Below are positions 1 to 64,000 of a stretch of DNA of 64,000 nt, piece after piece. Source of the DNA: Maricaulis sp. (GTDB taxonomy: Bacteria > Pseudomonadota > Alphaproteobacteria > Caulobacterales > Maricaulaceae); contig NZ_JASBRI010000022.1 of assembly GCF_030149515.1 (NCBI RefSeq), forward strand, positions 248,001-312,000, in the 5' to 3' direction. Made by a program: the position numbers and the translations under genes. The stretch's first letter is position 1, and each line of letters opens with the position of its first letter. The notes under the pieces are model-generated. The model was not told the DNA's origin. It made no database searches and saw only the letters and a program-made list of their open reading frames with translations.

Positions 1-1
1 G

Positions 2-316
2 ACCCTGTCGGCGACCGCTTCCTTCAGCTCGGCCGGGGATGCCTCTTCGGTAACCACGACCATCGAGACGTCGCTGGACAATCTCAACGCTTCGCTCGCC
101 CGCCTGGGCACGGCGTCCAAGGCGCTCGGCGTGCACCAGTCCTTCATCGGCAAGCTGTCCGACGCCCTTGAGGTGGGGATCGGCAATCTGGTCGACGCGG
201 ACCTGGCGAAGGAAAGCGCCCGCCTGCAATCGCTGCAGGTCAAGCAACAACTCGGCGTCCAGGCGCTCTCCATCGCCAACGCCGCACCGGCAACCATACT
301 CGGCTACTTCATCTAG
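2..316 (+). CDS. Flagellin, C-terminal fragment (5' end outside window)
   Basis: Frame 2 is open from base 2 (TLSATASFSSAGDASSVTTTIETSLDNLNASLARLGTASKALGVHQSFIGKLSDALEVGIGNLVDADLAKESARLQSLQVKQQLGVQALSIANAAPATILGYFI). The LVDADLAKESARLQSLQVKQQLGVQALSIANAAP..IL stretch is the typical flagellin C-terminus. Confidence 0.95.
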   Translation, partial: TLSATASFSSAGDASSVTTTIETSLDNLNASLARLGTASKALGVHQSFIGKLSDALEVGIGNLVDADLAKESARLQSLQVKQQLGVQALSIANAAPATILGYFI

Positions 317-367
317 CAGCCGGCAGGCGCAACACAAATCCAGTGCTGTCTGATTGAGGCACCAACT

Positions 368-397
368 GAGGCGGCATCCCGATGCCGCCTCTTTTTT
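368..397 (+). terminator. Rho-independent terminator of flagellin gene
   Basis: Hairpin gaggcggcat-ccc-g-atgccgcctc followed by tttttt. Confidence 0.85.
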
Positions 398-600
398 GTC
401 CGGCATCGCCAGGACCTGAAGGACCGGAAGACCCTCATGGCAGGGCTCGCAGGCACGGGTGCAGCGAACTGCCGTGAGATCAAGGAAATGGCGCGCACCG
501 GAAGATCGCGTTCAAACCGAGCGCGTTCCATATGAGCATCGACCCCGACACCGACAGCGGCGGCGAACTCGGGTCGAGCGGAGCGGGAACAAGGTGAGAG

Positions 601-677
601 TGGCGCACCCATCAGGATTCGAACCTGAGACCTCTGCCTTCGGAGGGCAGCGCTCTATCCAGCTGAGCTATGGGTGC
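601..677 (-). tRNA. tRNA-Arg (anticodon CCG), CCA encoded
   Basis: Reverse complement GCACCCATAGCTCAGCTGGATAGAGCGCTGCCCTCCGAAGGCAGAGGTCTCAGGTTCGAATCCTGATGGGTGCGCCA folds as a cloverleaf; anticodon loop CTCCGAA. Confidence 0.95.
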
Positions 678-738
678 GCGAGAGGCGCACCCTTACCCGA
701 AGCGGCCGCGGGGTGCAACGCGGTTGCGCTTGGCGAAT

Positions 739-1137
739 TCAGCCCCGCGGCGCACGCGCGCCACCCAGAACGCCGCGCAGGCCGATGATGACAAATCCGG
801 CCAGCATGACACCGACCGCAATCCAGGGCGCCAGCGCCACGGGCGCGAACAGCCAGACCATCGAATAGCCGATACCGGCGAGCACCAGGGTCAGCGCGAA
901 AAAGCGGCGGAAGGCTGCGTGGGCCGCCGTCCTGGCTTCCCCGTCACCGGCGCCCGGCAGGCGCTTGGCGGCCGGGTTCGAGAACACCGCCACGGTGAGA
1001 CCTATCAGAACCCCGACTATGCGGTCGGGCATGCCGGTCCCGATCCAGCCCTGCCGGTCGGCAAGCACTGCGGCCAGGGAGACCAGGATGAGGAAGGCGG
1101 CAAAGCCAAGCGCGAAACCGACATTTCGAGTGATCAT
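739..1137 (-). CDS. Integral membrane protein, about 4 TM, co-transcribed with an ArsR regulator
   Basis: 132 aa hydrophobic protein [24 protein letters not shown]...; start overlaps the arsR-type stop by 4 bp (ATGA). Confidence 0.7.
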
Positions 1138-1421
1138 GATGGATCTCCGGGGTTTGCGTCCGAACCGAGGCCGAAAACACCGGCAAAGCCGAGCAAGGCC
1201 TCTTCGAGGACCGAAACATTGAGGTGGTAGAGGATCGACTTGCCCTGCCGTTCGGCCGTGATCAGGCCCGCCTCGCGCAGCACCGCGAAATGCGCCGACA
1301 TGGTCGGCTTGGAGACCGGGAAGGCCCCGGCCAGCTCGCCGGCGGATTTCGGCCCGCGCTTGAGTGCCTGGAGGACCTGGCGCCGGGTCGGATCGGCAAG
1401 GGCTTTGAAGACATCGCTCAT
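1134..1421 (-). CDS. ArsR-family winged-helix transcriptional regulator
   Basis: MSDVFKALADPTRRQVLQALKRGPKSAGELAGAFPVSKPTMSAHFAVLREAGLITAERQGKSILYHLN: classical ArsR/SmtB helix-turn-helix pattern. Confidence 0.92.
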   Translation of the reverse strand: MSDVFKALADPTRRQVLQALKRGPKSAGELAGAFPVSKPTMSAHFAVLREAGLITAERQGKSILYHLNVSVLEEALLGFAGVFGLGSDANPGDPS

Positions 1422-1464
1422 AATTTAGACAATTAGCCAATTATCAAATTATTGTCAACAAAGA

Positions 1465-1488
1465 GACCCGGACATCATTGTCCGGGTC
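1465..1488 (-). terminator. Possible terminator hairpin for the 1505-1891 gene
   Basis: Perfect 10-bp stem GACCCGGACA-TCAT-TGTCCGGGTC; only a weak T-rich tail on the minus strand. Confidence 0.45.
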
Positions 1489-1504
1489 CAGGCAGGCGCC
1501 GCAG

Positions 1505-1891
1505 TCAGGCCAGCGATCCGCCCTCCAGCCCGTCCGCATCGCCGTCCATCTCCCCCGACGAGCGCCGCCCGCCCAGATCGTCGGGCGTATCGTCATCGCG
1601 GCGGCGGCGTCCGCCGTCCTTGTGTCCGGCATAACCGGTCAGGCCCATACCCCAGTCCCGGTCATACCCGTCGACCCCCCGGTTGCGGAACCGCATCTTG
1701 GGCCCGGGCCGCATCAGCCAGCCATACACCCACAGCGCAGCAAGGGCGGATGCGGCAATGAGGCCCAGCGCAAAACCGGCACCGATCTCGCCCTGGGGCT
1801 GCATGAAGATACCGAAGAACCAGGCCAGGAAGATAAACAACGGCGCCGAAACCAGGATGGCGAAGAACTTCCGGACATGATGCATACGCAT
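1505..1891 (-). CDS. Hypothetical membrane protein with charged C-terminal tail
   Basis: MRMHHVRKFFAILVSAPLFIFLAWFFGIF...; two predicted TM segments then an Asp/Arg-rich tail. Confidence 0.6.
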   Translation of the reverse strand: MRMHHVRKFFAILVSAPLFIFLAWFFGIFMQPQGEIGAGFALGLIAASALAALWVYGWLMRPGPKMRFRNRGVDGYDRDWGMGLTGYAGHKDGGRRRRDDDTPDDLGGRRSSGEMDGDADGLEGGSLA

Positions 1892-2024
1892 GGCAACCTC
1901 CCTAATCTCGTGAACCGCATAGTCTTTCCGCGCGCCCGGCCTCCTTGCGGCCAAAATCAGGATGCGACGGGATCGTGCCGGAAAAAGGGCAGGTTGCCGG
2001 GGATAAGGGGTGTTTCAATCCCGC

Positions 2025-2984
2025 TCAGGCGGTTTCGCGATTATAGGTCAGCGCCAGAAAAACGTCTTCCAGATCGGCCTCTTCGGTGCGCAAGTCGTCG
2101 ATACGGTGGCCCGAAGCCCGGAATTTCTCGATCATCTCCGCAACTGACTGCTCGCCATAGCGGTAGGTGATGGCCAGGGCCCCGTCGGCGCGGATCTCCG
2201 CGTCGTATTGCGCCAGCTCGGCGGGAATGTCCGACATGGGGTCGACCGGGTCGATCACCAGCGTCTTCGAATCCATGCGCTTGAGCAGGGTTTCGGTGGG
2301 CTCGCATGCAATCACCTCGCCCTGGTCGACAATGGCGATCTCGTCGCACAGCTCCTGGGCTTCCTCGAGATAGTGGGTGGTCAGAACGATGGTGGTGCCG
2401 CGGGCATGCAGTTCTCGCACATAGGCCCACAATTGCCGGCGCAGCTCGATATCCACCCCCGCCGTCGGCTCGTCGAGCACCAGGACGGGCGGGGTGTGCA
2501 CCATCGCCTTGGCCACCAGAAGGCGCCGTTTCATGCCGCCGGACAATTGCCGCACATAGGCATCGCGCTTGTCCGCGAGTCCCACTGCTTCAAGCAATTC
2601 CGCCGTCCGCCGTTCGCCCCGGGGTACGCCGTAGAAACCGGCCATCAGCTCCAGCGTCTCATAGGGCGTGAAGAAGACGTCCATATTGATTTCCTGAGGC
2701 ACCACGCCGATCGCGGCACGCGCGGCGCGGCTGTCCCGATCGATATCGATCCCCCAGGTCCTGGCCACGCCGGACGTCTTGTTCACCAGGCCGGCGAAAA
2801 TATTGATGAAGGTCGACTTGCCCGCGCCATTGGGGCCCAGCAGCCCGAAGATGGAGCCGCGCGGCACTTTCAGATCGACCCCCTTGAGCGCCTCCTTCGG
2901 CGGCGCATTCTTCGATCCGGCATAGGTCTTTTTCAGACCGCGGGCTTCCAGGGCGAATTCGGGCAAGGAGGAACTGTCGGGCAT
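2025..2984 (-). CDS. ABC-2 type transporter ATP-binding protein
   Basis: Walker A GPNGAGKST, signature LSGGMKRRL, Walker B VLVLDEP; start chosen at MPDSSSLPEF. Confidence 0.93.
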   Translation of the reverse strand: MPDSSSLPEFALEARGLKKTYAGSKNAPPKEALKGVDLKVPRGSIFGLLGPNGAGKSTFINIFAGLVNKTSGVARTWGIDIDRDSRAARAAIGVVPQEINMDVFFTPYETLELMAGFYGVPRGERRTAELLEAVGLADKRDAYVRQLSGGMKRRLLVAKAMVHTPPVLVLDEPTAGVDIELRRQLWAYVRELHARGTTIVLTTHYLEEAQELCDEIAIVDQGEVIACEPTETLLKRMDSKTLVIDPVDPMSDIPAELAQYDAEIRADGALAITYRYGEQSVAEMIEKFRASGHRIDDLRTEEADLEDVFLALTYNRETA

Positions 2985-3076
2985 GTGGCCTCGGAATTGA
3001 CGGGACTGGGTCAAGCGCCATAACTAGGCGCCATACCTAGGGATCGTCTTAGCTTCTGTCCATGAGGACTGCATCC

Positions 3077-3274
3077 ATGGCCAATACCGACAACGCCGTT
3101 CCGCCGCCGGAAATCATCGTCACGGATCAGCACCGCATTGCCTGCGACGGAGGCGGCGGCGCACTGGGCCATCCCAAGGTCTATCTGGAAATGGGCGAAG
3201 ACGATTTCGTCGAATGCGGCTATTGCGACCGCCGTTTCGTGCGCAAGGGATCGAAGGAAGACCCGAACGCCTGA
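3077..3274 (+). CDS. Zinc-finger (CHCC-type) domain protein
   Basis: [33 protein letters not shown]: zf-CHCC pattern as in NDUFS6-like proteins. Confidence 0.85.
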
Positions 3275-3328
3275 CCGGGCCGTACCGGCGCCGGCATACA
3301 GCCGCACAAGACGACTGGGGAGGCGTCT

Positions 3329-4846
3329 TTGGGTCAATCTCGCAGCCAGCGTATCGGGCTGATCGCCGGCCTCGTCCTGGCGGCCGGGGTCCAGTTCGCG
3401 CCCGTACCTGACGGGTTGAGCCGCGAGGCCTGGCTGCTCGCCTCGCTCGCCCTCCTGATGGCCAGCTGGTGGGCCACAGAAGCCATTCCCATCGCGGCCA
3501 CGGCGCTGATCCCGATGGCGCTGTTCCCGCTTCTGGGCATCACCTCGACCGGTGCGGCAACGGCTCCCTATGCCAGCCCCATCGTCATGCTGCTGCTGGG
3601 CGGTTTCATCGTCGCCCTGTCAATCGAGCGATGGAACCTGCACACCCGGATCGCACTCAATGTCGTCGTCCGCGCCGGCGGCAAGCCGGCCGCCCTGATC
3701 GGCGGTTTCATGATCGCCTCGGCACTGTTGTCGATGTGGATCTCCAACACGGCGACCACGCTGATGATGATCCCCATCGCCCTGAAGGTCGCCGAGGAGG
3801 TCGAACGCGAGGGCATGACCTCGAAATTCTTTGCTCCTGCCCTGGCCCTGGGCGTGGCCTATGCCGCCTCTATCGGCGGCATGGCGACCCCGGTAGGCAC
3901 GCCGACAAACCTCATCGGCATCGGTTATCTGCAAAACGAGTTTTCCCGCTCCATCGATTTCGCCACCTGGATGATGCTGGGCCTGCCTGCGGTGATCCTG
4001 ATCGTTCCCGCCGCCTGGTTCGTGCTGACCCGCTGGGCCTTCGATCTGAAGGGCGGCGAGGAGAGCGAGGCGGCGCGCGATCTGGTGCGTTCGGAGCTCA
4101 AAGGCCTTGGCCGGATGACCGCGCCGGAAGTCCGCGTCGCCCTGCTGTTCGGCACCGTGGCGATCCTGTGGATGGGCCGCGTCCTGCCCGGCGAGCTGAT
4201 CGGCCAGCCCGGCACGGAATGGGGCTGGAACCCGCTTCTGGCGTGGCTGGGCGAGCGGCTGAACCTGCCCGTCTCGATCCAGCTGGGCAACACCCAGATC
4301 GCCGTGATGGGCGCCCTGGCCACCTTCCTGGTACCCGCCGGCGGCCGGGGCGAAGGCCGGGGCCAGGCGCTGATGAGCTGGGACGGGCTGGCCCGCCTGC
4401 CCTGGAATGTCGTCATCCTGTTCGGCGGCGGCCTGTCGCTCGCCGCAGCGCTGACCGACACCGGCCTGGCCGACTGGCTGGGCGGGCAGATGCAATTCCT
4501 CGCCGGTTTCCCGCTGCCGGTCCTGATCCTGGTCATTGTGGCGGTCGTGGTCTTCCTGACCGAACTTACTTCCAATGTCGCCACCACGACGGCCTTCCTG
4601 CCCGTACTGGGCGTCATAGCACTGGAGGCCGGCGTGCCGCCGGAACAGCTGATCGCCCCGGTCGCGATCGCCGCCTCGACCGCCTTCATGCTGCCCGTGG
4701 CCACGGCGCCCAACGCCATCGTCTATGCCTCCGGCGCGGTGACCCAGGGCCAGATGATCAAGGCGGGTTTCCGCATCAACCTCTTCGCCATCGCGGCGAT
4801 CACGCTGGTCGGCATCGTGGCGGGGATAATGGGCTTCGGCGGTTAG
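3329..4846 (+). CDS. SLC13/DASS family anion:sodium symporter
   Basis: 505 aa polytopic; ASWWATEAIPIAATALIPMALFPLLGI, GGMATPVGTPTNLIGIG, TELTSNVATTTAFLPVLG are DASS motifs. Confidence 0.92.
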   Translation: MGQSRSQRIGLIAGLVLAAGVQFAPVPDGLSREAWLLASLALLMASWWATEAIPIAATALIPMALFPLLGITSTGAATAPYASPIVMLLLGGFIVALSIERWNLHTRIALNVVVRAGGKPAALIGGFMIASALLSMWISNTATTLMMIPIALKVAEEVEREGMTSKFFAPALALGVAYAASIGGMATPVGTPTNLIGIGYLQNEFSRSIDFATWMMLGLPAVILIVPAAWFVLTRWAFDLKGGEESEAARDLVRSELKGLGRMTAPEVRVALLFGTVAILWMGRVLPGELIGQPGTEWGWNPLLAWLGERLNLPVSIQLGNTQIAVMGALATFLVPAGGRGEGRGQALMSWDGLARLPWNVVILFGGGLSLAAALTDTGLADWLGGQMQFLAGFPLPVLILVIVAVVVFLTELTSNVATTTAFLPVLGVIALEAGVPPEQLIAPVAIAASTAFMLPVATAPNAIVYASGAVTQGQMIKAGFRINLFAIAAITLVGIVAGIMGFGG

Positions 4847-5127
4847 AGCCCGTCGGGCAAGGTGCGGCTGCCGTGCACGATGCGTTCAATGCGAAGCGCG
4901 TCGGCGCCGACCCGGTAAAGTACAAGATACGCCGCGTAAGACTGGACCCGAATGCCCGGACCGATTTCCGGCCTCGACGGGGCGGCTTCGGGAAAAGCGG
5001 CTGCCCGTTTGCAGACTGCCTTCAACTCCTCGACGAAGCTCGCCGCGCGAGCCGGATTGTCCCGCGCGATATAGTCAGCAATGTCCATGAGATCCGCTCT
5101 GGCAGCCGGTGCAAAATCCAGCTTCAT
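4843..5127 (-). CDS. Type II toxin, RelE/ParE family
   Basis: MKLDFAPAARADLMDIADYIARDNPARAASFVEELKAVCKR...YRVGADALRIERIVHGSRTLPD; ParE-like, downstream of a ParD-like gene with 4-bp overlap. Confidence 0.9.
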   Translation of the reverse strand: MKLDFAPAARADLMDIADYIARDNPARAASFVEELKAVCKRAAAFPEAAPSRPEIGPGIRVQSYAAYLVLYRVGADALRIERIVHGSRTLPDGL

Positions 5128-5396
5128 TTGCCCTGTTCGCGCTCGGCGGCGATCCTGGCGATGTGCGCCTTGACGTCGGCGAAGACCTCCTCAGCCGGGA
5201 TGCCCGGCCCGCTCTCCATGCCGATCCGCACGGCCTCGCGCAGCTCTTCCAGTTCGGTGAGATAGCGCGCCTCGCTCTCCTCCACCATGCGCAGCCCGTG
5301 GCGCAGCACCTCGCTTTTCGAGTTGAAGCGGCCGGAGGCGATGAGATCCTCCATCATCTTCTCGTAGCGTTCGCCGAGGGAGTAGGAACTGGGCAT
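5124..5396 (-). CDS. Type II antitoxin, ParD/CopG-like
   Basis: MPSSYSLGERYEKMMEDLIASGRFNSKSEVLRHGLRMVEESEAR: ribbon-helix-helix ParD pattern; start precedes toxin. Confidence 0.9.
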   Translation of the reverse strand: MPSSYSLGERYEKMMEDLIASGRFNSKSEVLRHGLRMVEESEARYLTELEELREAVRIGMESGPGIPAEEVFADVKAHIARIAAEREQGK

Positions 5397-5534
5397 GAGC
5401 GATCTCCGGTCGGTTGGATAATTATTATTATAGCCGCTTTGACCGCTGGACTCAGCCATCGATTTTGCCGTGCCGAGCGGAAAGAATCCGCTCACCCTCT
5501 AGCGGCTGATCGAATCTACCACTTCGAGGGTGCT

Positions 5535-5783
5535 ATGAAGGATGATGACGAACGCTATGCAGCCACAATAGAACGGGCTCTACACGAAATTGGCTCACTA
5601 CACCGACCACGAGTTGCCGTGAACTCGGAACGCGGCGGCGTAAAACTGAGCGTCTCGGCCTCCAGCCCAAATGGGGAGATTGCGATGGAGACCCGGTTCT
5701 TAGAAGGAGAGCCTTCGGAGCCTGAGGTTGATACCGCTCTTCATCGCCTTTGCCTTCAGGTTAGCAGCAAGCTGGAACCCTGA
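5535..5783 (+). CDS. Hypothetical protein
   Basis: 82 aa ORF MKDDDERYAATIERALHEIGSLHRPRVAVNSERGGVKLSV...; no recognised family; plausible only from coding-like composition. Confidence 0.45.
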   Translation: MKDDDERYAATIERALHEIGSLHRPRVAVNSERGGVKLSVSASSPNGEIAMETRFLEGEPSEPEVDTALHRLCLQVSSKLEP

Positions 5784-5859
5784 CGGCCACCGCACTCCAC
5801 CGATGACCTCTCCGCCGCACCGCGCTAACCTCGCGCGGCATGCGAGAAGAGGACACCCC

Positions 5860-8646
5860 ATGGCCATCACCAAGCCCGTCGACGAGACCTCCCACCTCTA
5901 TCTGATCGACGGGTCGGGCTATATTTTCCGGGCCTATCATGCGCTGCCGCCGCTGACCCGGTCGGACGGGACGCCGGTAGGCGCCGTACAGGGGTTCTGC
6001 AACATGCTGTGGAAGCTGCTGGAGGACCTCAAGGGCGAGGACGCACCCTCGCATCTGGCCGTGATCTTCGATCATTCCGGCAAGTCTTTCCGCAATGACC
6101 TTTACGACCTGTACAAGGCGAACCGGCCGCCGGCGCCGGAAGATCTGGTGCCGCAATTCACGCTGATCCGTGACGCCACGCGCGCCTTCGGCACGCCGTG
6201 CATCGAGCTGGAGAATTACGAGGCCGACGACATTATCGCCACCTATGCCCGACAGGCCGAAGCCAGGGGAGCCAAGGTGACCATCGTCTCCTCCGACAAG
6301 GATCTGATGCAACTGGTCACCGACAAGGTGGACATGTTTGACGCCATGAAGAACCGCCGCATCGAGGCCCCGGAAGTCTTCGAGAAGTTCGGCGTGGGAC
6401 CGGACAAGGTCATCGATATCCAGTCGCTGGCCGGCGACAGTGTGGACAATGTCCCCGGCGTGCCGGGTATAGGCGTCAAGACGGCCGCCCTCCTGATCAA
6501 CGAATATGGCGATCTCGACACGCTGCTGGAGCGGGCCGGCGAGATCAAACAGAAGGGGCGGCGCGAGAAACTCCTGGCCCATGCCGAGGATGCGCGCATT
6601 TCCCGGCAATTGGTGACGCTGAAGACGGACACGCCGGTGGTCGACGACATGGACGCCTTCGGCATCACCGATCCGGATGCGGAAACCCTGGTCAAATTCC
6701 TCAAAGAGATGGAATTCCGCACCTTCACCCGGAAAGTCGAGGAAGCGCTGGGCGGGCCGGCGGCCGACGAGACCGGCGATGCCACCGCGCCGATCGACCG
6801 CGAGGCCTATGAATGCGTCACCACGACGGAGCGGCTGAACGCCTGGATCGACAAGGCGCACCGGGCCGGGGTGATCGCCGTGGACACCGAGACGGATGCG
6901 CTCTCGGCGGCGGCATCGGGCCTGGTCGGCATATGCCTGGCCACGGCGCCGGGCGAGGCCTGCTATATTCCTCTGGCCCATGTCGACCCCAGTTCATCCG
7001 GCGACATGTTCGACACCGGCGAAAAGCCCGGCCAGATCCCGATGGACGAGGCGCTGGCGGCACTGAAACCCCTGCTGGAGGACCCGGGAGTTCTCAAGGT
7101 GGGGCAGAATTTCAAATACGATCTGGCCGTCCTCGCACGCTACGGCATCGAGGTTGCCCCCTATGACGACACGATGCTGATCTCCTACGTCATGGAGGCG
7201 GGCCTGCACGGGCATGGCATGGACGAGCTGGCCGAACTGCATCTGGGCCATGAATGCATCCCCTTCAAGGAGATCTGCGGGACCGGCAAGAACCAGATCA
7301 GTTTCGACAAGGTCGCCCTGGACAAGGCCACGCAATACGCCGCCGAGGACGCGGATGTGACGTTGCGCCTGTGGGAGTTGTTGAAACCGGCGCTGGTCGC
7401 GAAAAAGAAGGCCACGGTCTACGAGACGCTGGAACGGCCCATGGCCAAGGTGCTCGCCGACATGGAGCGTGCGGGCATCAAGGTCGATCCCGATCAGCTG
7501 CGCCAGTTGTCTTCCGACTTCGCCCGGAAGATGGCTGCCGCCGAGGCGGCCGCGCACAAGGCGGCCGGACGCGCGTTCAACGTTGCGTCACCGAAACAGA
7601 TCGGGGAAATCCTGTTTGGCGAGATGGGGCTGCCCGGCGGGAAAAAGACCAAGACGGGGGCCTGGTCGACCGATGTGACCGTGCTGGACCAGCTCGCCGC
7701 GGAGGGGCACGACCTGCCCGTCGCGCTGCTGGAGTACCGCCAGTTCGCCAAGCTGAAATCGACCTATTCCGACGCCCTGTTCGAGCACATCAATCCGGCC
7801 ACGAAACGCGTACACGGCTCGTTCTCGCTCGCGGCAACGACGACAGGGCGGCTCTCCTCGACCGAACCCAATCTGCAGAACATCCCGATCCGCACCGAGG
7901 AAGGCCGCAAGATCCGCGAAGTCTTCATCGCCGAGCCGGGCCATTGCCTGGTCGCGGCCGACTATTCCCAGATCGAGCTGCGCCTCCTGGCTCATATCGC
8001 CGATGTGGAGAGTCTGAAACAGGCCTTCAGGGACGGTGCCGACATCCACGCCATGACCGCGTCGGAAGTGTTCGGCGTGCCTGTGGAGGGCATGGACCCG
8101 ATGGTGCGCCGCAAGGCCAAGGCGATCAATTTCGGCGTCATCTACGGCATTTCCGCCTTCGGCCTGGCCAACCAGATCGACGTCTCGCGCGAGGAGGCCA
8201 AGGCCTTCATCGACGCCTATTTCGGGAAATTCCCCGGCATCGCCGATTACATGGACCGCATGAAGTCCGAGGTGAAGGAACGCGGACATGTCGAAACCGT
8301 TTTCGGCCGCCGCTGCCACTTTCCCTCGATCAAGGACAAGAACCCCAACATGCGCATGTTCGCGGAACGCCAGGCCATCAATGCGCCCATCCAGGGCTCT
8401 GCCGCCGACGTCATCCGCCGCGCCATGATCCGCATGGACGACGCCCTCAGGGCCGCCAGCCTGGATGCCAGGATGCTCCTCCAGGTGCACGACGAACTCG
8501 TCTTCGAAGTGCCGGAAAACCAGGCCGACGACCTGATCGCCCTGGCCTCAAAGGTGATGGGCGAGGCCTGCGCGCCGGCGGTGGAGCTCAGCGTGCCGCT
8601 GGAGGTGGATGCGAAGAAGGGGAAGAGCTGGGCGGAGGCGCATTAG
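5860..8646 (+). CDS. polA: DNA polymerase I (5'-3' exo, 3'-5' exo and polymerase domains)
   Basis: LIDGSGYIFRAYHALPPLTRSDGTPVGAVQGF; exonuclease VDTETDAL; polymerase DYSQIELRLLAHIA, RRKAKAINFGVIYGIS, QVHDELVFEVP. Confidence 0.98.
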   Translation: MAITKPVDETSHLYLIDGSGYIFRAYHALPPLTRSDGTPVGAVQGFCNMLWKLLEDLKGEDAPSHLAVIFDHSGKSFRNDLYDLYKANRPPAPEDLVPQFTLIRDATRAFGTPCIELENYEADDIIATYARQAEARGAKVTIVSSDKDLMQLVTDKVDMFDAMKNRRIEAPEVFEKFGVGPDKVIDIQSLAGDSVDNVPGVPGIGVKTAALLINEYGDLDTLLERAGEIKQKGRREKLLAHAEDARISRQLVTLKTDTPVVDDMDAFGITDPDAETLVKFLKEMEFRTFTRKVEEALGGPAADETGDATAPIDREAYECVTTTERLNAWIDKAHRAGVIAVDTETDALSAAASGLVGICLATAPGEACYIPLAHVDPSSSGDMFDTGEKPGQIPMDEALAALKPLLEDPGVLKVGQNFKYDLAVLARYGIEVAPYDDTMLISYVMEAGLHGHGMDELAELHLGHECIPFKEICGTGKNQISFDKVALDKATQYAAEDADVTLRLWELLKPALVAKKKATVYETLERPMAKVLADMERAGIKVDPDQLRQLSSDFARKMAAAEAAAHKAAGRAFNVASPKQIGEILFGEMGLPGGKKTKTGAWSTDVTVLDQLAAEGHDLPVALLEYRQFAKLKSTYSDALFEHINPATKRVHGSFSLAATTTGRLSSTEPNLQNIPIRTEEGRKIREVFIAEPGHCLVAADYSQIELRLLAHIADVESLKQAFRDGADIHAMTASEVFGVPVEGMDPMVRRKAKAINFGVIYGISAFGLANQIDVSREEAKAFIDAYFGKFPGIADYMDRMKSEVKERGHVETVFGRRCHFPSIKDKNPNMRMFAERQAINAPIQGSAADVIRRAMIRMDDALRAASLDARMLLQVHDELVFEVPENQADDLIALASKVMGEACAPAVELSVPLEVDAKKGKSWAEAH

Positions 8647-8879
8647 GGGGCGAATTGGGATAGCGGACGCATCGGCCGGAGACACGCCCTTTCCGGCCTG
8701 CGCATTTTTCCCGGAAGTGCGTGAGCGCTATCCGGGACCTCCCGGTCGAGGGCCCGGGCGAAGCGGTCGCGCAGGAGATCCCGGCTCTTCGGCCGGCAAG
8801 GGGGCTGGTGCCAGGGGCAGCTGCCCTGGTGAAGGCCGCCGGAACCTTCTCCCCGCCAGAGGCGGAGCGGTAACGCCCC

Positions 8880-11294
<2,415 letters not shown>

Positions 11295-11345
11295 TCACCG
11301 GCCGGTGACCACTCGCGCGCACACGCGCGCGCACGTACGCGCGCA
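11295..11345 (-). promoter_or_regulatory. gyrB 5' region: 14-bp perfect palindrome plus 32-bp alternating pyrimidine-purine tract
   Basis: TCACCGGCCGGTGA (11295-11308) and strictly alternating tract 11314-11345; function is inferred. Confidence 0.45.
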
Positions 11346-11360
11346 AGGCGTCCGGCCCCG

Positions 11361-12068
11361 CTAGACGGGCGGTTTCGTACCGAAACGGCGCCTCATCCAG
11401 CCGCGGCCGATAACCCCGATCAGGACCAGCAGGAGGATCGCCCCGCCCAGAGTGATCCAGGCCTGCGCACCGGCGCCCGACAGACCCAGGATCGCCGCAT
11501 GGCTGGCAAAGGCGATGAGCGCCATTTTCGGGACCGAGCCGACCGCCGTGCCGGCGATGAAATCGCGAAATCGCATCGGTGTGCAGCCGGCAACGAGATT
11601 GATGACGATGGACGGCAGGGTCGGCACCAGGCGGATCGCTGCGCTTGTCCAGAAACCGTGCCGGGCCAGCTCGTCCATGACGATGGCGGCATCGGGGCCG
11701 GCATGGCGGTCGACCCAGCCCGCGCCCAGACGGCGGCCGATGGCGAAGCCCAGGGCGCAGGCGAGGATCTTGCCGATCCAGCTGTAGGCAAACCCGGCCC
11801 AGGGCCCGAAGCCGGCCACCAGGGCTGCGATCAGCACGGCCTGCGGCGTGCCCAGCGTGATCAGGGCGACGAAAACCAGCACCGCCAGCGGCGGCGCCCA
11901 GGGATGACGGCCCAGCGCCGCGAGCCCGTCGAGCAGGCGATCCAGGGTTTCAGCCGGCAGCAGCAGCGTGGCAAACCCGCCCAGGGAAAACAGGGCAATC
12001 AGCGCGGCAAGACCGGCCGCCCGGCCCGGATGGCGTTTGAGCGCCGCGGCCAGGCCCTGCCCGATCAT
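11361..12068 (-). CDS. TVP38/TMEM64 (VTT/DedA-like) family membrane protein
   Basis: GTPQAVLIAALVAGFGPWAGFAYSWIGKILACALGFAIGRRLG...RLVPTLPSIVINLVAGCTPMRFRDFIAGTAVGSVP. Confidence 0.88.
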   Translation of the reverse strand: MIGQGLAAALKRHPGRAAGLAALIALFSLGGFATLLLPAETLDRLLDGLAALGRHPWAPPLAVLVFVALITLGTPQAVLIAALVAGFGPWAGFAYSWIGKILACALGFAIGRRLGAGWVDRHAGPDAAIVMDELARHGFWTSAAIRLVPTLPSIVINLVAGCTPMRFRDFIAGTAVGSVPKMALIAFASHAAILGLSGAGAQAWITLGGAILLLVLIGVIGRGWMRRRFGTKPPV

Positions 12069-13729
12069 TGCGCCGGATCGGGTGCGGTTGCGCGGTAGAG
12101 CGTCAGCCGCATGGTGTCGCCGTTGGAATAATTCTGCCCCTCGATCCGTCCGGCCCCGGCGAGGTCCAGCCCCAGTTCCGAAGCCCGGGCGAGGAAGGGA
12201 TCCGCCTCGCTGTCGTCGATCAGGGCCAGGCGGCAGGCCGTGTCCTGCGCCAGCCGGTCGGCGGCCTCGGCCGGGCTCGACGCGAGGTAGGTGTCATAGG
12301 GGCCATGGCGATAGACCAGGCTGGGCTCGCGATAGGCCGAGGTGACGAGCATGGTGTCCGGGCAGGGCCGCACCGCCTCGACGGCCACGACGATGCGCGG
12401 GGTCAGCCACAGGGTTTCCAGCCGCGGCAGTGCGCCGGCGTAGATGGTGACCATCGCGATGACACCGGCCGCAACACCGCTGACCAGGGCCGGCATGGCC
12501 CGGCGCAGGACCAGGAAGGCAAGGGCGGCCGCGGCAGCCAGGAAGACCAGCACGCCGGCCACGGCCAGGAGCGGCGGCAGATAGCCTTCCGACCAGTGAA
12601 CGCCGGCCGGCCCCAGCGCCGCAATCAGCGCACTGGCAGCCAGCCAGACGGCCGCATAGAGCCCGGCCCCGGTACGCACCCAGAGCGGGCTTTTCTCGCG
12701 CCCCGAAAACAGCGCCACCGCCGCCAGGCAGGCCATCGCCGGATAGACCGGCATGACGTAGTGCGGGAGTTTCGTGGCGATCAGCTCGTAGGCGATCCAG
12801 GCCGGCACGATCCAGGCGATGAGATAGCGCACCGCCGCCTCGCGCCGGTGCTGCCAGACCCAGTATCCGGCGAAGACGACGAACAGGGAGGCGGGCCAGA
12901 AGGTCAGCGAAAAGACGCCCAGATAATAGCCGAAGGGGCCGGAATGGGATTGCTGGCTCTCGCCGACCTTGCCCATCATGCTGTCGCCGACGGCTTCGGC
13001 ATAAAACGCGCCGTCCGAGACGATGCCGATCGCGACATACCAGGGCAGGGCAATCGCCAGGAACAGCGGCACGCCCCACAACGGCTTGAGCTGGAGCATC
13101 CAGCGGGCACGGCGGTCCCAAAGACCCAGGGCCAGAAGGGTGAGGCCGACGAAGAGCATGATGATCGGACCCTTGATCATCATGCCCGCCCCCAGCGCGG
13201 CCCAGAACAGGGCCGGGCGCCACCAATGGCCTTCGGGCCGGAGATAGATGCGCAACAGGCCCAGATGAGCCGCCGTTATCGTGGCCAGGAGGACGGCATC
13301 GGTCTTGGCGATGCGCGCCTCGAAACCCACGGCAAACCCGGTCGCCAGGAAGAGGGCGGCAGCGATACCGGCCGTCCGGCCGAACAGGTGCGCGCCGATA
13401 GCGCCGGTCATCAGCACCGCCGCCAGAATGCCCAGAAAGGAGGGAATGCGGTGCACCGCGATGAGCCGGTCCTCGCCGGTACCGGCCAAGCTCACCGAGA
13501 TCGCCTGCAGCCAGTAGATGCCTGCGGGCTGGAGGTGACGCGGCTGGTCCTGGAAACGGATATCGATGTAGTCGCCGCTTTCCAGCATCTGCGTGGTGGC
13601 GACGGCATAGCGGGACTCGTCCCGGTCGACCGGCGGCAGGCCGGCAATACCCGGCAGCAGGACGGCACAGGCCAGAAGGACGACGATCAGCCAGTCCTTC
13701 CAGACCAGGCGTTCGCCGGCCGGGATCAC
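12065..13729 (-). CDS. ArnT/PMT-type glycosyltransferase (GT-C fold) membrane protein
   Basis: PPVDRDESRYAVATTQMLESGDYIDIRFQDQPRHLQPAGIYWLQA; polytopic; GTG start overlaps the GT2 stop (GTGA). Confidence 0.85.
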   Translation of the reverse strand: MIPAGERLVWKDWLIVVLLACAVLLPGIAGLPPVDRDESRYAVATTQMLESGDYIDIRFQDQPRHLQPAGIYWLQAISVSLAGTGEDRLIAVHRIPSFLGILAAVLMTGAIGAHLFGRTAGIAAALFLATGFAVGFEARIAKTDAVLLATITAAHLGLLRIYLRPEGHWWRPALFWAALGAGMMIKGPIIMLFVGLTLLALGLWDRRARWMLQLKPLWGVPLFLAIALPWYVAIGIVSDGAFYAEAVGDSMMGKVGESQQSHSGPFGYYLGVFSLTFWPASLFVVFAGYWVWQHRREAAVRYLIAWIVPAWIAYELIATKLPHYVMPVYPAMACLAAVALFSGREKSPLWVRTGAGLYAAVWLAASALIAALGPAGVHWSEGYLPPLLAVAGVLVFLAAAAALAFLVLRRAMPALVSGVAAGVIAMVTIYAGALPRLETLWLTPRIVVAVEAVRPCPDTMLVTSAYREPSLVYRHGPYDTYLASSPAEAADRLAQDTACRLALIDDSEADPFLARASELGLDLAGAGRIEGQNYSNGDTMRLTLYRATAPDPAQ

Positions 13730-14514
13730 GCGCCCGGCCCTTTCGGCTGACGCTCTTCGATCCGTCCGGGAGCCCGGGTGCGCCGGACCAGCCAGATCAC
13801 GCCCATCGTGTCGAAAATCCCGACCAGGGCCCGGCCCCAATTGGTGTATTTCGACGACCCGGCGGCACGCGCCCGGTGCTTGACCGGATGATTGATCAGC
13901 GGATGGCCGTAGCGCTGGAACAGGGCCGGCAGGAAGCGGTGCATGCCCTCGAAACAGGGCAGGAGAAGAAAGCTGTCGCGATGAAACACTTTCACGCCGC
14001 AGCCGGTGTCCGGGCAATGATCGCCCAGCACCCAGGAACGGAATCCGTTGGCGATGCGCGTAGCGATGAGGCGCGAGAGCGGATCGTCGCGGCGCACCCG
14101 TGTGCCCGCGACCAGCGGCGCCAGCCCCTCGCCCGACCAGGCCTTGTCCAGCATGTCGGGCAGGTCGTCCGGATCGTTCTGGCCGTCCCCGTCCAGCGTG
14201 GCGATCCAGGGCGCACGGGCAGCCAGCACGCCGGACCGCACGGCCTGGGACTTGCCGCAACGCCTGTCATGGCGCACGAGCCGGACACGCGGATCCCGGC
14301 CGGCGATATCCTGCAGAATCTGCGGTGTCGCATCCGCGGACCCGTCATCGACAAAGACGATCTCGAACGCGCCTGCGCGCTCCATGCCGCGCAGGGTTTC
14401 CTCGCACACGGCGGCAACATTCTCGGCCTCGTCGAGCACGGCGATGACGACGCTCGCGCGCAGCGGCGTATCCGCGTGCGAAGGGCGACGGTAGTCCGTC
14501 GTCGGCTCGCTCAT
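13726..14514 (-). CDS. Glycosyltransferase family 2 (dolichyl-phosphate mannosyltransferase-like)
   Basis: ASVVIAVLDEAENVAAVCEETLRG...IVFVDDGSADATPQIL...WIATLDGDGQNDPDDLPDML. Confidence 0.92.
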   Translation of the reverse strand: MSEPTTDYRRPSHADTPLRASVVIAVLDEAENVAAVCEETLRGMERAGAFEIVFVDDGSADATPQILQDIAGRDPRVRLVRHDRRCGKSQAVRSGVLAARAPWIATLDGDGQNDPDDLPDMLDKAWSGEGLAPLVAGTRVRRDDPLSRLIATRIANGFRSWVLGDHCPDTGCGVKVFHRDSFLLLPCFEGMHRFLPALFQRYGHPLINHPVKHRARAAGSSKYTNWGRALVGIFDTMGVIWLVRRTRAPGRIEERQPKGPGA

Positions 14515-14608
14515 GATGTCCCGGTCCCCAAGCCGCGAACCGCCCTCACGCGGTTCAGATGGCGGCAACTTCGCATTGCCCGCGCCCGGCAACAAGCCAT
14601 CACCGCCG

Positions 14609-15235
14609 TCACCGGGCGAACAGAAGCAGAAGCGCGATTCCCGCCATGACGCAGCCGGTGACAATGTCCGCTCCGCGCCGCACGGTAGGGGTAACCAGCC
14701 ATTGGCGCGCCCGGTGGGCGCCGGCGATATAGGCGCCCGCCGTCAGCACGGCGAGCACGGCCATGATGGCCAGCATCAGCGCATAGGTCAGCGGGGTGAT
14801 CTCCGCCAGCGGCACAAAGGCCGGTACCAGGGTGAGGTAGAAGACGATGGGTTTGGGGTTGGACAGCGGCATCGCCACGCCGGCGACATAGGTCGCCGCC
14901 CAGGAGCGTTTCGATCCCGCCCTGAAGACCGGCCTGGGCCGCGCCCCGGTCCAGGCACTCCAGAAGGCGCGATAGGCCATCCAGGACAGATAGGCCACGC
15001 CGACAAGCTTGGCCGCCAGCCAGAAAGCGCCCAGTTGCGTGGCCAGCGCAGACAGTCCGGTCACGGCCAGGGTGAACCAGAACATGTCGCCGGTGAGAAT
15101 GCCCACACCATACATTGCCGCATGCCAGGGCCCGGCATCCAGCGTCCGCGCGATCATCGCCGCTATACCGGGGCCGGGCGTGACAAAAAGCACCAGCAGC
15201 GCACCGGCGAACAGGAGGAGGTTTTCCGGGGTCAT
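14609..15235 (-). CDS. LysE family transporter
   Basis: MTPENLLLFAGALLVLFVTPGPGIAAMIARTL...GVAMPLSNPKPIVFYLTLVPAFV; 4-bp overlap with recF stop. Confidence 0.9.
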   Translation of the reverse strand: MTPENLLLFAGALLVLFVTPGPGIAAMIARTLDAGPWHAAMYGVGILTGDMFWFTLAVTGLSALATQLGAFWLAAKLVGVAYLSWMAYRAFWSAWTGARPRPVFRAGSKRSWAATYVAGVAMPLSNPKPIVFYLTLVPAFVPLAEITPLTYALMLAIMAVLAVLTAGAYIAGAHRARQWLVTPTVRRGADIVTGCVMAGIALLLLFAR

Positions 15236-16407
15236 GGCTGCGCCGTCACAGTCGCCGCATCGATCTCGAAATACTGGATTCCGGCGCCGAAGGGTTCGAA
15301 CAGCACGCGCTCCACCCCGGTCAGCCAGGCCTGCGATCCGGTCGCCAGGATTTCCCGGGCGAGGCCCTCGCGCCGTGCCGCATCGAGATGGGCGCAGGCC
15401 TCGTCGAGAAGGAGAAGCGGCGCGGCGCCGTACTGCCGCCCCAGTGCACGGGCCTGCGCCAGGGCCAGGGTGAGGATCAGGGCTTTCTGCTCGCCGGTCG
15501 AACAATCCCCGGCCGGCCGATCCTTGCCGCGATGGCGGGCGACGAGTTCCGTGCGGTGCGGTCCGGGCGTCAGCGTCCGGCCGGCGGCCGCATCCCGGGA
15601 CCGTCCCTCGCGCAGGGCCTGGGCGAACCGGTCTTCCGCCGTGCCGGCATCCAGCCCCCCGGCCAGGCCGGCTTCCACCGCCCCGTCCAGGGCAAGGTCG
15701 GCCTGCGGAAAGGCCCCTTCGGGACGGGCATCGATCTCGCCCTGCAAACGGATCAGGGCCTCCAGGCGCGCCGCGGCCATTGCCACCCCGTGGCCGGCCA
15801 TTTCGGTTTCCAGCGCATCCAGCCAGGCCGGATCGGCGCGCCCCTCGTCCAGCAGGCGCTGACGCCGTGTACGAACCTTGTCGTAGGCGCTGGCGGCTTC
15901 GGCGTGGGCGGGATCGGCGGAGTAGACCAGGCGGTCGAAGAATTTCAGCCGGTCGCCCCGCGGCCCGGCGAAGAGCCTGTCCTGGGCCGGGGTCAGCCAG
16001 ATCATCGGCAGAAGGCGCGCCAGCTGGCCCTGGGGCGCAGGCTGGCCGTCGATCCGCGTCTGCCTGCGGCCGCCCTCTCCCGAACCGACACCCAGGCGGA
16101 CCGCGCCCTCGCGGGTTTGCGCTTCGGCAAAGACGGCCCAGTTCGCCGCCGCGCCCTCATCGCTCTTGCGGACGACGGCATCGGCCCCGGCCGAACGCAG
16201 GCCGCGGCCCGGGGCCAGGAAGGAAACGGCTTCGAGAAGATTGGTCTTGCCGGAACCATTGGCGCCGTAGAGGGCCACAGGGACGGCTTCGAGCTCGAGA
16301 TCGAGCAGGGCATAGCCGCGAAAATCGGTCAGCCGCAAACGACGAACCGCCGCAGGCGGAACCGGCGGCGGCGTCATCTCGTCGTATCCGGCGGGCCCGT
16401 GCGTCAC
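15232..16407 (-). CDS. recF: DNA replication/repair protein RecF
   Basis: RRLRLTDFRGYALLDLELEAVPVALYGANGSGKTNLLEAVSFLAPGRGLR; CSTGEQKALILTLALAQA; LLLLDEACAHLDAARR; follows dnaN with GTGA overlap. Confidence 0.96.
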   Translation of the reverse strand: MTHGPAGYDEMTPPPVPPAAVRRLRLTDFRGYALLDLELEAVPVALYGANGSGKTNLLEAVSFLAPGRGLRSAGADAVVRKSDEGAAANWAVFAEAQTREGAVRLGVGSGEGGRRQTRIDGQPAPQGQLARLLPMIWLTPAQDRLFAGPRGDRLKFFDRLVYSADPAHAEAASAYDKVRTRRQRLLDEGRADPAWLDALETEMAGHGVAMAAARLEALIRLQGEIDARPEGAFPQADLALDGAVEAGLAGGLDAGTAEDRFAQALREGRSRDAAAGRTLTPGPHRTELVARHRGKDRPAGDCSTGEQKALILTLALAQARALGRQYGAAPLLLLDEACAHLDAARREGLAREILATGSQAWLTGVERVLFEPFGAGIQYFEIDAATVTAQP

Positions 16408-17522
16408 ACCCTGAGCGGCATCAGCACGTAGAGCGCATCGGGATCGCCGCTGTCGGTGACCAGCGCCGGCGAGGCGGCGTCGGCAAAGTGGAAGCGGGCT
16501 TCCTCGCCCTCGATCTGGCCGGCGACGTCCAGCATGTAGCGGGCGTTGAAGCCGATGGCGAAGCCTTCATCCGTATACGACACGGCCAGTTCCTCCTCGG
16601 CCTGGCCGCTTTCCGGATTGTTCACGGCCAGGGTCAGCGAGTCCTCGCCAAGGGTGAGCTTCACCGAGCGCGACTTCTCCACCGAGATGGTGGCGACGCG
16701 GTCGACAGCTTCGGCAAAGCGCTTGTTCTCCACCGCCATCAGGCGTGTATTGCCGCGCGGGATGACACGCTCATAGTCCGGGAAGGCGCCGTCGATCAGT
16801 TTCGAGGTGAGGACCGCCCGGCCGAGCCGGAAGCGGATCTTGCCCTCGGAGACGGACACTTCGACCTCTTCACCGGCATCCTCGAGCAGGCGGCGGACTT
16901 CCTGCACCGTCTTGCGCGGCACGATCACGCCGGGCATGCCCGCCGCGCCCTCGGGCAGGTCGATCTCGGCGAGCGCCAGGCGGACGCCATCCGTGGCCAC
17001 GGCGCGCAGGGTCTTGCGGCCATCCTCCTCGGCGGCATGCAGGTGGATACCGTTGAGGTAATAGCGCGTCTCCTCGGTGGAGATGGCGAAACGCGTCTTG
17101 TCGATCAGCCGCGCCAGCTCGTTCGCCGGGACCGAGAAACGGTGTTCGAGATCCTCGGTCGGCATGACCGGGAAGTCACCCGGAGGCAGGGATGGCAGGG
17201 AGAAGTTGGACCGGCCGGCCTTGAGCGTCAGCCGCGGGTCGCCGCCATTCATCTCCAGGGTCACATCGGCCCCGTCGGGCAGTTTGCGCGTGATGTCGTA
17301 GAGCGTGTGCGCGGGGGCCGTGACCAGGCCCTCGCCATCGCATTGCGCATCGGTGGTTTCCAGGATCTCGATGTCGAGATCGGTGGCGGCGAAACTGGCT
17401 CCGTCAGGGCCCGCCGAGATCAGCACATTGGACAGGATCGGAATGGTGTTGCGCTTTTCGACGACGGCCTGAACATGGCCCAGGGCCTTCAGGAGCGTGG
17501 CGCGCTCGATCGTCAGCTTCAT
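16404..17522 (-). CDS. dnaN: DNA polymerase III beta sliding clamp
   Basis: MKLTIERATLLKALGHVQAVVEKRNTIPILSNVLISA...; C-terminal YVLMPLRV. Confidence 0.98.
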   Translation of the reverse strand: MKLTIERATLLKALGHVQAVVEKRNTIPILSNVLISAGPDGASFAATDLDIEILETTDAQCDGEGLVTAPAHTLYDITRKLPDGADVTLEMNGGDPRLTLKAGRSNFSLPSLPPGDFPVMPTEDLEHRFSVPANELARLIDKTRFAISTEETRYYLNGIHLHAAEEDGRKTLRAVATDGVRLALAEIDLPEGAAGMPGVIVPRKTVQEVRRLLEDAGEEVEVSVSEGKIRFRLGRAVLTSKLIDGAFPDYERVIPRGNTRLMAVENKRFAEAVDRVATISVEKSRSVKLTLGEDSLTLAVNNPESGQAEEELAVSYTDEGFAIGFNARYMLDVAGQIEGEEARFHFADAASPALVTDSGDPDALYVLMPLRV

Positions 17523-17697
17523 GTCTCGCGTTCCGCTTTCAACGTTTTCGACATCGACGTCTGTTTGGACGGCACTGCGGGCTTGTCACCCGCGGCGCAA
17601 ATCAGGGTGGGTCAAAGAGGATACATGAAAACGCGCGTTCGCAAGAGATTTCTCCAGCGTCCGCGCGTTCCCCTTGGGCATCGTGAAGCGCCGGGCG

Positions 17698-19137
17698 TCA
17701 GCCCTGGAGCTCCTGCGTGAGACGGTCGATGTCGTCTGCCACGGGATCTCCGGCATCGAGCAGCGCCGTCACCTTGTTGACCGCATGGATTACCGTCGAG
17801 TGGTCGCGCCCGCCGAAACGGCGCCCGATATCGGGCAGCGAGCGCGTGGTCATTGTCTTGGCCAGATACATGGCAATATGACGCGGACGCACGACACTCT
17901 GGGTCCGTCGCTTGGAACAGATATCCGCGGGCGTGACACCGTAATGCGACGCCACGGCCTTCTGGATCTCGTCCACGGTGAGGCGCCGCTCCGAGCTGAG
18001 CGACAGCTCGCGCAGGGCCGTCGACACGGCTTCCATCGTCACCGGCAGACCGAGCAGGGCCGTGCGGCAGATGACATTGTTGAGGACCCCCTCCAGTTCG
18101 CGCGGACTGGACGTGATGCGCGCGGCGAGGAAGTCGCGCACGGCCTCAGGCACATCCAGCACCGGATAGTGGCATTTGGCCTGGGCGATCTTGCAGTCCA
18201 GGATTTGCCGGCGCAGGTCGAGATCGGGTTTGCCCAGCGGACAGGCCAGACCGCCGACCAGGAGCGAGCGCAGGCGGTCGTCGGAGACCTGAAGCTCGGC
18301 CGGAGGGCGGTGCGAGGCGAGCACCACCTGCTTGTTCTCGGCCACAAGGGCAGCAACCGTGTTGAGGAATTCGTCTTCGGTCTTGGGCTTGCCGGCGATG
18401 AAATGGACATCGTCGACCAGCAGGACATCCACGCGGCGCACGGTCTCCTTGAAGGCGATCGTGTCGCGTGCCCGCATGGCGGTGACAAAACCGGAGAGGA
18501 ATTCCTCTGCCGTCAGATAAAGCGCCTTGCGCGGCCGCGACGTATGTTCGAACGCGCTGGCCACAGCATGCATCAGGTGGGTCTTGCCGACACCGTAATC
18601 GCCGTAGAAGAAGACCGGATTGAACGGCGGCGTCTGGGCGCCGACCACGGTGCGCGCGGCTGCCGCCGCCACTTCGTTCGCCGGGCCGACCCGGAAACTG
18701 TCGAAGGTGAAGCGGGTCTCGCTGACCGGAGCGCTTTCGGGCGCGGAAGACGCTGCAGGCGCCGGCGCGGTGACTGCGCGCTCGGCGGACGGCGCGACCA
18801 CCGGTTGCGGCTCGGCCTCGCCTTCGGCAACCAGATGAACCGCCCGGTGCGTGCTGTCGAGTTCGGCCCAGATCGCACGAATCCGGGCACCCCAATGATC
18901 CTCGACCCAGTCGCGATTAAAACTGCTGGGTGCGATAATGATTATCGCACCGGACTCCGATACGCGCACACGCAGGCGGGCAATTTCCTGCGAGTATATG
19001 GCCGGACCGCACTCATCTCTAAGATGCGCCCGCACCTGCCGCCAAATCGCCGAAATTCCGTCCGATCTACCCGTCTCGATGCCCGCGGGCTTCGCCTCTG
19101 CCACCGCCAATTTGTTTAACGCCATCGTTCGCCACAC
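17698..19137 (-). CDS. dnaA: Chromosomal replication initiator protein DnaA (atypical AAA+ residues)
   Basis: Walker A GDYGVGKTHL, Walker B VLLVDDVHFIAGK, domain IV SKRRTQSVVRPRHIAMYLAKTMTTRSLPDIGRRFGGRDHSTVIHA. Alternative start at M5 (19125). Confidence 0.95.
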   Translation of the reverse strand: MWRTMALNKLAVAEAKPAGIETGRSDGISAIWRQVRAHLRDECGPAIYSQEIARLRVRVSESGAIIIIAPSSFNRDWVEDHWGARIRAIWAELDSTHRAVHLVAEGEAEPQPVVAPSAERAVTAPAPAASSAPESAPVSETRFTFDSFRVGPANEVAAAAARTVVGAQTPPFNPVFFYGDYGVGKTHLMHAVASAFEHTSRPRKALYLTAEEFLSGFVTAMRARDTIAFKETVRRVDVLLVDDVHFIAGKPKTEDEFLNTVAALVAENKQVVLASHRPPAELQVSDDRLRSLLVGGLACPLGKPDLDLRRQILDCKIAQAKCHYPVLDVPEAVRDFLAARITSSPRELEGVLNNVICRTALLGLPVTMEAVSTALRELSLSSERRLTVDEIQKAVASHYGVTPADICSKRRTQSVVRPRHIAMYLAKTMTTRSLPDIGRRFGGRDHSTVIHAVNKVTALLDAGDPVADDIDRLTQELQG

Positions 19138-19303
19138 TTTTGTTTTTCTCGTCAGGATGCACGAGCTATGTGTTTGTTATTTAGACGCATTTCCCCCTCA
19201 TACAGCGCTCGCGGCGGCGGCGCTGCTCTCGGAATGTGATCCGCATGGGAATGATCGCCCTCAGGAGCCCAGAGGTTACGCCTCTCCTAATTGTGGTCAA
19301 CAT

Positions 19304-19329
19304 GATTCAGCGCCTCAAATCCGAGATTC
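19304..19329. promoter_or_regulatory. Two GATTC (GANTC, CcrM-type) sites upstream of dnaA
   Basis: GATTC at 19304-19308 and 19325-19329. Confidence 0.4.
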
Positions 19330-19400
19330 TTCGCTTGACACGGGAAATCCGTGATCGGATCGAAGCTTGTCATTTTTGACAGATTGATGACACTTCTGCT

Positions 19401-19428
19401 GGTCGCAAAACGGAACCGTTTTGCGACC
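19401..19428. repeat. 28-bp palindrome upstream of dnaA
   Basis: ggtcgcaaaacgg-aa-ccgttttgcgacc: perfect 13-bp arms, 2-nt centre. Confidence 0.9.
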
Positions 19429-19547
19429 CGATAGCACGAGCATCATCGAAATGTACGCCTGGCAAGCTCTCCGTATGAGGATTAAAATTATTCAAGCAGC
19501 CGCGCGGGCCTGGGGTGCACCTTGAAGACCGCGGTTTGTGCGCGCGC

Positions 19548-19580
19548 AAAAAAATACGCCCGGGACGTGTATCCCGGGCG
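19548..19580 (-). terminator. Rho-independent terminator of rpsT
   Basis: Minus strand cgcccggga-tacacg-tcccgggcg followed by tattttttt. Confidence 0.88.
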
Positions 19581-19609
19581 CATTGAATTCGGCTGATGCC
19601 GGATCGGCG

Positions 19610-19876
19610 TCAGGCGGACATGGCCTTCACGCGGGCCGACAGGCGCGAGACTTTCCGCGAACCGGTATTCTTGTGGACCACGCCATTGCTGACGGCGCGC
19701 ATCATTTCCGATTCCGCCTGGACCAGAGCGGTCTTGGCCGCGGCCTGATCGCCCGAAGCGATCGCCAGCTCGACCTTCTTCACAAACGTCCGCACGCGCG
19801 AGCGGCGGGCCTTGTTGACGGCCGTGCGACGCGCAATCTTGCGAACCATTTTCTTGGCCGAGTTGGTGTTGGCCAT
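19610..19876 (-). CDS. rpsT: 30S ribosomal protein S20
   Basis: [51 protein letters not shown]...[22 protein letters not shown]. Confidence 0.97.
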
Positions 19877-19984
19877 CGATCTACCTCTTCATGCGGTCGG
19901 GCCAAGCGGGCCCGGCAAATTCCGTGAGCGGCGGCGTATAGGCCTTCGGGACCGGGCCGTCAACCGCCGAATGCGCATTCCGGC

Positions 19985-20761
19985 CTAGCGGTGCTTGAAA
20001 TGCGCAGCGCGTTTTTCAGCGAAGGCCGCCATACCCTCCTTCTGGTCCTCCAGTGCGAACTGCGACTGGAACACACGGCGTTCGAAGCGGATACCCTCGG
20101 TCAGGCCGATCTCGAAGGCGCGATTGACCGCTTCCTTGGTCATCATGGCCACCGGCAGCGACTTTGACGCGATCGTCTCGGCCGCCTCCATGACGGTATC
20201 CATCAGGTCGTCGGCCGGCACGACACGCGACACCAGGCCGGCACGCTCGGCCTCCTCGGCATCCATCATGCGCCCGGTCAGACACAGATCCATCGCCTTG
20301 GCCTTGCCCACGGCGCGCGGCAGGCGCTGCGTGCCACCCGAGCCCGGCATGACGCCGAGATTGATTTCGGGCTGGCCGAACTTGGCGGTCTCCGACGCGA
20401 TGATGAAATCGCACATCATGGCAATTTCGCACCCGCCGCCGAGCGCGTAGCCCGACACGGCCGCGATGATCGGCTTGCGGAAGCGCGACACCGATTCCCA
20501 GGTCTCGGCGAACGGATCGTTCATGTAGAGACCGACCTGGTCGCGCGCCTGCAATTCCTTGATATCGGCACCGGCGGCAAAGGCCTTCTTCGACCCGGTC
20601 AGCACGACACAGCCAATTTCGTCGTCCCGTTCGAACTCCGCCAGGGCCGCGGACAGTTCGGTGGTGAGTTCGTCGCAGAGCGCGTTCAGCGCTTGCGGAC
20701 GGTTCAGCGTTACAACGCCGACACGCCCCTCCGTCTTCACCTGTATCGTCTTGTAGGCCAT
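19985..20761 (-). CDS. Enoyl-CoA hydratase/isomerase family protein
   Basis: [26 protein letters not shown]...[47 protein letters not shown]. Confidence 0.95.
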
Positions 20762-20882
20762 TCGGCACTCCATGTGACGGCGCGGCATCCCCCGCGCGGG
20801 AAAAACCGCGCCGCTATAACCCACACGGGCGCAAGCGTCGATAGCGGGCAGGCTGGAAGACTCACCCGCCATCGCATCGGCG

Positions 20883-21824
20883 CTATTGCCGGGTGACGGT
20901 CAGCCCGCGATCGCGCAGCAATTCGATAACACCGGCATCGCCCGGAAGATGTCCCGCGCCCACGGCGATGAAGACCGTGCCCTCGCCGTCGAGAATGTCC
21001 AGGATCTGGGGCACCCACGCGCGATTGCGCTCCGCAATGATCGCCTCGAAGAGTTCCGGCGCGTCTTCACGCATGTCGTCATTGATCAGTGCATCCAGCG
21101 CCGCCATGTCGCCCGTGGCCCAGGCACGCACCATGTCGTCGACCAGTTGCGGCATGCGCTCCATGTCTTCCAGCCCTTCGGCGAGGAAACGGACCTGGAT
21201 GTCGTCCGGCAGACCGGACAGGAAACCGATCTGCTGTTCGGCAGTCTCGAAATAGCCGAACTGCATGTCCCTGTCGGCGACATGCGAGATCAACGCCAGT
21301 TCGACGCCGGCATTGGGATCGAACCCCATCTGCTGCATCTGTCCGACGGCGAGGACGATCTGGGCCAGCCAGGGCCGCATCGGATCCAGCATGACAGGCG
21401 TTGCCCCGACGCTGGGCGCGATCTCGGCCAGCAGGGCCTGCGTTTCTTCGTCCAGCATGGAGGAGAGCGTCGTGCCGGCCGGGTTGAGACCGTATTGCGG
21501 GATCAGGGCCTGCATCTGCTGTTGCGCCTCCGGCGAATGCACATCCGCTTCCAGATAGATCGTGCCCGCCATCTCCACCGCGGTCATTACATCCTCGGTC
21601 TTCCATTCCAGCTCGGCGGGCAGAATGTGAAACGTGCCGAAAATGTAGATATCGGAATCCGCGTCGCTGACGCGCCAGAGGGCCGGATCCGCATCGATGG
21701 CGGCATAGTCGGTGGCATGCGGCTGGGCCGACGCGCCGGGCGCGGCGGCCAGTAGCCCGGCGAGCAGGGCGGTGCCGGCTGCCAGCGCGGCACGGGATCG
21801 CTGGAGACGCGAAATCAGGGACAT
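20883..21824 (-). CDS. TraB/GumN family protein, secreted
   Basis: Signal peptide then [22 protein letters not shown]...[26 protein letters not shown]: TraB/GumN GTxH and GAGHL motifs. Confidence 0.88.
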
Positions 21825-21922
21825 GAAGATTACTCCTGCAAGGCTTGACGGTTTCGTGGCACGACTTCTAGGCAAGATGGCGGCGGAACGGACCGGGGAT
21901 TGTGGTCTGGACGGTCCCGGTT

Positions 21923-22786
21923 TCAACGCTGGCACGACGTGCAAAGGAAGGTCGACCGCCCCGACTGGACAATCCGGCCGATCCGGCCGGCGCAATCGGG
22001 AGTGACACACGCCTCGCCCTCGCGGCCATAGGCCCGGAAACGGTGCTGGAAATAGCCCAGAGCCCCGTCCGCCGCTGCAAAATCGCGCAGTGTCGATCCG
22101 CCGGCCTCGATTGCCTCGTCGATCACACTGCGCACGGCCACGGCCAGCCGCGCGGCACGGCGCCCGGGGATTGTCGCCGCCAGCCGCCGGGGGCTGATCC
22201 CGGCCCGGTGCAGGGCCTCGCAGACATAGATATTGCCCAGGCCTGCCACCACGCGCTGATCCAGCAGCGCAGCCTTGACCGGCGTCTTGCGGCCCTTGAG
22301 CGCGTTGCACAGATGCGCTTCGGAAAAGGCGTTTGAATTGGGTTCGGGCCCGAGGCCGGCGAGGAAGGGGTTGGCCGCCTCCGCGGCCGTATCGAACACG
22401 TCCATGAAACCGAAGCGCCGCGGATCGTTGTAGCGGATGGTGACCCCGCCCTCGACGCCGAACACGACATGATCGTGCCGGGGATTGGCGGGCTCGGCAT
22501 GAACGAAATCCCCCGGCTGCCGGCTGCGGTCTTCGGCCTCGACCGAATAGCGCCCCGACATGCCCAGATGCGACAGCAGCGTGGCGCCGCCCTCCAGCCG
22601 GATCAGCAGATATTTGGCGCGGCGGTCGATCCGCTCGACCCGGCGCCCGGCAATCCGCCCGGCAAATCCGGGCGGGAAGGGAAAGCGCAGATCGGCGCGG
22701 TTGAGGGTGACCGATCGAACGGTCCGGCCTTCGAGGGCCGGAGTCAGGCCGCGGCGAACGGTTTCGACTTCGGGCAGTTCGGGCAT
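21923..22786 (-). CDS. mutM: Formamidopyrimidine-DNA glycosylase
   Basis: [21 protein letters not shown]...[25 protein letters not shown]...zinc finger [28 protein letters not shown]. Confidence 0.98.
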
Positions 22787-22935
22787 GGCAACTCGCGGTC
22801 GGACAGGGTCGGCACAACCTGCTTACAGCCTTCTTCCGGCGCTGCCCATATTGCGCAGCGCGGACGGGCCGCTGCGACACTTGGCACCGCGCCCGCCGCT
22901 TTTCGCAGCGGCGGGTGGCGTCTATGGTCGCGCCC

Positions 22936-23718
22936 ATGAGCGAGTCCCCGATGCAAGACACTGTTTCCTTCGGCTTTGCCGATGTTGCCCGCGACCGGAA
23001 AGCCGGGCTGGTGCGCGGCGTGTTCGACCGGTCGGCGCGGCGTTACGACCTGATGAACGACCTGATGTCGCTGGGCATTCACCGGGTCTGGAAGGACATG
23101 GTGATCACCCGGGCCAATCCCCAGCCCGGCGAACGTCTGGTCGACGTGGCCGGAGGCACCGGGGACCTGGCGCGCAGCTTTGTCAGCCGGGCCGATCGCA
23201 CCGGCGAGCGCCGCGGGGATCCGCGAAAGGCCGGGGCCATCGTGCTGGATATCAACGAACAGATGCTGCGCGCCGGTGTAAAACGGGGCGTCAGCCAGGC
23301 CCAGGCCGGGCGGATCCACTGGGTGACCGGCAATGCCGAATGCCTGCCCCTGCCGGACCGCAGCGCGCACTGCGTGACGATTTCCACCGGCATTCGCAAT
23401 GTCACCGACCGAATGGCTGCGCTGCTGGAGATGCGGCGCGTGCTCAAGCCGGGCGGACGTTTTCTGTGCCTGGAATTCACCCGGCCGACCAGCCGCGCCT
23501 GGGAAAGACTGTACGATGCCTGGTCGTTCAATGTGATGCCGGCGCTGGGCGAACATGTCGCGAATGACCGGGAGAGCTATCAGTATCTGGTGGAGTCGAT
23601 CCGGCGCTTTCCTGACCAGGAGGACTTCGCCGCGGAATTGCGCGAGGCCGGCTTCCACCGTGTCGGCTATACCAATTTCTCCGGCGGCATTGCCGCCCTG
23701 CACACGGGTTGGGCCTAG
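22936..23718 (+). CDS. ubiE: Ubiquinone/menaquinone biosynthesis C-methyltransferase UbiE
   Basis: [25 protein letters not shown]...[12 protein letters not shown]...[26 protein letters not shown]. Confidence 0.96.
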
Positions 23719-24116
23719 TCGCGGCCGCGCTTGGCCCGCAGCCAGGCCTTTGCGGCCTCGACCGTGTCGAACACGGGCAATTCGGCCGGATAGAACTGGC
23801 CGCCGAAACTGATCCAGTATTCCACCAGCGGCCGCTGCATGGGATTGCTGCACACCTGGGCGGAATAGGTCGGCGTATCGCCGTAGTGCTCCCTGAGCAG
23901 CGCCACGAGCTCGTCCCTCAGGCGCCGGAAATCGTCCGGCGAGACATCGCCCAGCAGACCGTCGTTATAGACGACGATGCGGTCGCAGTGCGGCGTCCAG
24001 CCCGGCATCGTGACGAGCCTGCGCATCAGGACGAGGGCATCGTCCAGTGCCACGACCCCGTGATAGCGGATGATCGCCCATTGATTCTCGCGGTCGAACT
24101 CGATCGTGTGGCGCAT
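23715..24116 (-). CDS. SpoIIAA/STAS-like small protein
   Basis: [40 protein letters not shown]...[16 protein letters not shown]; resembles SpoIIAA-like architecture and the protein at 59786-60169. Confidence 0.5.
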
Positions 24117-24241
24117 GCCGCGCACGTTCGGCCAGAAGCGGACGCCGATCAACCGGCCGGTTGCAGATCGCGACGTATCGGGTGCACGCGACTTCACGCC
24201 ACGCTCGCCAAGCGCGTCCGTGCACACTAAACCGGCTGTCG

Positions 24242-25780
24242 ATGTTTGCGACCCTTGCCTCTTTCGCGCGCCTGCTGCGGGCTGTCCTGACCCTCGCCCG
24301 GCACGATGCCATTCTGCCGGCGGAGTATCAGTCGGTCTATCCGGCGCCCGCGCGCATGGCCGGCCGTGTCATGCGCCTGCTTGCCCGGCGCAGGCAGGCC
24401 GGCAATCCCGGAGAACGCCTGGCCCGTGCCCTGGAAAGCCTGGGCCCGTCCTATGTCAAATTCGGCCAGATCCTGGCGACGCGCGGCGACGTCATCGGCG
24501 AACGCTTTGCCCGCGGCCTGGCCCGCCTGCAGGACAAGATGCCGCCCTTCGGTGACGACAAGGCGCGCACAGTCCTGGAAGCCGAGTTCGGCGCCCCCCC
24601 GGATACGCTCTTTTCTGAACTGGGTCCTGCCGTCGCCGCCGCCTCGATCGCCCAGGTCCACAAGGCGACGACCTCGGACGGGCGCACGGTGGCGGTGAAA
24701 ATCCTGCGTCCGGACATCGAGCGGCGCATCGCCCGCGATATCCGCACCCTGTCGCTGGGCGCGGCCCTGGCGGAACGTTTCGCCCCGGCCTCGCGCCGGC
24801 TGGAGCCGCGCAAATTCGTCGAGACAGTGTCGCGCTCGCTGACTGTCGAGACCGATCTGCGCCTCGAGGCTGCCGCCGCATCGGAGCTGGCCGAGGCCGC
24901 CGCCGTGGCGGAAGGCTATCGCATTCCCGCCGTCGACTGGACCCGCTCCACAAAACGCGTCCTGACCACCGAATGGATCGATGCCATTGCGCTGTCCGAT
25001 ACCGAGCGCTTGTCGCAATGCGATCTCGACCGGCCGGAACTGGCAACACGCCTGACCCGGGCCTTTCTGGCGACGGCACTGGATCGCGGTGTCTTTCATG
25101 CCGACATGCATGCCGGCAATCTCTTTGCCGACGAGGCCGGCCGGATCTGGGCCGTGGATTTCGGCATCATGGGGCGGATCGGGCGGGCCGAGCGGCGCTT
25201 TCTCGCCCTGATCCTGCACGGTTTCCTGACCCGCGACTACATGTCGGCCGCCCGCGCCCACTTCGCCGCCGGCTATGTGCCGCAGCACCATTCGGTGGAG
25301 GATTTTGCCAGCGCCCTGCGCGCCGTCGGCGAGCCGATCTTCGGCAAGCGGGCCGATGAGGTGCCGATGTCGCGCGTGCTGCTGCAATTGTTCGAGATCA
25401 CCGATCTGTTCGACATGCGGCTGCGGCCTGAACTGGTGATGCTGCAAAAGACGATGGTGCAGTGCGAGGGCGTGGCGCGCCAGCTGGACCCCAAGCACGA
25501 CATGTGGGGCGCGGCGGCGCCGGTCGTGGAGCGCTGGATGAAGCGCGAGCTGGGGCCGGAGGGGCGGATCCGCGACCTCGGTGAGGATGTGGTGCGCCTG
25601 CACGATGCGGTGCGGCAATTGCCCCGGGCGATCGAGGACTGGGCCGAGATCGGCGCGAAGCTCAAGGCGGGCGAGCTGAAACTGTCCGGAGGGCCCCGGA
25701 TACGGCCCTGGGCCCTGCGCCTGGCCTGGCTGGCAGGGGCCGGCGCGACCGGCGCCATGCTCGCCTGGCTCGCCCTCTAG
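24242..25780 (+). CDS. ubiB: UbiB/ABC1/ADCK family atypical kinase, ubiquinone biosynthesis
   Basis: LGPSYVKFGQILATRGDVIGERFARGLARLQDKMPPF...AAASIAQVHKA...VFHADMHAGNLFADEAGRIWAVDFGIMG. Confidence 0.95.
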   Translation: MFATLASFARLLRAVLTLARHDAILPAEYQSVYPAPARMAGRVMRLLARRRQAGNPGERLARALESLGPSYVKFGQILATRGDVIGERFARGLARLQDKMPPFGDDKARTVLEAEFGAPPDTLFSELGPAVAAASIAQVHKATTSDGRTVAVKILRPDIERRIARDIRTLSLGAALAERFAPASRRLEPRKFVETVSRSLTVETDLRLEAAAASELAEAAAVAEGYRIPAVDWTRSTKRVLTTEWIDAIALSDTERLSQCDLDRPELATRLTRAFLATALDRGVFHADMHAGNLFADEAGRIWAVDFGIMGRIGRAERRFLALILHGFLTRDYMSAARAHFAAGYVPQHHSVEDFASALRAVGEPIFGKRADEVPMSRVLLQLFEITDLFDMRLRPELVMLQKTMVQCEGVARQLDPKHDMWGAAAPVVERWMKRELGPEGRIRDLGEDVVRLHDAVRQLPRAIEDWAEIGAKLKAGELKLSGGPRIRPWALRLAWLAGAGATGAMLAWLAL

Positions 25781-25834
25781 TATTTGAGCGGTCACATACA
25801 CTTTCCTTAAAGGAAAGCGTGATCCAATGCATGC

Positions 25835-26380
25835 ATGGCAAGGTTGAGACCCATCACCGAAGAACAGCGCGCGATCCAGCGGGAGTTTTTCCAGCTGGAC
25901 GAAAAAACGATGGACCGCGTCCGCCGGCTCAAACCGCGGCTGATGGACTATGCCAAGACGGCGCTGGACGGCGTGTTCGACCATCTCGAGGGCAATCCGG
26001 AAGTCGCCCACTATTTCGAGATTTCCGAGAACGTGACCTATCTGCGCGCCGGCATGCTGGCGCATTGCGATACGCTGTTCTCCTGCCGGTTCGACGACGC
26101 TTATTACGACGCCACCGACCATATGGGCGAGCGGCATTCCAAGCTGGAATACCATTCCCACGTCTATACGGCGGCCTATACCAACATGTTCACGCGTATT
26201 GTCGAGCTGGCGATGGCGGACAAGGGCAAGTTCACCACCGAGGACATCGTCGCCCTGACCCGTGTCACGCTCTACGACATGGAACTGACCGTCGGCTCCT
26301 TCTTCTCCCACCGCATGGAAAAGCGCGACGCGCTGGACTCGGACGCGGTGAAGATCCGGCATCTGCTCACGGGAAGCTGA
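25835..26380 (+). CDS. Stand-alone protoglobin/globin-coupled-sensor-type globin domain protein
   Basis: TDHMGERHSKLEYHSHVYTAAYTNMFTRIVELA resembles the proximal-His region of sensor globins (IgevHarIgL..WY..aY); no C-terminal output domain. Confidence 0.8.
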   Translation: MARLRPITEEQRAIQREFFQLDEKTMDRVRRLKPRLMDYAKTALDGVFDHLEGNPEVAHYFEISENVTYLRAGMLAHCDTLFSCRFDDAYYDATDHMGERHSKLEYHSHVYTAAYTNMFTRIVELAMADKGKFTTEDIVALTRVTLYDMELTVGSFFSHRMEKRDALDSDAVKIRHLLTGS

Positions 26381-26456
26381 CCGGGCGCGCGCACGCGCCT
26401 CTTGGGAAATCCGCCGCAAAGGGTTACCTCTTGCCCGTCTCGAGCGGAGCAAGCCC

Positions 26457-26999
26457 TTGTCCGAACCCCGCATTCTCCTGATCGTCGGCGGCGGTATCGC
26501 CGCCTACAAATCCCTCGAACTGATCCGCGAACTCAAGAAGCGGGGCATTGCCGCTCGCTGCATCCTGACGCGGGCGGGCGCACAGTTCGTGACCCCGCTG
26601 AGCCTGTCCGCCCTGTCGGCGGACAAGGTCTATGGCGAATTGTTCGATCTTACCGACGAGGCCGAAATGGGTCATATCGAGCTGTCGCGCTCGGCCGATC
26701 TTCTGGTCGTTGCCCCCGCCACGGCCGACCTTATGGCCAAGGCCGCAACGGGCCTGGCCAATGACCTCGCCTCGACGGCGCTGCTGGCAACCGACAAGCC
26801 CGTTCTGATGGCGCCGGCGATGAATGTGCGCATGTGGGAACATCCCGCCACACGCCGGAATCTGGCCACCCTGAAGGACGACGGCGTGCATATCGTCGGC
26901 CCCGACGAGGGCGATATGGCATGTGGCGAATTCGGGCCGGGACGCATGGCCGGGCCGGCAGCTATCGCCGATGCGATCGAAGGCCTTCTCCGTGGCTGA
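26457..26999 (+). CDS. coaC: Phosphopantothenoylcysteine decarboxylase (CoaC moiety)
   Basis: [26 protein letters not shown]...[49 protein letters not shown]. Confidence 0.92.
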
Positions 27000-27642
27000 G
27001 ACACTGAAGGACCGGCATGTCCTGGTCACTGCAGGACCGACGCGCGAGCCGATCGATCCGGTGCGTTTCATTTCCAATCACTCCTCGGGCCGGCAGGGCT
27101 ATGCCATCGCCCGCGCCTGCGCCGCACTGGGCGCCCGGGTCACCCTCGTCGCCGGACCGACGGCGCTGCCGGACCCGGCCGGGGTTAGGACCGTGCATGT
27201 CGAGACCGCACGGGACATGCTGGCTGCCGTGGAAGCCGCGCTGCCGGCCGACGTGTTCATCGCCGTGGCGGCTGTCGCCGACTGGCGCCCCGCCCAACCC
27301 GCCGGCAGGAAACTAAAACTGGACAAGGCCAGCCTTGCCAGCCTGCCGCTGGTGGAAAATCCCGACATCCTGAAGACGGTTGCCGGCCGGCCGCCGGGAA
27401 CCCGGCCCGGCCTGGTGATCGGCTTCGCCGCCGAGACACACGATGTCGAGGCCCTCGCCAAGGCCAAGCGCGAGCGCAAGGGCTGCGACTGGATCCTGGC
27501 CAATGACGTGTCGGGGGATGTGATGGGCGGAGCGGAGAATGCGGTCATCCTGGTTACGCCCGCAAACGCCGAACACTGGAACCGTACCGGCAAGGATGCC
27601 GTCGCCCGGCGGCTGGCCGACCGGATCGCGGCCGCCCTGTGA
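26992..27642 (+). CDS. coaB: Phosphopantothenate-cysteine ligase (CoaB moiety)
   Basis: GTG start in a different frame from coaC, 8-nt overlap; [36 protein letters not shown]...[31 protein letters not shown]. Confidence 0.9.
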
Positions 27643-27713
27643 CCGTCTTGCCTGCCCGCGGCGACGGCGGCAGACTGGTGCCGACCGCTTCGAATGCAAG
27701 AGGGGGAGGAATC

Positions 27714-28184
27714 ATGATCCGTACAATCTTCTCGGCCTGCCTCGTGGCAGGACTGGCAGCGGCCGCGCCCGCCACGGCCCAGTCGGACAATGTCCGCGAC
27801 CTGCACTGTTTCGCTGTCGAACGGGGCACGCACGCCCTGGTCAATCTGGACACATACAGCGTCATCGAGGCCACGGCCGGGCCCGGCCCGTTTCACTTCA
27901 GCGCCGACAATTTCGACCTGATGGGAATCGCCTGCCGCCGCAATACGCCGGTGCCCCAGCCGAATGACTACAAGGTGGCGCTGTCCGGCCTGGCGCTCTA
28001 CGTCGATGTCGAACGGGGCGATACACCGGTCTCGACCATGCTCCACATTGTCGACGACCAGTTCGTGTTGCGCATCGTCAACGGCTCGCTGACCGCCGCG
28101 GAACGGGAGCAGGCGACCGCGCAGATCGAGCGCTATTACGACCGGGTCAATGCCGGCACGGAGCCGGGGCCGACCGGGCGCTGA
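27714..28184 (+). CDS. Hypothetical secreted protein
   Basis: Signal peptide [24 protein letters not shown] then 130 aa with no recognised family. Confidence 0.6.
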
Positions 28185-28326
28185 ACGGGCCCTGCTTTTC
28201 CACACGCTTCCACAGCGCCGGAAAAACCTGCCCATAACATCGTTGAAAACCCGGCCCCGCCTTGCCCGGACAGGCCGGGGCTGGCCCAATGGACCGCTCC
28301 CTCGCCGATCCAGGAGCGACCTGCCC

Positions 28327-28779
28327 ATGTCCGTCCCCGTCCGTATCATGCCGCTGGAACACTATGAGGGGCTCGACCTGCCCGCCTACCAGACGGAACA
28401 GTCCGCCGGGATGGATCTGCGTGCCGCGGTGCCGGACAACACGCCGGTGATGATCCCGCCGGGCGAATGGCGGCTGATCCCCGTGGGTATCGCCATCGCC
28501 CTGCCGGACGGTTACGAGGCCCAGGTGCGCCCGCGTTCCGGCCTGGCAGCCAAGAAGGGCGTCACCTGTCTCAACACGCCCGGCACGATCGATGCCGACT
28601 ATCGCGGCGAAATCCGGGTCAACCTGATCAATCACGGCAAGGAGCCCTTCATCGTCCAGCGCGGCGAACGCATCGCCCAGATGATCATCGCCCCCGTGAC
28701 CCAGGCCGTATGGCAGGTGTCGGACAGCCTGGACGAGACCGGGCGCGGATCCGGCGGGTTCGGCTCGACGGGGGTTTAG
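28327..28779 (+). CDS. dut: dUTP diphosphatase
   Basis: [63 protein letters not shown]. Confidence 0.98.
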
Positions 28780-30092
28780 GCCTCCACGCTCGCCGGCGCC
28801 GGATCGCAGAAGGCCTTCACATCGAATATCCGCGGATCGGAAATGATGTCGTCTGGCCGCAGCGGCCGCGACAGTTCCAGCCCTTCCAGCGAGCGGGCCC
28901 GCGACAGGGCGACATAGGCCTGCCCGTGGGCGAAGAGGCGCCGCGAGATGTCCAGATAGACCTTGTCCAGGGTGAGGCCCTGGGCCTTGTGGATTGTCAT
29001 CGCCCAGGCCAGGCGCAGCGGATACTGGGTGAAACTGCCCGCCGTCGTCTTGGTCAGCGCCTGGGCCTCCGGGTCGAAGGCATAGGCGTTGCGCTCCCAT
29101 TTCTGGGGTTCCACGGCGTAGGTCGTCTCGCCGATGCGCACGCGCACCGCCTTCTCGTCGAAACCTTCCACCTCCCCCAGCGTGCCGTTGACCCAGCGCC
29201 CCGCCGGATCGTTGCGGGTGAGCATGACCCGGGCGCCGATCTTCAGCGTCAGCGGTTCCTCGGCCGGAAACAGGCGCGGATCGAACTGGCCCTCCACCCT
29301 GGCCTCGAAGGCCCGGCCCGGCGTCGAAAGGCCCTCCAGACGCGCCTGGTTGATGCGCCAGGCGGCTTCGTTGGTCGAGGTGAGCACGACATGGGTCAGC
29401 GAGGCTTCCAGGCCCGAACGGCCGGTGACCCGCTCATTAAGCTCGTCGGCCTCGTCGGAGGTGATGTCCCCGTCGCGCACGGCATTGAGGATATTGATGA
29501 AATACTCGTCGGTCTGGCGGAAGACCTGTTCCAGCTCGACCAGCGAGAAACCGGCATCGCGGAAGGGTTCGGGATGGAAGAAGAAGGGCCCGCCGAAACT
29601 CGATTCCAGATATTCCGCCTCCGCGCCCTGGATCACCGGCGGCAATTGCGCCAGATCGCCGACCAGCACCATCTGCACGCCGCCGAAGGGCTCGTCGCGC
29701 TCGCGATTGAGGCGCAGCGACTTGTCGATGGCCCACATCATGTCGGCGCGGACCATGGAAATCTCGTCGATGACCAGTGTCTCCAGCGCCTGCACCACCC
29801 GGCGGTGACGCACCTTGCGGATATCGCGCGTACCGATCATGCGCGGCGGGAAATGGAAGAAGGAGTGGATGGTCTGCCCGCCGGCCTGCATGGCGGCCAC
29901 GCCGGTCGGCGCGATCACCGCGGCGCGATTGCCCGCCCGGCGCAGGAATTCGCGCATCAGCGTCGTCTTGCCCGTGCCCGCCCGCCCGGTGAGAAACACG
30001 TTCGGCCGCGCGCCGGTCAGCCAGTCCAGCAGGCGTTCCTGATGATCGGAGAGTGCGGGCCGGGCGGCGGCAAGGTCGGAAACGGCGGACAT
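28776..30092 (-). CDS. PIF1-like/RecD-like superfamily 1 helicase (AAA ATPase)
   Basis: [20 protein letters not shown]...[20 protein letters not shown]...[13 protein letters not shown]...[11 protein letters not shown]...[31 protein letters not shown]. Confidence 0.92.
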
Positions 30093-30181
30093 GGGCTCAA
30101 ACTGGCCGGGTTTGTATCAAAAGCATAGCCCGGACACTCACGGGGCTTGATCGGCCGCGCTGCTTCCGCCACCTCTCGCTC

Positions 30182-30925
30182 ATGACGGACGAGATCGATA
30201 TCGAGCGCTTTGCGCGCCACATCGTGCTGCGCGAGATCGGCGGGCCGGGCCAGCAGGCGCTGGCGCGGACGCATGTGGCCCTTGTCGGCGCCGGCGGGCT
30301 GGGCGCGCCCGCAGCGCTTTATCTGGCGGCCGCCGGGATAGGCCGGATCACCCTGATCGACCCGGACACGGTGAGCCTGGACAATCTCCAGCGCCAGATC
30401 CTCTTCCGCACCGCCGATGTCGGCACTACTAAGGCCGGGACCGGTGCAAGGGCGCTGTCTGCCTTGCATCCGGGGACCGCCGTCACGGCGGTCACCGCCG
30501 CGCTGGACGAGGCCAATGCCGAAGCCCTGATCGAAGGCGCCGACCTGGTTCTCGACGGCTGCGACAATTTCCGGACCCGGTTCGCCGTCAACGCGGCCAG
30601 CCGGTCAATGGGCATTCCGCTGATTTCGGGTGCGGTCGGCCGCTGGGACGGGCAGGTCGCCCTGTTCAACGCCACGGATGCGTCGCCCTGCTACAGATGC
30701 TGGGTGCCGGACGTCCCGCCCGATGCGGAAACCTGCGCCCGTGTCGGCATAGTCGGCGCATTGACCGGCGTGGTCGGATCGGCGATGGCGCTGGAAACGA
30801 TCAAGCATGTCTGCCGGGCGGGAGAGACGCTGGACGGCCGGATCTGGCTGTTCGACGGGCTGTCGATGCGAAGCCGCACCGTATCGTTGCCGCGCGACCC
30901 GGCCTGTCCGGTGTGCGGCAGCTAA
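30182..30925 (+). CDS. moeB: HesA/MoeB/ThiF family adenylyltransferase
   Basis: RFARHIVLREIGGPGQQALARTHVALVGAGGLGAPAALYLAAAGIGRITLIDPDTVSLDNLQRQILF; CYRCWVP...ETCARVGIVGALTGVVGSAMALETIK; CPVCGS. Confidence 0.92.
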   Translation: MTDEIDIERFARHIVLREIGGPGQQALARTHVALVGAGGLGAPAALYLAAAGIGRITLIDPDTVSLDNLQRQILFRTADVGTTKAGTGARALSALHPGTAVTAVTAALDEANAEALIEGADLVLDGCDNFRTRFAVNAASRSMGIPLISGAVGRWDGQVALFNATDASPCYRCWVPDVPPDAETCARVGIVGALTGVVGSAMALETIKHVCRAGETLDGRIWLFDGLSMRSRTVSLPRDPACPVCGS

Positions 30926-31140
30926 CGCTTTGCCGTGAGTTGCAGGCCCAGCCCGATGGCGACGCCGGGCGCGAGACCGAAGATCAGGCCCAGCGCCATG
31001 TTGCCGGTCGCCAGGGCGATGATCGCCCAGAGCATCAGACCGACCCCCAGCCCCGCGGCAAATCCCAACGGACGTCCGAAGGGCGGTTTGGGCGGGGCCG
31101 GGCGGTGCGGCCCGGAGGATGGTGTCTCAGGCTTGGCCAT
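30922..31140 (-). CDS. Small membrane protein (72 aa, two TM)
   Basis: PPFGRPLGFAAGLGVGLMLWAIIALATGNMALGLIFGLAPGVAIGLGLQL; stop overlaps moeB stop by 4 bp. Confidence 0.6.
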   Translation of the reverse strand: MAKPETPSSGPHRPAPPKPPFGRPLGFAAGLGVGLMLWAIIALATGNMALGLIFGLAPGVAIGLGLQLTAKR

Positions 31141-31231
31141 GCCCCTGTATCTAGGATGCCGGGCCTGATCGGAAACTGGTGGCAGATTTAAATCTTCGTC
31201 ACGATTTTCACTGCGATTTGTTCGACCTTAC

Positions 31232-32149
31232 CTATTCGAAAGACACGGCATTTCCGGCCGCGTCATTGTAGAGCGTCTGCACCATCCGGTCGGTGGTGAT
31301 GAAGCGCCAGCTCCAGTCCTCCTCCAGATCGGCCAGCGGCCGGGCGGCGCGCACCTCGTCCAGCGAGGCCCCGCCTTCGACCAGGGTGCGCACGCGGAAG
31401 GCCGCCTGGCGCAGCATGTCGATCGAAGCCTGCAGGTCGGCCGGCGTCGACAGGGGACCATGGCCCGGCACGATGCGGGTGTTCTCGCCCGCCATCTCCA
31501 GCCCGCGTTCCATCGCCGCGATATAGCCGTCCACGGACCCGCCCGCGGACAGGTCGATGAAGGGGAACCAGCCTGAGAAGAACACATCGCCCATGTGCAG
31601 GATGTCGGCTTCGCGGAAATATACGAAAGCATCGCCGTCGGTATGGGCGTTGGGCACGTGGGTGACCTCGACCGTCTGGCCGTTCATGTGGAAGGTCAGG
31701 TCTTCGCCGAAAGTGATGACCGGCAATGTGGCCGGGTTCTGCGCCCATTCATCCTCGGCATCGGCCAGACGGCGGCGGATATTGTGGTGGGCCGCGACGG
31801 TCGAACCCTGCTGCGCAAAATGCGCATTGCCGCCGGTATGGTCGCCATGCCAGTGCGTGTTGACGATGAAGCGCGGCGCGCCGGTGCCGGCGATCTCGAC
31901 GATCGCCCCTTCGATCAGGGCCCCGGTATTGGGCAGCTGGTCGTCCACCATCACCACCCCGTCTTCGCCGGTCAGCAGTGCCAGGTTCCCGGCGATCCCG
32001 GTGGACAGCATGTAGATGCCGTCACCCAGATCCGTGCTGTCGACTTCCGGTGCTTCCTGCCGGGCCTGCGCGCCCAGTCCCAGACCCGCGGCCGGCACGC
32101 CGGCCGCCAGCAGGGCTGCGGCACTGGAAATAGCCAAACGGAAACTCAT
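31232..32149 (-). CDS. MBL-fold metallo-hydrolase, secreted
   Basis: Signal peptide; FIVNTHWHGDHTGGNAHF, ADILHMGDVFFSGWFPFIDLSAGGSVDGYI, VPGHGPL. Confidence 0.93.
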   Translation of the reverse strand: MSFRLAISSAAALLAAGVPAAGLGLGAQARQEAPEVDSTDLGDGIYMLSTGIAGNLALLTGEDGVVMVDDQLPNTGALIEGAIVEIAGTGAPRFIVNTHWHGDHTGGNAHFAQQGSTVAAHHNIRRRLADAEDEWAQNPATLPVITFGEDLTFHMNGQTVEVTHVPNAHTDGDAFVYFREADILHMGDVFFSGWFPFIDLSAGGSVDGYIAAMERGLEMAGENTRIVPGHGPLSTPADLQASIDMLRQAAFRVRTLVEGGASLDEVRAARPLADLEEDWSWRFITTDRMVQTLYNDAAGNAVSFE

Positions 32150-32302
32150 ATTTCCCCTCCCTGAATACGGTGCGGCGCATCGCCGCTCCTCTCCATATAG
32201 GCAAGCCGCGCCGGATTTCATCGTCACACTTGCGCGAGTGCCCCCTGTCTTTACCGCCTATTCACCCTGATCCGGCACAGAGACCGGGGGAAGGAGTGTC
32301 TC

Positions 32303-32860
32303 ATGCGCGGTCTCGTCGCCCTTGTTCTTGTCCTTGTACTGCCGGCCCAGCTTTGGGCCATGCAAACGCCCGACACGCCGTCGGGCCAGCAGGTGCCGCG
32401 CTTCGTATCGCTCAAGGTCGATGTCGCCAATGGCCGTTCGGGCCCGTCCGCCCAGCACCCCATCGCCTGGCGTTATACGCGCGCGGGCCTGCCCATGGAA
32501 GTGATTGCGGAAACGCCGGAATGGCGGCGGGTACGCGATCCGGGCGGCGAGGTGACCTGGATGCACCGCTCCATCCTTTCCGGCCGCCGCTCGGTCTTCA
32601 CCCTGGAGGAAACACCGCTGCACGCCCGCGACAATGGGGAGAGCCCGGTCGAGGCCATCGCCGGGGCGGGTGTGGTTCTCTCGCTCGAACGCTGCCGCAC
32701 CGGCTGGTGCCGTGTCGAGGCCCAAGGCTATCGCGGCTGGGTCAGCACGGCCACACTGTGGGGCGTCTATCCGGACGAACGCAGCGGCGAGGATGCCGCC
32801 GGCCTCGACGGCACCACCGCCTTGAGCGCCCCTCGTACGCGTGATACCGCTCTGCGCTGA
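32303..32860 (+). CDS. Bacterial SH3-domain protein, secreted
   Basis: Signal peptide; PRFVSLKVDVANGRSGPSAQHPIAWRYTRAGLPMEVIAETPEWRRVRDPGGEVTWMHRSIL: SH3-like repeats. Confidence 0.85.
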   Translation: MRGLVALVLVLVLPAQLWAMQTPDTPSGQQVPRFVSLKVDVANGRSGPSAQHPIAWRYTRAGLPMEVIAETPEWRRVRDPGGEVTWMHRSILSGRRSVFTLEETPLHARDNGESPVEAIAGAGVVLSLERCRTGWCRVEAQGYRGWVSTATLWGVYPDERSGEDAAGLDGTTALSAPRTRDTALR

Positions 32861-32950
32861 CCCCGCCCGGACGCCGTGACTGCCGGGTTCCAGTGACTAG
32901 CCCGGAGACCGGCCCCGCGCCGCATGTCCGTGGCGCAACCGATCGGCTAC

Positions 32951-33469
32951 ATGACTGAACGCCAAAGCTCTTTCAGCTACGAAGACCTGATTGATTCCAG
33001 CGAAGGCCGGATGTGGGGACCCGAGAACGCCCAACTCCCCGCCCCGCCCATGCTGATGATGGATCGCATCACCCATATCGACGAGGACGGCGGCGAGTAC
33101 GGCAAGGGACACATCGTCGCCGAACTCGATATCAACAAGGACCTCTGGTTCTTCGACTGCCACTTCAAGGGCGACCCGGTGATGCCCGGCTGCCTGGGCC
33201 TGGACGCCATGTGGCAGCTGGTCGGCTTCTTCCTGTGCTGGAAGGGCAATCCCGGCAAGGGCCGGGCGCTCGGCGTCGGCGAGGTGAAATTCAAGGGCGA
33301 GATCAAGCCCGACACCCAGCTGGTGCGCTATGTCATCGACCTGAAGCGTGTCATCCAGCGCAAGCTGATCATGGCGATCGGCGACGGGCGTGTCGAAGCC
33401 GACGGCAAAACCATATATACCGCCAAGGATCTGCGCGTGGGCTTGTTCAAGCCCGGCGAAATGGCCTGA
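32951..33469 (+). CDS. fabA: 3-hydroxydecanoyl-ACP dehydratase/isomerase
   Basis: [64 protein letters not shown]. Confidence 0.97.
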
Positions 33470-33486
33470 CCCCAGGAGAGACAGCA

Positions 33487-34701
33487 ATGCGTCGCGTCGT
33501 TATCACCGGCCTCGGCGTGATTTCCCCGATCGGCAACAATGCCGAGGAAGTCACCCGCTCCCTTCGCGAAGGCAAGAGCGGCATCGGCCGCATGGACAGC
33601 TTCGTCGAGCACAATTTCAAATGCCACGTCGGCGGCAAGCCGACGGTCAATCCCGCCGAACATGTCGACAAGCGCGTCTACCGCTTCATGTCCGAGGGCG
33701 CGGGCTGGAACTATATGGCGATGGAACAGGCGATTGCCGACGCCGGCCTGCCCGAGGCCGACATTTCCCATCCGCGCACGGGTATCATCATGGGTTCGGG
33801 CGGCCCCTCGGCCGGCACCATCGTGGATGCCGCCGACATCACCCGCGACAAGGGTCCGCGCCGCATCGGCCCGTTCGCCGTGCCCAAGGCGATGAGCTCC
33901 ACCGCCTCGGCGACACTGGCCACGCCCTTCAAGATCCTCGGCGTGAACTATTCCATCACCTCCGCCTGCACGACCTCGCTGCACTGCATCGGCGCGGCTG
34001 CCGAACAGATCCAGTGGAACAAGCAGGACGTGATGTTCGCCGGCGGCTGCGAGGAGATTCACTGGGCGCTGTCCAACCTGTTCGACGCGATGGGCGCCCT
34101 GTCGACCCGGTATAACGAGACCCCGGACAAGGCCTCGCGTGCCTTCGACAAGGACCGCGACGGTTTCGTCGGCGGGTCCGGCGCCGGCGTGGTGATCCTG
34201 GAAGAATACGAGCGCGCGAAAAAGCGCGGCGCGCCGATCATTGCGGAAATCGCCGGCTATGGCGCCACCTCCGACGGCTACGACATGGTCGCCCCGTCCG
34301 GCGAGGGTGCCGTGCGCGCCATGAAGCTGGCGATGGAGACCGTGAACGGCGAGATCGACTATCTCAACCCGCACGCCACCTCGACGCCCGTCGGCGACAT
34401 CGCCGAGATGAAGGCGGTCAGGGAGACCTTCGGCGACAGGGCCCCGGCCATTTCGGCCACCAAGTCGATGACGGGACACTCGCTGGGCGCCGCCGGCGTG
34501 CACGAGGCTGTGTATACGCTGTTGATGATGAAGCACGGCTTCATCGCGCCCTCGATCAATGTCTTCGACATGGATCCGGAGATCGCCGAACTGAACCTGC
34601 CCATCGTCACCGAAACCCGCGAGGCCGACATCAAGACCGCGATGTCGAACTCCTTCGGCTTCGGCGGCACCAATGGCACCGTGGTATTCCAGAAAATCTA
34701 G
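33487..34701 (+). CDS. fabB: Beta-ketoacyl-ACP synthase I
   Basis: [22 protein letters not shown]...[20 protein letters not shown]...[11 protein letters not shown]...[21 protein letters not shown]. Confidence 0.97.
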
Positions 34702-34894
34702 CGGCGCGGCGGAACGGGCAGCGCCGGCCGGTCGATCGGTTCGCGCGGGCGGTGGCCCCAACGGACTCCCTATGCCCTGCCGGTGCAACGCTCGCGGGCC
34801 GGCAGTCCGCCGCGAGATTTCCGATCATTAACTTCCGCCCGGGCCCGAGCGCGGACTAGGTTGTGGCTGTGATCGACACGGACCGGACGAAACC

Positions 34895-35983
34895 ATGAGC
34901 GATACTACGATCAAGGCAGGCCTGTTTGTCTGCGTGCTTGCAATCCTGATCGGCATCAGCCCGTCGCGCAGCGCGGCACAGGCCGTCACCACGGATTTCG
35001 AGTTCACATCGGAAGGACGCGTGCTCTCCGGCGTGCTCGATGTTCCCGCTGGCGGAACGGCAGAGGCAATGATCGTCTTCGTGCATGGATACGGCCCGAC
35101 CGATGTCCGCGGCCGGGACATGTATGCTGACCTTCGGACCCGCTTCAACGCGCTCGGTATCGCGACCGCCGTCTGGGACAAGCCGGGCCAGGGGCGCAGC
35201 GAAGGCACGTTCGATATCGATCAGCCCGTTCATGAAAGCGCCCAGGAGGTCCTCGATGCCGCCGCTCATCTCCGGGCGCGCAACGTGCCGGGCTCGCACA
35301 GAATGGGCATCTGGGGCGTTAGCCGCGCCGGATGGATCGCGCCCATCGCCCTGTCGCAGGACCCCGGATTTGACTTCTGGATCAGCGTGAGCGGAACCAC
35401 CGCCGAGGATAATTTCCGCTATCTGCTGATATCCAACCTGCCGCATGAGGGATACTCGGCCGAAGAAGCAGACAGGATCGACCGGGAGTGGCAGCGCGGC
35501 TGGGAGATTTTCCGCGCCGGCGGTTCCTACGACAGCTATCGCGACGCCACACCGACCTTGCGCGCGAACGAATACGTCACACGCATGCTTGGCGGGATCA
35601 TGAGCCGTGACGAGTACGAAGCCGAACAGAGCGCGTATCTGGAGCACCAGGGCCCGCCATACCTGGATCCGGCGAGCGGGGCCTTCGTCCATATCCATGA
35701 TTTCGACCGCATGCTCGGCGGACTGGATATCGACGTGCTCGCCATCTTCGGCGAAAAGGACCTCAATGTGGACTGGCGCCGGACACGGGCCCTCTACGAG
35801 ACGACCATCGGCCGGAACCCGGACGCGAGTCTGCAGATCCGGACCTTTCCCGATGCCGACCACAATATCGTTGACTCCGAAACCGGCAGCATCCGCGAGA
35901 TGCAGGAGGGCGGTCGGCGCGACCCGAGCGCAAGTTTCTACAGCACCCAGACCGAGTGGTTACGCGACGTCGTTCTGGACTGA
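34895..35983 (+). CDS. Alpha/beta hydrolase, secreted
   Basis: Signal peptide; MIVFVHGYGPTDVRGRDMYADLRTRFNALGIATAVWDKPGQGRSEGTF; GIWGVSRAGWIAPIA; LAIFGEKDLNVDW. Confidence 0.85.
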   Translation: MSDTTIKAGLFVCVLAILIGISPSRSAAQAVTTDFEFTSEGRVLSGVLDVPAGGTAEAMIVFVHGYGPTDVRGRDMYADLRTRFNALGIATAVWDKPGQGRSEGTFDIDQPVHESAQEVLDAAAHLRARNVPGSHRMGIWGVSRAGWIAPIALSQDPGFDFWISVSGTTAEDNFRYLLISNLPHEGYSAEEADRIDREWQRGWEIFRAGGSYDSYRDATPTLRANEYVTRMLGGIMSRDEYEAEQSAYLEHQGPPYLDPASGAFVHIHDFDRMLGGLDIDVLAIFGEKDLNVDWRRTRALYETTIGRNPDASLQIRTFPDADHNIVDSETGSIREMQEGGRRDPSASFYSTQTEWLRDVVLD

Positions 35984-36079
35984 GCCAGCACCGGATGCCC
36001 CGGTCACGTGCACCTCGGGTTTCAGTTCCCCGGGCACAGCGGCTATACCGGTGACGACACAACTCAAGAGGGGATCTCG

Positions 36080-36895
36080 ATGAGCGATCATGTTTTTCCG
36101 GCCGGAGAGCTGATGAAGGGCAAGCGCGGGCTTGTCATGGGCGTGGCCAACAAGAACTCGATTGCCTGGGGCATTGCCCGGCAATTGGCGGCCCAGGGCG
36201 CCGAGATCGCCTTCTCCTACCAGGACGAGGCGCTGGAGCGCCGGGTGCGGCCGCTGGTGGAAAGCCTGCCCTGCGAACCCTTCATGGTGCAGGCCGATGT
36301 CACCGACGACGCCTCCATGGACGGCTGTTTCAAGGCGCTGCAGGACAAGTGGGGCACAATCGACTTCCTCGTCCACGCCATCGCCTTCGCCGGCAAGGAC
36401 GAGCTGGTCGGCTCCTTCACCGAGAACACCACCCGCGAGGGCTGGCGCCGGGCGATGGAAATCTCCGCCTTCTCCTTCGTCGATGCCGGCAAGCGCGCCA
36501 GCCGCCTGATGCCGAATGGCGGCGCCATGGTGACGCTGACCTATCTGGGCTCGGAACGCGTCGTGCCCTCCTACAACGTCATGGGCGTCGCCAAGGCCGC
36601 GCTGGAAGCCTCCACGCGCTACATGGCCCGCGACTTGGGCCCGCACGGCATCCGCGTCAACGCGCTGTCCGCCGGCCCGATGCGCACCCTCGCCATGGCC
36701 GGCATTTCCGGCGGCAAGGCGCTGATGAAGACGGGCCGCGAATGGTCGATGATGAAGGAAGACACGAAGATGGAAGGCGTCGCCGGCGCCGCGCTCTACC
36801 TTCTCTCGGATCTGGGTCATTCCTGCACGGGCGAGACGCTGCACGTCGATGCGGGCTTCCATGCGGTGGCCGTGCCGGATATGGCGGATGAGTAG
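36080..36895 (+). CDS. fabI: Enoyl-ACP reductase (NADH)
   Basis: GLVMGVANKNSIAWGIARQLAAQGAEIAFSYQDEAL...SYNVMGVAKAALEASTRYMARDLGPHGIRVNALSAGPMRTLA. Confidence 0.97.
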   Translation: MSDHVFPAGELMKGKRGLVMGVANKNSIAWGIARQLAAQGAEIAFSYQDEALERRVRPLVESLPCEPFMVQADVTDDASMDGCFKALQDKWGTIDFLVHAIAFAGKDELVGSFTENTTREGWRRAMEISAFSFVDAGKRASRLMPNGGAMVTLTYLGSERVVPSYNVMGVAKAALEASTRYMARDLGPHGIRVNALSAGPMRTLAMAGISGGKALMKTGREWSMMKEDTKMEGVAGAALYLLSDLGHSCTGETLHVDAGFHAVAVPDMADE

Positions 36896-37058
36896 GGGCG
36901 GGCTTGCACCTGAGGCGCGAGCCCGCTACCCCTCTCACACACCCAGCCTGAAAAGGAGGCTCTGACGGTGAACAAATAGGCTGAAACTCGCCCGAAACGC
37001 GCCGCTCGATCGAGCGATGGTGCGTGCGAATTCAGACCTTTGACACCGGAGCCTTCCC

Positions 37059-37760
37059 ATGCCCGAACAACCGAATACCGAAACCGCGCCCGTGCGCGGT
37101 CCCGATCCCATGGCCGCGCGGCCGCAGATGGATACCGCCTTTCTCCAGGCCGTGGTGACGCGTGCGAACATCGAGGTGGGGGCGTATTCCTATTATCACG
37201 ACGAGAAGGGTCCCGAGCACTTCCAGGACCATTGCGTGAAGTATCATTTCGAGTTTCTCGGTGACCGGCTGGTGATCGGGAAATTCTGCGCCCTGGCGCA
37301 GGACGTGACCTTCATCATGAACGACGCCAATCACGCCATGACAGGGTTTTCCACCTATCCGTTCAATATCTTCGGCCACGGCTGGGAGGACGGGTTCGAC
37401 TTCGCCACGATCGGGGCCGGGCTGCGCGGGGATACCGTGGTCGGCCATGATGTGTGGATCGGGCGCGGGGCGACGGTCATGCCCGGCGTCACGATCGGCC
37501 ACGGCGCCATCGTGGCGACCGGATCGGTCGTGGTGCGCGATGTGCCGCCCTACACCATTGTGGGCGGCAATCCGGCGGGGGCGATCCGGCAACGTTTCGA
37601 CACCGCAACGATCGCACGCCTGCTGGAGATCGCCTGGTGGGACTGGCCGGCCGAGCGGATCGGCCGCGCCGTGAATGCCATTCGCGGCAACGACCTTGCC
37701 GCGCTGGACGCTTTCGCCCGCGAGGCCGGCGACCGAAAATCGACGCCCGGGACACCTTGA
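37059..37760 (+). CDS. CatB/Vat-like hexapeptide-repeat O-acetyltransferase (xenobiotic acetyltransferase family)
   Basis: [89 protein letters not shown]. Confidence 0.9.
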
Positions 37761-37774
37761 CCAAGCCGGGTACC

Positions 37775-38491
37775 CTAGCGGTGCACCCAGCCGGTCAGGC
37801 TGGTGCGGGCGCTGCGGGCAAAGGGCGCAACCATCTGGACCGCGTGGAATTGCGGTACGGAAAAGACATTGAGCGCGTTGAAGCACGGGATCAGCGCTTC
37901 CTCGATATTGCCGGCCTTGTCGAAAAAGGCGAGATGGCCACCCCAGTTGCGGTTCCAGTCCGGGGTCAGGGAGATGACATAGGCCGCCACGCGATCGCGC
38001 GCATGATGCGTGTCGTCGTGGGAGGTGAGGTAGTGGCCCGGCCCGTAGCAGGAGGCCAGGACGTCCGCCGACCTGATCCCTGGCTCGCCTGTGAGGCTTC
38101 GCATGAACCCCAGAAAGGCCTCGGAGTTGACGAAGTCGTGGGCGACATGCAGCGGATGGCCCGGATTGTCGCCGCGATTGACGCTCTCGGTGACATAGTA
38201 TTGCAGGAAACAGTACTGGAAGGCATCGGCCGCGCGCTGATGGATCCGGGCGAAGAACTGCTGCTTCTGCTGCGGATTGAGGCGCTGGATATCGGCGCTC
38301 GGACTCTCCACGGCCTCGCCATTCTCCGTGTAGGCGAGATACCATTCCTGATTGCCGCGAATGGCAGCCAGCAACTGGTCGGCCGAGGCCGGCGCGAGGA
38401 AATCCTCGATATGAATCCGGCCCTTGTCAGCAAAGGTCCGGCCAAGCGCGCCGGCATCCAGCGCGCTGTTGATCGTGATCGCCTCGGTCAT
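37775..38491 (-). CDS. 2-oxoglutarate/Fe(II) oxygenase (prolyl 4-hydroxylase-like)
   Basis: ASCYGPGHYLTSHDDTHHARDRVAAYVISLTPDWNRNWGGHLAFFD...VPQFHAVQMVAPFARSARTSLTGWVH. Confidence 0.85.
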   Translation of the reverse strand: MTEAITINSALDAGALGRTFADKGRIHIEDFLAPASADQLLAAIRGNQEWYLAYTENGEAVESPSADIQRLNPQQKQQFFARIHQRAADAFQYCFLQYYVTESVNRGDNPGHPLHVAHDFVNSEAFLGFMRSLTGEPGIRSADVLASCYGPGHYLTSHDDTHHARDRVAAYVISLTPDWNRNWGGHLAFFDKAGNIEEALIPCFNALNVFSVPQFHAVQMVAPFARSARTSLTGWVHR

Positions 38492-38555
38492 CCGGCCCCC
38501 GGCCATGTCGCAAATCCGGCCGTCACGCCTGGCTGCGGGTGACGGCCGGACGAGG

Positions 38556-39764
38556 TTAGGCGGTTTGCCGGCGGCGGGGCAAGGCGCGCGGTGCAGCCTG
38601 CCATTTCAACCCCATCACAGGCCGCAGGACCGGGATGCGGCGGACGATCTCGAAACCCAGCCAGCAGCCCGCTCCGGTGGCGAAGACGAGAACGGCGAAT
38701 TCCACCCAGACATTGAGGCCCATCGGGGCGATCCAGTAGCCGGTCAGGACGGTGATCGTCTGGTGCAGGATATAGAAGGGGAAAATCGCTTCCGTGAGAT
38801 AGCGCCGCACCGGTCCGTCTCCGGAGAGATAGCGGCGGGCCAGTCCCAGAAGCGCCAGGATGATCGCCCAGGCATAGGTGATGCGCGCGAGGCGGAAGAT
38901 CCAGCTGAGCCAGGCCTGGCCCTCCCAGTCCCCGGCCGGCCGGCCGATCCCCCACCACAGCGCCGCGGCATAAAGCGCGGAATAGATCAGCGCAAACGGG
39001 AGGATACGGTCTACGGCGCGCCAGAACACATCCTGTTTGGCGACGCCATAGCCGATCAGCAGAATGGTCAGCCGATGAGCGTGATTGGCCCAGTCCCAGA
39101 CCAGGTTGTGGGTGGCGGGAAAATGCGGTTCCAGCCAGATGCGATAGGCCCAGAAGGGCAGGCTCGGCACGATCAGGAGGAGGACAAGGCCCCATCCCCT
39201 CCCGTCCAGGATGCGCATGGACTGCGCCACGGGACCGTCGGAGACGCGGCGCAGGAGGGGGATGAAAGGTGACAGGATCAGGCAGTAGACGAAAAGGTAG
39301 ACGACATACCAGAGATGGTTCCAGGTCGGCACGATGACACCGCCGATCTCGCCGCTGGTGATATAGCGCGGCCAGAAGGCCCAAAGCCCCTCCCCGATCT
39401 CGCCGGCCTGGCGCAGTTCGGCCCAGGTCTGGGGCATCACCACGACCAGCATCCCGAACACGATCACCGGCAGCAGCCGCCAGGTCCTGTCCAGCGCGAA
39501 ACGGCCGGCGCCCAGCTTGTCGGACAGGAAGCGGATCGCCACGCCGGAGATGAAGAACAGGAGCGCCAGCCGCCAAGGATTGAGCAGCATCATGGCGTAT
39601 TGCGGGCCCGGATTGGCCTGGGCGCTCTTCACGTGCCAGTCCCAGGGCACGAAGAACATGCCGACATGGTAGAGGATGAGAAGACCGAAGGCGACGATCC
39701 TCAGCCAGTCGAGGTCGTAGCGGCGGGTAAAGACGGCATCGGGATTGGCGGCAGTATCGGACAT
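38556..39764 (-). CDS. Acyltransferase family (acyltransferase-3-like) membrane protein
   Basis: RRYDLDWLRIVAFGLLILYHVGMFFVPWDWHVKS...WNHLWYVVYLFVYCLILSPF...AIFPFYILHQTITVLTGYW. Confidence 0.9.
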   Translation of the reverse strand: MSDTAANPDAVFTRRYDLDWLRIVAFGLLILYHVGMFFVPWDWHVKSAQANPGPQYAMMLLNPWRLALLFFISGVAIRFLSDKLGAGRFALDRTWRLLPVIVFGMLVVVMPQTWAELRQAGEIGEGLWAFWPRYITSGEIGGVIVPTWNHLWYVVYLFVYCLILSPFIPLLRRVSDGPVAQSMRILDGRGWGLVLLLIVPSLPFWAYRIWLEPHFPATHNLVWDWANHAHRLTILLIGYGVAKQDVFWRAVDRILPFALIYSALYAAALWWGIGRPAGDWEGQAWLSWIFRLARITYAWAIILALLGLARRYLSGDGPVRRYLTEAIFPFYILHQTITVLTGYWIAPMGLNVWVEFAVLVFATGAGCWLGFEIVRRIPVLRPVMGLKWQAAPRALPRRRQTA

Positions 39765-39959
39765 GGCGAACTCCGGAAGGATAATATGCCTCGAATTTGC
39801 CGTCGCGTTTCGCGTCCGTCGATCCTGCCGGGACGGAGAACGGGTGAAGGGGACCGCCGGCTGTATTGCGGGGCCGAACGGCGGCAGTGCGGGACGAGTG
39901 GCCGCCTCGCTTCCAATCAGCCGACTTGCGCCGGAGCGGGTTGAGGGCATGATCAGATC

Positions 39960-40829
39960 ATGGCACAGCCGATACAAGTACAGCCGGACATCGATCGCCA
40001 GGCGGAGCGGGAAACCGAAACCCGGGCCTATAGGCGCGCCCTGCTGATCTCCGCCGGTATCATACTCACCTTCTACGTCCTCAACGCCTTGTCGATCGGC
40101 ACGGAGTTGCGCTGGTCGGGGCGAGCGTGGCCGGATTATCTGCCCTGGGTGCAGGAAGGCAGCGCCATCCTTCCCATGCTGGTGGCGCTTCCAGTCGTAC
40201 TCTGGCTGGGTCAGCGCTTTCCCTTCGAACGGGGACGCCTTGCGATGTCGCTCGCCGTCCATGCCACCGGGCTTCTGGCGTACGGACTGTTCCAGATCGC
40301 CGTCATGTTCACGCTGCGGGACCTGATCTGGCCGTCCGTCTACGGTTTCGCCTACACCACCGACGGCACCATGCTGGATGTATTCGTCTACGAGTTCCGC
40401 AAACAGGCGCTCGCCTATGTCGGCTTCCAGTTCATCCTGTCCACCGACATGGCACTGGAACGTGCGCGCATGGAAGCAGGCGCTGCAGCAACCGAAGCGC
40501 AGACCCGGCATCGCATCACGCTGAAATGCGGGGGTCGAGTGCTGCTGCTCGAGGCCGAAGGTTTCGAATGCGCCCAAGCCGCCAGCAACTATGTCGAGAC
40601 CCGCTTTGCGGGCCGCACGCATCTCGCGCGCATGACGCTGGCCCAGCTGGAATGCCTGCTCGCCGAAGCCGGTATCGACGCGGTCCGCGTGCACCGCTCC
40701 TGGCTGGTCAATCGCGACCGCATCCGTGAAATCGCCCCGACCGGCGAGGGCGACGTCACGATCACCCTGGACACCGGCGCCACAATCCCCGGCAGCCGCC
40801 GCTACCGCGACCGGCTGGGGGCGGGGTAG
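39960..40829 (+). CDS. Membrane-anchored LytTR-family transcriptional regulator
   Basis: N-terminal TM segments, C-terminal RVLLLEAEGFECAQAASNYVETRF...VHRSWLVNRDRIREIAPTGEGDVTITLDTGATIPGSRRYRDRL. Confidence 0.9.
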   Translation: MAQPIQVQPDIDRQAERETETRAYRRALLISAGIILTFYVLNALSIGTELRWSGRAWPDYLPWVQEGSAILPMLVALPVVLWLGQRFPFERGRLAMSLAVHATGLLAYGLFQIAVMFTLRDLIWPSVYGFAYTTDGTMLDVFVYEFRKQALAYVGFQFILSTDMALERARMEAGAAATEAQTRHRITLKCGGRVLLLEAEGFECAQAASNYVETRFAGRTHLARMTLAQLECLLAEAGIDAVRVHRSWLVNRDRIREIAPTGEGDVTITLDTGATIPGSRRYRDRLGAG

Positions 40830-40991
40830 GTTGGCCAGCCAAAAGCTGTACACACCAGACCGCCCATCCTGGCTCACGCCGGTGTGGGGATCGCGCAGCA
40901 AGCGGGGCGGGAGCGAGGTCCCGGCGAGCTGTCCGATAGCGGGATAGGCCCGGCGGGGCGCCCAAGCCGGCCTTCGCCCCCGAGGGTCCAC

Positions 40992-41029
40992 GAAAACAGA
41001 AAACCGCGCCCCGGACACCCGGAGCGCGG
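40992..41029 (-). terminator. Rho-independent terminator of sucCD
   Basis: Minus strand ccgcgctccggg-tgt-ccggggcgcgg followed by ttttctgtttt. Confidence 0.8.
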
Positions 41030-41058
41030 CTTGTTTTTGTTGTCGCGGCCAAGGGCGT

Positions 41059-41967
41059 TTAGCCCTTCAGCAGCTCCGCCAGCGTCGTGCCCAGACGTGC
41101 AGGCGAGGGCGAGACCTTGATACCGGCGGCTTCCATCGCGGCGATCTTGTCTTCCGCGCCGCCCTTGCCGCCGGAGACGATGGCGCCTGCATGGCCCATC
41201 GTGCGGCCCGGAGGCGCGGTGCGGCCGGCAATGAAGCCGACGGTCGGCTTCTTGCGGCCCTTCTTCGCCTCGTCGGCGAGGAATTGGGCAGCGTCCTCCT
41301 CGGCGGAACCGCCGATCTCGCCGATCATGATGATCGACCGGGTCTCGTCGTCGGCCAGGAATTTTTCCAGCACGTCGATGAATTCGGTACCCTTGACCGG
41401 GTCGCCGCCAATGCCCACCGCCGTGGTCTGGCCAAGGCCGACCTGGGAGGTCTGGAACACGGCTTCATAGGTCAGCGTGCCCGAGCGCGAGACCACGCCC
41501 ACCGAGCCCTTCTTGAAAATCTGGCCCGGCATGATGCCGATCTTGCACTCTTCCGGCGTCAGGATGCCCGGGCAGTTCGGGCCCAGCAGCATGGAGTTGG
41601 ACTTGTCGAGCTTCGCCTTGACCTTGACCATGTCCATCACCGGAATGCCCTCGGTGATGCAGACAATGAAGGGAATCTCGGCATCGATCGCCTCGATGAT
41701 GGCCGCACCGGCACCGGCCGGCGGCACGTAGATCACAGAGGCGTCGGCGCCCGTGCGTTCCCTGGCTTCCGCCACAGAGGCGTAGATCGGCAGTTCGGCG
41801 GAGCTTTCCAGGCCGGAGGACCAGGTCTCGCCGCCCTTTTTCGGGTGCACGCCGGCGACCATCCGGGTGCCGTAATATTCCAGCGCCTGTTCGGTGTGGA
41901 AGGTGCCCGTCTTGCCGGTCAGGCCCTGGACGATGACCTTGGTGTTCTTATCGACGATGATCGACAT
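41059..41967 (-). CDS. sucD: Succinate-CoA ligase alpha subunit
   Basis: [46 protein letters not shown]...[26 protein letters not shown]. Confidence 0.98.
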
Positions 41968-43166
41968 TATTCGGCCTCCTTCACGGCGGCGACAATCTTC
42001 TGGGCGGCATCGTCCAGATCGTCGGCGGCGATCACGTTGAGACCGCTCTCATTGATGATCTGCTTGCCTTTTTCCACATTCGTGCCTTCCAGGCGCACCA
42101 CCAGCGGCACCTGCAGGCCAACCTCTTTCACGGCCGCGACCACGCCCTCGGCGATCACGTCGCAGCGCATGATGCCGCCGAAGATGTTGACCAGGATGCC
42201 CTTCACATTCTTGTCGGCGGTGATGATCTTGAAGGCCGCGGTGACCTTTTCCTTGGAGGCGCCGCCGCCGACATCGAGGAAGTTGGCCGGCTCGGCGCCG
42301 TAGAGCTTGATGATGTCCATCGTCGCCATGGCCAGGCCGGCACCGTTGACCATGCAGCCGATATTCCCGTCCAGCGCCACATAGGCCAGATCGTGCTTGG
42401 ATGCCTCGATCTCCTTGGCGTCTTCCTCGGTGGTGTCGCGCAGTTCCTGGATATCGGGATGACGGAAGAGCGCATTGCCGTCGAAGGAGACTTTTGCGTC
42501 CAGCACCCGGACATGACCGTTTTCCATGACGATCAGCGGGTTGATCTCCAAGAGCGACATGTCCTTCTCGGTGAAGGCACGATAGAGCGTCGGCGCCAGC
42601 GAGAGCATGTCGTCGCGGGCTGTGCCTTCCAGCTTCAGCGCATCGGCGATCCGGGCCGCATCGGCGCCGGTGACACCGGTGTCCGGATCGATGTCGATGG
42701 TGAGGATTTTGTCCGGAGTCTCTTCGGCCACCTGTTCGATGTCCATGCCGCCCTCGGTGGAGACCACGAAGGCGACCTTGCCGGTCTCGCGGTTCACCAG
42801 CAACGAGCAGTAGAGCTCGGTGGCGATATCGGCGCCGTCCTCGATATAGAGGCGGTTGACCTGCTTGCCGTCCGGACCGGTCTGGTGAGTGACCAGTGTG
42901 TTGCCCAGCATTTCCCTGGCGTGGGCGAGGACCTCGTCCTTGGAAAAGGCCAGGCGCACGCCGCCCTTGGCGTCGGGGCCGAGTTCCTTGAACTTGCCCT
43001 TGCCGCGACCGCCGGCATGGATCTGCGACTTCACCACCCAGAGCGGTCCGGGCAGTTTGTCGGCCGCGGCAGCGGCCTCGTCGGCGGAGAAAATGGCAAC
43101 GCCCTCGGCGACGGGCGCGCCGAAGGTTTTCAGGACGGCTTTCGCCTGATGTTCGTGGATATTCAT
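41967..43166 (-). CDS. sucC: Succinate-CoA ligase beta subunit
   Basis: [31 protein letters not shown]...[16 protein letters not shown]...[39 protein letters not shown]. Confidence 0.98.
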
Positions 43167-43272
43167 GAATGGGGCCTCGCGGGAGGAAGGAAGCGAACGG
43201 ATGGCCAGACAGGACCTGCCTTATAACACCGGGTCCGGTCAGCGCAACGCATTCAACAGCGCTGTCTTTCAG

Positions 43273-44622
43273 CTAGACCTGCAACGTGTCCCGCCGCTGC
43301 CAGGCGTCGAGTATTTCCGCCAGGCTCAGGGGCCGGGCCGGCTCGGGCAGAGCCATTTCCGGCGCGATCAGCGGACCCGAGAAATAGCGCACACCGGCCG
43401 ACAGTCCGGCCTGCAGCACCTCGATACCCGCCGTCTGGGTGAAATAGGTTTCGGCCTTCAGGAGGCACGCCGAGGCGACCCAGTCCGCCATCGCCATAAG
43501 CTGCGCCTCGTCGGGCCCGGTTTCATTCATCCGCGCAGGCACTTCGGTCCCGAAAATGCCGATGCCGCAACCGTCGAAACGTTTCAGATCGCTTGCTCCG
43601 AACGGCAATTGCGTGAGTACATAGGCGCCGAAATGCTTCATCGAGCGGAACAGCTCCTGCATCTGCCCCAGCGGCGCGCCGTCAGGCACGCCGTCGACGC
43701 GCAGGAAGAAGAAGCGGCGCATCGGCTCCGGCACGGATTGCAGGATCGCGAAATAGCGCATGCGCTGGGACAGGGTGGCGATGGTGTCGTAGTGCACCGG
43801 CACGATGATGGCGCATGCGCCGCCCTGGGCGTAGGCCTTCTGGAAGCCGCGCTGGGCTGCGCGCGCCACGGATTCGTCGAGCTTGCGGTGCAGTGTCCGG
43901 TCGTCGGCCCCCATCAGCGTGTCACGCCCGTAATAGGCAAATCCCTTCACCACCCGGCGGGCAACGCAGATATTGTGCAGCAGGGCCGATTTGCGCCCGT
44001 CCCAGCAGGGCTTGAAGACGATATCGTCCCACACGCCTTCGCTCTCGGTGTAGATGGCCCTGGGCCGGGGCGTATAGACCGGTCTGGGACCGGGTCTGGG
44101 CGCCTCGACCCAGGCCGCACCCGTTTCGCCCGCCCGTTCCAGGCGCCGGTCGGGTGTCCAGGGCGGTGTCCGGCCGGGTTCGTGACCGCCGGCCTCCGCA
44201 TCGCCCGTCCCGGACGGCCGGGCGCTCTCATCCTGGTCGCGCGCGACGATTTCCAGCAATTCCTCGGTTGTCACGCTGCGCGCCTCGGCCAGGATTTCCA
44301 GTGGACCGAGGTCGCTGTCGCCCAGGAAGAAGCGTTCCAGCTCCTGCGAGATCCCGTCGACGGTGGCCTGCGCGGCTTCGCCGTCCAGGGCCGCAAAAAT
44401 GATCATGAAACCGCCGCGGCAACGGATCACGGCGTCGTCTCCATCGAGGCGTTTCTCGATGAAATGATGGCCGACCTCGTAGATCTTCTCGCGCAAACGG
44501 TCCCAGTCGCCGCCCGCACGCTCGCGCACCCGGCCCAGATTGAGAAACCGGACCTGGCCCATATCGACGGAACTGCGACCGGCGAGGACTTTCTTGAGCT
44601 TCTTTTTCAGTTCGGGCGGCAT
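43273..44622 (-). CDS. Uncharacterised protein A of a tandem paralog pair; possible degenerate GGDEF/EAL-like architecture
   Basis: 449 aa; shares HFIEKRL, RC(R/K)GGF, FFLGD, WDDIVFKPCWD, YGRDTL, PDGAPLGQM with the upstream gene; C-terminal GIEVLQAGLSAGVRYFSGPLIAPEM resembles the EAL tail. Confidence 0.8.
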   Translation of the reverse strand: MPPELKKKLKKVLAGRSSVDMGQVRFLNLGRVRERAGGDWDRLREKIYEVGHHFIEKRLDGDDAVIRCRGGFMIIFAALDGEAAQATVDGISQELERFFLGDSDLGPLEILAEARSVTTEELLEIVARDQDESARPSGTGDAEAGGHEPGRTPPWTPDRRLERAGETGAAWVEAPRPGPRPVYTPRPRAIYTESEGVWDDIVFKPCWDGRKSALLHNICVARRVVKGFAYYGRDTLMGADDRTLHRKLDESVARAAQRGFQKAYAQGGACAIIVPVHYDTIATLSQRMRYFAILQSVPEPMRRFFFLRVDGVPDGAPLGQMQELFRSMKHFGAYVLTQLPFGASDLKRFDGCGIGIFGTEVPARMNETGPDEAQLMAMADWVASACLLKAETYFTQTAGIEVLQAGLSAGVRYFSGPLIAPEMALPEPARPLSLAEILDAWQRRDTLQV

Positions 44623-44701
44623 GAGCGCGTAAATCCCCGGCGAAACACTCCGGCCAGGTCAGGCTAGCGCTGCAGGTCTTGCGATTCCTCTAAGCGCCCG
44701 C

Positions 44702-46120
44702 TCAGGCAACGTCGGATTGCCGCCGCATGATATCGTCCAGCGTGCAGGCTCTCAGCGGCGCCGGGCGTTTCAGGTCGCCGCCGATCACCGAACCCGAGAA
44801 CACTTCGAACCCGGCATCCAGGCTGACCGTTAATTGGTCGAGCGTCGCCACCTGGGTCAGGCAGCCGCGGGCCTTGGCGCGGACGATCGAGGTCGCCTGC
44901 GCGGTCAGCTTCTCGACGGTCGCCGGACTGGCGGCGAAGGGGCGCCGGCTGGGTATCTGCGAGCTGAACAGCGTAATGCCGCAATTCTCGAACCGGCTCA
45001 GATGCACCGTACCGAGCGGTATCTTGGCGAGAATATTGGAGCCGAAACAGCGCATCGCCCGGAACAATTCCTCCATCTGCCCCAGGGGCGCGCCATCGGG
45101 AATATTGTCGACGCGGATATAGAAATACTTCCTCAGCCGCGGCGGCACGTATTGCAGGATGGAAAAATAGCGGATCCGGTCCTGGGCACCCAGAATGGTG
45201 TCGTAATTCACCGGAATAGCGACCGCACACCTCATACCTTCGGAATAGCGGCTCATGAAGCCGCGCTGGGCGGCAATCACCACGGCGTGGTCGAGGGCGC
45301 GGTGCAAAGCCGGGGAATCCTTGCCCAGAAGCGTATCGCGACCGTACAGCGTCTCCCCGCGATACTGCCGCCGCGCCAGGCAGAAACTGGCGATGATATG
45401 GTTGAAACGCACGTCCCAGCACGGTTTGAAAACGATATCGTCCCAGGTCTTGTCGAGTTCGGAGAACAACGCCGCGGTTACGTGTCCGGGCGCCACTTCG
45501 GGAACATTGCCGTCCTCGTCCTCGATGGCGGTACGCGCCCGCGGCCCCGTACCGGCCGTCTTTTCCTGGCTGGGCACGACCGCCTGATCGAGCTCGTCTT
45601 TCTCCACTGAATCGACGGCCAGGACACCGGTATTTTCCCGGGCATCGTGTGCGATGGGGCGCCATTTTCCAGGCCCCTCCGGTCCGGGCGAGCCAGGCGC
45701 CTCGGTTTCCGACGCATCGCCGGTCTCCCGGCTGCGCTCCATGAAATCGGCCAGGTCCCCGACCGGGATGGATTCGCTGCGCGCGGAAATCTCGAACTGT
45801 TTCAGGATACGGTCGCCCAGGAAGAACAGGTTGAGCTGCTGGGAGGTCTGTTCGGTGCGTTCCTTCGCTTCCTCGTCGCTGCCCTTGGCAAAGACCAGGA
45901 TGAATCCGCCCTTGCAGCGCAGAAGGACATCGCGCTCGGACAGGCGTTTCTCGATGAAATGGGAGGATGCGCTGTAGACCTTGTCTTTCAGCGTCTCCCA
46001 CTTGTCCCCCGCTTCTGCACGAACCATGTCGAGATTGACCCACTGGAAGTGGCCGATATCGACTGCGTCGCGGCCGGCGAGGGCCGCTTTGAGGCGGTCC
46101 AGGGTTTCCGGCTTCATCAC
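44702..46120 (-). CDS. Uncharacterised protein B of a tandem paralog pair; possible degenerate GGDEF/EAL-like architecture
   Basis: 472 aa; same motif series as 43273-44622 (SHFIEKRLSERDVLLRCKGGFILVFA, WDDIVFKPCWDVRFNHI, LYGRDTLLG, NIPDGAPLGQMEELFRAM). Confidence 0.8.
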   Translation of the reverse strand: MMKPETLDRLKAALAGRDAVDIGHFQWVNLDMVRAEAGDKWETLKDKVYSASSHFIEKRLSERDVLLRCKGGFILVFAKGSDEEAKERTEQTSQQLNLFFLGDRILKQFEISARSESIPVGDLADFMERSRETGDASETEAPGSPGPEGPGKWRPIAHDARENTGVLAVDSVEKDELDQAVVPSQEKTAGTGPRARTAIEDEDGNVPEVAPGHVTAALFSELDKTWDDIVFKPCWDVRFNHIIASFCLARRQYRGETLYGRDTLLGKDSPALHRALDHAVVIAAQRGFMSRYSEGMRCAVAIPVNYDTILGAQDRIRYFSILQYVPPRLRKYFYIRVDNIPDGAPLGQMEELFRAMRCFGSNILAKIPLGTVHLSRFENCGITLFSSQIPSRRPFAASPATVEKLTAQATSIVRAKARGCLTQVATLDQLTVSLDAGFEVFSGSVIGGDLKRPAPLRACTLDDIMRRQSDVA

Positions 46121-46215
46121 ACACTCGCAAAGACTGGCCCGCCAGGCGACAGGAGGCAGGCAGAACCGTCATTCTAGTGGCGATACCTTAACGATAGGTG
46201 GTCGCCCCGGGCCGG

Positions 46216-46223
46216 TTAACCAT
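46216..46223 (+). promoter_or_regulatory. Candidate CtrA half-site TTAACCAT upstream of the tandem paralogs
   Basis: Exact TTAACCAT about 96 bp upstream of the 46120 start; motif could occur by chance. Confidence 0.3.
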
Positions 46224-46320
46224 AAGGCGAAGTTTACGCACCGCTTTTGTCCGCTTAAAAAACAAGACATTACTTGCTTCATGCCACCAAGCCGCGGCGC
46301 ATGTATAATATATTACGCCG

Positions 46321-46749
46321 TCAGCGGGTCGTGGCCACAATGGCGCCGTCGATCGACAGACCGCCGCCGCCGCGGGCGAACAGGTAGAAGCTCATCGCCG
46401 CGAACATCACGGTCATCGGCCAGGCCTCGGGCGCCACCCACACCCCGTAGATCCAGCTCGCCAGCAGCAGGGCCACGCCCGCCAGCCGGGTGAGAAAACC
46501 CAGCACCAGCAGTGCGGCGCAGATCTGCGCTCCCCAGACCGCGAACTGAGCCAGATGAACCGGCGCAATCACCGGGACCGACCAGACATCGGCGGCATGG
46601 ACGATATCCGGCATGACCTCGGGCCAGGGACCGGCATGCGCCCGTCCCCACAGCCACAGGCCCGGCGCCAGGGACAGGCGGATCAGCCCGCCGACGAGCC
46701 AGTCCGGCATGAAGCGTTCGGCCCGGGCGGGCCGAGCGGTGGTATCCAT
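46321..46749 (-). CDS. DoxX-like membrane protein
   Basis: LVGGLIRLSLAPGLWLWGRAHAG...HLAQFAVWGAQICAALLVLGFLTRLAGVALLLASWIYGVWVAPEAW: DoxX-family hydrophobic pattern. Confidence 0.75.
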   Translation of the reverse strand: MDTTARPARAERFMPDWLVGGLIRLSLAPGLWLWGRAHAGPWPEVMPDIVHAADVWSVPVIAPVHLAQFAVWGAQICAALLVLGFLTRLAGVALLLASWIYGVWVAPEAWPMTVMFAAMSFYLFARGGGGLSIDGAIVATTR

Positions 46750-46860
46750 GAGCGCCCCCGGAAACATCCCCTCACAGCCAGCATGCCCAAGCCGCATCCC
46801 GGCTGCAATCGTCTGCACCTCTGGCGCGAGTCGAGGACGCGGCGATGACCGCGAACACAC

Positions 46861-47040
46861 TCAGCCGGCGAGAAAGACGGTGTGCATCAAACCGTCCCAG
46901 AGCGCTCCCGGAACCCGGTGCAGCAGCGTGCCCTTCGGGCCGAGCAGCCGGACAGCGCCGAGGGCCAGCGCCGACAGTGCGCTGGCCCCATGGATCGGTA
47001 CCAGCAGGGGGCGTCCAGGTTCATGCCGGCCTCCAGCAGC
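46861..47040 (-). pseudogene. Truncated DUF2306-like fragment
   Basis: RPLLVPIHGASALSALALGAVRLLGPKGTLLHRVPGALWDGLMHTVFLAG* resembles the first conserved block of DUF2306 proteins (compare LGLHAGSASLALLAGPWQLHGPLRAARPGLHRLLGRLYAV at 49799-50422), then stops. Confidence 0.45.
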
Positions 47041-48526
47041 CGTGAAATCCCAGCGGACAGGCATAGGGCAGGCGCCAGCTGGCGACGGGCCCGTCTCCGA
47101 CATTGCGGGCGTCCAGCACATGCAGCTCGGTCGCCGCGGCGCGCGTGTTCAGCGCCGTGTGGACGAGCCAGCCCTCGCCTTCCGCCGGACCGGCAGGCAC
47201 GAAGAGCGGTTCTTCCACGATGACATCCGCGTCATGGCTGAAGCGCTGGGTGGCGCCGGAGACCAGGTCGCGGCGCACGATATCCGTGGGTCCTTGGATC
47301 TGCCCCGGCTGCCAGCCGACATGCCAGGTATAGCGCCGTTCCAGCCCGGTCAGACGCATGTCGACCTGGGGAAATTCCGCATAGCCGTCGTCGAACACGG
47401 ACTGTTCGGACCGCCCGCCGGGATAAAGGACAAGACGGTGCAGACGGGCCTGCGAGACCGTTTCTTCGCGGGCCACGCCGCGCATCACGTCATAGGCGCC
47501 GCCAATGGCGAAGCGGGCGTCGCCGGACATGGCCGCGTCGAGACAGATCGTGCCGTCGGTGCGCTCCCAGGCACCGCCGACATGGAAGAGGAAGCCCGGC
47601 GGCAGATCCCAGGTGCGGCGCTGCGACCAGTCGGCCTTGTCGATCGCGATCGCGCGCATTGGCCGGCTTCCGTCCCAGCGGAAGCTCTCCAGATAGGGCA
47701 GGCGCATGCGCTCGAAACGCAGATTGCCCACCAGGAAGACCAGCGACCGTTCAGTGACGGCAAAATCATGGATCATTCCGCCGGGCACATCGCCTACCAT
47801 ATCGGCCCGGCGCAGGCTTCCGTCGGGCGCGATCTGCCAGAGCACCAGCGCGTTGCGCGCCGCGTCCTGGCCGAAATTCCAGACCGTGCCATCGGGATCG
47901 ACCTTGGGATGGGCCGAAAACGGCAGGCCCGCCAGGCCATCGCCCCAGACGCGCGGCCCGTCCGACTGCAGCGTGTCCGGATCGAGCTGCCAGGCCGAAC
48001 CGCCTTCCCACAGGGCCAGGAGATCACCGTCCAGCATCATCACGGACGTGTTGGCGGCATTCATGCCGTCCGGTCCGGACAGGCCCTCCTCGTCGGGCGG
48101 CGCCGAACCGAAGGCGGGCACCAGAAAGCGGCCCGCCGCTTCCTCGCGCCGCCATTTGCGGGTTTCCACGAAACGCGCCGCGTGGACCGGCGCCTCGCCA
48201 GCCTCCAGGTGCCAAGACTGGACCAGGCCATCGCCGTCGAACCAGTGGCGATAGCGCCAGTTCTCGCGGCTGAACCGGCCCGGCCCGTTGCGGTAGAGCA
48301 CGCCCTCCAGCCCCTCGGGCAGGCGGCCGGTCAGCCTTTGCGCCACACCGTCAAGGCCGGCGGCAGGGGCATCGGCATAGCCCAGTGTCCAGGGTTGCTC
48401 CGGCCGCGCCGCCTCGAAGGCCTCGAACACCGGATCGCCCGGCTCGGCCCGGGCCGGGCCCGGCAGTCCCGCCATGCCGCCCGCCGCGGTCATCAGGGCG
48501 ATCATCTCTCTGCGATTGGCGAACAT
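47021..48526 (-). CDS. Carotenoid oxygenase (RPE65/apocarotenoid dioxygenase family), Tat/Sec-exported candidate
   Basis: LEGVLYRNGPGRFSRENWRYRHWFDGDGLVQSWHLEAGEAPVHAARFVET...FSAHPKVDPDGTVWNFG...GGMIHDFAVTERSLVFL...FHVGGAWE...VEEPLFVPA. Confidence 0.92.
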   Translation of the reverse strand: MFANRREMIALMTAAGGMAGLPGPARAEPGDPVFEAFEAARPEQPWTLGYADAPAAGLDGVAQRLTGRLPEGLEGVLYRNGPGRFSRENWRYRHWFDGDGLVQSWHLEAGEAPVHAARFVETRKWRREEAAGRFLVPAFGSAPPDEEGLSGPDGMNAANTSVMMLDGDLLALWEGGSAWQLDPDTLQSDGPRVWGDGLAGLPFSAHPKVDPDGTVWNFGQDAARNALVLWQIAPDGSLRRADMVGDVPGGMIHDFAVTERSLVFLVGNLRFERMRLPYLESFRWDGSRPMRAIAIDKADWSQRRTWDLPPGFLFHVGGAWERTDGTICLDAAMSGDARFAIGGAYDVMRGVAREETVSQARLHRLVLYPGGRSEQSVFDDGYAEFPQVDMRLTGLERRYTWHVGWQPGQIQGPTDIVRRDLVSGATQRFSHDADVIVEEPLFVPAGPAEGEGWLVHTALNTRAAATELHVLDARNVGDGPVASWRLPYACPLGFHGCWRPA

Positions 48527-48536
48527 GGCGCTCTCC

Positions 48537-48953
48537 TCAGCGGAAGCTCATTGCATGGGCGTTCTCGCCGGCGTCCACAGCAAAGGACGCGTCCGGCCAG
48601 GCCGCCGGCCCGAACCGGCCCATGGCATTGTTGGAAAAGGCGAAAGGCTCGCTGGGAATACCCATAAGATTGGTGTCCAGCTGGCCGTCATCGTCGACGT
48701 CGTGATACATCTTGATGCCGTAGCGCCCGGCCGGCAGCGGACCGAATTCGATCTCGGCGACATCGCCGGTTACCGCCACACGGCGGCCGTCGATCGCGGT
48801 CTCGCCGTCCCAGCCCTCGGCGGAATCGTAGAGGCCGACAACGAGATGGCCGGAGCCGATTTCGATACCGTCGACCGTGACGGTGATGGATGCCGTGCCA
48901 TCGGCCATGGCCGAGGACAGGACCGCAGAAAGGATGAAAGCAGGCAGGATCAT
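48537..48953 (-). CDS. DUF2141-type secreted protein
   Basis: Signal peptide; SGHLVVGLYDSAEGWDG...FGPLPAGRYGIKMYHDVDDDGQLDTNLMGIPSEPFAFSNNAMGRFGPAAWPDASFAV. Confidence 0.88.
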   Translation of the reverse strand: MILPAFILSAVLSSAMADGTASITVTVDGIEIGSGHLVVGLYDSAEGWDGETAIDGRRVAVTGDVAEIEFGPLPAGRYGIKMYHDVDDDGQLDTNLMGIPSEPFAFSNNAMGRFGPAAWPDASFAVDAGENAHAMSFR

Positions 48954-49113
48954 GGACCATTGTCTCCATTCGAACGCCGGAACAAGGCCGGCCGGGAAGG
49001 CCCGAAGACATCCACGCTGCCGCACCGCCGGGAAACACCGATTGCGTAAACGGGCTGCCGGGCTTCGCGAATTGCGCTAGGTGTTCGTTCGCGCTTCGTG
49101 AACGACAAGGCCC

Positions 49114-49845
49114 ATGACGCTGCAGACCCTCAGATCCCTGGCCCCCAATACGGCCGCCGTCCTGGCCCTGGGCACTTTCCTGTCGATCCTCGGTCCGTAC
49201 GACACGCACGATCTCGGCCTGCCCTGGGTGTGGCTCTACTGGACGGGGCTCATGGCGCTGGGCTGGGTGTCCGGCGTCATGTTCACGGCACTGCTGGCGC
49301 GCATCGTGCCGGACTGGCCGCGCACCGCAGTCGGGCTCGCCCTGTCGATCCTGGTGTCCCTGCCGGTGGCGACCGCGGTGATATCGATCCAGGCGGCTGT
49401 CGGCAGCACCCTCAGCCTGGCGGATCTGCCGCTGACCTTCTTCCTTGTCTGGGTGATCTCGGCCGGTGTCGTGACGGTGGCGATGCTGGCTGAACGGACC
49501 GGCGGTCCCGGCAGAACGGAGACCCGCGCCGGACCGGCACTGACGGAAAAACTGCCGCCCCGCCTGCGGCGGGTCCCCTTGCTCGCGCTGCAGGCCGAGG
49601 ACCACTATCTGCGGGTCCACACAGCGGCCGGGGATTGCCTGGTCCTCATGCGGCTGCGCGATGCCATCGCCGCTGTCGGGGCGCTGGACGGCGCCCGCAC
49701 GCACCGGTCCTGGTGGGTCGCCCGCGAGGCCGTGGACCAGGTGTCCCGCGGCGACGGCCGGGCCACGCTGACCCTGAAAAACGGCGTGGAAGCCCCGGTC
49801 AGCCGGACCTATGCGCCGAAGCTGCGCGAAGCCGGCTGGTATTGA
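49114..49845 (+). CDS. Membrane-anchored LytTR-family transcriptional regulator
   Basis: Four TM-like segments, then LLALQAEDHYLRVHTAAGDCLVLMRLRDAIAAVGALDGARTHRSWWVAREAVDQVSRGDGRATLTLKNGVEAPVSRTYAPKLREAGWY. Confidence 0.93.
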   Translation: MTLQTLRSLAPNTAAVLALGTFLSILGPYDTHDLGLPWVWLYWTGLMALGWVSGVMFTALLARIVPDWPRTAVGLALSILVSLPVATAVISIQAAVGSTLSLADLPLTFFLVWVISAGVVTVAMLAERTGGPGRTETRAGPALTEKLPPRLRRVPLLALQAEDHYLRVHTAAGDCLVLMRLRDAIAAVGALDGARTHRSWWVAREAVDQVSRGDGRATLTLKNGVEAPVSRTYAPKLREAGWY

Positions 49846-50422
49846 GCCAGATCTCGGCGATCAGCAGGTGCGGCACCCAGGCCAGGAAGCTGACAATCTC
49901 ATAGGTGGTCTGGAAGCTGAGACCGGACGCGATCAGCAGGGGCATTTCCACCCGCAGCGCCAGCGCCCCAAAGGTGAGCGCGACGCTGCGCACCATCCAG
50001 CGGCGATGGGACGGGAAATCGCGCTTCAAGGCCGCCCGCACACCCAATCCGGTAACGCCCAGCCAGATTACGGCCAGACTGCCGAACCCGGCCTGGACGA
50101 CCGGTCCCCACAGCGAGCCGGCGGCCAGGGCCAGGCCGCTCAGCCCGCCGGTCGCGACCGCAACGGCATAGAGACGGCCTAGCAAACGGTGCAGGCCCGG
50201 ACGCGCAGCCCGCAGGGGGCCGTGCAATTGCCAGGGCCCCGCCAGCAACGCCAGCGATGCCGACCCGGCATGCAGGCCCAGAAGGGTTGGGCCGAAACCA
50301 TTGCGCAGGGGCTCGAAGCCGGACGGCGCCATCCCCGGCATCCAGTACCAGGCGGAATAGACGGCCACGCCCGTACACAGAATGCAAAGCGCGGCGAAGG
50401 CCACTACGCGGCTCACTTTCAT
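49799..50422 (-). CDS. DUF2306 family membrane protein
   Basis: LGLHAGSASLALLAGPWQLHGPLRAARPGLHRLLGRLYAVAVATGGLSGLALA...FPSHRRWMVRSVALTFGALALR: DUF2306 pattern. Confidence 0.85.
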   Translation of the reverse strand: MKVSRVVAFAALCILCTGVAVYSAWYWMPGMAPSGFEPLRNGFGPTLLGLHAGSASLALLAGPWQLHGPLRAARPGLHRLLGRLYAVAVATGGLSGLALAAGSLWGPVVQAGFGSLAVIWLGVTGLGVRAALKRDFPSHRRWMVRSVALTFGALALRVEMPLLIASGLSFQTTYEIVSFLAWVPHLLIAEIWLNTSRLRAASAHRSG

Positions 50423-50583
50423 GACGGCATCTCCCGAATCCGGTGTGCCATCCGGTTAGCGGCCCGCTGCGCCTGACGGGTGGAGAAATTCGCCGTATGC
50501 AGCCGTCCCCGCGCCAGTGCCGTTCGCGCGACGCAGGCCGTACGGCTTTGACACCGCGCGCGAGCCCCGGCATAGGCAAAGCC

Positions 50584-51390
50584 ATGCCGATCCAAGCCCC
50601 GCACCGACCCGGGCGCGACACCTGGCCCGCCGAGATCGCCGTCCTGACAGGACTGGGCGTCTTCTTCGCCCTGGCCGGACTGTTCGACACGGACCGCGCG
50701 CCGCTGGCGCTCAGCCTGATCTACTGGTGCGGGCTGATGGTGGCCGGCGGCAGCATCCTGATCGCGGTCGACACCGCCCTGGGACGGTTTGCCCCGCGCC
50801 CGCTGGCCGAGGGATGGACGGGGTTTGCCGGGCTCGTGCTGATCGCCGGAACCCTGCAGACCGGGGTGGTGGCGTTTTTCGAAGTCGCGCTGATGAACCA
50901 TCCGCCACAGCTGCAGGACATTCCCTATCTCTGGCCACCGGTATTGCTGGTCATGCTCGTCGCCGCAGCGGCGATGCGCGTGTTCCGGACCGTGTTGCGC
51001 CTGCGCCGGCAATCGCCCGGGGAAGCTGGCAGCCATGTCCGCGTGCCGGCACTGCTGGCCGAACGCATGGCGCCCGGACTGCGCCGCTCGCCCCTGATCG
51101 CGCTGTCGGCGGAGGATCATTATGTCCGGGTCCATACGCGGGCGGGTTCGGCCCTGGTGCTGATCCGGTTCGGCGATGCGCTGAAACTGGTCGGCCAGCA
51201 GCCGGGCCACAAGGTGCACCGGTCCTGGTGGGTCGCTACCGACGCCATCGACACGGCCGCCTACAGCCGCGGCCGCGGCGAGATCCGGCTGTCGACCGGC
51301 CTGACCGTTCCGGTCAGCCGCAGTTATGCCGAAACGCTGCGCGGCGCCGGTATCCTGCCCCGGCGCGGCGCGGCGTCCAGCTCGTCCTAG
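50584..51390 (+). CDS. Membrane-anchored LytTR-family transcriptional regulator
   Basis: TM segments then LIALSAEDHYVRVHTRAGSALVLIRFGDALKLVGQQPGHKVHRSWWVATDAIDTAAYSRGRGEIRLSTGLTVPVSRSYAETLRGAG. Confidence 0.93.
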   Translation: MPIQAPHRPGRDTWPAEIAVLTGLGVFFALAGLFDTDRAPLALSLIYWCGLMVAGGSILIAVDTALGRFAPRPLAEGWTGFAGLVLIAGTLQTGVVAFFEVALMNHPPQLQDIPYLWPPVLLVMLVAAAAMRVFRTVLRLRRQSPGEAGSHVRVPALLAERMAPGLRRSPLIALSAEDHYVRVHTRAGSALVLIRFGDALKLVGQQPGHKVHRSWWVATDAIDTAAYSRGRGEIRLSTGLTVPVSRSYAETLRGAGILPRRGAASSSS

Positions 51391-52226
51391 TGCACCATCA
51401 AGATGGCGAAACCGGTATCCTTGAGCAGGGCCGTGGTCTCGTCGCGGCCGAGCGCATACTGCCAGCCCGGCGCGCCGAAACCGCCCATTACGACGAGATC
51501 GGCCGCGTCATCCCGAGCGGTTTCAACCAGCGCGCGCGCAATACTGCGCCCCGACGCATCGACGGTCTCCGTGGCGGCGGCAACACCATGCCGGTCGAGA
51601 TAGTTCGCAAGACGGCCCAGCCGGGCTGAATCGTCGTCGTGAAGGCCTGCATGCACGGCCTTGACGCTATCCGCGGCGGCCAGCAGCGGCAGGGCGCCCG
51701 ACACGGCGCGGGCCGCCTCCAGCGAGCCGTCCCAGGCGATCATGATCCGCTTGAAACCGGCATCCGCGGCCCGGTCGGGCGGCAGCAGCAATACAGGCCG
51801 GCCAGCCTCGCAAGCGGCGGTCTTGATGGCACTCAGCTGGCTGGGCGCGCTGCGGCCGCGGGGCAGGGCCATGACCACGAGGTCGCTGAGGCGCCCTTCC
51901 GCCGCCATCGCCTGATGGGGTAATCCGACATATTCGCTCAACCGGCCGAAATGCTCCGCCGGGGCGTCGTCGCCCACCCGCTCGAACGCCCGGTGCGCAC
52001 GCAGGCTGGCTTCCGACGCCGCATCGTCCAGTGCCTCCAGCACGGCCTCCATGCCATAGGTCGAGAAGGCATCTCCCATGAAATCGCCGCCGCTGGCGGC
52101 ATTGCGGCGCACGAACAGGGCGTCCAGCCGGCCCGCCTGGGTCTCTGCGATGGCCAGGGCCTGGCGCAACAGGGCCTCGTCGTCGTCCGAGCCGCTGATC
52201 ACGGTGAGTATGCGGCGAAATGCCAT
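51387..52226 (-). CDS. Universal stress protein family (tandem UspA-like)
   Basis: RRILTVISGSDDDEALLRQALAIAETQAGRLDALFV...ARDDAADLVVMGGFGAPGWQYALGRDETTALLKDTGFAILMVH. Confidence 0.9.
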   Translation of the reverse strand: MAFRRILTVISGSDDDEALLRQALAIAETQAGRLDALFVRRNAASGGDFMGDAFSTYGMEAVLEALDDAASEASLRAHRAFERVGDDAPAEHFGRLSEYVGLPHQAMAAEGRLSDLVVMALPRGRSAPSQLSAIKTAACEAGRPVLLLPPDRAADAGFKRIMIAWDGSLEAARAVSGALPLLAAADSVKAVHAGLHDDDSARLGRLANYLDRHGVAAATETVDASGRSIARALVETARDDAADLVVMGGFGAPGWQYALGRDETTALLKDTGFAILMVH

Positions 52227-52253
52227 TGCGAAAACTCCCAGTTGCCGTTGTGA

Positions 52254-52796
52254 TCAGCCAGGGGCGGCGCGCCGGGCGCGCCATTCCGACGCCGTCTGTC
52301 CCCACAGGTCCACGGTGATCCCGAAACCGGCCACCTCGACATCGCGGCCCAGATCGCGCGAGCCCAGCTTGGCCGCCACGGCCTGGCTGGGCGTATTCTC
52401 CTCATGGATGAGATGCACCACATCCGGCCAGCCCAGCGTGTCGAACGCCCAGTCCATGCAGGCCGTGGCCGCCTCGGTGGCAAACCCCTTGCGCCAGGTC
52501 GAACGGTTCATCGACCAGCCGATTTCCGGCTGCGGCCAGCCATGCGGATACCAGGGTCCGACCCGGCCGATCCACTGGCCCGAACCCTTCTCGATCACGC
52601 TGAAAAAGCCATAGCCGCGCAGGGCCCAGTGGCCGACAATGCCGCACAGGCCGCGCCAGACATGGGCGGGTTCCTGCACGCCGCCGATAAAGCGCGCGGT
52701 CTCCTCGTCGCCCATCAGCTCGCACAGGGGTTCGAAATCCGATATTTCGGGCTGGCGCAAAATGAGACGGTCGGTCTCGAGTACAGTCTGGGTCAT
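52254..52796 (-). CDS. GNAT family N-acetyltransferase (RimJ/RimL-like)
   Basis: LETDRLILRQPEISDFEPLCELMGDEETARFIGG...IGWSMNRSTWRKGFATEAATACMDWAFDTLGWPDVVHLIHEENTPSQAVAAKLG. Confidence 0.93.
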   Translation of the reverse strand: MTQTVLETDRLILRQPEISDFEPLCELMGDEETARFIGGVQEPAHVWRGLCGIVGHWALRGYGFFSVIEKGSGQWIGRVGPWYPHGWPQPEIGWSMNRSTWRKGFATEAATACMDWAFDTLGWPDVVHLIHEENTPSQAVAAKLGSRDLGRDVEVAGFGITVDLWGQTASEWRARRAAPG

Positions 52797-53016
52797 GAGC
52801 GGATTCGGCGCAGGGGCGGGCGGTGCGTCAAGTATATTCCGGTGTGCTGAATACACGCATTCTTTATGACCGGCCACGGCGCCACATTGTCGCGCCACCA
52901 CGCTAACCTCGCCAGGAAGTAATAATTTCGCTGCCGGGACGGAAGCCGGCGGCCGGTGGCGTGAGTTTTGCAGCCAGCCCCTTTTCGGGGGAGTGGCTGG
53001 AGTGAGTTGAGTCGGC

Positions 53017-53532
53017 ATGGGCGAGAAGCACCAAGGTCCGGGCGTAGTAACCCTGCTGGTCTATCTGATCGGCGTCGCCAGCCTTGCCGGCGGTCTCTCC
53101 GGCTGGGTGCATGCCTCCGGTTCCTATGCCTGGCTGGAGGGGCTGAACGCCCCGAACTGGACGCCCAGTTTTGCGCTCCTGAACCTGGTCGGCCTGTTCA
53201 TTCCGGTTTTCGCCATCATCAGCGTGTGGATCGTCCAGCGCTCCGGACGTGACGGCACCCGGCTTCTGGCCAGCCTCCTGACCGGCCTCCTGCTGGCCGG
53301 GATGACGACGCAGATCGTCGTCTTCTTCGCCACGCGTGACGTCACGCTGGGCTTCCTTATCGCCATCGCGATGTGGCTCTACGCCCTGTTCGCCGCCAAT
53401 CTGGCCGGCCGGTCGTCGAAACCGGCGGGCGTGCTGCTCTGGGTGCCGTTCGGCTGGCACACCTTCCTGCTCGTACTGGGTTTCGAGCTGATGCGCCTGA
53501 ACAACGGCACCACTTTCGCCGGCGGGCTGTAG
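53017..53532 (+). CDS. TspO/MBR-like membrane protein
   Basis: YAWLEGLNAPNWTPSFALLNLVGLFIPVFAIISVWIVQRSG resembles the TspO W(Y/F)..L..P.WTP..W signature; five TM. Confidence 0.6.
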   Translation: MGEKHQGPGVVTLLVYLIGVASLAGGLSGWVHASGSYAWLEGLNAPNWTPSFALLNLVGLFIPVFAIISVWIVQRSGRDGTRLLASLLTGLLLAGMTTQIVVFFATRDVTLGFLIAIAMWLYALFAANLAGRSSKPAGVLLWVPFGWHTFLLVLGFELMRLNNGTTFAGGL

Positions 53533-53568
53533 CCCAAACAAAGCCGCCGGCCCAGCGGACCGACGGCT
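53533..53568 (-). terminator. Terminator hairpin between TspO-like gene and mdh
   Basis: Minus strand agccgtcggtccgctgggccggcggctttgtttggg. Confidence 0.5.
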
Positions 53569-53595
53569 TCAGGTCTTCGGGCTGTGTGGCGCGGT

Positions 53596-55234
<1,639 letters not shown>

Positions 55235-55450
55235 TCATTCCACCGGCAGGGTGAACACCTCTTCCACCGGCACGTCCAGCGCCCGGGCGAGTTTCAGGGC
55301 GAGAATGGCGGACGGGACGAACACCCGGTTTTCCACCGTATTGATCGTCTTGCGCGTCACGCCCACCCTTTCCGCCAGTTGCGCCTGGGTCAGCCCGTGG
55401 CGGGCGCGCAACTCGCGCAGCCGGTTTTCCAGGGCGACGAGATCGCTCAC
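55235..55450 (-). CDS. XRE-family (Cro/CI) transcriptional regulator
   Basis: ENRLRELRARHGLTQAQLAERVGVTRKTINTVENRVFVPSAILALKLARALDVPVEEVFTL. Confidence 0.93.
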   Translation of the reverse strand: MSDLVALENRLRELRARHGLTQAQLAERVGVTRKTINTVENRVFVPSAILALKLARALDVPVEEVFTLPVE

Positions 55451-55899
55451 GCTTCACCCTCGGACGCCCGGCCCATCGCCAGAAAGGCGAAGAGCGGCGT
55501 GCACACGCCCACGACGACAAGAACACGCAGGCTCGGTTCGGCGGGCAGTTGCGCCAGCTGCGCCACGGCGAACAGGGCGGCAATCGCCAGCATCAGACCG
55601 CCATAGCCGATCTGGATCGCCTTGCGCTTGTGGTGCTGGAACAGCTCGTCCTCGATCACCGCCTGGCTGCGCGTTTTTGTCACCCGGCCTGCATAGACCA
55701 GAAACAGCACCGTCGCGGCGACCCAGCCCAGCGCGCCGGCCAGCTCGGCCACCGTCAGGACGCCCTCGGGCAAGGCCGGCGCGGCCAGCCATTGCATCGC
55801 ATCCCGGTAGAGGCTGACGCCTTGCCAGACGAGAAAGGTCGTGGCCGCCAGCGCCAGACAGCGATCCCTGGACCGAACCAGCCTGTCGATATCATCCAT
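55447..55899 (-). CDS. Integral membrane protein, operon partner of the XRE regulator
   Basis: 150 aa, four TM segments; stop overlaps the regulator start by 4 bp. Confidence 0.7.
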   Translation of the reverse strand: MDDIDRLVRSRDRCLALAATTFLVWQGVSLYRDAMQWLAAPALPEGVLTVAELAGALGWVAATVLFLVYAGRVTKTRSQAVIEDELFQHHKRKAIQIGYGGLMLAIAALFAVAQLAQLPAEPSLRVLVVVGVCTPLFAFLAMGRASEGEA

Positions 55900-55911
55900 G
55901 CCCTGTCTCCT

Positions 55912-55966
55912 TAGGTAACTTCAAGGTGGCATGGTACGTATAGGTGACTTGGTGTACCGTCAAGGT
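55912..55966 (-). promoter_or_regulatory. Operator-like repeat cluster upstream of membrane protein/XRE operon
   Basis: TAGGTAACTT (55912-55921) and TAGGTGACTT (55941-55950); TCAAGGT at 55921-55927 and 55960-55966; GGTAC..GTACC arms 55934-55958. Confidence 0.4.
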
Positions 55967-55978
55967 TACATTTTGGCG

Positions 55979-56656
55979 CTAACGCTTCACGGCCAGCAGG
56001 ATGCCGTCGCCGATCGCAGTGAAGGCCGAATGCACCCGGTCGTCGTCCCGCACCGTCTCCGCCAGCGCCTTGAGGGCCGCCGTGTCTGCATCGGCGGCCA
56101 CTTTCGCCGGATCGGCGACGGAGCCGTTCCAGAGCACATTGTCGAATAGGATCAGCCCGCCGGGCCTGAGCAAATCCAGCCCCGCCTCGAAATAGGCCTC
56201 ATAGCCCGTCTTGTCGGCGTCGACGAACATCATGTCGGCCGTCCCGCCGATCTCGCCGGCCAGCCCGGCCAGGGTTTCACGGGCATCGCCGATGCGCAGC
56301 TCGATCAGCCCGTCCACGCCCGCCTCGGCCCAATAGCGCCGGGCCGGAGCGGTATAGTCTTCGGAACTGTCGCAACCATAAAGCCGGGCCGCCCCGCCAT
56401 GCATGTCCTGCATCGCCAGTGCCGTGACCAACGCCGAATAGCCCGTGAACACCCCGACCTCCACGGCCGTCCTCGCATTCACCAGGCGCGCGCAGAGCTG
56501 CAGGAAGGCGCCCTGTTCCGGCGAGATCTGCATGCGCGAGATTTCGCCCATCGCATCGGTCTCCTCGCGGCAGCGGGCCAGCACCGGGTGTTCCGGCGGA
56601 TTGGCATTGCGCACATAGGCGGTGAGCGTGTCGTCAAGACCGATCGATCGGGACAT
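55979..56656 (-). CDS. SAM-dependent O-methyltransferase (CCoAOMT-like)
   Basis: AVEVGVFTGYSALVTALAMQ...ARLYGCDSSEDYTAPARRYWAEAGV...ADMMFVDADKTGYEAYFEAGLDLLRPGGLILFDNVLWNGSVADP. Confidence 0.95.
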   Translation of the reverse strand: MSRSIGLDDTLTAYVRNANPPEHPVLARCREETDAMGEISRMQISPEQGAFLQLCARLVNARTAVEVGVFTGYSALVTALAMQDMHGGAARLYGCDSSEDYTAPARRYWAEAGVDGLIELRIGDARETLAGLAGEIGGTADMMFVDADKTGYEAYFEAGLDLLRPGGLILFDNVLWNGSVADPAKVAADADTAALKALAETVRDDDRVHSAFTAIGDGILLAVKR

Positions 56657-57812
56657 GGGGATCTTCCTCGCAGGCTTGTTCCGCCGCCGCTTCCCGGTGA
56701 TGGGCGGCGAGGTAGTCGTGGGTGCGCATTTCCATCAGGCGCGAGGCGGTGCGTTCGAATTCGAAGGCTCCGTCGCCGGCCGGGTAGAGCTCGCCAGGCT
56801 CGGCATCGGCACTCATCACCAGCTTGGTCCTGGCCTCGTAGAGCGCGTCGATCAGGGTGACGAACCGCCTGGCTTCATTGCGCTTGTCCGGTGACAGGCG
56901 CGGGACGCTGTCCAGCAGTACGGTGTGGAAGCGCTCCGCAACGGCCAGGTAATCGGCCGCACCCAGGGGACGGGCACACAATTCGGGAAAGGTAAAGCGC
57001 GCCACCCCCGCCACTTCGCGCTCGACCACGAGCCGGCGGCCATTGACCTCCAGCGTGCAGTGCTGGGGCGCCGCCCCCGAGGTCAGCCTTTCCCAGGCCA
57101 GGTCCATGGCATGGCCGGCGTCCGCCCCCAGCGGGGCGTAGTAGACCGGCGCCGCCTCGAGCTGGCGCAGCCGGTGATCCACTCCGCCATCCAGTTCCAT
57201 CACATCCAGCCGTGCTTTCAGGAGGTCGATGAACGGCAGGAAGAGCTGGCGGTTGATTCCGTCGCGATAGAGATCGTCGGGAAAGCGGTTCGACGTCGCC
57301 ACCACGACCACGCCTTCGGCAAACAAGTGTTCGAACAGGCGGCCCAGGATCATTGCATCGGCGATGTCGGTGACCTGGAATTCGTCGAAGGCCAGGAGCC
57401 GGGCTTCGCCCGCCAGCGCCCGCGCCACCGGCGGGATCGGATCGTCGCCCGCCCCTTTCACATGTTCGGGACGGCGGCGGCGCTCCCCCCTGGACAGGCC
57501 GCGCCAGGCATTGATGCGGGCATGGGCGTCCTGCATGAATTCGTGGAAATGCGCCCGGCGGCGCTTTTCCACCGGCGCCGTTTCGACAAAAAGGTCCATC
57601 AGCATGGACTTGCCGCGGCCCACCCCGCCCCAGAGGTAGAGACCCTTTGGCGGCGGTTTCGGCTTTGTGAACAGTGGCTTGTGGCCCGGCTTCCAGGTCT
57701 TCAGGCGCACCGACAGATCGGTCAGCGCCTGCGCCGCCCGTTCCTGGTCAGCATCGTCGTTCAGGGTCCCCGCGGCGACACGCTGGCGCCACAACTCGAT
57801 CGGCGTGGTCAT
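56634..57812 (-). CDS. zapE: Cell division protein ZapE (AFG1-like ATPase)
   Basis: KGLYLWGGVGRGKSMLMDLFVETAPVEKRRRAHFHEFMQDAHARI...LLAFDEFQVTDIADAMILGRLFEHLFAEGVVVVATSNRFPDDLYRDGINRQLFLPFI. Confidence 0.97.
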   Translation of the reverse strand: MTTPIELWRQRVAAGTLNDDADQERAAQALTDLSVRLKTWKPGHKPLFTKPKPPPKGLYLWGGVGRGKSMLMDLFVETAPVEKRRRAHFHEFMQDAHARINAWRGLSRGERRRRPEHVKGAGDDPIPPVARALAGEARLLAFDEFQVTDIADAMILGRLFEHLFAEGVVVVATSNRFPDDLYRDGINRQLFLPFIDLLKARLDVMELDGGVDHRLRQLEAAPVYYAPLGADAGHAMDLAWERLTSGAAPQHCTLEVNGRRLVVEREVAGVARFTFPELCARPLGAADYLAVAERFHTVLLDSVPRLSPDKRNEARRFVTLIDALYEARTKLVMSADAEPGELYPAGDGAFEFERTASRLMEMRTHDYLAAHHREAAAEQACEEDPHVPIDRS

Positions 57813-57864
57813 GGGTTCAAGGCTTGGGTGCTGCGCCCGCCAAGGTCAATGGCAAAGCACGCCA

Positions 57865-57963
57865 CTATCCCGCCGGCCACAGCCGCACGACAGCCAGCGC
57901 GCCCAGAACCAGTGTCGCCAGGCCGCCCACCCACAGCCAGACCGGTTTTTGCACGTCACGCAT
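57865..57963 (-). CDS. 32-aa single-TM microprotein (not in supplied ORF track)
   Basis: ATG CGT GAC GTG CAA ... translates MRDVQKPVWLWVGGLATLVLGALAVVRLWPAG*; start overlaps thioesterase stop (ATGCGTGA). Confidence 0.6.
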   Translation of the reverse strand: MRDVQKPVWLWVGGLATLVLGALAVVRLWPAG

Positions 57964-58384
57964 GAATGGCCTCCAGCGCCGTTCGCAGGGTCCGGGGCAA
58001 GCCTACAGGCCGGCGGCTCCCGCGGTCGACATAGACATGCACGAAATGACCCTGGGCGGCAGGGACATCTTCGCCCTGCCTGAACAGGCCGATCTCATAG
58101 GTCACCGAGGAGGTGCCGATCCGCGCCACGCGCACCCCCGCCTCGACGGTTTCCGGATAGGCCAGGGCGGCGAAGTAGTTGCAGCCGGTTTCCACCACGA
58201 GGCCGACAACGGCCCCGTCATGGATATCCAGACCGGCCTCCTCGATCAGGAAGGAATTCACGGCGGTATCGAAAAAGCCGTAATAGGCGGCATTGTTGAC
58301 ATGGCCATAGATGTCATTGTCGGCCCAGCGCGTGGGCAGCAACCGGAAACGCCTGTAGGCGTCGCGGGCACGTTTCTCGATCAC
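57956..58384 (-). CDS. Acyl-CoA thioesterase (4HBT, hotdog fold)
   Basis: RFRLLPTRWADNDIYGHVNNAAYYGFFDTAVNSFLIEEAG...VVETGCNYFAALAYPETVEAGVRVARIGTSSVTYEIGLF. Confidence 0.95.
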   Translation of the reverse strand: MIEKRARDAYRRFRLLPTRWADNDIYGHVNNAAYYGFFDTAVNSFLIEEAGLDIHDGAVVGLVVETGCNYFAALAYPETVEAGVRVARIGTSSVTYEIGLFRQGEDVPAAQGHFVHVYVDRGSRRPVGLPRTLRTALEAIHA

Positions 58385-59523
58385 AGCACCGCCTCATAGC
58401 AGGCCTTGGCGGCATCCAGCGTCATTTCCCGGGGATTGTTGACCAGAAGCCGGGTCACCTTCATCGCATCCTCGGCCAGTTTGGGCAGATCGTTGTGACT
58501 GACTCCGACCTGGCTTAGCCGGGTCTCGATCTTCACCGCGTCGGCAATGCGTTCCATCTCGTCGATCAGCGCGGCAGCACCGGGATTGGCCAGGCCGATA
58601 TGGGCCGAGAGTTCAGCATAGTGCGGTTCGGCGGCCTCGGCATTATAGCGCAGCACCGGCGGCAGCATCAGCGAGTTGGACAGGCCGTGCGGTACATGGA
58701 AAATCCCGCCCAGCGGATAGGCCAGCGCGTGCACGGCACCCACCGGCGCGTTGGCGAAGGCCTGCCCGGCCAGAAGCGCGCCCAGCAGCATGTCCTCGCG
58801 CGCCAGCGCGTCACGGCCGTCGGTGCAGGCGCGTTCGATGGCGCCGTGCAGCTTCTTCAGGCCCGCCAGCGCGAGCGCGTCGGAGATCGGGTTCTTGTGG
58901 ATTTTCGACGTATAGGCCTCGATCGCATGCACCATGGCATCGATACCGGTGGCGGCTGTGACAGCACGCGGCAGGCCGTAGGTCAGCTCGGCGTCCAGAA
59001 CCGCGATATCGCCATAGAGCACCGGATCGTTCACGCCCATTTTCGAGGTCTCGCCGACCGTCACGACGGAGATCGGCGTCACTTCCGATCCGGTTCCCGC
59101 CGTGGTCGGGATGAGGATCAGCGGCAGGCGGGCGCCCCGGACCCGGTCGACACCATACATGTCCGCAAGCGGCTGATCGGTGCCCAGCAGCAGGGCCACC
59201 AGCTTGGCCGTATCCATGGACGAACCGCCGCCGAAACCGATCACCAGTTCGGCCCCGAACTGACGCGCCTCCTCGACCGCTGCCAGCACCATGTCCTCCG
59301 GCGGATCGGCGACGACACTGTCATTGACCGCCACCGCCAGGCCGGCCGCCTCAAGCCCGGCAATGGCACCGTCCAGCAGGCCGAGGCCGCGCACGCCCGT
59401 ATCCGTGACGATAAATATCCGCCGCCGCGACCCGATCAGCGGTGCGGCGATATCCGCCAGCCGGTTCGCCGATCCCGGTCCGGCATGGATATGGGGAACG
59501 GTGCGAAAATCGTACTCGGCCAT
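58381..59523 (-). CDS. Iron-containing alcohol dehydrogenase
   Basis: VIGFGGGSSMDTAKLVALLLGTDQPLADMYG...LILIPTTAGTGSEVTPISVVT...AGQAFANAPVGAVHALAYPLGGIFHVPHGLSNSLMLPPVLRYN. Confidence 0.95.
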   Translation of the reverse strand: MAEYDFRTVPHIHAGPGSANRLADIAAPLIGSRRRIFIVTDTGVRGLGLLDGAIAGLEAAGLAVAVNDSVVADPPEDMVLAAVEEARQFGAELVIGFGGGSSMDTAKLVALLLGTDQPLADMYGVDRVRGARLPLILIPTTAGTGSEVTPISVVTVGETSKMGVNDPVLYGDIAVLDAELTYGLPRAVTAATGIDAMVHAIEAYTSKIHKNPISDALALAGLKKLHGAIERACTDGRDALAREDMLLGALLAGQAFANAPVGAVHALAYPLGGIFHVPHGLSNSLMLPPVLRYNAEAAEPHYAELSAHIGLANPGAAALIDEMERIADAVKIETRLSQVGVSHNDLPKLAEDAMKVTRLLVNNPREMTLDAAKACYEAVL

Positions 59524-59785
59524 GACGCGGCAATTCCCGATTACAGTTAACGGTACGGCATCCATGTTCCATGGTCGGACTGCAGCGCGCGCTTGGCAAG
59601 CGCCGGGTGCGGAAAATCCGGCTAGCACACTGAATTCACTGATACGCCCGATTGCCTTGCAAAACAGGTTTCAACGGGTAGGCGAGACCTGATGAGGGAT
59701 TCATTTTCAAATACTGGTGAACGCCGTTCGACGCGCCTAGCTTTCGCGCACAAACAACAACAAAACTGTGTATGGGTGTTCGAGT

Positions 59786-60169
59786 ATGGCGGTCAGGGTC
59801 GACCTCGCCGAAGGCGGTCGCTTTATCGAGATTCTGTCGGAAGGCCACATCACCCGGCGAGAAGCCGGCTGGGCTACAGAGCGTACGTGCGAACTCCTGC
59901 GCACGCATGACGTCGCCGGCATCCTGGCGGACAGCCGCGGCGCGGAACGGCAGGTCTCCCCCCTGCTTTCGGGCGAACTGATCGAGAATTTCCTGTTTGC
60001 TGTCGGCCGCGCCGTTCCCACTGCCTACGTCCTGCCCGAAAGCTGGAGCGAGGAGTACACCGCCCGTGTACGCGAACAGGTGACGGAATGGTCGCAAAAC
60101 GCCCGTTATTTCAGCAGTATCGAGACTGCCCGGGACTGGCTGATCGCCTCCGCCGGAGCCCGCGCCTGA
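59786..60169 (+). CDS. SpoIIAA/STAS-like small protein
   Basis: MAVRVDLAEGGRFIEILSEGHITRREAGWATERTCELLRTHDVAGILADSRGAER...ARYFSSIETARDWLIA. Confidence 0.5.
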   Translation: MAVRVDLAEGGRFIEILSEGHITRREAGWATERTCELLRTHDVAGILADSRGAERQVSPLLSGELIENFLFAVGRAVPTAYVLPESWSEEYTARVREQVTEWSQNARYFSSIETARDWLIASAGARA

Positions 60170-60196
60170 CACCGCCTTGCCTGACCAAGGCCATTA

Positions 60197-60230
60197 CCCC
60201 CGGCGCCCGCGAGCGCCGGGGGCTTTTTTT
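60197..60230 (+). terminator. Rho-independent terminator
   Basis: cccccggcgc-ccgcga-gcgccggggg followed by ctttttttgg. Confidence 0.88.
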
Positions 60231-60232
60231 GG

Positions 60233-61732
60233 CTAGTTCATCGTCGGGATGACAAAGGCCTGATCGCCGATATCGCCGGTGGGCCAGCGCTGGGTCACCG
60301 TCTTGATCTTGGTAAAGAAGCGGATGCCGTCGGTGCCGTACTGGTTGGTGTCGGTGAAGGCCGACCGCTTCCAGCCGCCGAAGGAATGATAGGCCACAGG
60401 TACCGGGATCGGCACATTGATGCCGACCATGCCGACCTGGACCTTCTTGGCAAATTCGCGCGCGGCCAGCCCGTTGCGGGTAAAAATGGCCACGCCGTTA
60501 CCGTACTGGTGCTCGGACGGCAGGTGCGCTGCCTCGTCGAGACTGCCGGCGCGCACAACCTGCAGCACCGGGCCGAAGATTTCTTCCTGGTAGGACCGCA
60601 TCTCCGGTTTGACATTGTCGAACAGGCTCGGCCCGATGAAGAAACCGTTCTCGTGGCCCTGCAGGGAGAAGCCGCGGCCGTCGAGCAGCAGGTCGGCGCC
60701 TTCGTCGACGCCGGCCTGGATCCAGTTCTCGATCGATGTGCGGTGTGCGGCGGAGACGACCGGGCCGTAATGGGCATCCGCATCCGTGGAGATGCCGACG
60801 CGCAGCTTGGCCGCTTCCTCTTTCATGCGGCCGACGAATTCATCGGCGGTGTCCTTGCCGACCGGCACGGCCACGGGCAGCGCCATGCAACGCTCGCCGG
60901 CCGAGCCGAAGGCGGCGCCGAGGAAGTCGTTGACCACCTGGTCCATGTCGGCGTCGGGCATGATGATGCCGTGGTTCTTGGCCCCGCCCATGGCCTGGAA
61001 ACGCTTGCCGGTCTGGGCGCAGGTCGAGGCGATGTAGTGGGCGATATTGGACGACCCCACGAAGGAGACGGCCTTGATGTCGTCATTGTGCAGAAGGGCG
61101 TCGACGGCGGTCTTGTCGCCATGGATCACCTGCAGCACACCTTCGGGCAGGCCGGCCTCGATCATCAGCTCGGCCAGGCGGACCGGCACAGACGGGTCCT
61201 TCTCCGAGGGTTTCAGGATCATGGCATTGCCGGTCGCCAGCGCCATGCCCATGAACCACATCGGGATCATGGCCGGGAAATTGAACGGGGAAATGCCCGC
61301 CACCACGCCCAGCGGCTGGCGCATGGAATAGACATCGATGCCCGTGCCGGCGCTTTCGGTATACTCGCCCTTCATCAGGTGCGGCACGCCCATGGCGAAC
61401 TCGATCACTTCCAGGCCGCGGATCAGATCGCCCTTGGCGTCGGCGATCACCTTGCCGTGCTCGGAGGAGAGGAGATGGGCCAGCTCGTCCATCTCGGCCT
61501 CGACGAGCGCCTTGTATTTCATCAGCACGCGGGCACGGCGCTGGGGGTTCATCGCCGCCCATTCCGGTTGCGCCTCGCTGGCCCGGGCCACCGCCTGTGC
61601 GACCTCTTCGGGAGTGGCGAACTGGACGCGCGCCTGAACCTCGCCGGTGTTCGGATTGAACACGTCGCCGAACTGGCCCGAAGACCCGGCAAAGGTCTTG
61701 CCGTCGATGAAATGATGGATCTCGCGCGTCAT
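60233..61732 (-). CDS. mmsA: CoA-acylating methylmalonate-semialdehyde dehydrogenase
   Basis: HFIDGKTFAGSSGQFGDVFNPNTGEVQARV...LGVVAGISPFNFPAMIPMWFMGMALATGNAMILKPSEKDPS...GSAGERCMALPVAVPVG...INVPIPVPVAYHSFGGWKRS. Confidence 0.96.
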   Translation of the reverse strand: MTREIHHFIDGKTFAGSSGQFGDVFNPNTGEVQARVQFATPEEVAQAVARASEAQPEWAAMNPQRRARVLMKYKALVEAEMDELAHLLSSEHGKVIADAKGDLIRGLEVIEFAMGVPHLMKGEYTESAGTGIDVYSMRQPLGVVAGISPFNFPAMIPMWFMGMALATGNAMILKPSEKDPSVPVRLAELMIEAGLPEGVLQVIHGDKTAVDALLHNDDIKAVSFVGSSNIAHYIASTCAQTGKRFQAMGGAKNHGIIMPDADMDQVVNDFLGAAFGSAGERCMALPVAVPVGKDTADEFVGRMKEEAAKLRVGISTDADAHYGPVVSAAHRTSIENWIQAGVDEGADLLLDGRGFSLQGHENGFFIGPSLFDNVKPEMRSYQEEIFGPVLQVVRAGSLDEAAHLPSEHQYGNGVAIFTRNGLAAREFAKKVQVGMVGINVPIPVPVAYHSFGGWKRSAFTDTNQYGTDGIRFFTKIKTVTQRWPTGDIGDQAFVIPTMN

Positions 61733-61961
61733 GATCATGCTCCCGGTGGATGGTTCCGGCGGTCTGGCGCCGCCTGTCTCGCGGGTGACTTAGTATGCGC
61801 GGACCGGGCTGTCGAGCGCCCGGCCGGTGTGGGAAGTGTGCAACGCTGATATTCGCTCGCTCCCGGCGGCTGCAGAACAACTATCCGTTGAGGCCGAGTT
61901 GTGGTTTTCTTGCCGAACCAGGAAACGGGCGAAACCGCCTGGTTTGCGATTGAGGGGTAAA

Positions 61962-64000
61962 ATGACACACGCAAATCCGAACCCGCGCTCGTGGCGCAAG
62001 GCCTTGTCCACGACCGCATCCGCCGTTGCGCTCGCCGTGGCCGGCGCGGCGACAGCCATCACGCCGGCCGGGGCGATTCCCTACCGGGACGATGTCGGCG
62101 ATGGCGGTTCCCAGGCCTTCGCCGCCGGCTGGGATGGCGTGGTTCAGATTTTCATGTGGGACCAGGCCTCCGGCAGCATCTTCTTCAACTGCACCGGTTC
62201 GATGGTGAATGCGCGCACGGTTCTCACCGCGGCCCACTGCCTGAATTCGCGCAGCTCGGAAGACTATGGTTTCGGCGGCAGCACCGTTCCGATCATCGCC
62301 TACGGCCCGGACACTTTCGTACCGCTGTTCAACTGGATCGGCACCGACCGGCAATTCGTCGACGATCTTAACGGCCTGACCTTCGGCATCGATGCCATCG
62401 TGCATCCGGACGGCGCGATCGACGGGTTTCCCTTCCCGGCCGCCGACGTGGCCATGATCGCCACGCTCGATCCGCTCTATACGCTGCCCACCTATTCCAT
62501 GCTGTTCAGCCCCATCCCCAGCGACGTGTTCGAACAGGGCGTCCTGGTCAACCAGATCGGCTACGGCACCTTCCATGCCGGCTCTACCGACGCCGGCAGC
62601 ATCAATGGCAAGCGCCGCGCCGGCGAAAACATGCTGGGTCTTCTGGCCTCGCAGAGCGATTTCTTCCAGGCACTGGCCCAGAACGAAGGCGCGGGATCGC
62701 CCGCACCGTCCGACAACCAGCTGCTCTACTGGACCGATTTCGACCTGCCGGACCGGACGGGCGAATGCACGCGCGGCGCCGATCCGCTCTTCGCCCTGCC
62801 CAACAGCATTTCCTGCGACGACTGGGACGGTTCCTCCGGCGTCTTCATGGATGGCGACACGGTCATCCTGCCCGGGCCGAGCATCGACTATTTCCCGGGC
62901 GATGCCCTGCCCAACGAAGTGGCAACGGCCGGCGGCGATTCCGGCGGTCCGCTGATGGCGATGAACATCCACGACCAGCCGCTGATCCTCGGCGTGCTGT
63001 CGGGCGGTTTCATCCCTGGCTTCTTCCACGCTGCGGGCCAGTCCTATGGCGAAGTGAGCTATTACAACCCGCTGTTCACGGTTCATGACTTCATTTCCGA
63101 GAACAACCCCTACAAGTATGTCTCGGCGGTCGCCGGGAACGGCGTCTGGAGCGATCCGGAGCACTGGGTCCAGACGATGGATCCGAACTATTTCATCTAT
63201 GATGGCGGGGAGATCGTGAACGGCCTGCCGGACACGCCGGCCGAAGGCCTGGACGGCCGCCGTCCGACCGAAGGGGTGGTTTTCGACACGCCGGTCGGCG
63301 AGTACGATACCGGCGACGATGCTGCTTCCGCGGAAGCACCCGGCTTCTCGGCGACGGGCGATATCGCCAGCCGCAACCCGGCGCAGGCCGCCAGCAACGA
63401 CAAGGCCGAAGCCGTCCTCGTGATGGATGACGCGTCCGCTCCGGCCCAGGCGGCTACTGGCGGCAAGACCGCCACGCCGGTTATGGATACCGGCCCGGCC
63501 ACGACCGATCTGACAGCATCCGGCGTCGTCGCCGACGCGTCGGGCCAGCTGGCCGATGCGGGCCGGTCCGATCCGCTGGCCCAGTCGGGTTCCGCGGCGA
63601 GCCTGGGCGTTGCGTCCGGGCCGGGCTCGACCGGCTTCGTACCCAACAACACGTTCGGCGCGATCGGCACGGCCTTCGCCAATCCGGCCCAGTTCTTCGA
63701 GGTCACGCTCGATGCCGCCGGCACGACCACGCTGGATATGCATGTCGAGATCGACAAGCTGAACATCCGCGGTGCCGGTGCGGCGCTCGACATCGCCAGC
63801 GACTGGTCGCTGTTCAGCAATATCAATGTCGAGGTGTTCGACGGATCGCTGAATGTGGACGGCCTCCTCGGCTCACGCGAACTCGTCCTGTGGGGCGGGG
63901 AGCTGACAGGGTCCGGCGACATTCTCCTGTTCGAGCCCAACCTGCTTTTCGGCAATGGCCTCTACCAGCCCGGTACGCTGTTCAACATCGCCGGCACAGT
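61962..64000 (+). CDS. Secreted trypsin-like (S1) serine protease with probable autotransporter-type passenger; 3' end outside window
   Basis: Frame open from ATG 61962 to the window end (so missing from the ORF track). Signal peptide; TGSMVNARTVLTAAHCL, PAADVAMIATL, TAGGDSGGPLMAM give the H/D/S triad; repetitive Ala/Gly/Asp-rich linker and beta-rich segment follow. Confidence 0.88.
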   Translation, partial: MTHANPNPRSWRKALSTTASAVALAVAGAATAITPAGAIPYRDDVGDGGSQAFAAGWDGVVQIFMWDQASGSIFFNCTGSMVNARTVLTAAHCLNSRSSEDYGFGGSTVPIIAYGPDTFVPLFNWIGTDRQFVDDLNGLTFGIDAIVHPDGAIDGFPFPAADVAMIATLDPLYTLPTYSMLFSPIPSDVFEQGVLVNQIGYGTFHAGSTDAGSINGKRRAGENMLGLLASQSDFFQALAQNEGAGSPAPSDNQLLYWTDFDLPDRTGECTRGADPLFALPNSISCDDWDGSSGVFMDGDTVILPGPSIDYFPGDALPNEVATAGGDSGGPLMAMNIHDQPLILGVLSGGFIPGFFHAAGQSYGEVSYYNPLFTVHDFISENNPYKYVSAVAGNGVWSDPEHWVQTMDPNYFIYDGGEIVNGLPDTPAEGLDGRRPTEGVVFDTPVGEYDTGDDAASAEAPGFSATGDIASRNPAQAASNDKAEAVLVMDDASAPAQAATGGKTATPVMDTGPATTDLTASGVVADASGQLADAGRSDPLAQSGSAASLGVASGPGSTGFVPNNTFGAIGTAFANPAQFFEVTLDAAGTTTLDMHVEIDKLNIRGAGAALDIASDWSLFSNINVEVFDGSLNVDGLLGSRELVLWGGELTGSGDILLFEPNLLFGNGLYQPGTLFNIAGT

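Follow-up and report, generated by a model that had tools for sequence, protein, structure and literature searches.

Most bacteria of the order Caulobacterales carry a DnaA replication initiator that lacks the arginine finger; the loss is not the oddity of one genome. In other DnaAs, this finger is the sensor of ATP on the neighbouring subunit. In the Maricaulis DnaA encoded in the window (the whole 64,000-nucleotide stretch of DNA that was analysed), a leucine stands at the position of the finger, E. coli R285, and a histidine at the position of the sensor 1 aspartate, D269. We regard it as an even call that this protein functions as an initiator and assembles without R285, with HdaA-driven ATP hydrolysis retained, the finger having been lost in the ancestor of most of the order and the sensor 1 histidine having been acquired later.

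A Maricaulis DnaA with substituted arginine finger and sensor 1 residues

The dnaA open reading frame (17698 to 19137, minus strand, 479 amino acids), identified from the ORF list, Pfam and TIGR00362, opens with a GTG at 19137, but the likelier start is the ATG of residue 5, at 19125. Downstream lie dnaN, encoding the beta clamp (16404 to 17522, minus strand), and then recF (15232 to 16407, minus strand), and an rpsT-like ORF adjoins dnaA upstream, all three names being based on sequence and position. Domains I, III (AAA+) and IV all score over the Pfam cut-offs (DnaA_N, Bac_DnaA and Bac_DnaA_C), and the DnaA equivalog model TIGR00362 gives 422 bits against a cut-off of 343.9. Hda and HdaA proteins are recognised by a lone AAA+ domain with a clamp-binding motif at the N terminus, the DnaA-box domain being missing; domains I and IV are present in the window protein, which scores 78 with TIGR03420, below the cut-off of 194.8. 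A search of the 30-contig Maricaulis draft genome, which is 89.8% complete, found no second dnaA of the kind that the preliminary description had left room for, and in relatives the same protein is the sole full DnaA found. These sequence features identify the window DnaA as the true replication initiator of this Maricaulis.

Alignment and codon mapping place Leu292 (18262 to 18264, minus strand) at the position of the E. coli arginine finger and His276 (18310 to 18312, minus strand) at that of D269, so that two residues expected of a DnaA, the finger and the sensor 1 aspartate, are missing from the window protein. Both substitutions had been read from the sequence in the preliminary description, whose coordinates for the region, 18259 to 18312, proved exact. 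The stretch VVLASHRPPAELQVSDDRLRSLLVGGL aligns without gaps to E. coli DnaA and to the B. subtilis DnaA of known structure, and the segment from sensor 1 to box VII is also gap-free against nearly all of 48 other members of the phylum. A shift of the arginine by one residue, which would have undone the earlier claim, is ruled out by this gapless alignment: the arginine is absent, not displaced. Several sister genera have Arg or Lys at position 287, but a move of the finger to that position is not general, as the residue is Thr, Val or Ile in Maricaulis. Independent Maricaulis genomes share the same two residues with varying synonymous codons (CAC or CAT at 276; CTG, CTC, CTT or TTG at 292), which excludes sequencing error.

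A single-sequence structure prediction (mean pLDDT 43) was replaced by an AlphaFold model made with 40 sequences (mean pLDDT 82), which predicts an ordinary DnaA fold. The nearest solved structures by sequence and fold are the DnaAs of B. subtilis (8btg, 8bv3) and Aquifex aeolicus (2hcb, 3r8f), with Thermotoga also close, and in comparison of the model with solved structures domain III reaches a TM-score of 0.92 to 8bv3. Unlike the window protein, B. subtilis DnaA keeps both its arginine finger (R264) and the sensor 1 aspartate. In the model, Leu292 lies on the predicted box VII helix (287 to 295), and the predicted sensor 1 strand (270 to 275) ends just before His276.

Distribution and history of the two substitutions

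We tabulated residues in 227 non-identical DnaA sequences and that of E. coli, drawn from 251 loci, and in a phylum sample of 48 further DnaA sequences. The Caulobacterales sequences fall into five families, f1 to f5. Maricaulis belongs to f1, and f3 contains apparent Caulobacter sequences: in one of these (L134), the sensor 2 arginine, counted from the first Met, is residue 357, as published for C. crescentus.

R285 is absent from 110 of the 125 Caulobacterales DnaAs and kept in 15, having been lost in four of the five families (present in 2/65 of f1, 0/12 of f2, 0/20 of f3, 2/17 of f4 and 11/11 of f5). It is present in 100 of the 102 remaining sequences, which are other alphaproteobacteria with E. 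coli's own sequence counted among them, and in 47 of the 48 sequences of the phylum sample, the lone exception being a second DnaA. R285 is therefore not family-defining in Caulobacterales. The replacements differ by family (Leu/Ile/Val, Tyr/His, His or Glu/Asp) and are nearly fixed within each, with His in 20/20 of f3, Glu or Asp in 12/12 of f2, and only Leu, Ile or Val in the Maricaulis clade. The change of D269 to His is found in 40 of the 65 f1 DnaAs and is confined to the clade of Maricaulis, Hyphobacterium, Glycocaulis, Oceanicaulis, Marinicauda and Alkalicaulis. Of the suggestions in the preliminary description, an altered ATP switch and a change of interface residue are both plausible. 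The protein is not peculiar, however: its R285 loss is order-wide and its D269 change clade-wide.

Several DnaAs at the edges of this distribution are unusual in their own right. The exception in the phylum sample (L350) has His at 285 (DERDRAHLASGL), and its genome (G439) also has a higher-scoring DnaA. In a genome of 0.9 Mb (G274), a very divergent alphaproteobacterial DnaA (L265) is without R285, D269 and the sensor 2 R334, the last replaced by His. The f5 DnaAs (L191 to L201) keep R285 and have mostly lost D269 (to Glu, Ala, Ser or Gly) and AID-1 R227, the opposite of Caulobacter. Caulobacterales DnaA is unusually divergent overall, notably in families f2, f4 and f5, and the TIGR00362 cut-off is reached in only 74 of 150 genomes of the order versus 119 of 120 across the phylum.

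In a maximum-likelihood tree of 121 DnaA proteins, built with columns 269 and 285 excluded, all R285-less families fall in one clade (SH-aLRT 93, not starred), with three Arg-bearing lineages inside it. The fewest changes over the whole tree are 7 at 285, scored as Arg or not, and 11 at 269, scored as Asp or not. Caulobacterales as a single clade is not rejected (p-AU 0.876). The simplest reading, subject to the branch support of 93 and the long branches of f2, f4 and f5, is that R285 was lost once, in the common ancestor of f1 to f4, with a few lineages regaining or keeping Arg; the residue pattern fits each family then having fixed its own residue at 285. The change of D269 to His is most simply read as a second step, taken once in the ancestor of the Maricaulis-Oceanicaulis clade (support 100).

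Retained residues and alternative explanations

The remaining ATPase motifs are intact, in agreement with the preliminary description, which had judged the Walker motifs, sensor 2 and the DNA-binding domain unaltered: the key residues are retained and Pfam domain IV is present. Alignment and codon mapping locate the Walker A lysine at Lys185 (E. coli K178; 18583 to 18585), the Walker B aspartates at Asp242-Asp243 (D235 and D236; 18409 to 18414) and the sensor 2 arginine at Arg346 (E. coli R334, C. crescentus R357; 18100 to 18102), all on the minus strand. K178, D235 and D236 show 100% conservation in each of the groups tabulated, and R334 is present in every one of the 125 Caulobacterales DnaAs. 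The window DnaA also keeps the AID-1 arginine R234 (R227), K250 (K243) and, in box VII, Arg288 (R281; 18274 to 18276, minus strand), and nearly all f1 DnaAs retain R227, K243 and R281. It thus shares with E. coli DnaA the same domains and conserved Walker A and B, R281, R227, K243 and R334, and differs in R285 and D269, which E. coli has. Two residues after Walker B, a histidine (His245; 18403 to 18405) replaces the glutamine of E. coli (Q238); all f3 DnaAs and nearly all R285-less f1 DnaAs share this His, as do most f2 and roughly half of the f4 sequences, and it recurs in L264, an unrelated alphaproteobacterial DnaA whose R285 is also lost.

The main rival to assembly without a finger is that another residue now acts as the finger in trans: either R281, which sits a helical turn ahead of 285, or the basic residue at position 283 (Arg290 in the window protein, E. 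coli K283; 18268 to 18270, minus strand), a candidate stand-in, would reach the neighbour's ATP, and the switch would be unchanged in kind. R281 is kept in 64/65 of f1, 10/12 of f2, 18/20 of f3 and 12/17 of f4, position 283 is mostly Arg or Lys, and the equivalents of both lie on the predicted helix 287 to 295. Four f4 DnaAs with Thr or Ala at 281 show a reciprocal pattern, carrying Arg or Lys at 285. However, normal DnaAs conserve R281 and an Arg or Lys at 283 just as strongly, so that nothing has been gained. Positions 281 and 285 are both His in the pair of f3 sequences closest to C. crescentus, and both Glu in two f2 sequences. Comparison of residues across domain III also revealed no gained basic residue common to all R285-less families. 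A residue elsewhere may nonetheless substitute for R285, and we consider a takeover of this kind unlikely but deserving of serious attention.

Less probable again is relaxed constraint, under which DnaA would be fast-evolving in this order, self-assembly via ATP would be unneeded since CtrA and DnaA levels time replication, and positions 269 and 285 would drift without function. The many states at these positions between families would suit such drift, as would the scarcity of DnaAs passing the TIGR00362 cut-off (74/150 genomes in the order against 119/120 phylum-wide), but inside families the replacement is nearly fixed while synonymous codons change, and the residues of the ATP site never vary. 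In Maricaulis, the residue class at 276 and 292 is likewise kept while synonymous codons vary, which argues for selection on the replacements.

That the window DnaA is a paralogue or a regulator, the latter a part-time role raised in the preliminary description, has two altered key motif residues in its favour but is very improbable for a protein that is the sole DnaA found in its draft genome (89.8% complete), has domains I, III and IV, lies in dnaA-dnaN-recF order and stands well above the TIGR00362 cut-off, and whose relatives have the same protein as their only full DnaA.

A proposed role of HdaA in ATP hydrolysis without a DnaA arginine finger

HdaA (Hda), the RIDA factor that inactivates DnaA while bound to the replisome, resembles DnaA in its AAA+ domain and differs from the window DnaA in keeping its own arginine finger. 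All 39 genomes sampled, which represent each of the five families and include the window genome, have this finger (PDLVSRL); in the window genome, HdaA is encoded elsewhere, at L212. A DnaA finger lost while the HdaA finger and sensor 2 are kept is what one would expect if hydrolysis control stays and ATP-sensing assembly changes.

Experimental work in E. coli separates these functions: RIDA can do without R285, whereas intrinsic ATPase activity, oligomerisation and DDAH need it, sensor 2 R334 is required for hydrolysis, and R285 and D269 are both required for ATP-dependent assembly and DARS1 action (PMC5742627). C. crescentus DnaA has the same domain plan as the window DnaA, belongs to the same order and keeps the sensor 2 arginine (R357), and the apparent Caulobacter sequences in f3 are also without R285; unlike the window DnaA, it keeps D269 and has His instead of Leu at 285. 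In C. crescentus, the HdaA arginine finger R145 is essential (PMC3836487), and DnaA R357A over-initiates, as shown in a study of ATP-hydrolysis control (PMC3193534), the consulted passages of which make no mention of a missing finger. Hydrolysis control therefore operates in Caulobacter, and its relatives in our set carry His at 285. R285-less DnaAs work in Caulobacter-type bacteria, which goes part of the way towards an outcome that the preliminary description had said would count against its claim; for His at D269, no biochemically studied precedent was found.

Published work shows the finger to be essential in five or six distant species. A 2021 paper calls it invariant and demonstrates that B. 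subtilis and three species of Gram-negative type cannot do without it, since substituting it abolishes unwinding of the origin in B. subtilis, H. pylori, D. radiodurans and the species 'Se' (PMC8287927), and a finger substitution in T. maritima behaves likewise, consistent with E. coli R285A (PMC10316083). Assembly without a finger therefore needs explanation. The otherwise lethal R285A change of E. coli is rescued by an origin that has no ATP-specific sites (PMC6727663), and the Caulobacter origin has a single high-affinity DnaA site (PMC4451416), so that with an origin poor in strong sites a relaxed need for R285 is possible in principle.

Under assembly without R285, DnaA subunits would come together at the origin without the contact between R285 and the gamma-phosphate, by means of domain I, box VII R281, AID-1 R227, DNA binding and a lineage-specific contact at 285, which would be hydrophobic in Maricaulis. 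ATP would still be bound, and its hydrolysis would occur mostly when HdaA on the clamp provides an arginine of its own in trans (RIDA). Timing of initiation would depend less on ATP-dependent self-assembly than on CtrA, HdaA and the supply of DnaA. D269 was reportedly found by Kawakami et al. in 2006 to be important for tight nucleotide binding. Because of this importance and its action at DARS1, His at 269 probably loosens the nucleotide, and ADP might then be exchanged for ATP without dedicated sites.

DnaA boxes and a candidate origin

Matches to TTATNCACA number 7 in the window, fewer than the 10.6 expected by chance, and TTATCCACA occurs only 4 times in the draft genome (89.8% complete). 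The AT-rich gap upstream of hemE (L282:2500-2900) is a possible origin, judged from sequence. It carries GANTC sites and a sequence close to a CtrA site, but nothing that comes within one mismatch of the DnaA box TTATCCACA. In four complete relatives, no obvious cluster of DnaA boxes was seen among the matches listed.

Implications for initiation control in Caulobacterales

DnaA is near-universal, and its finger has been described as invariant and shown to be essential in species from several phyla. The consulted passages of open-access papers on DnaA, the arginine finger and Caulobacter yielded no report of R285 loss in Caulobacterales. We tentatively extend our reading, at somewhat short of even confidence, to most of the order including Caulobacter, in which DnaA would read its neighbour's ATP through no arginine finger, and ATP would govern only HdaA-driven inactivation and not assembly at the origin. 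A single ancient, order-wide loss with the HdaA finger kept would constitute a natural experiment that sets 'ATP to assemble' apart from 'ATP to be switched off'. It is also a reason for care in transferring the E. coli ATP-DnaA model to the Caulobacterales system, and the question is directly testable in the laboratory model Caulobacter crescentus.
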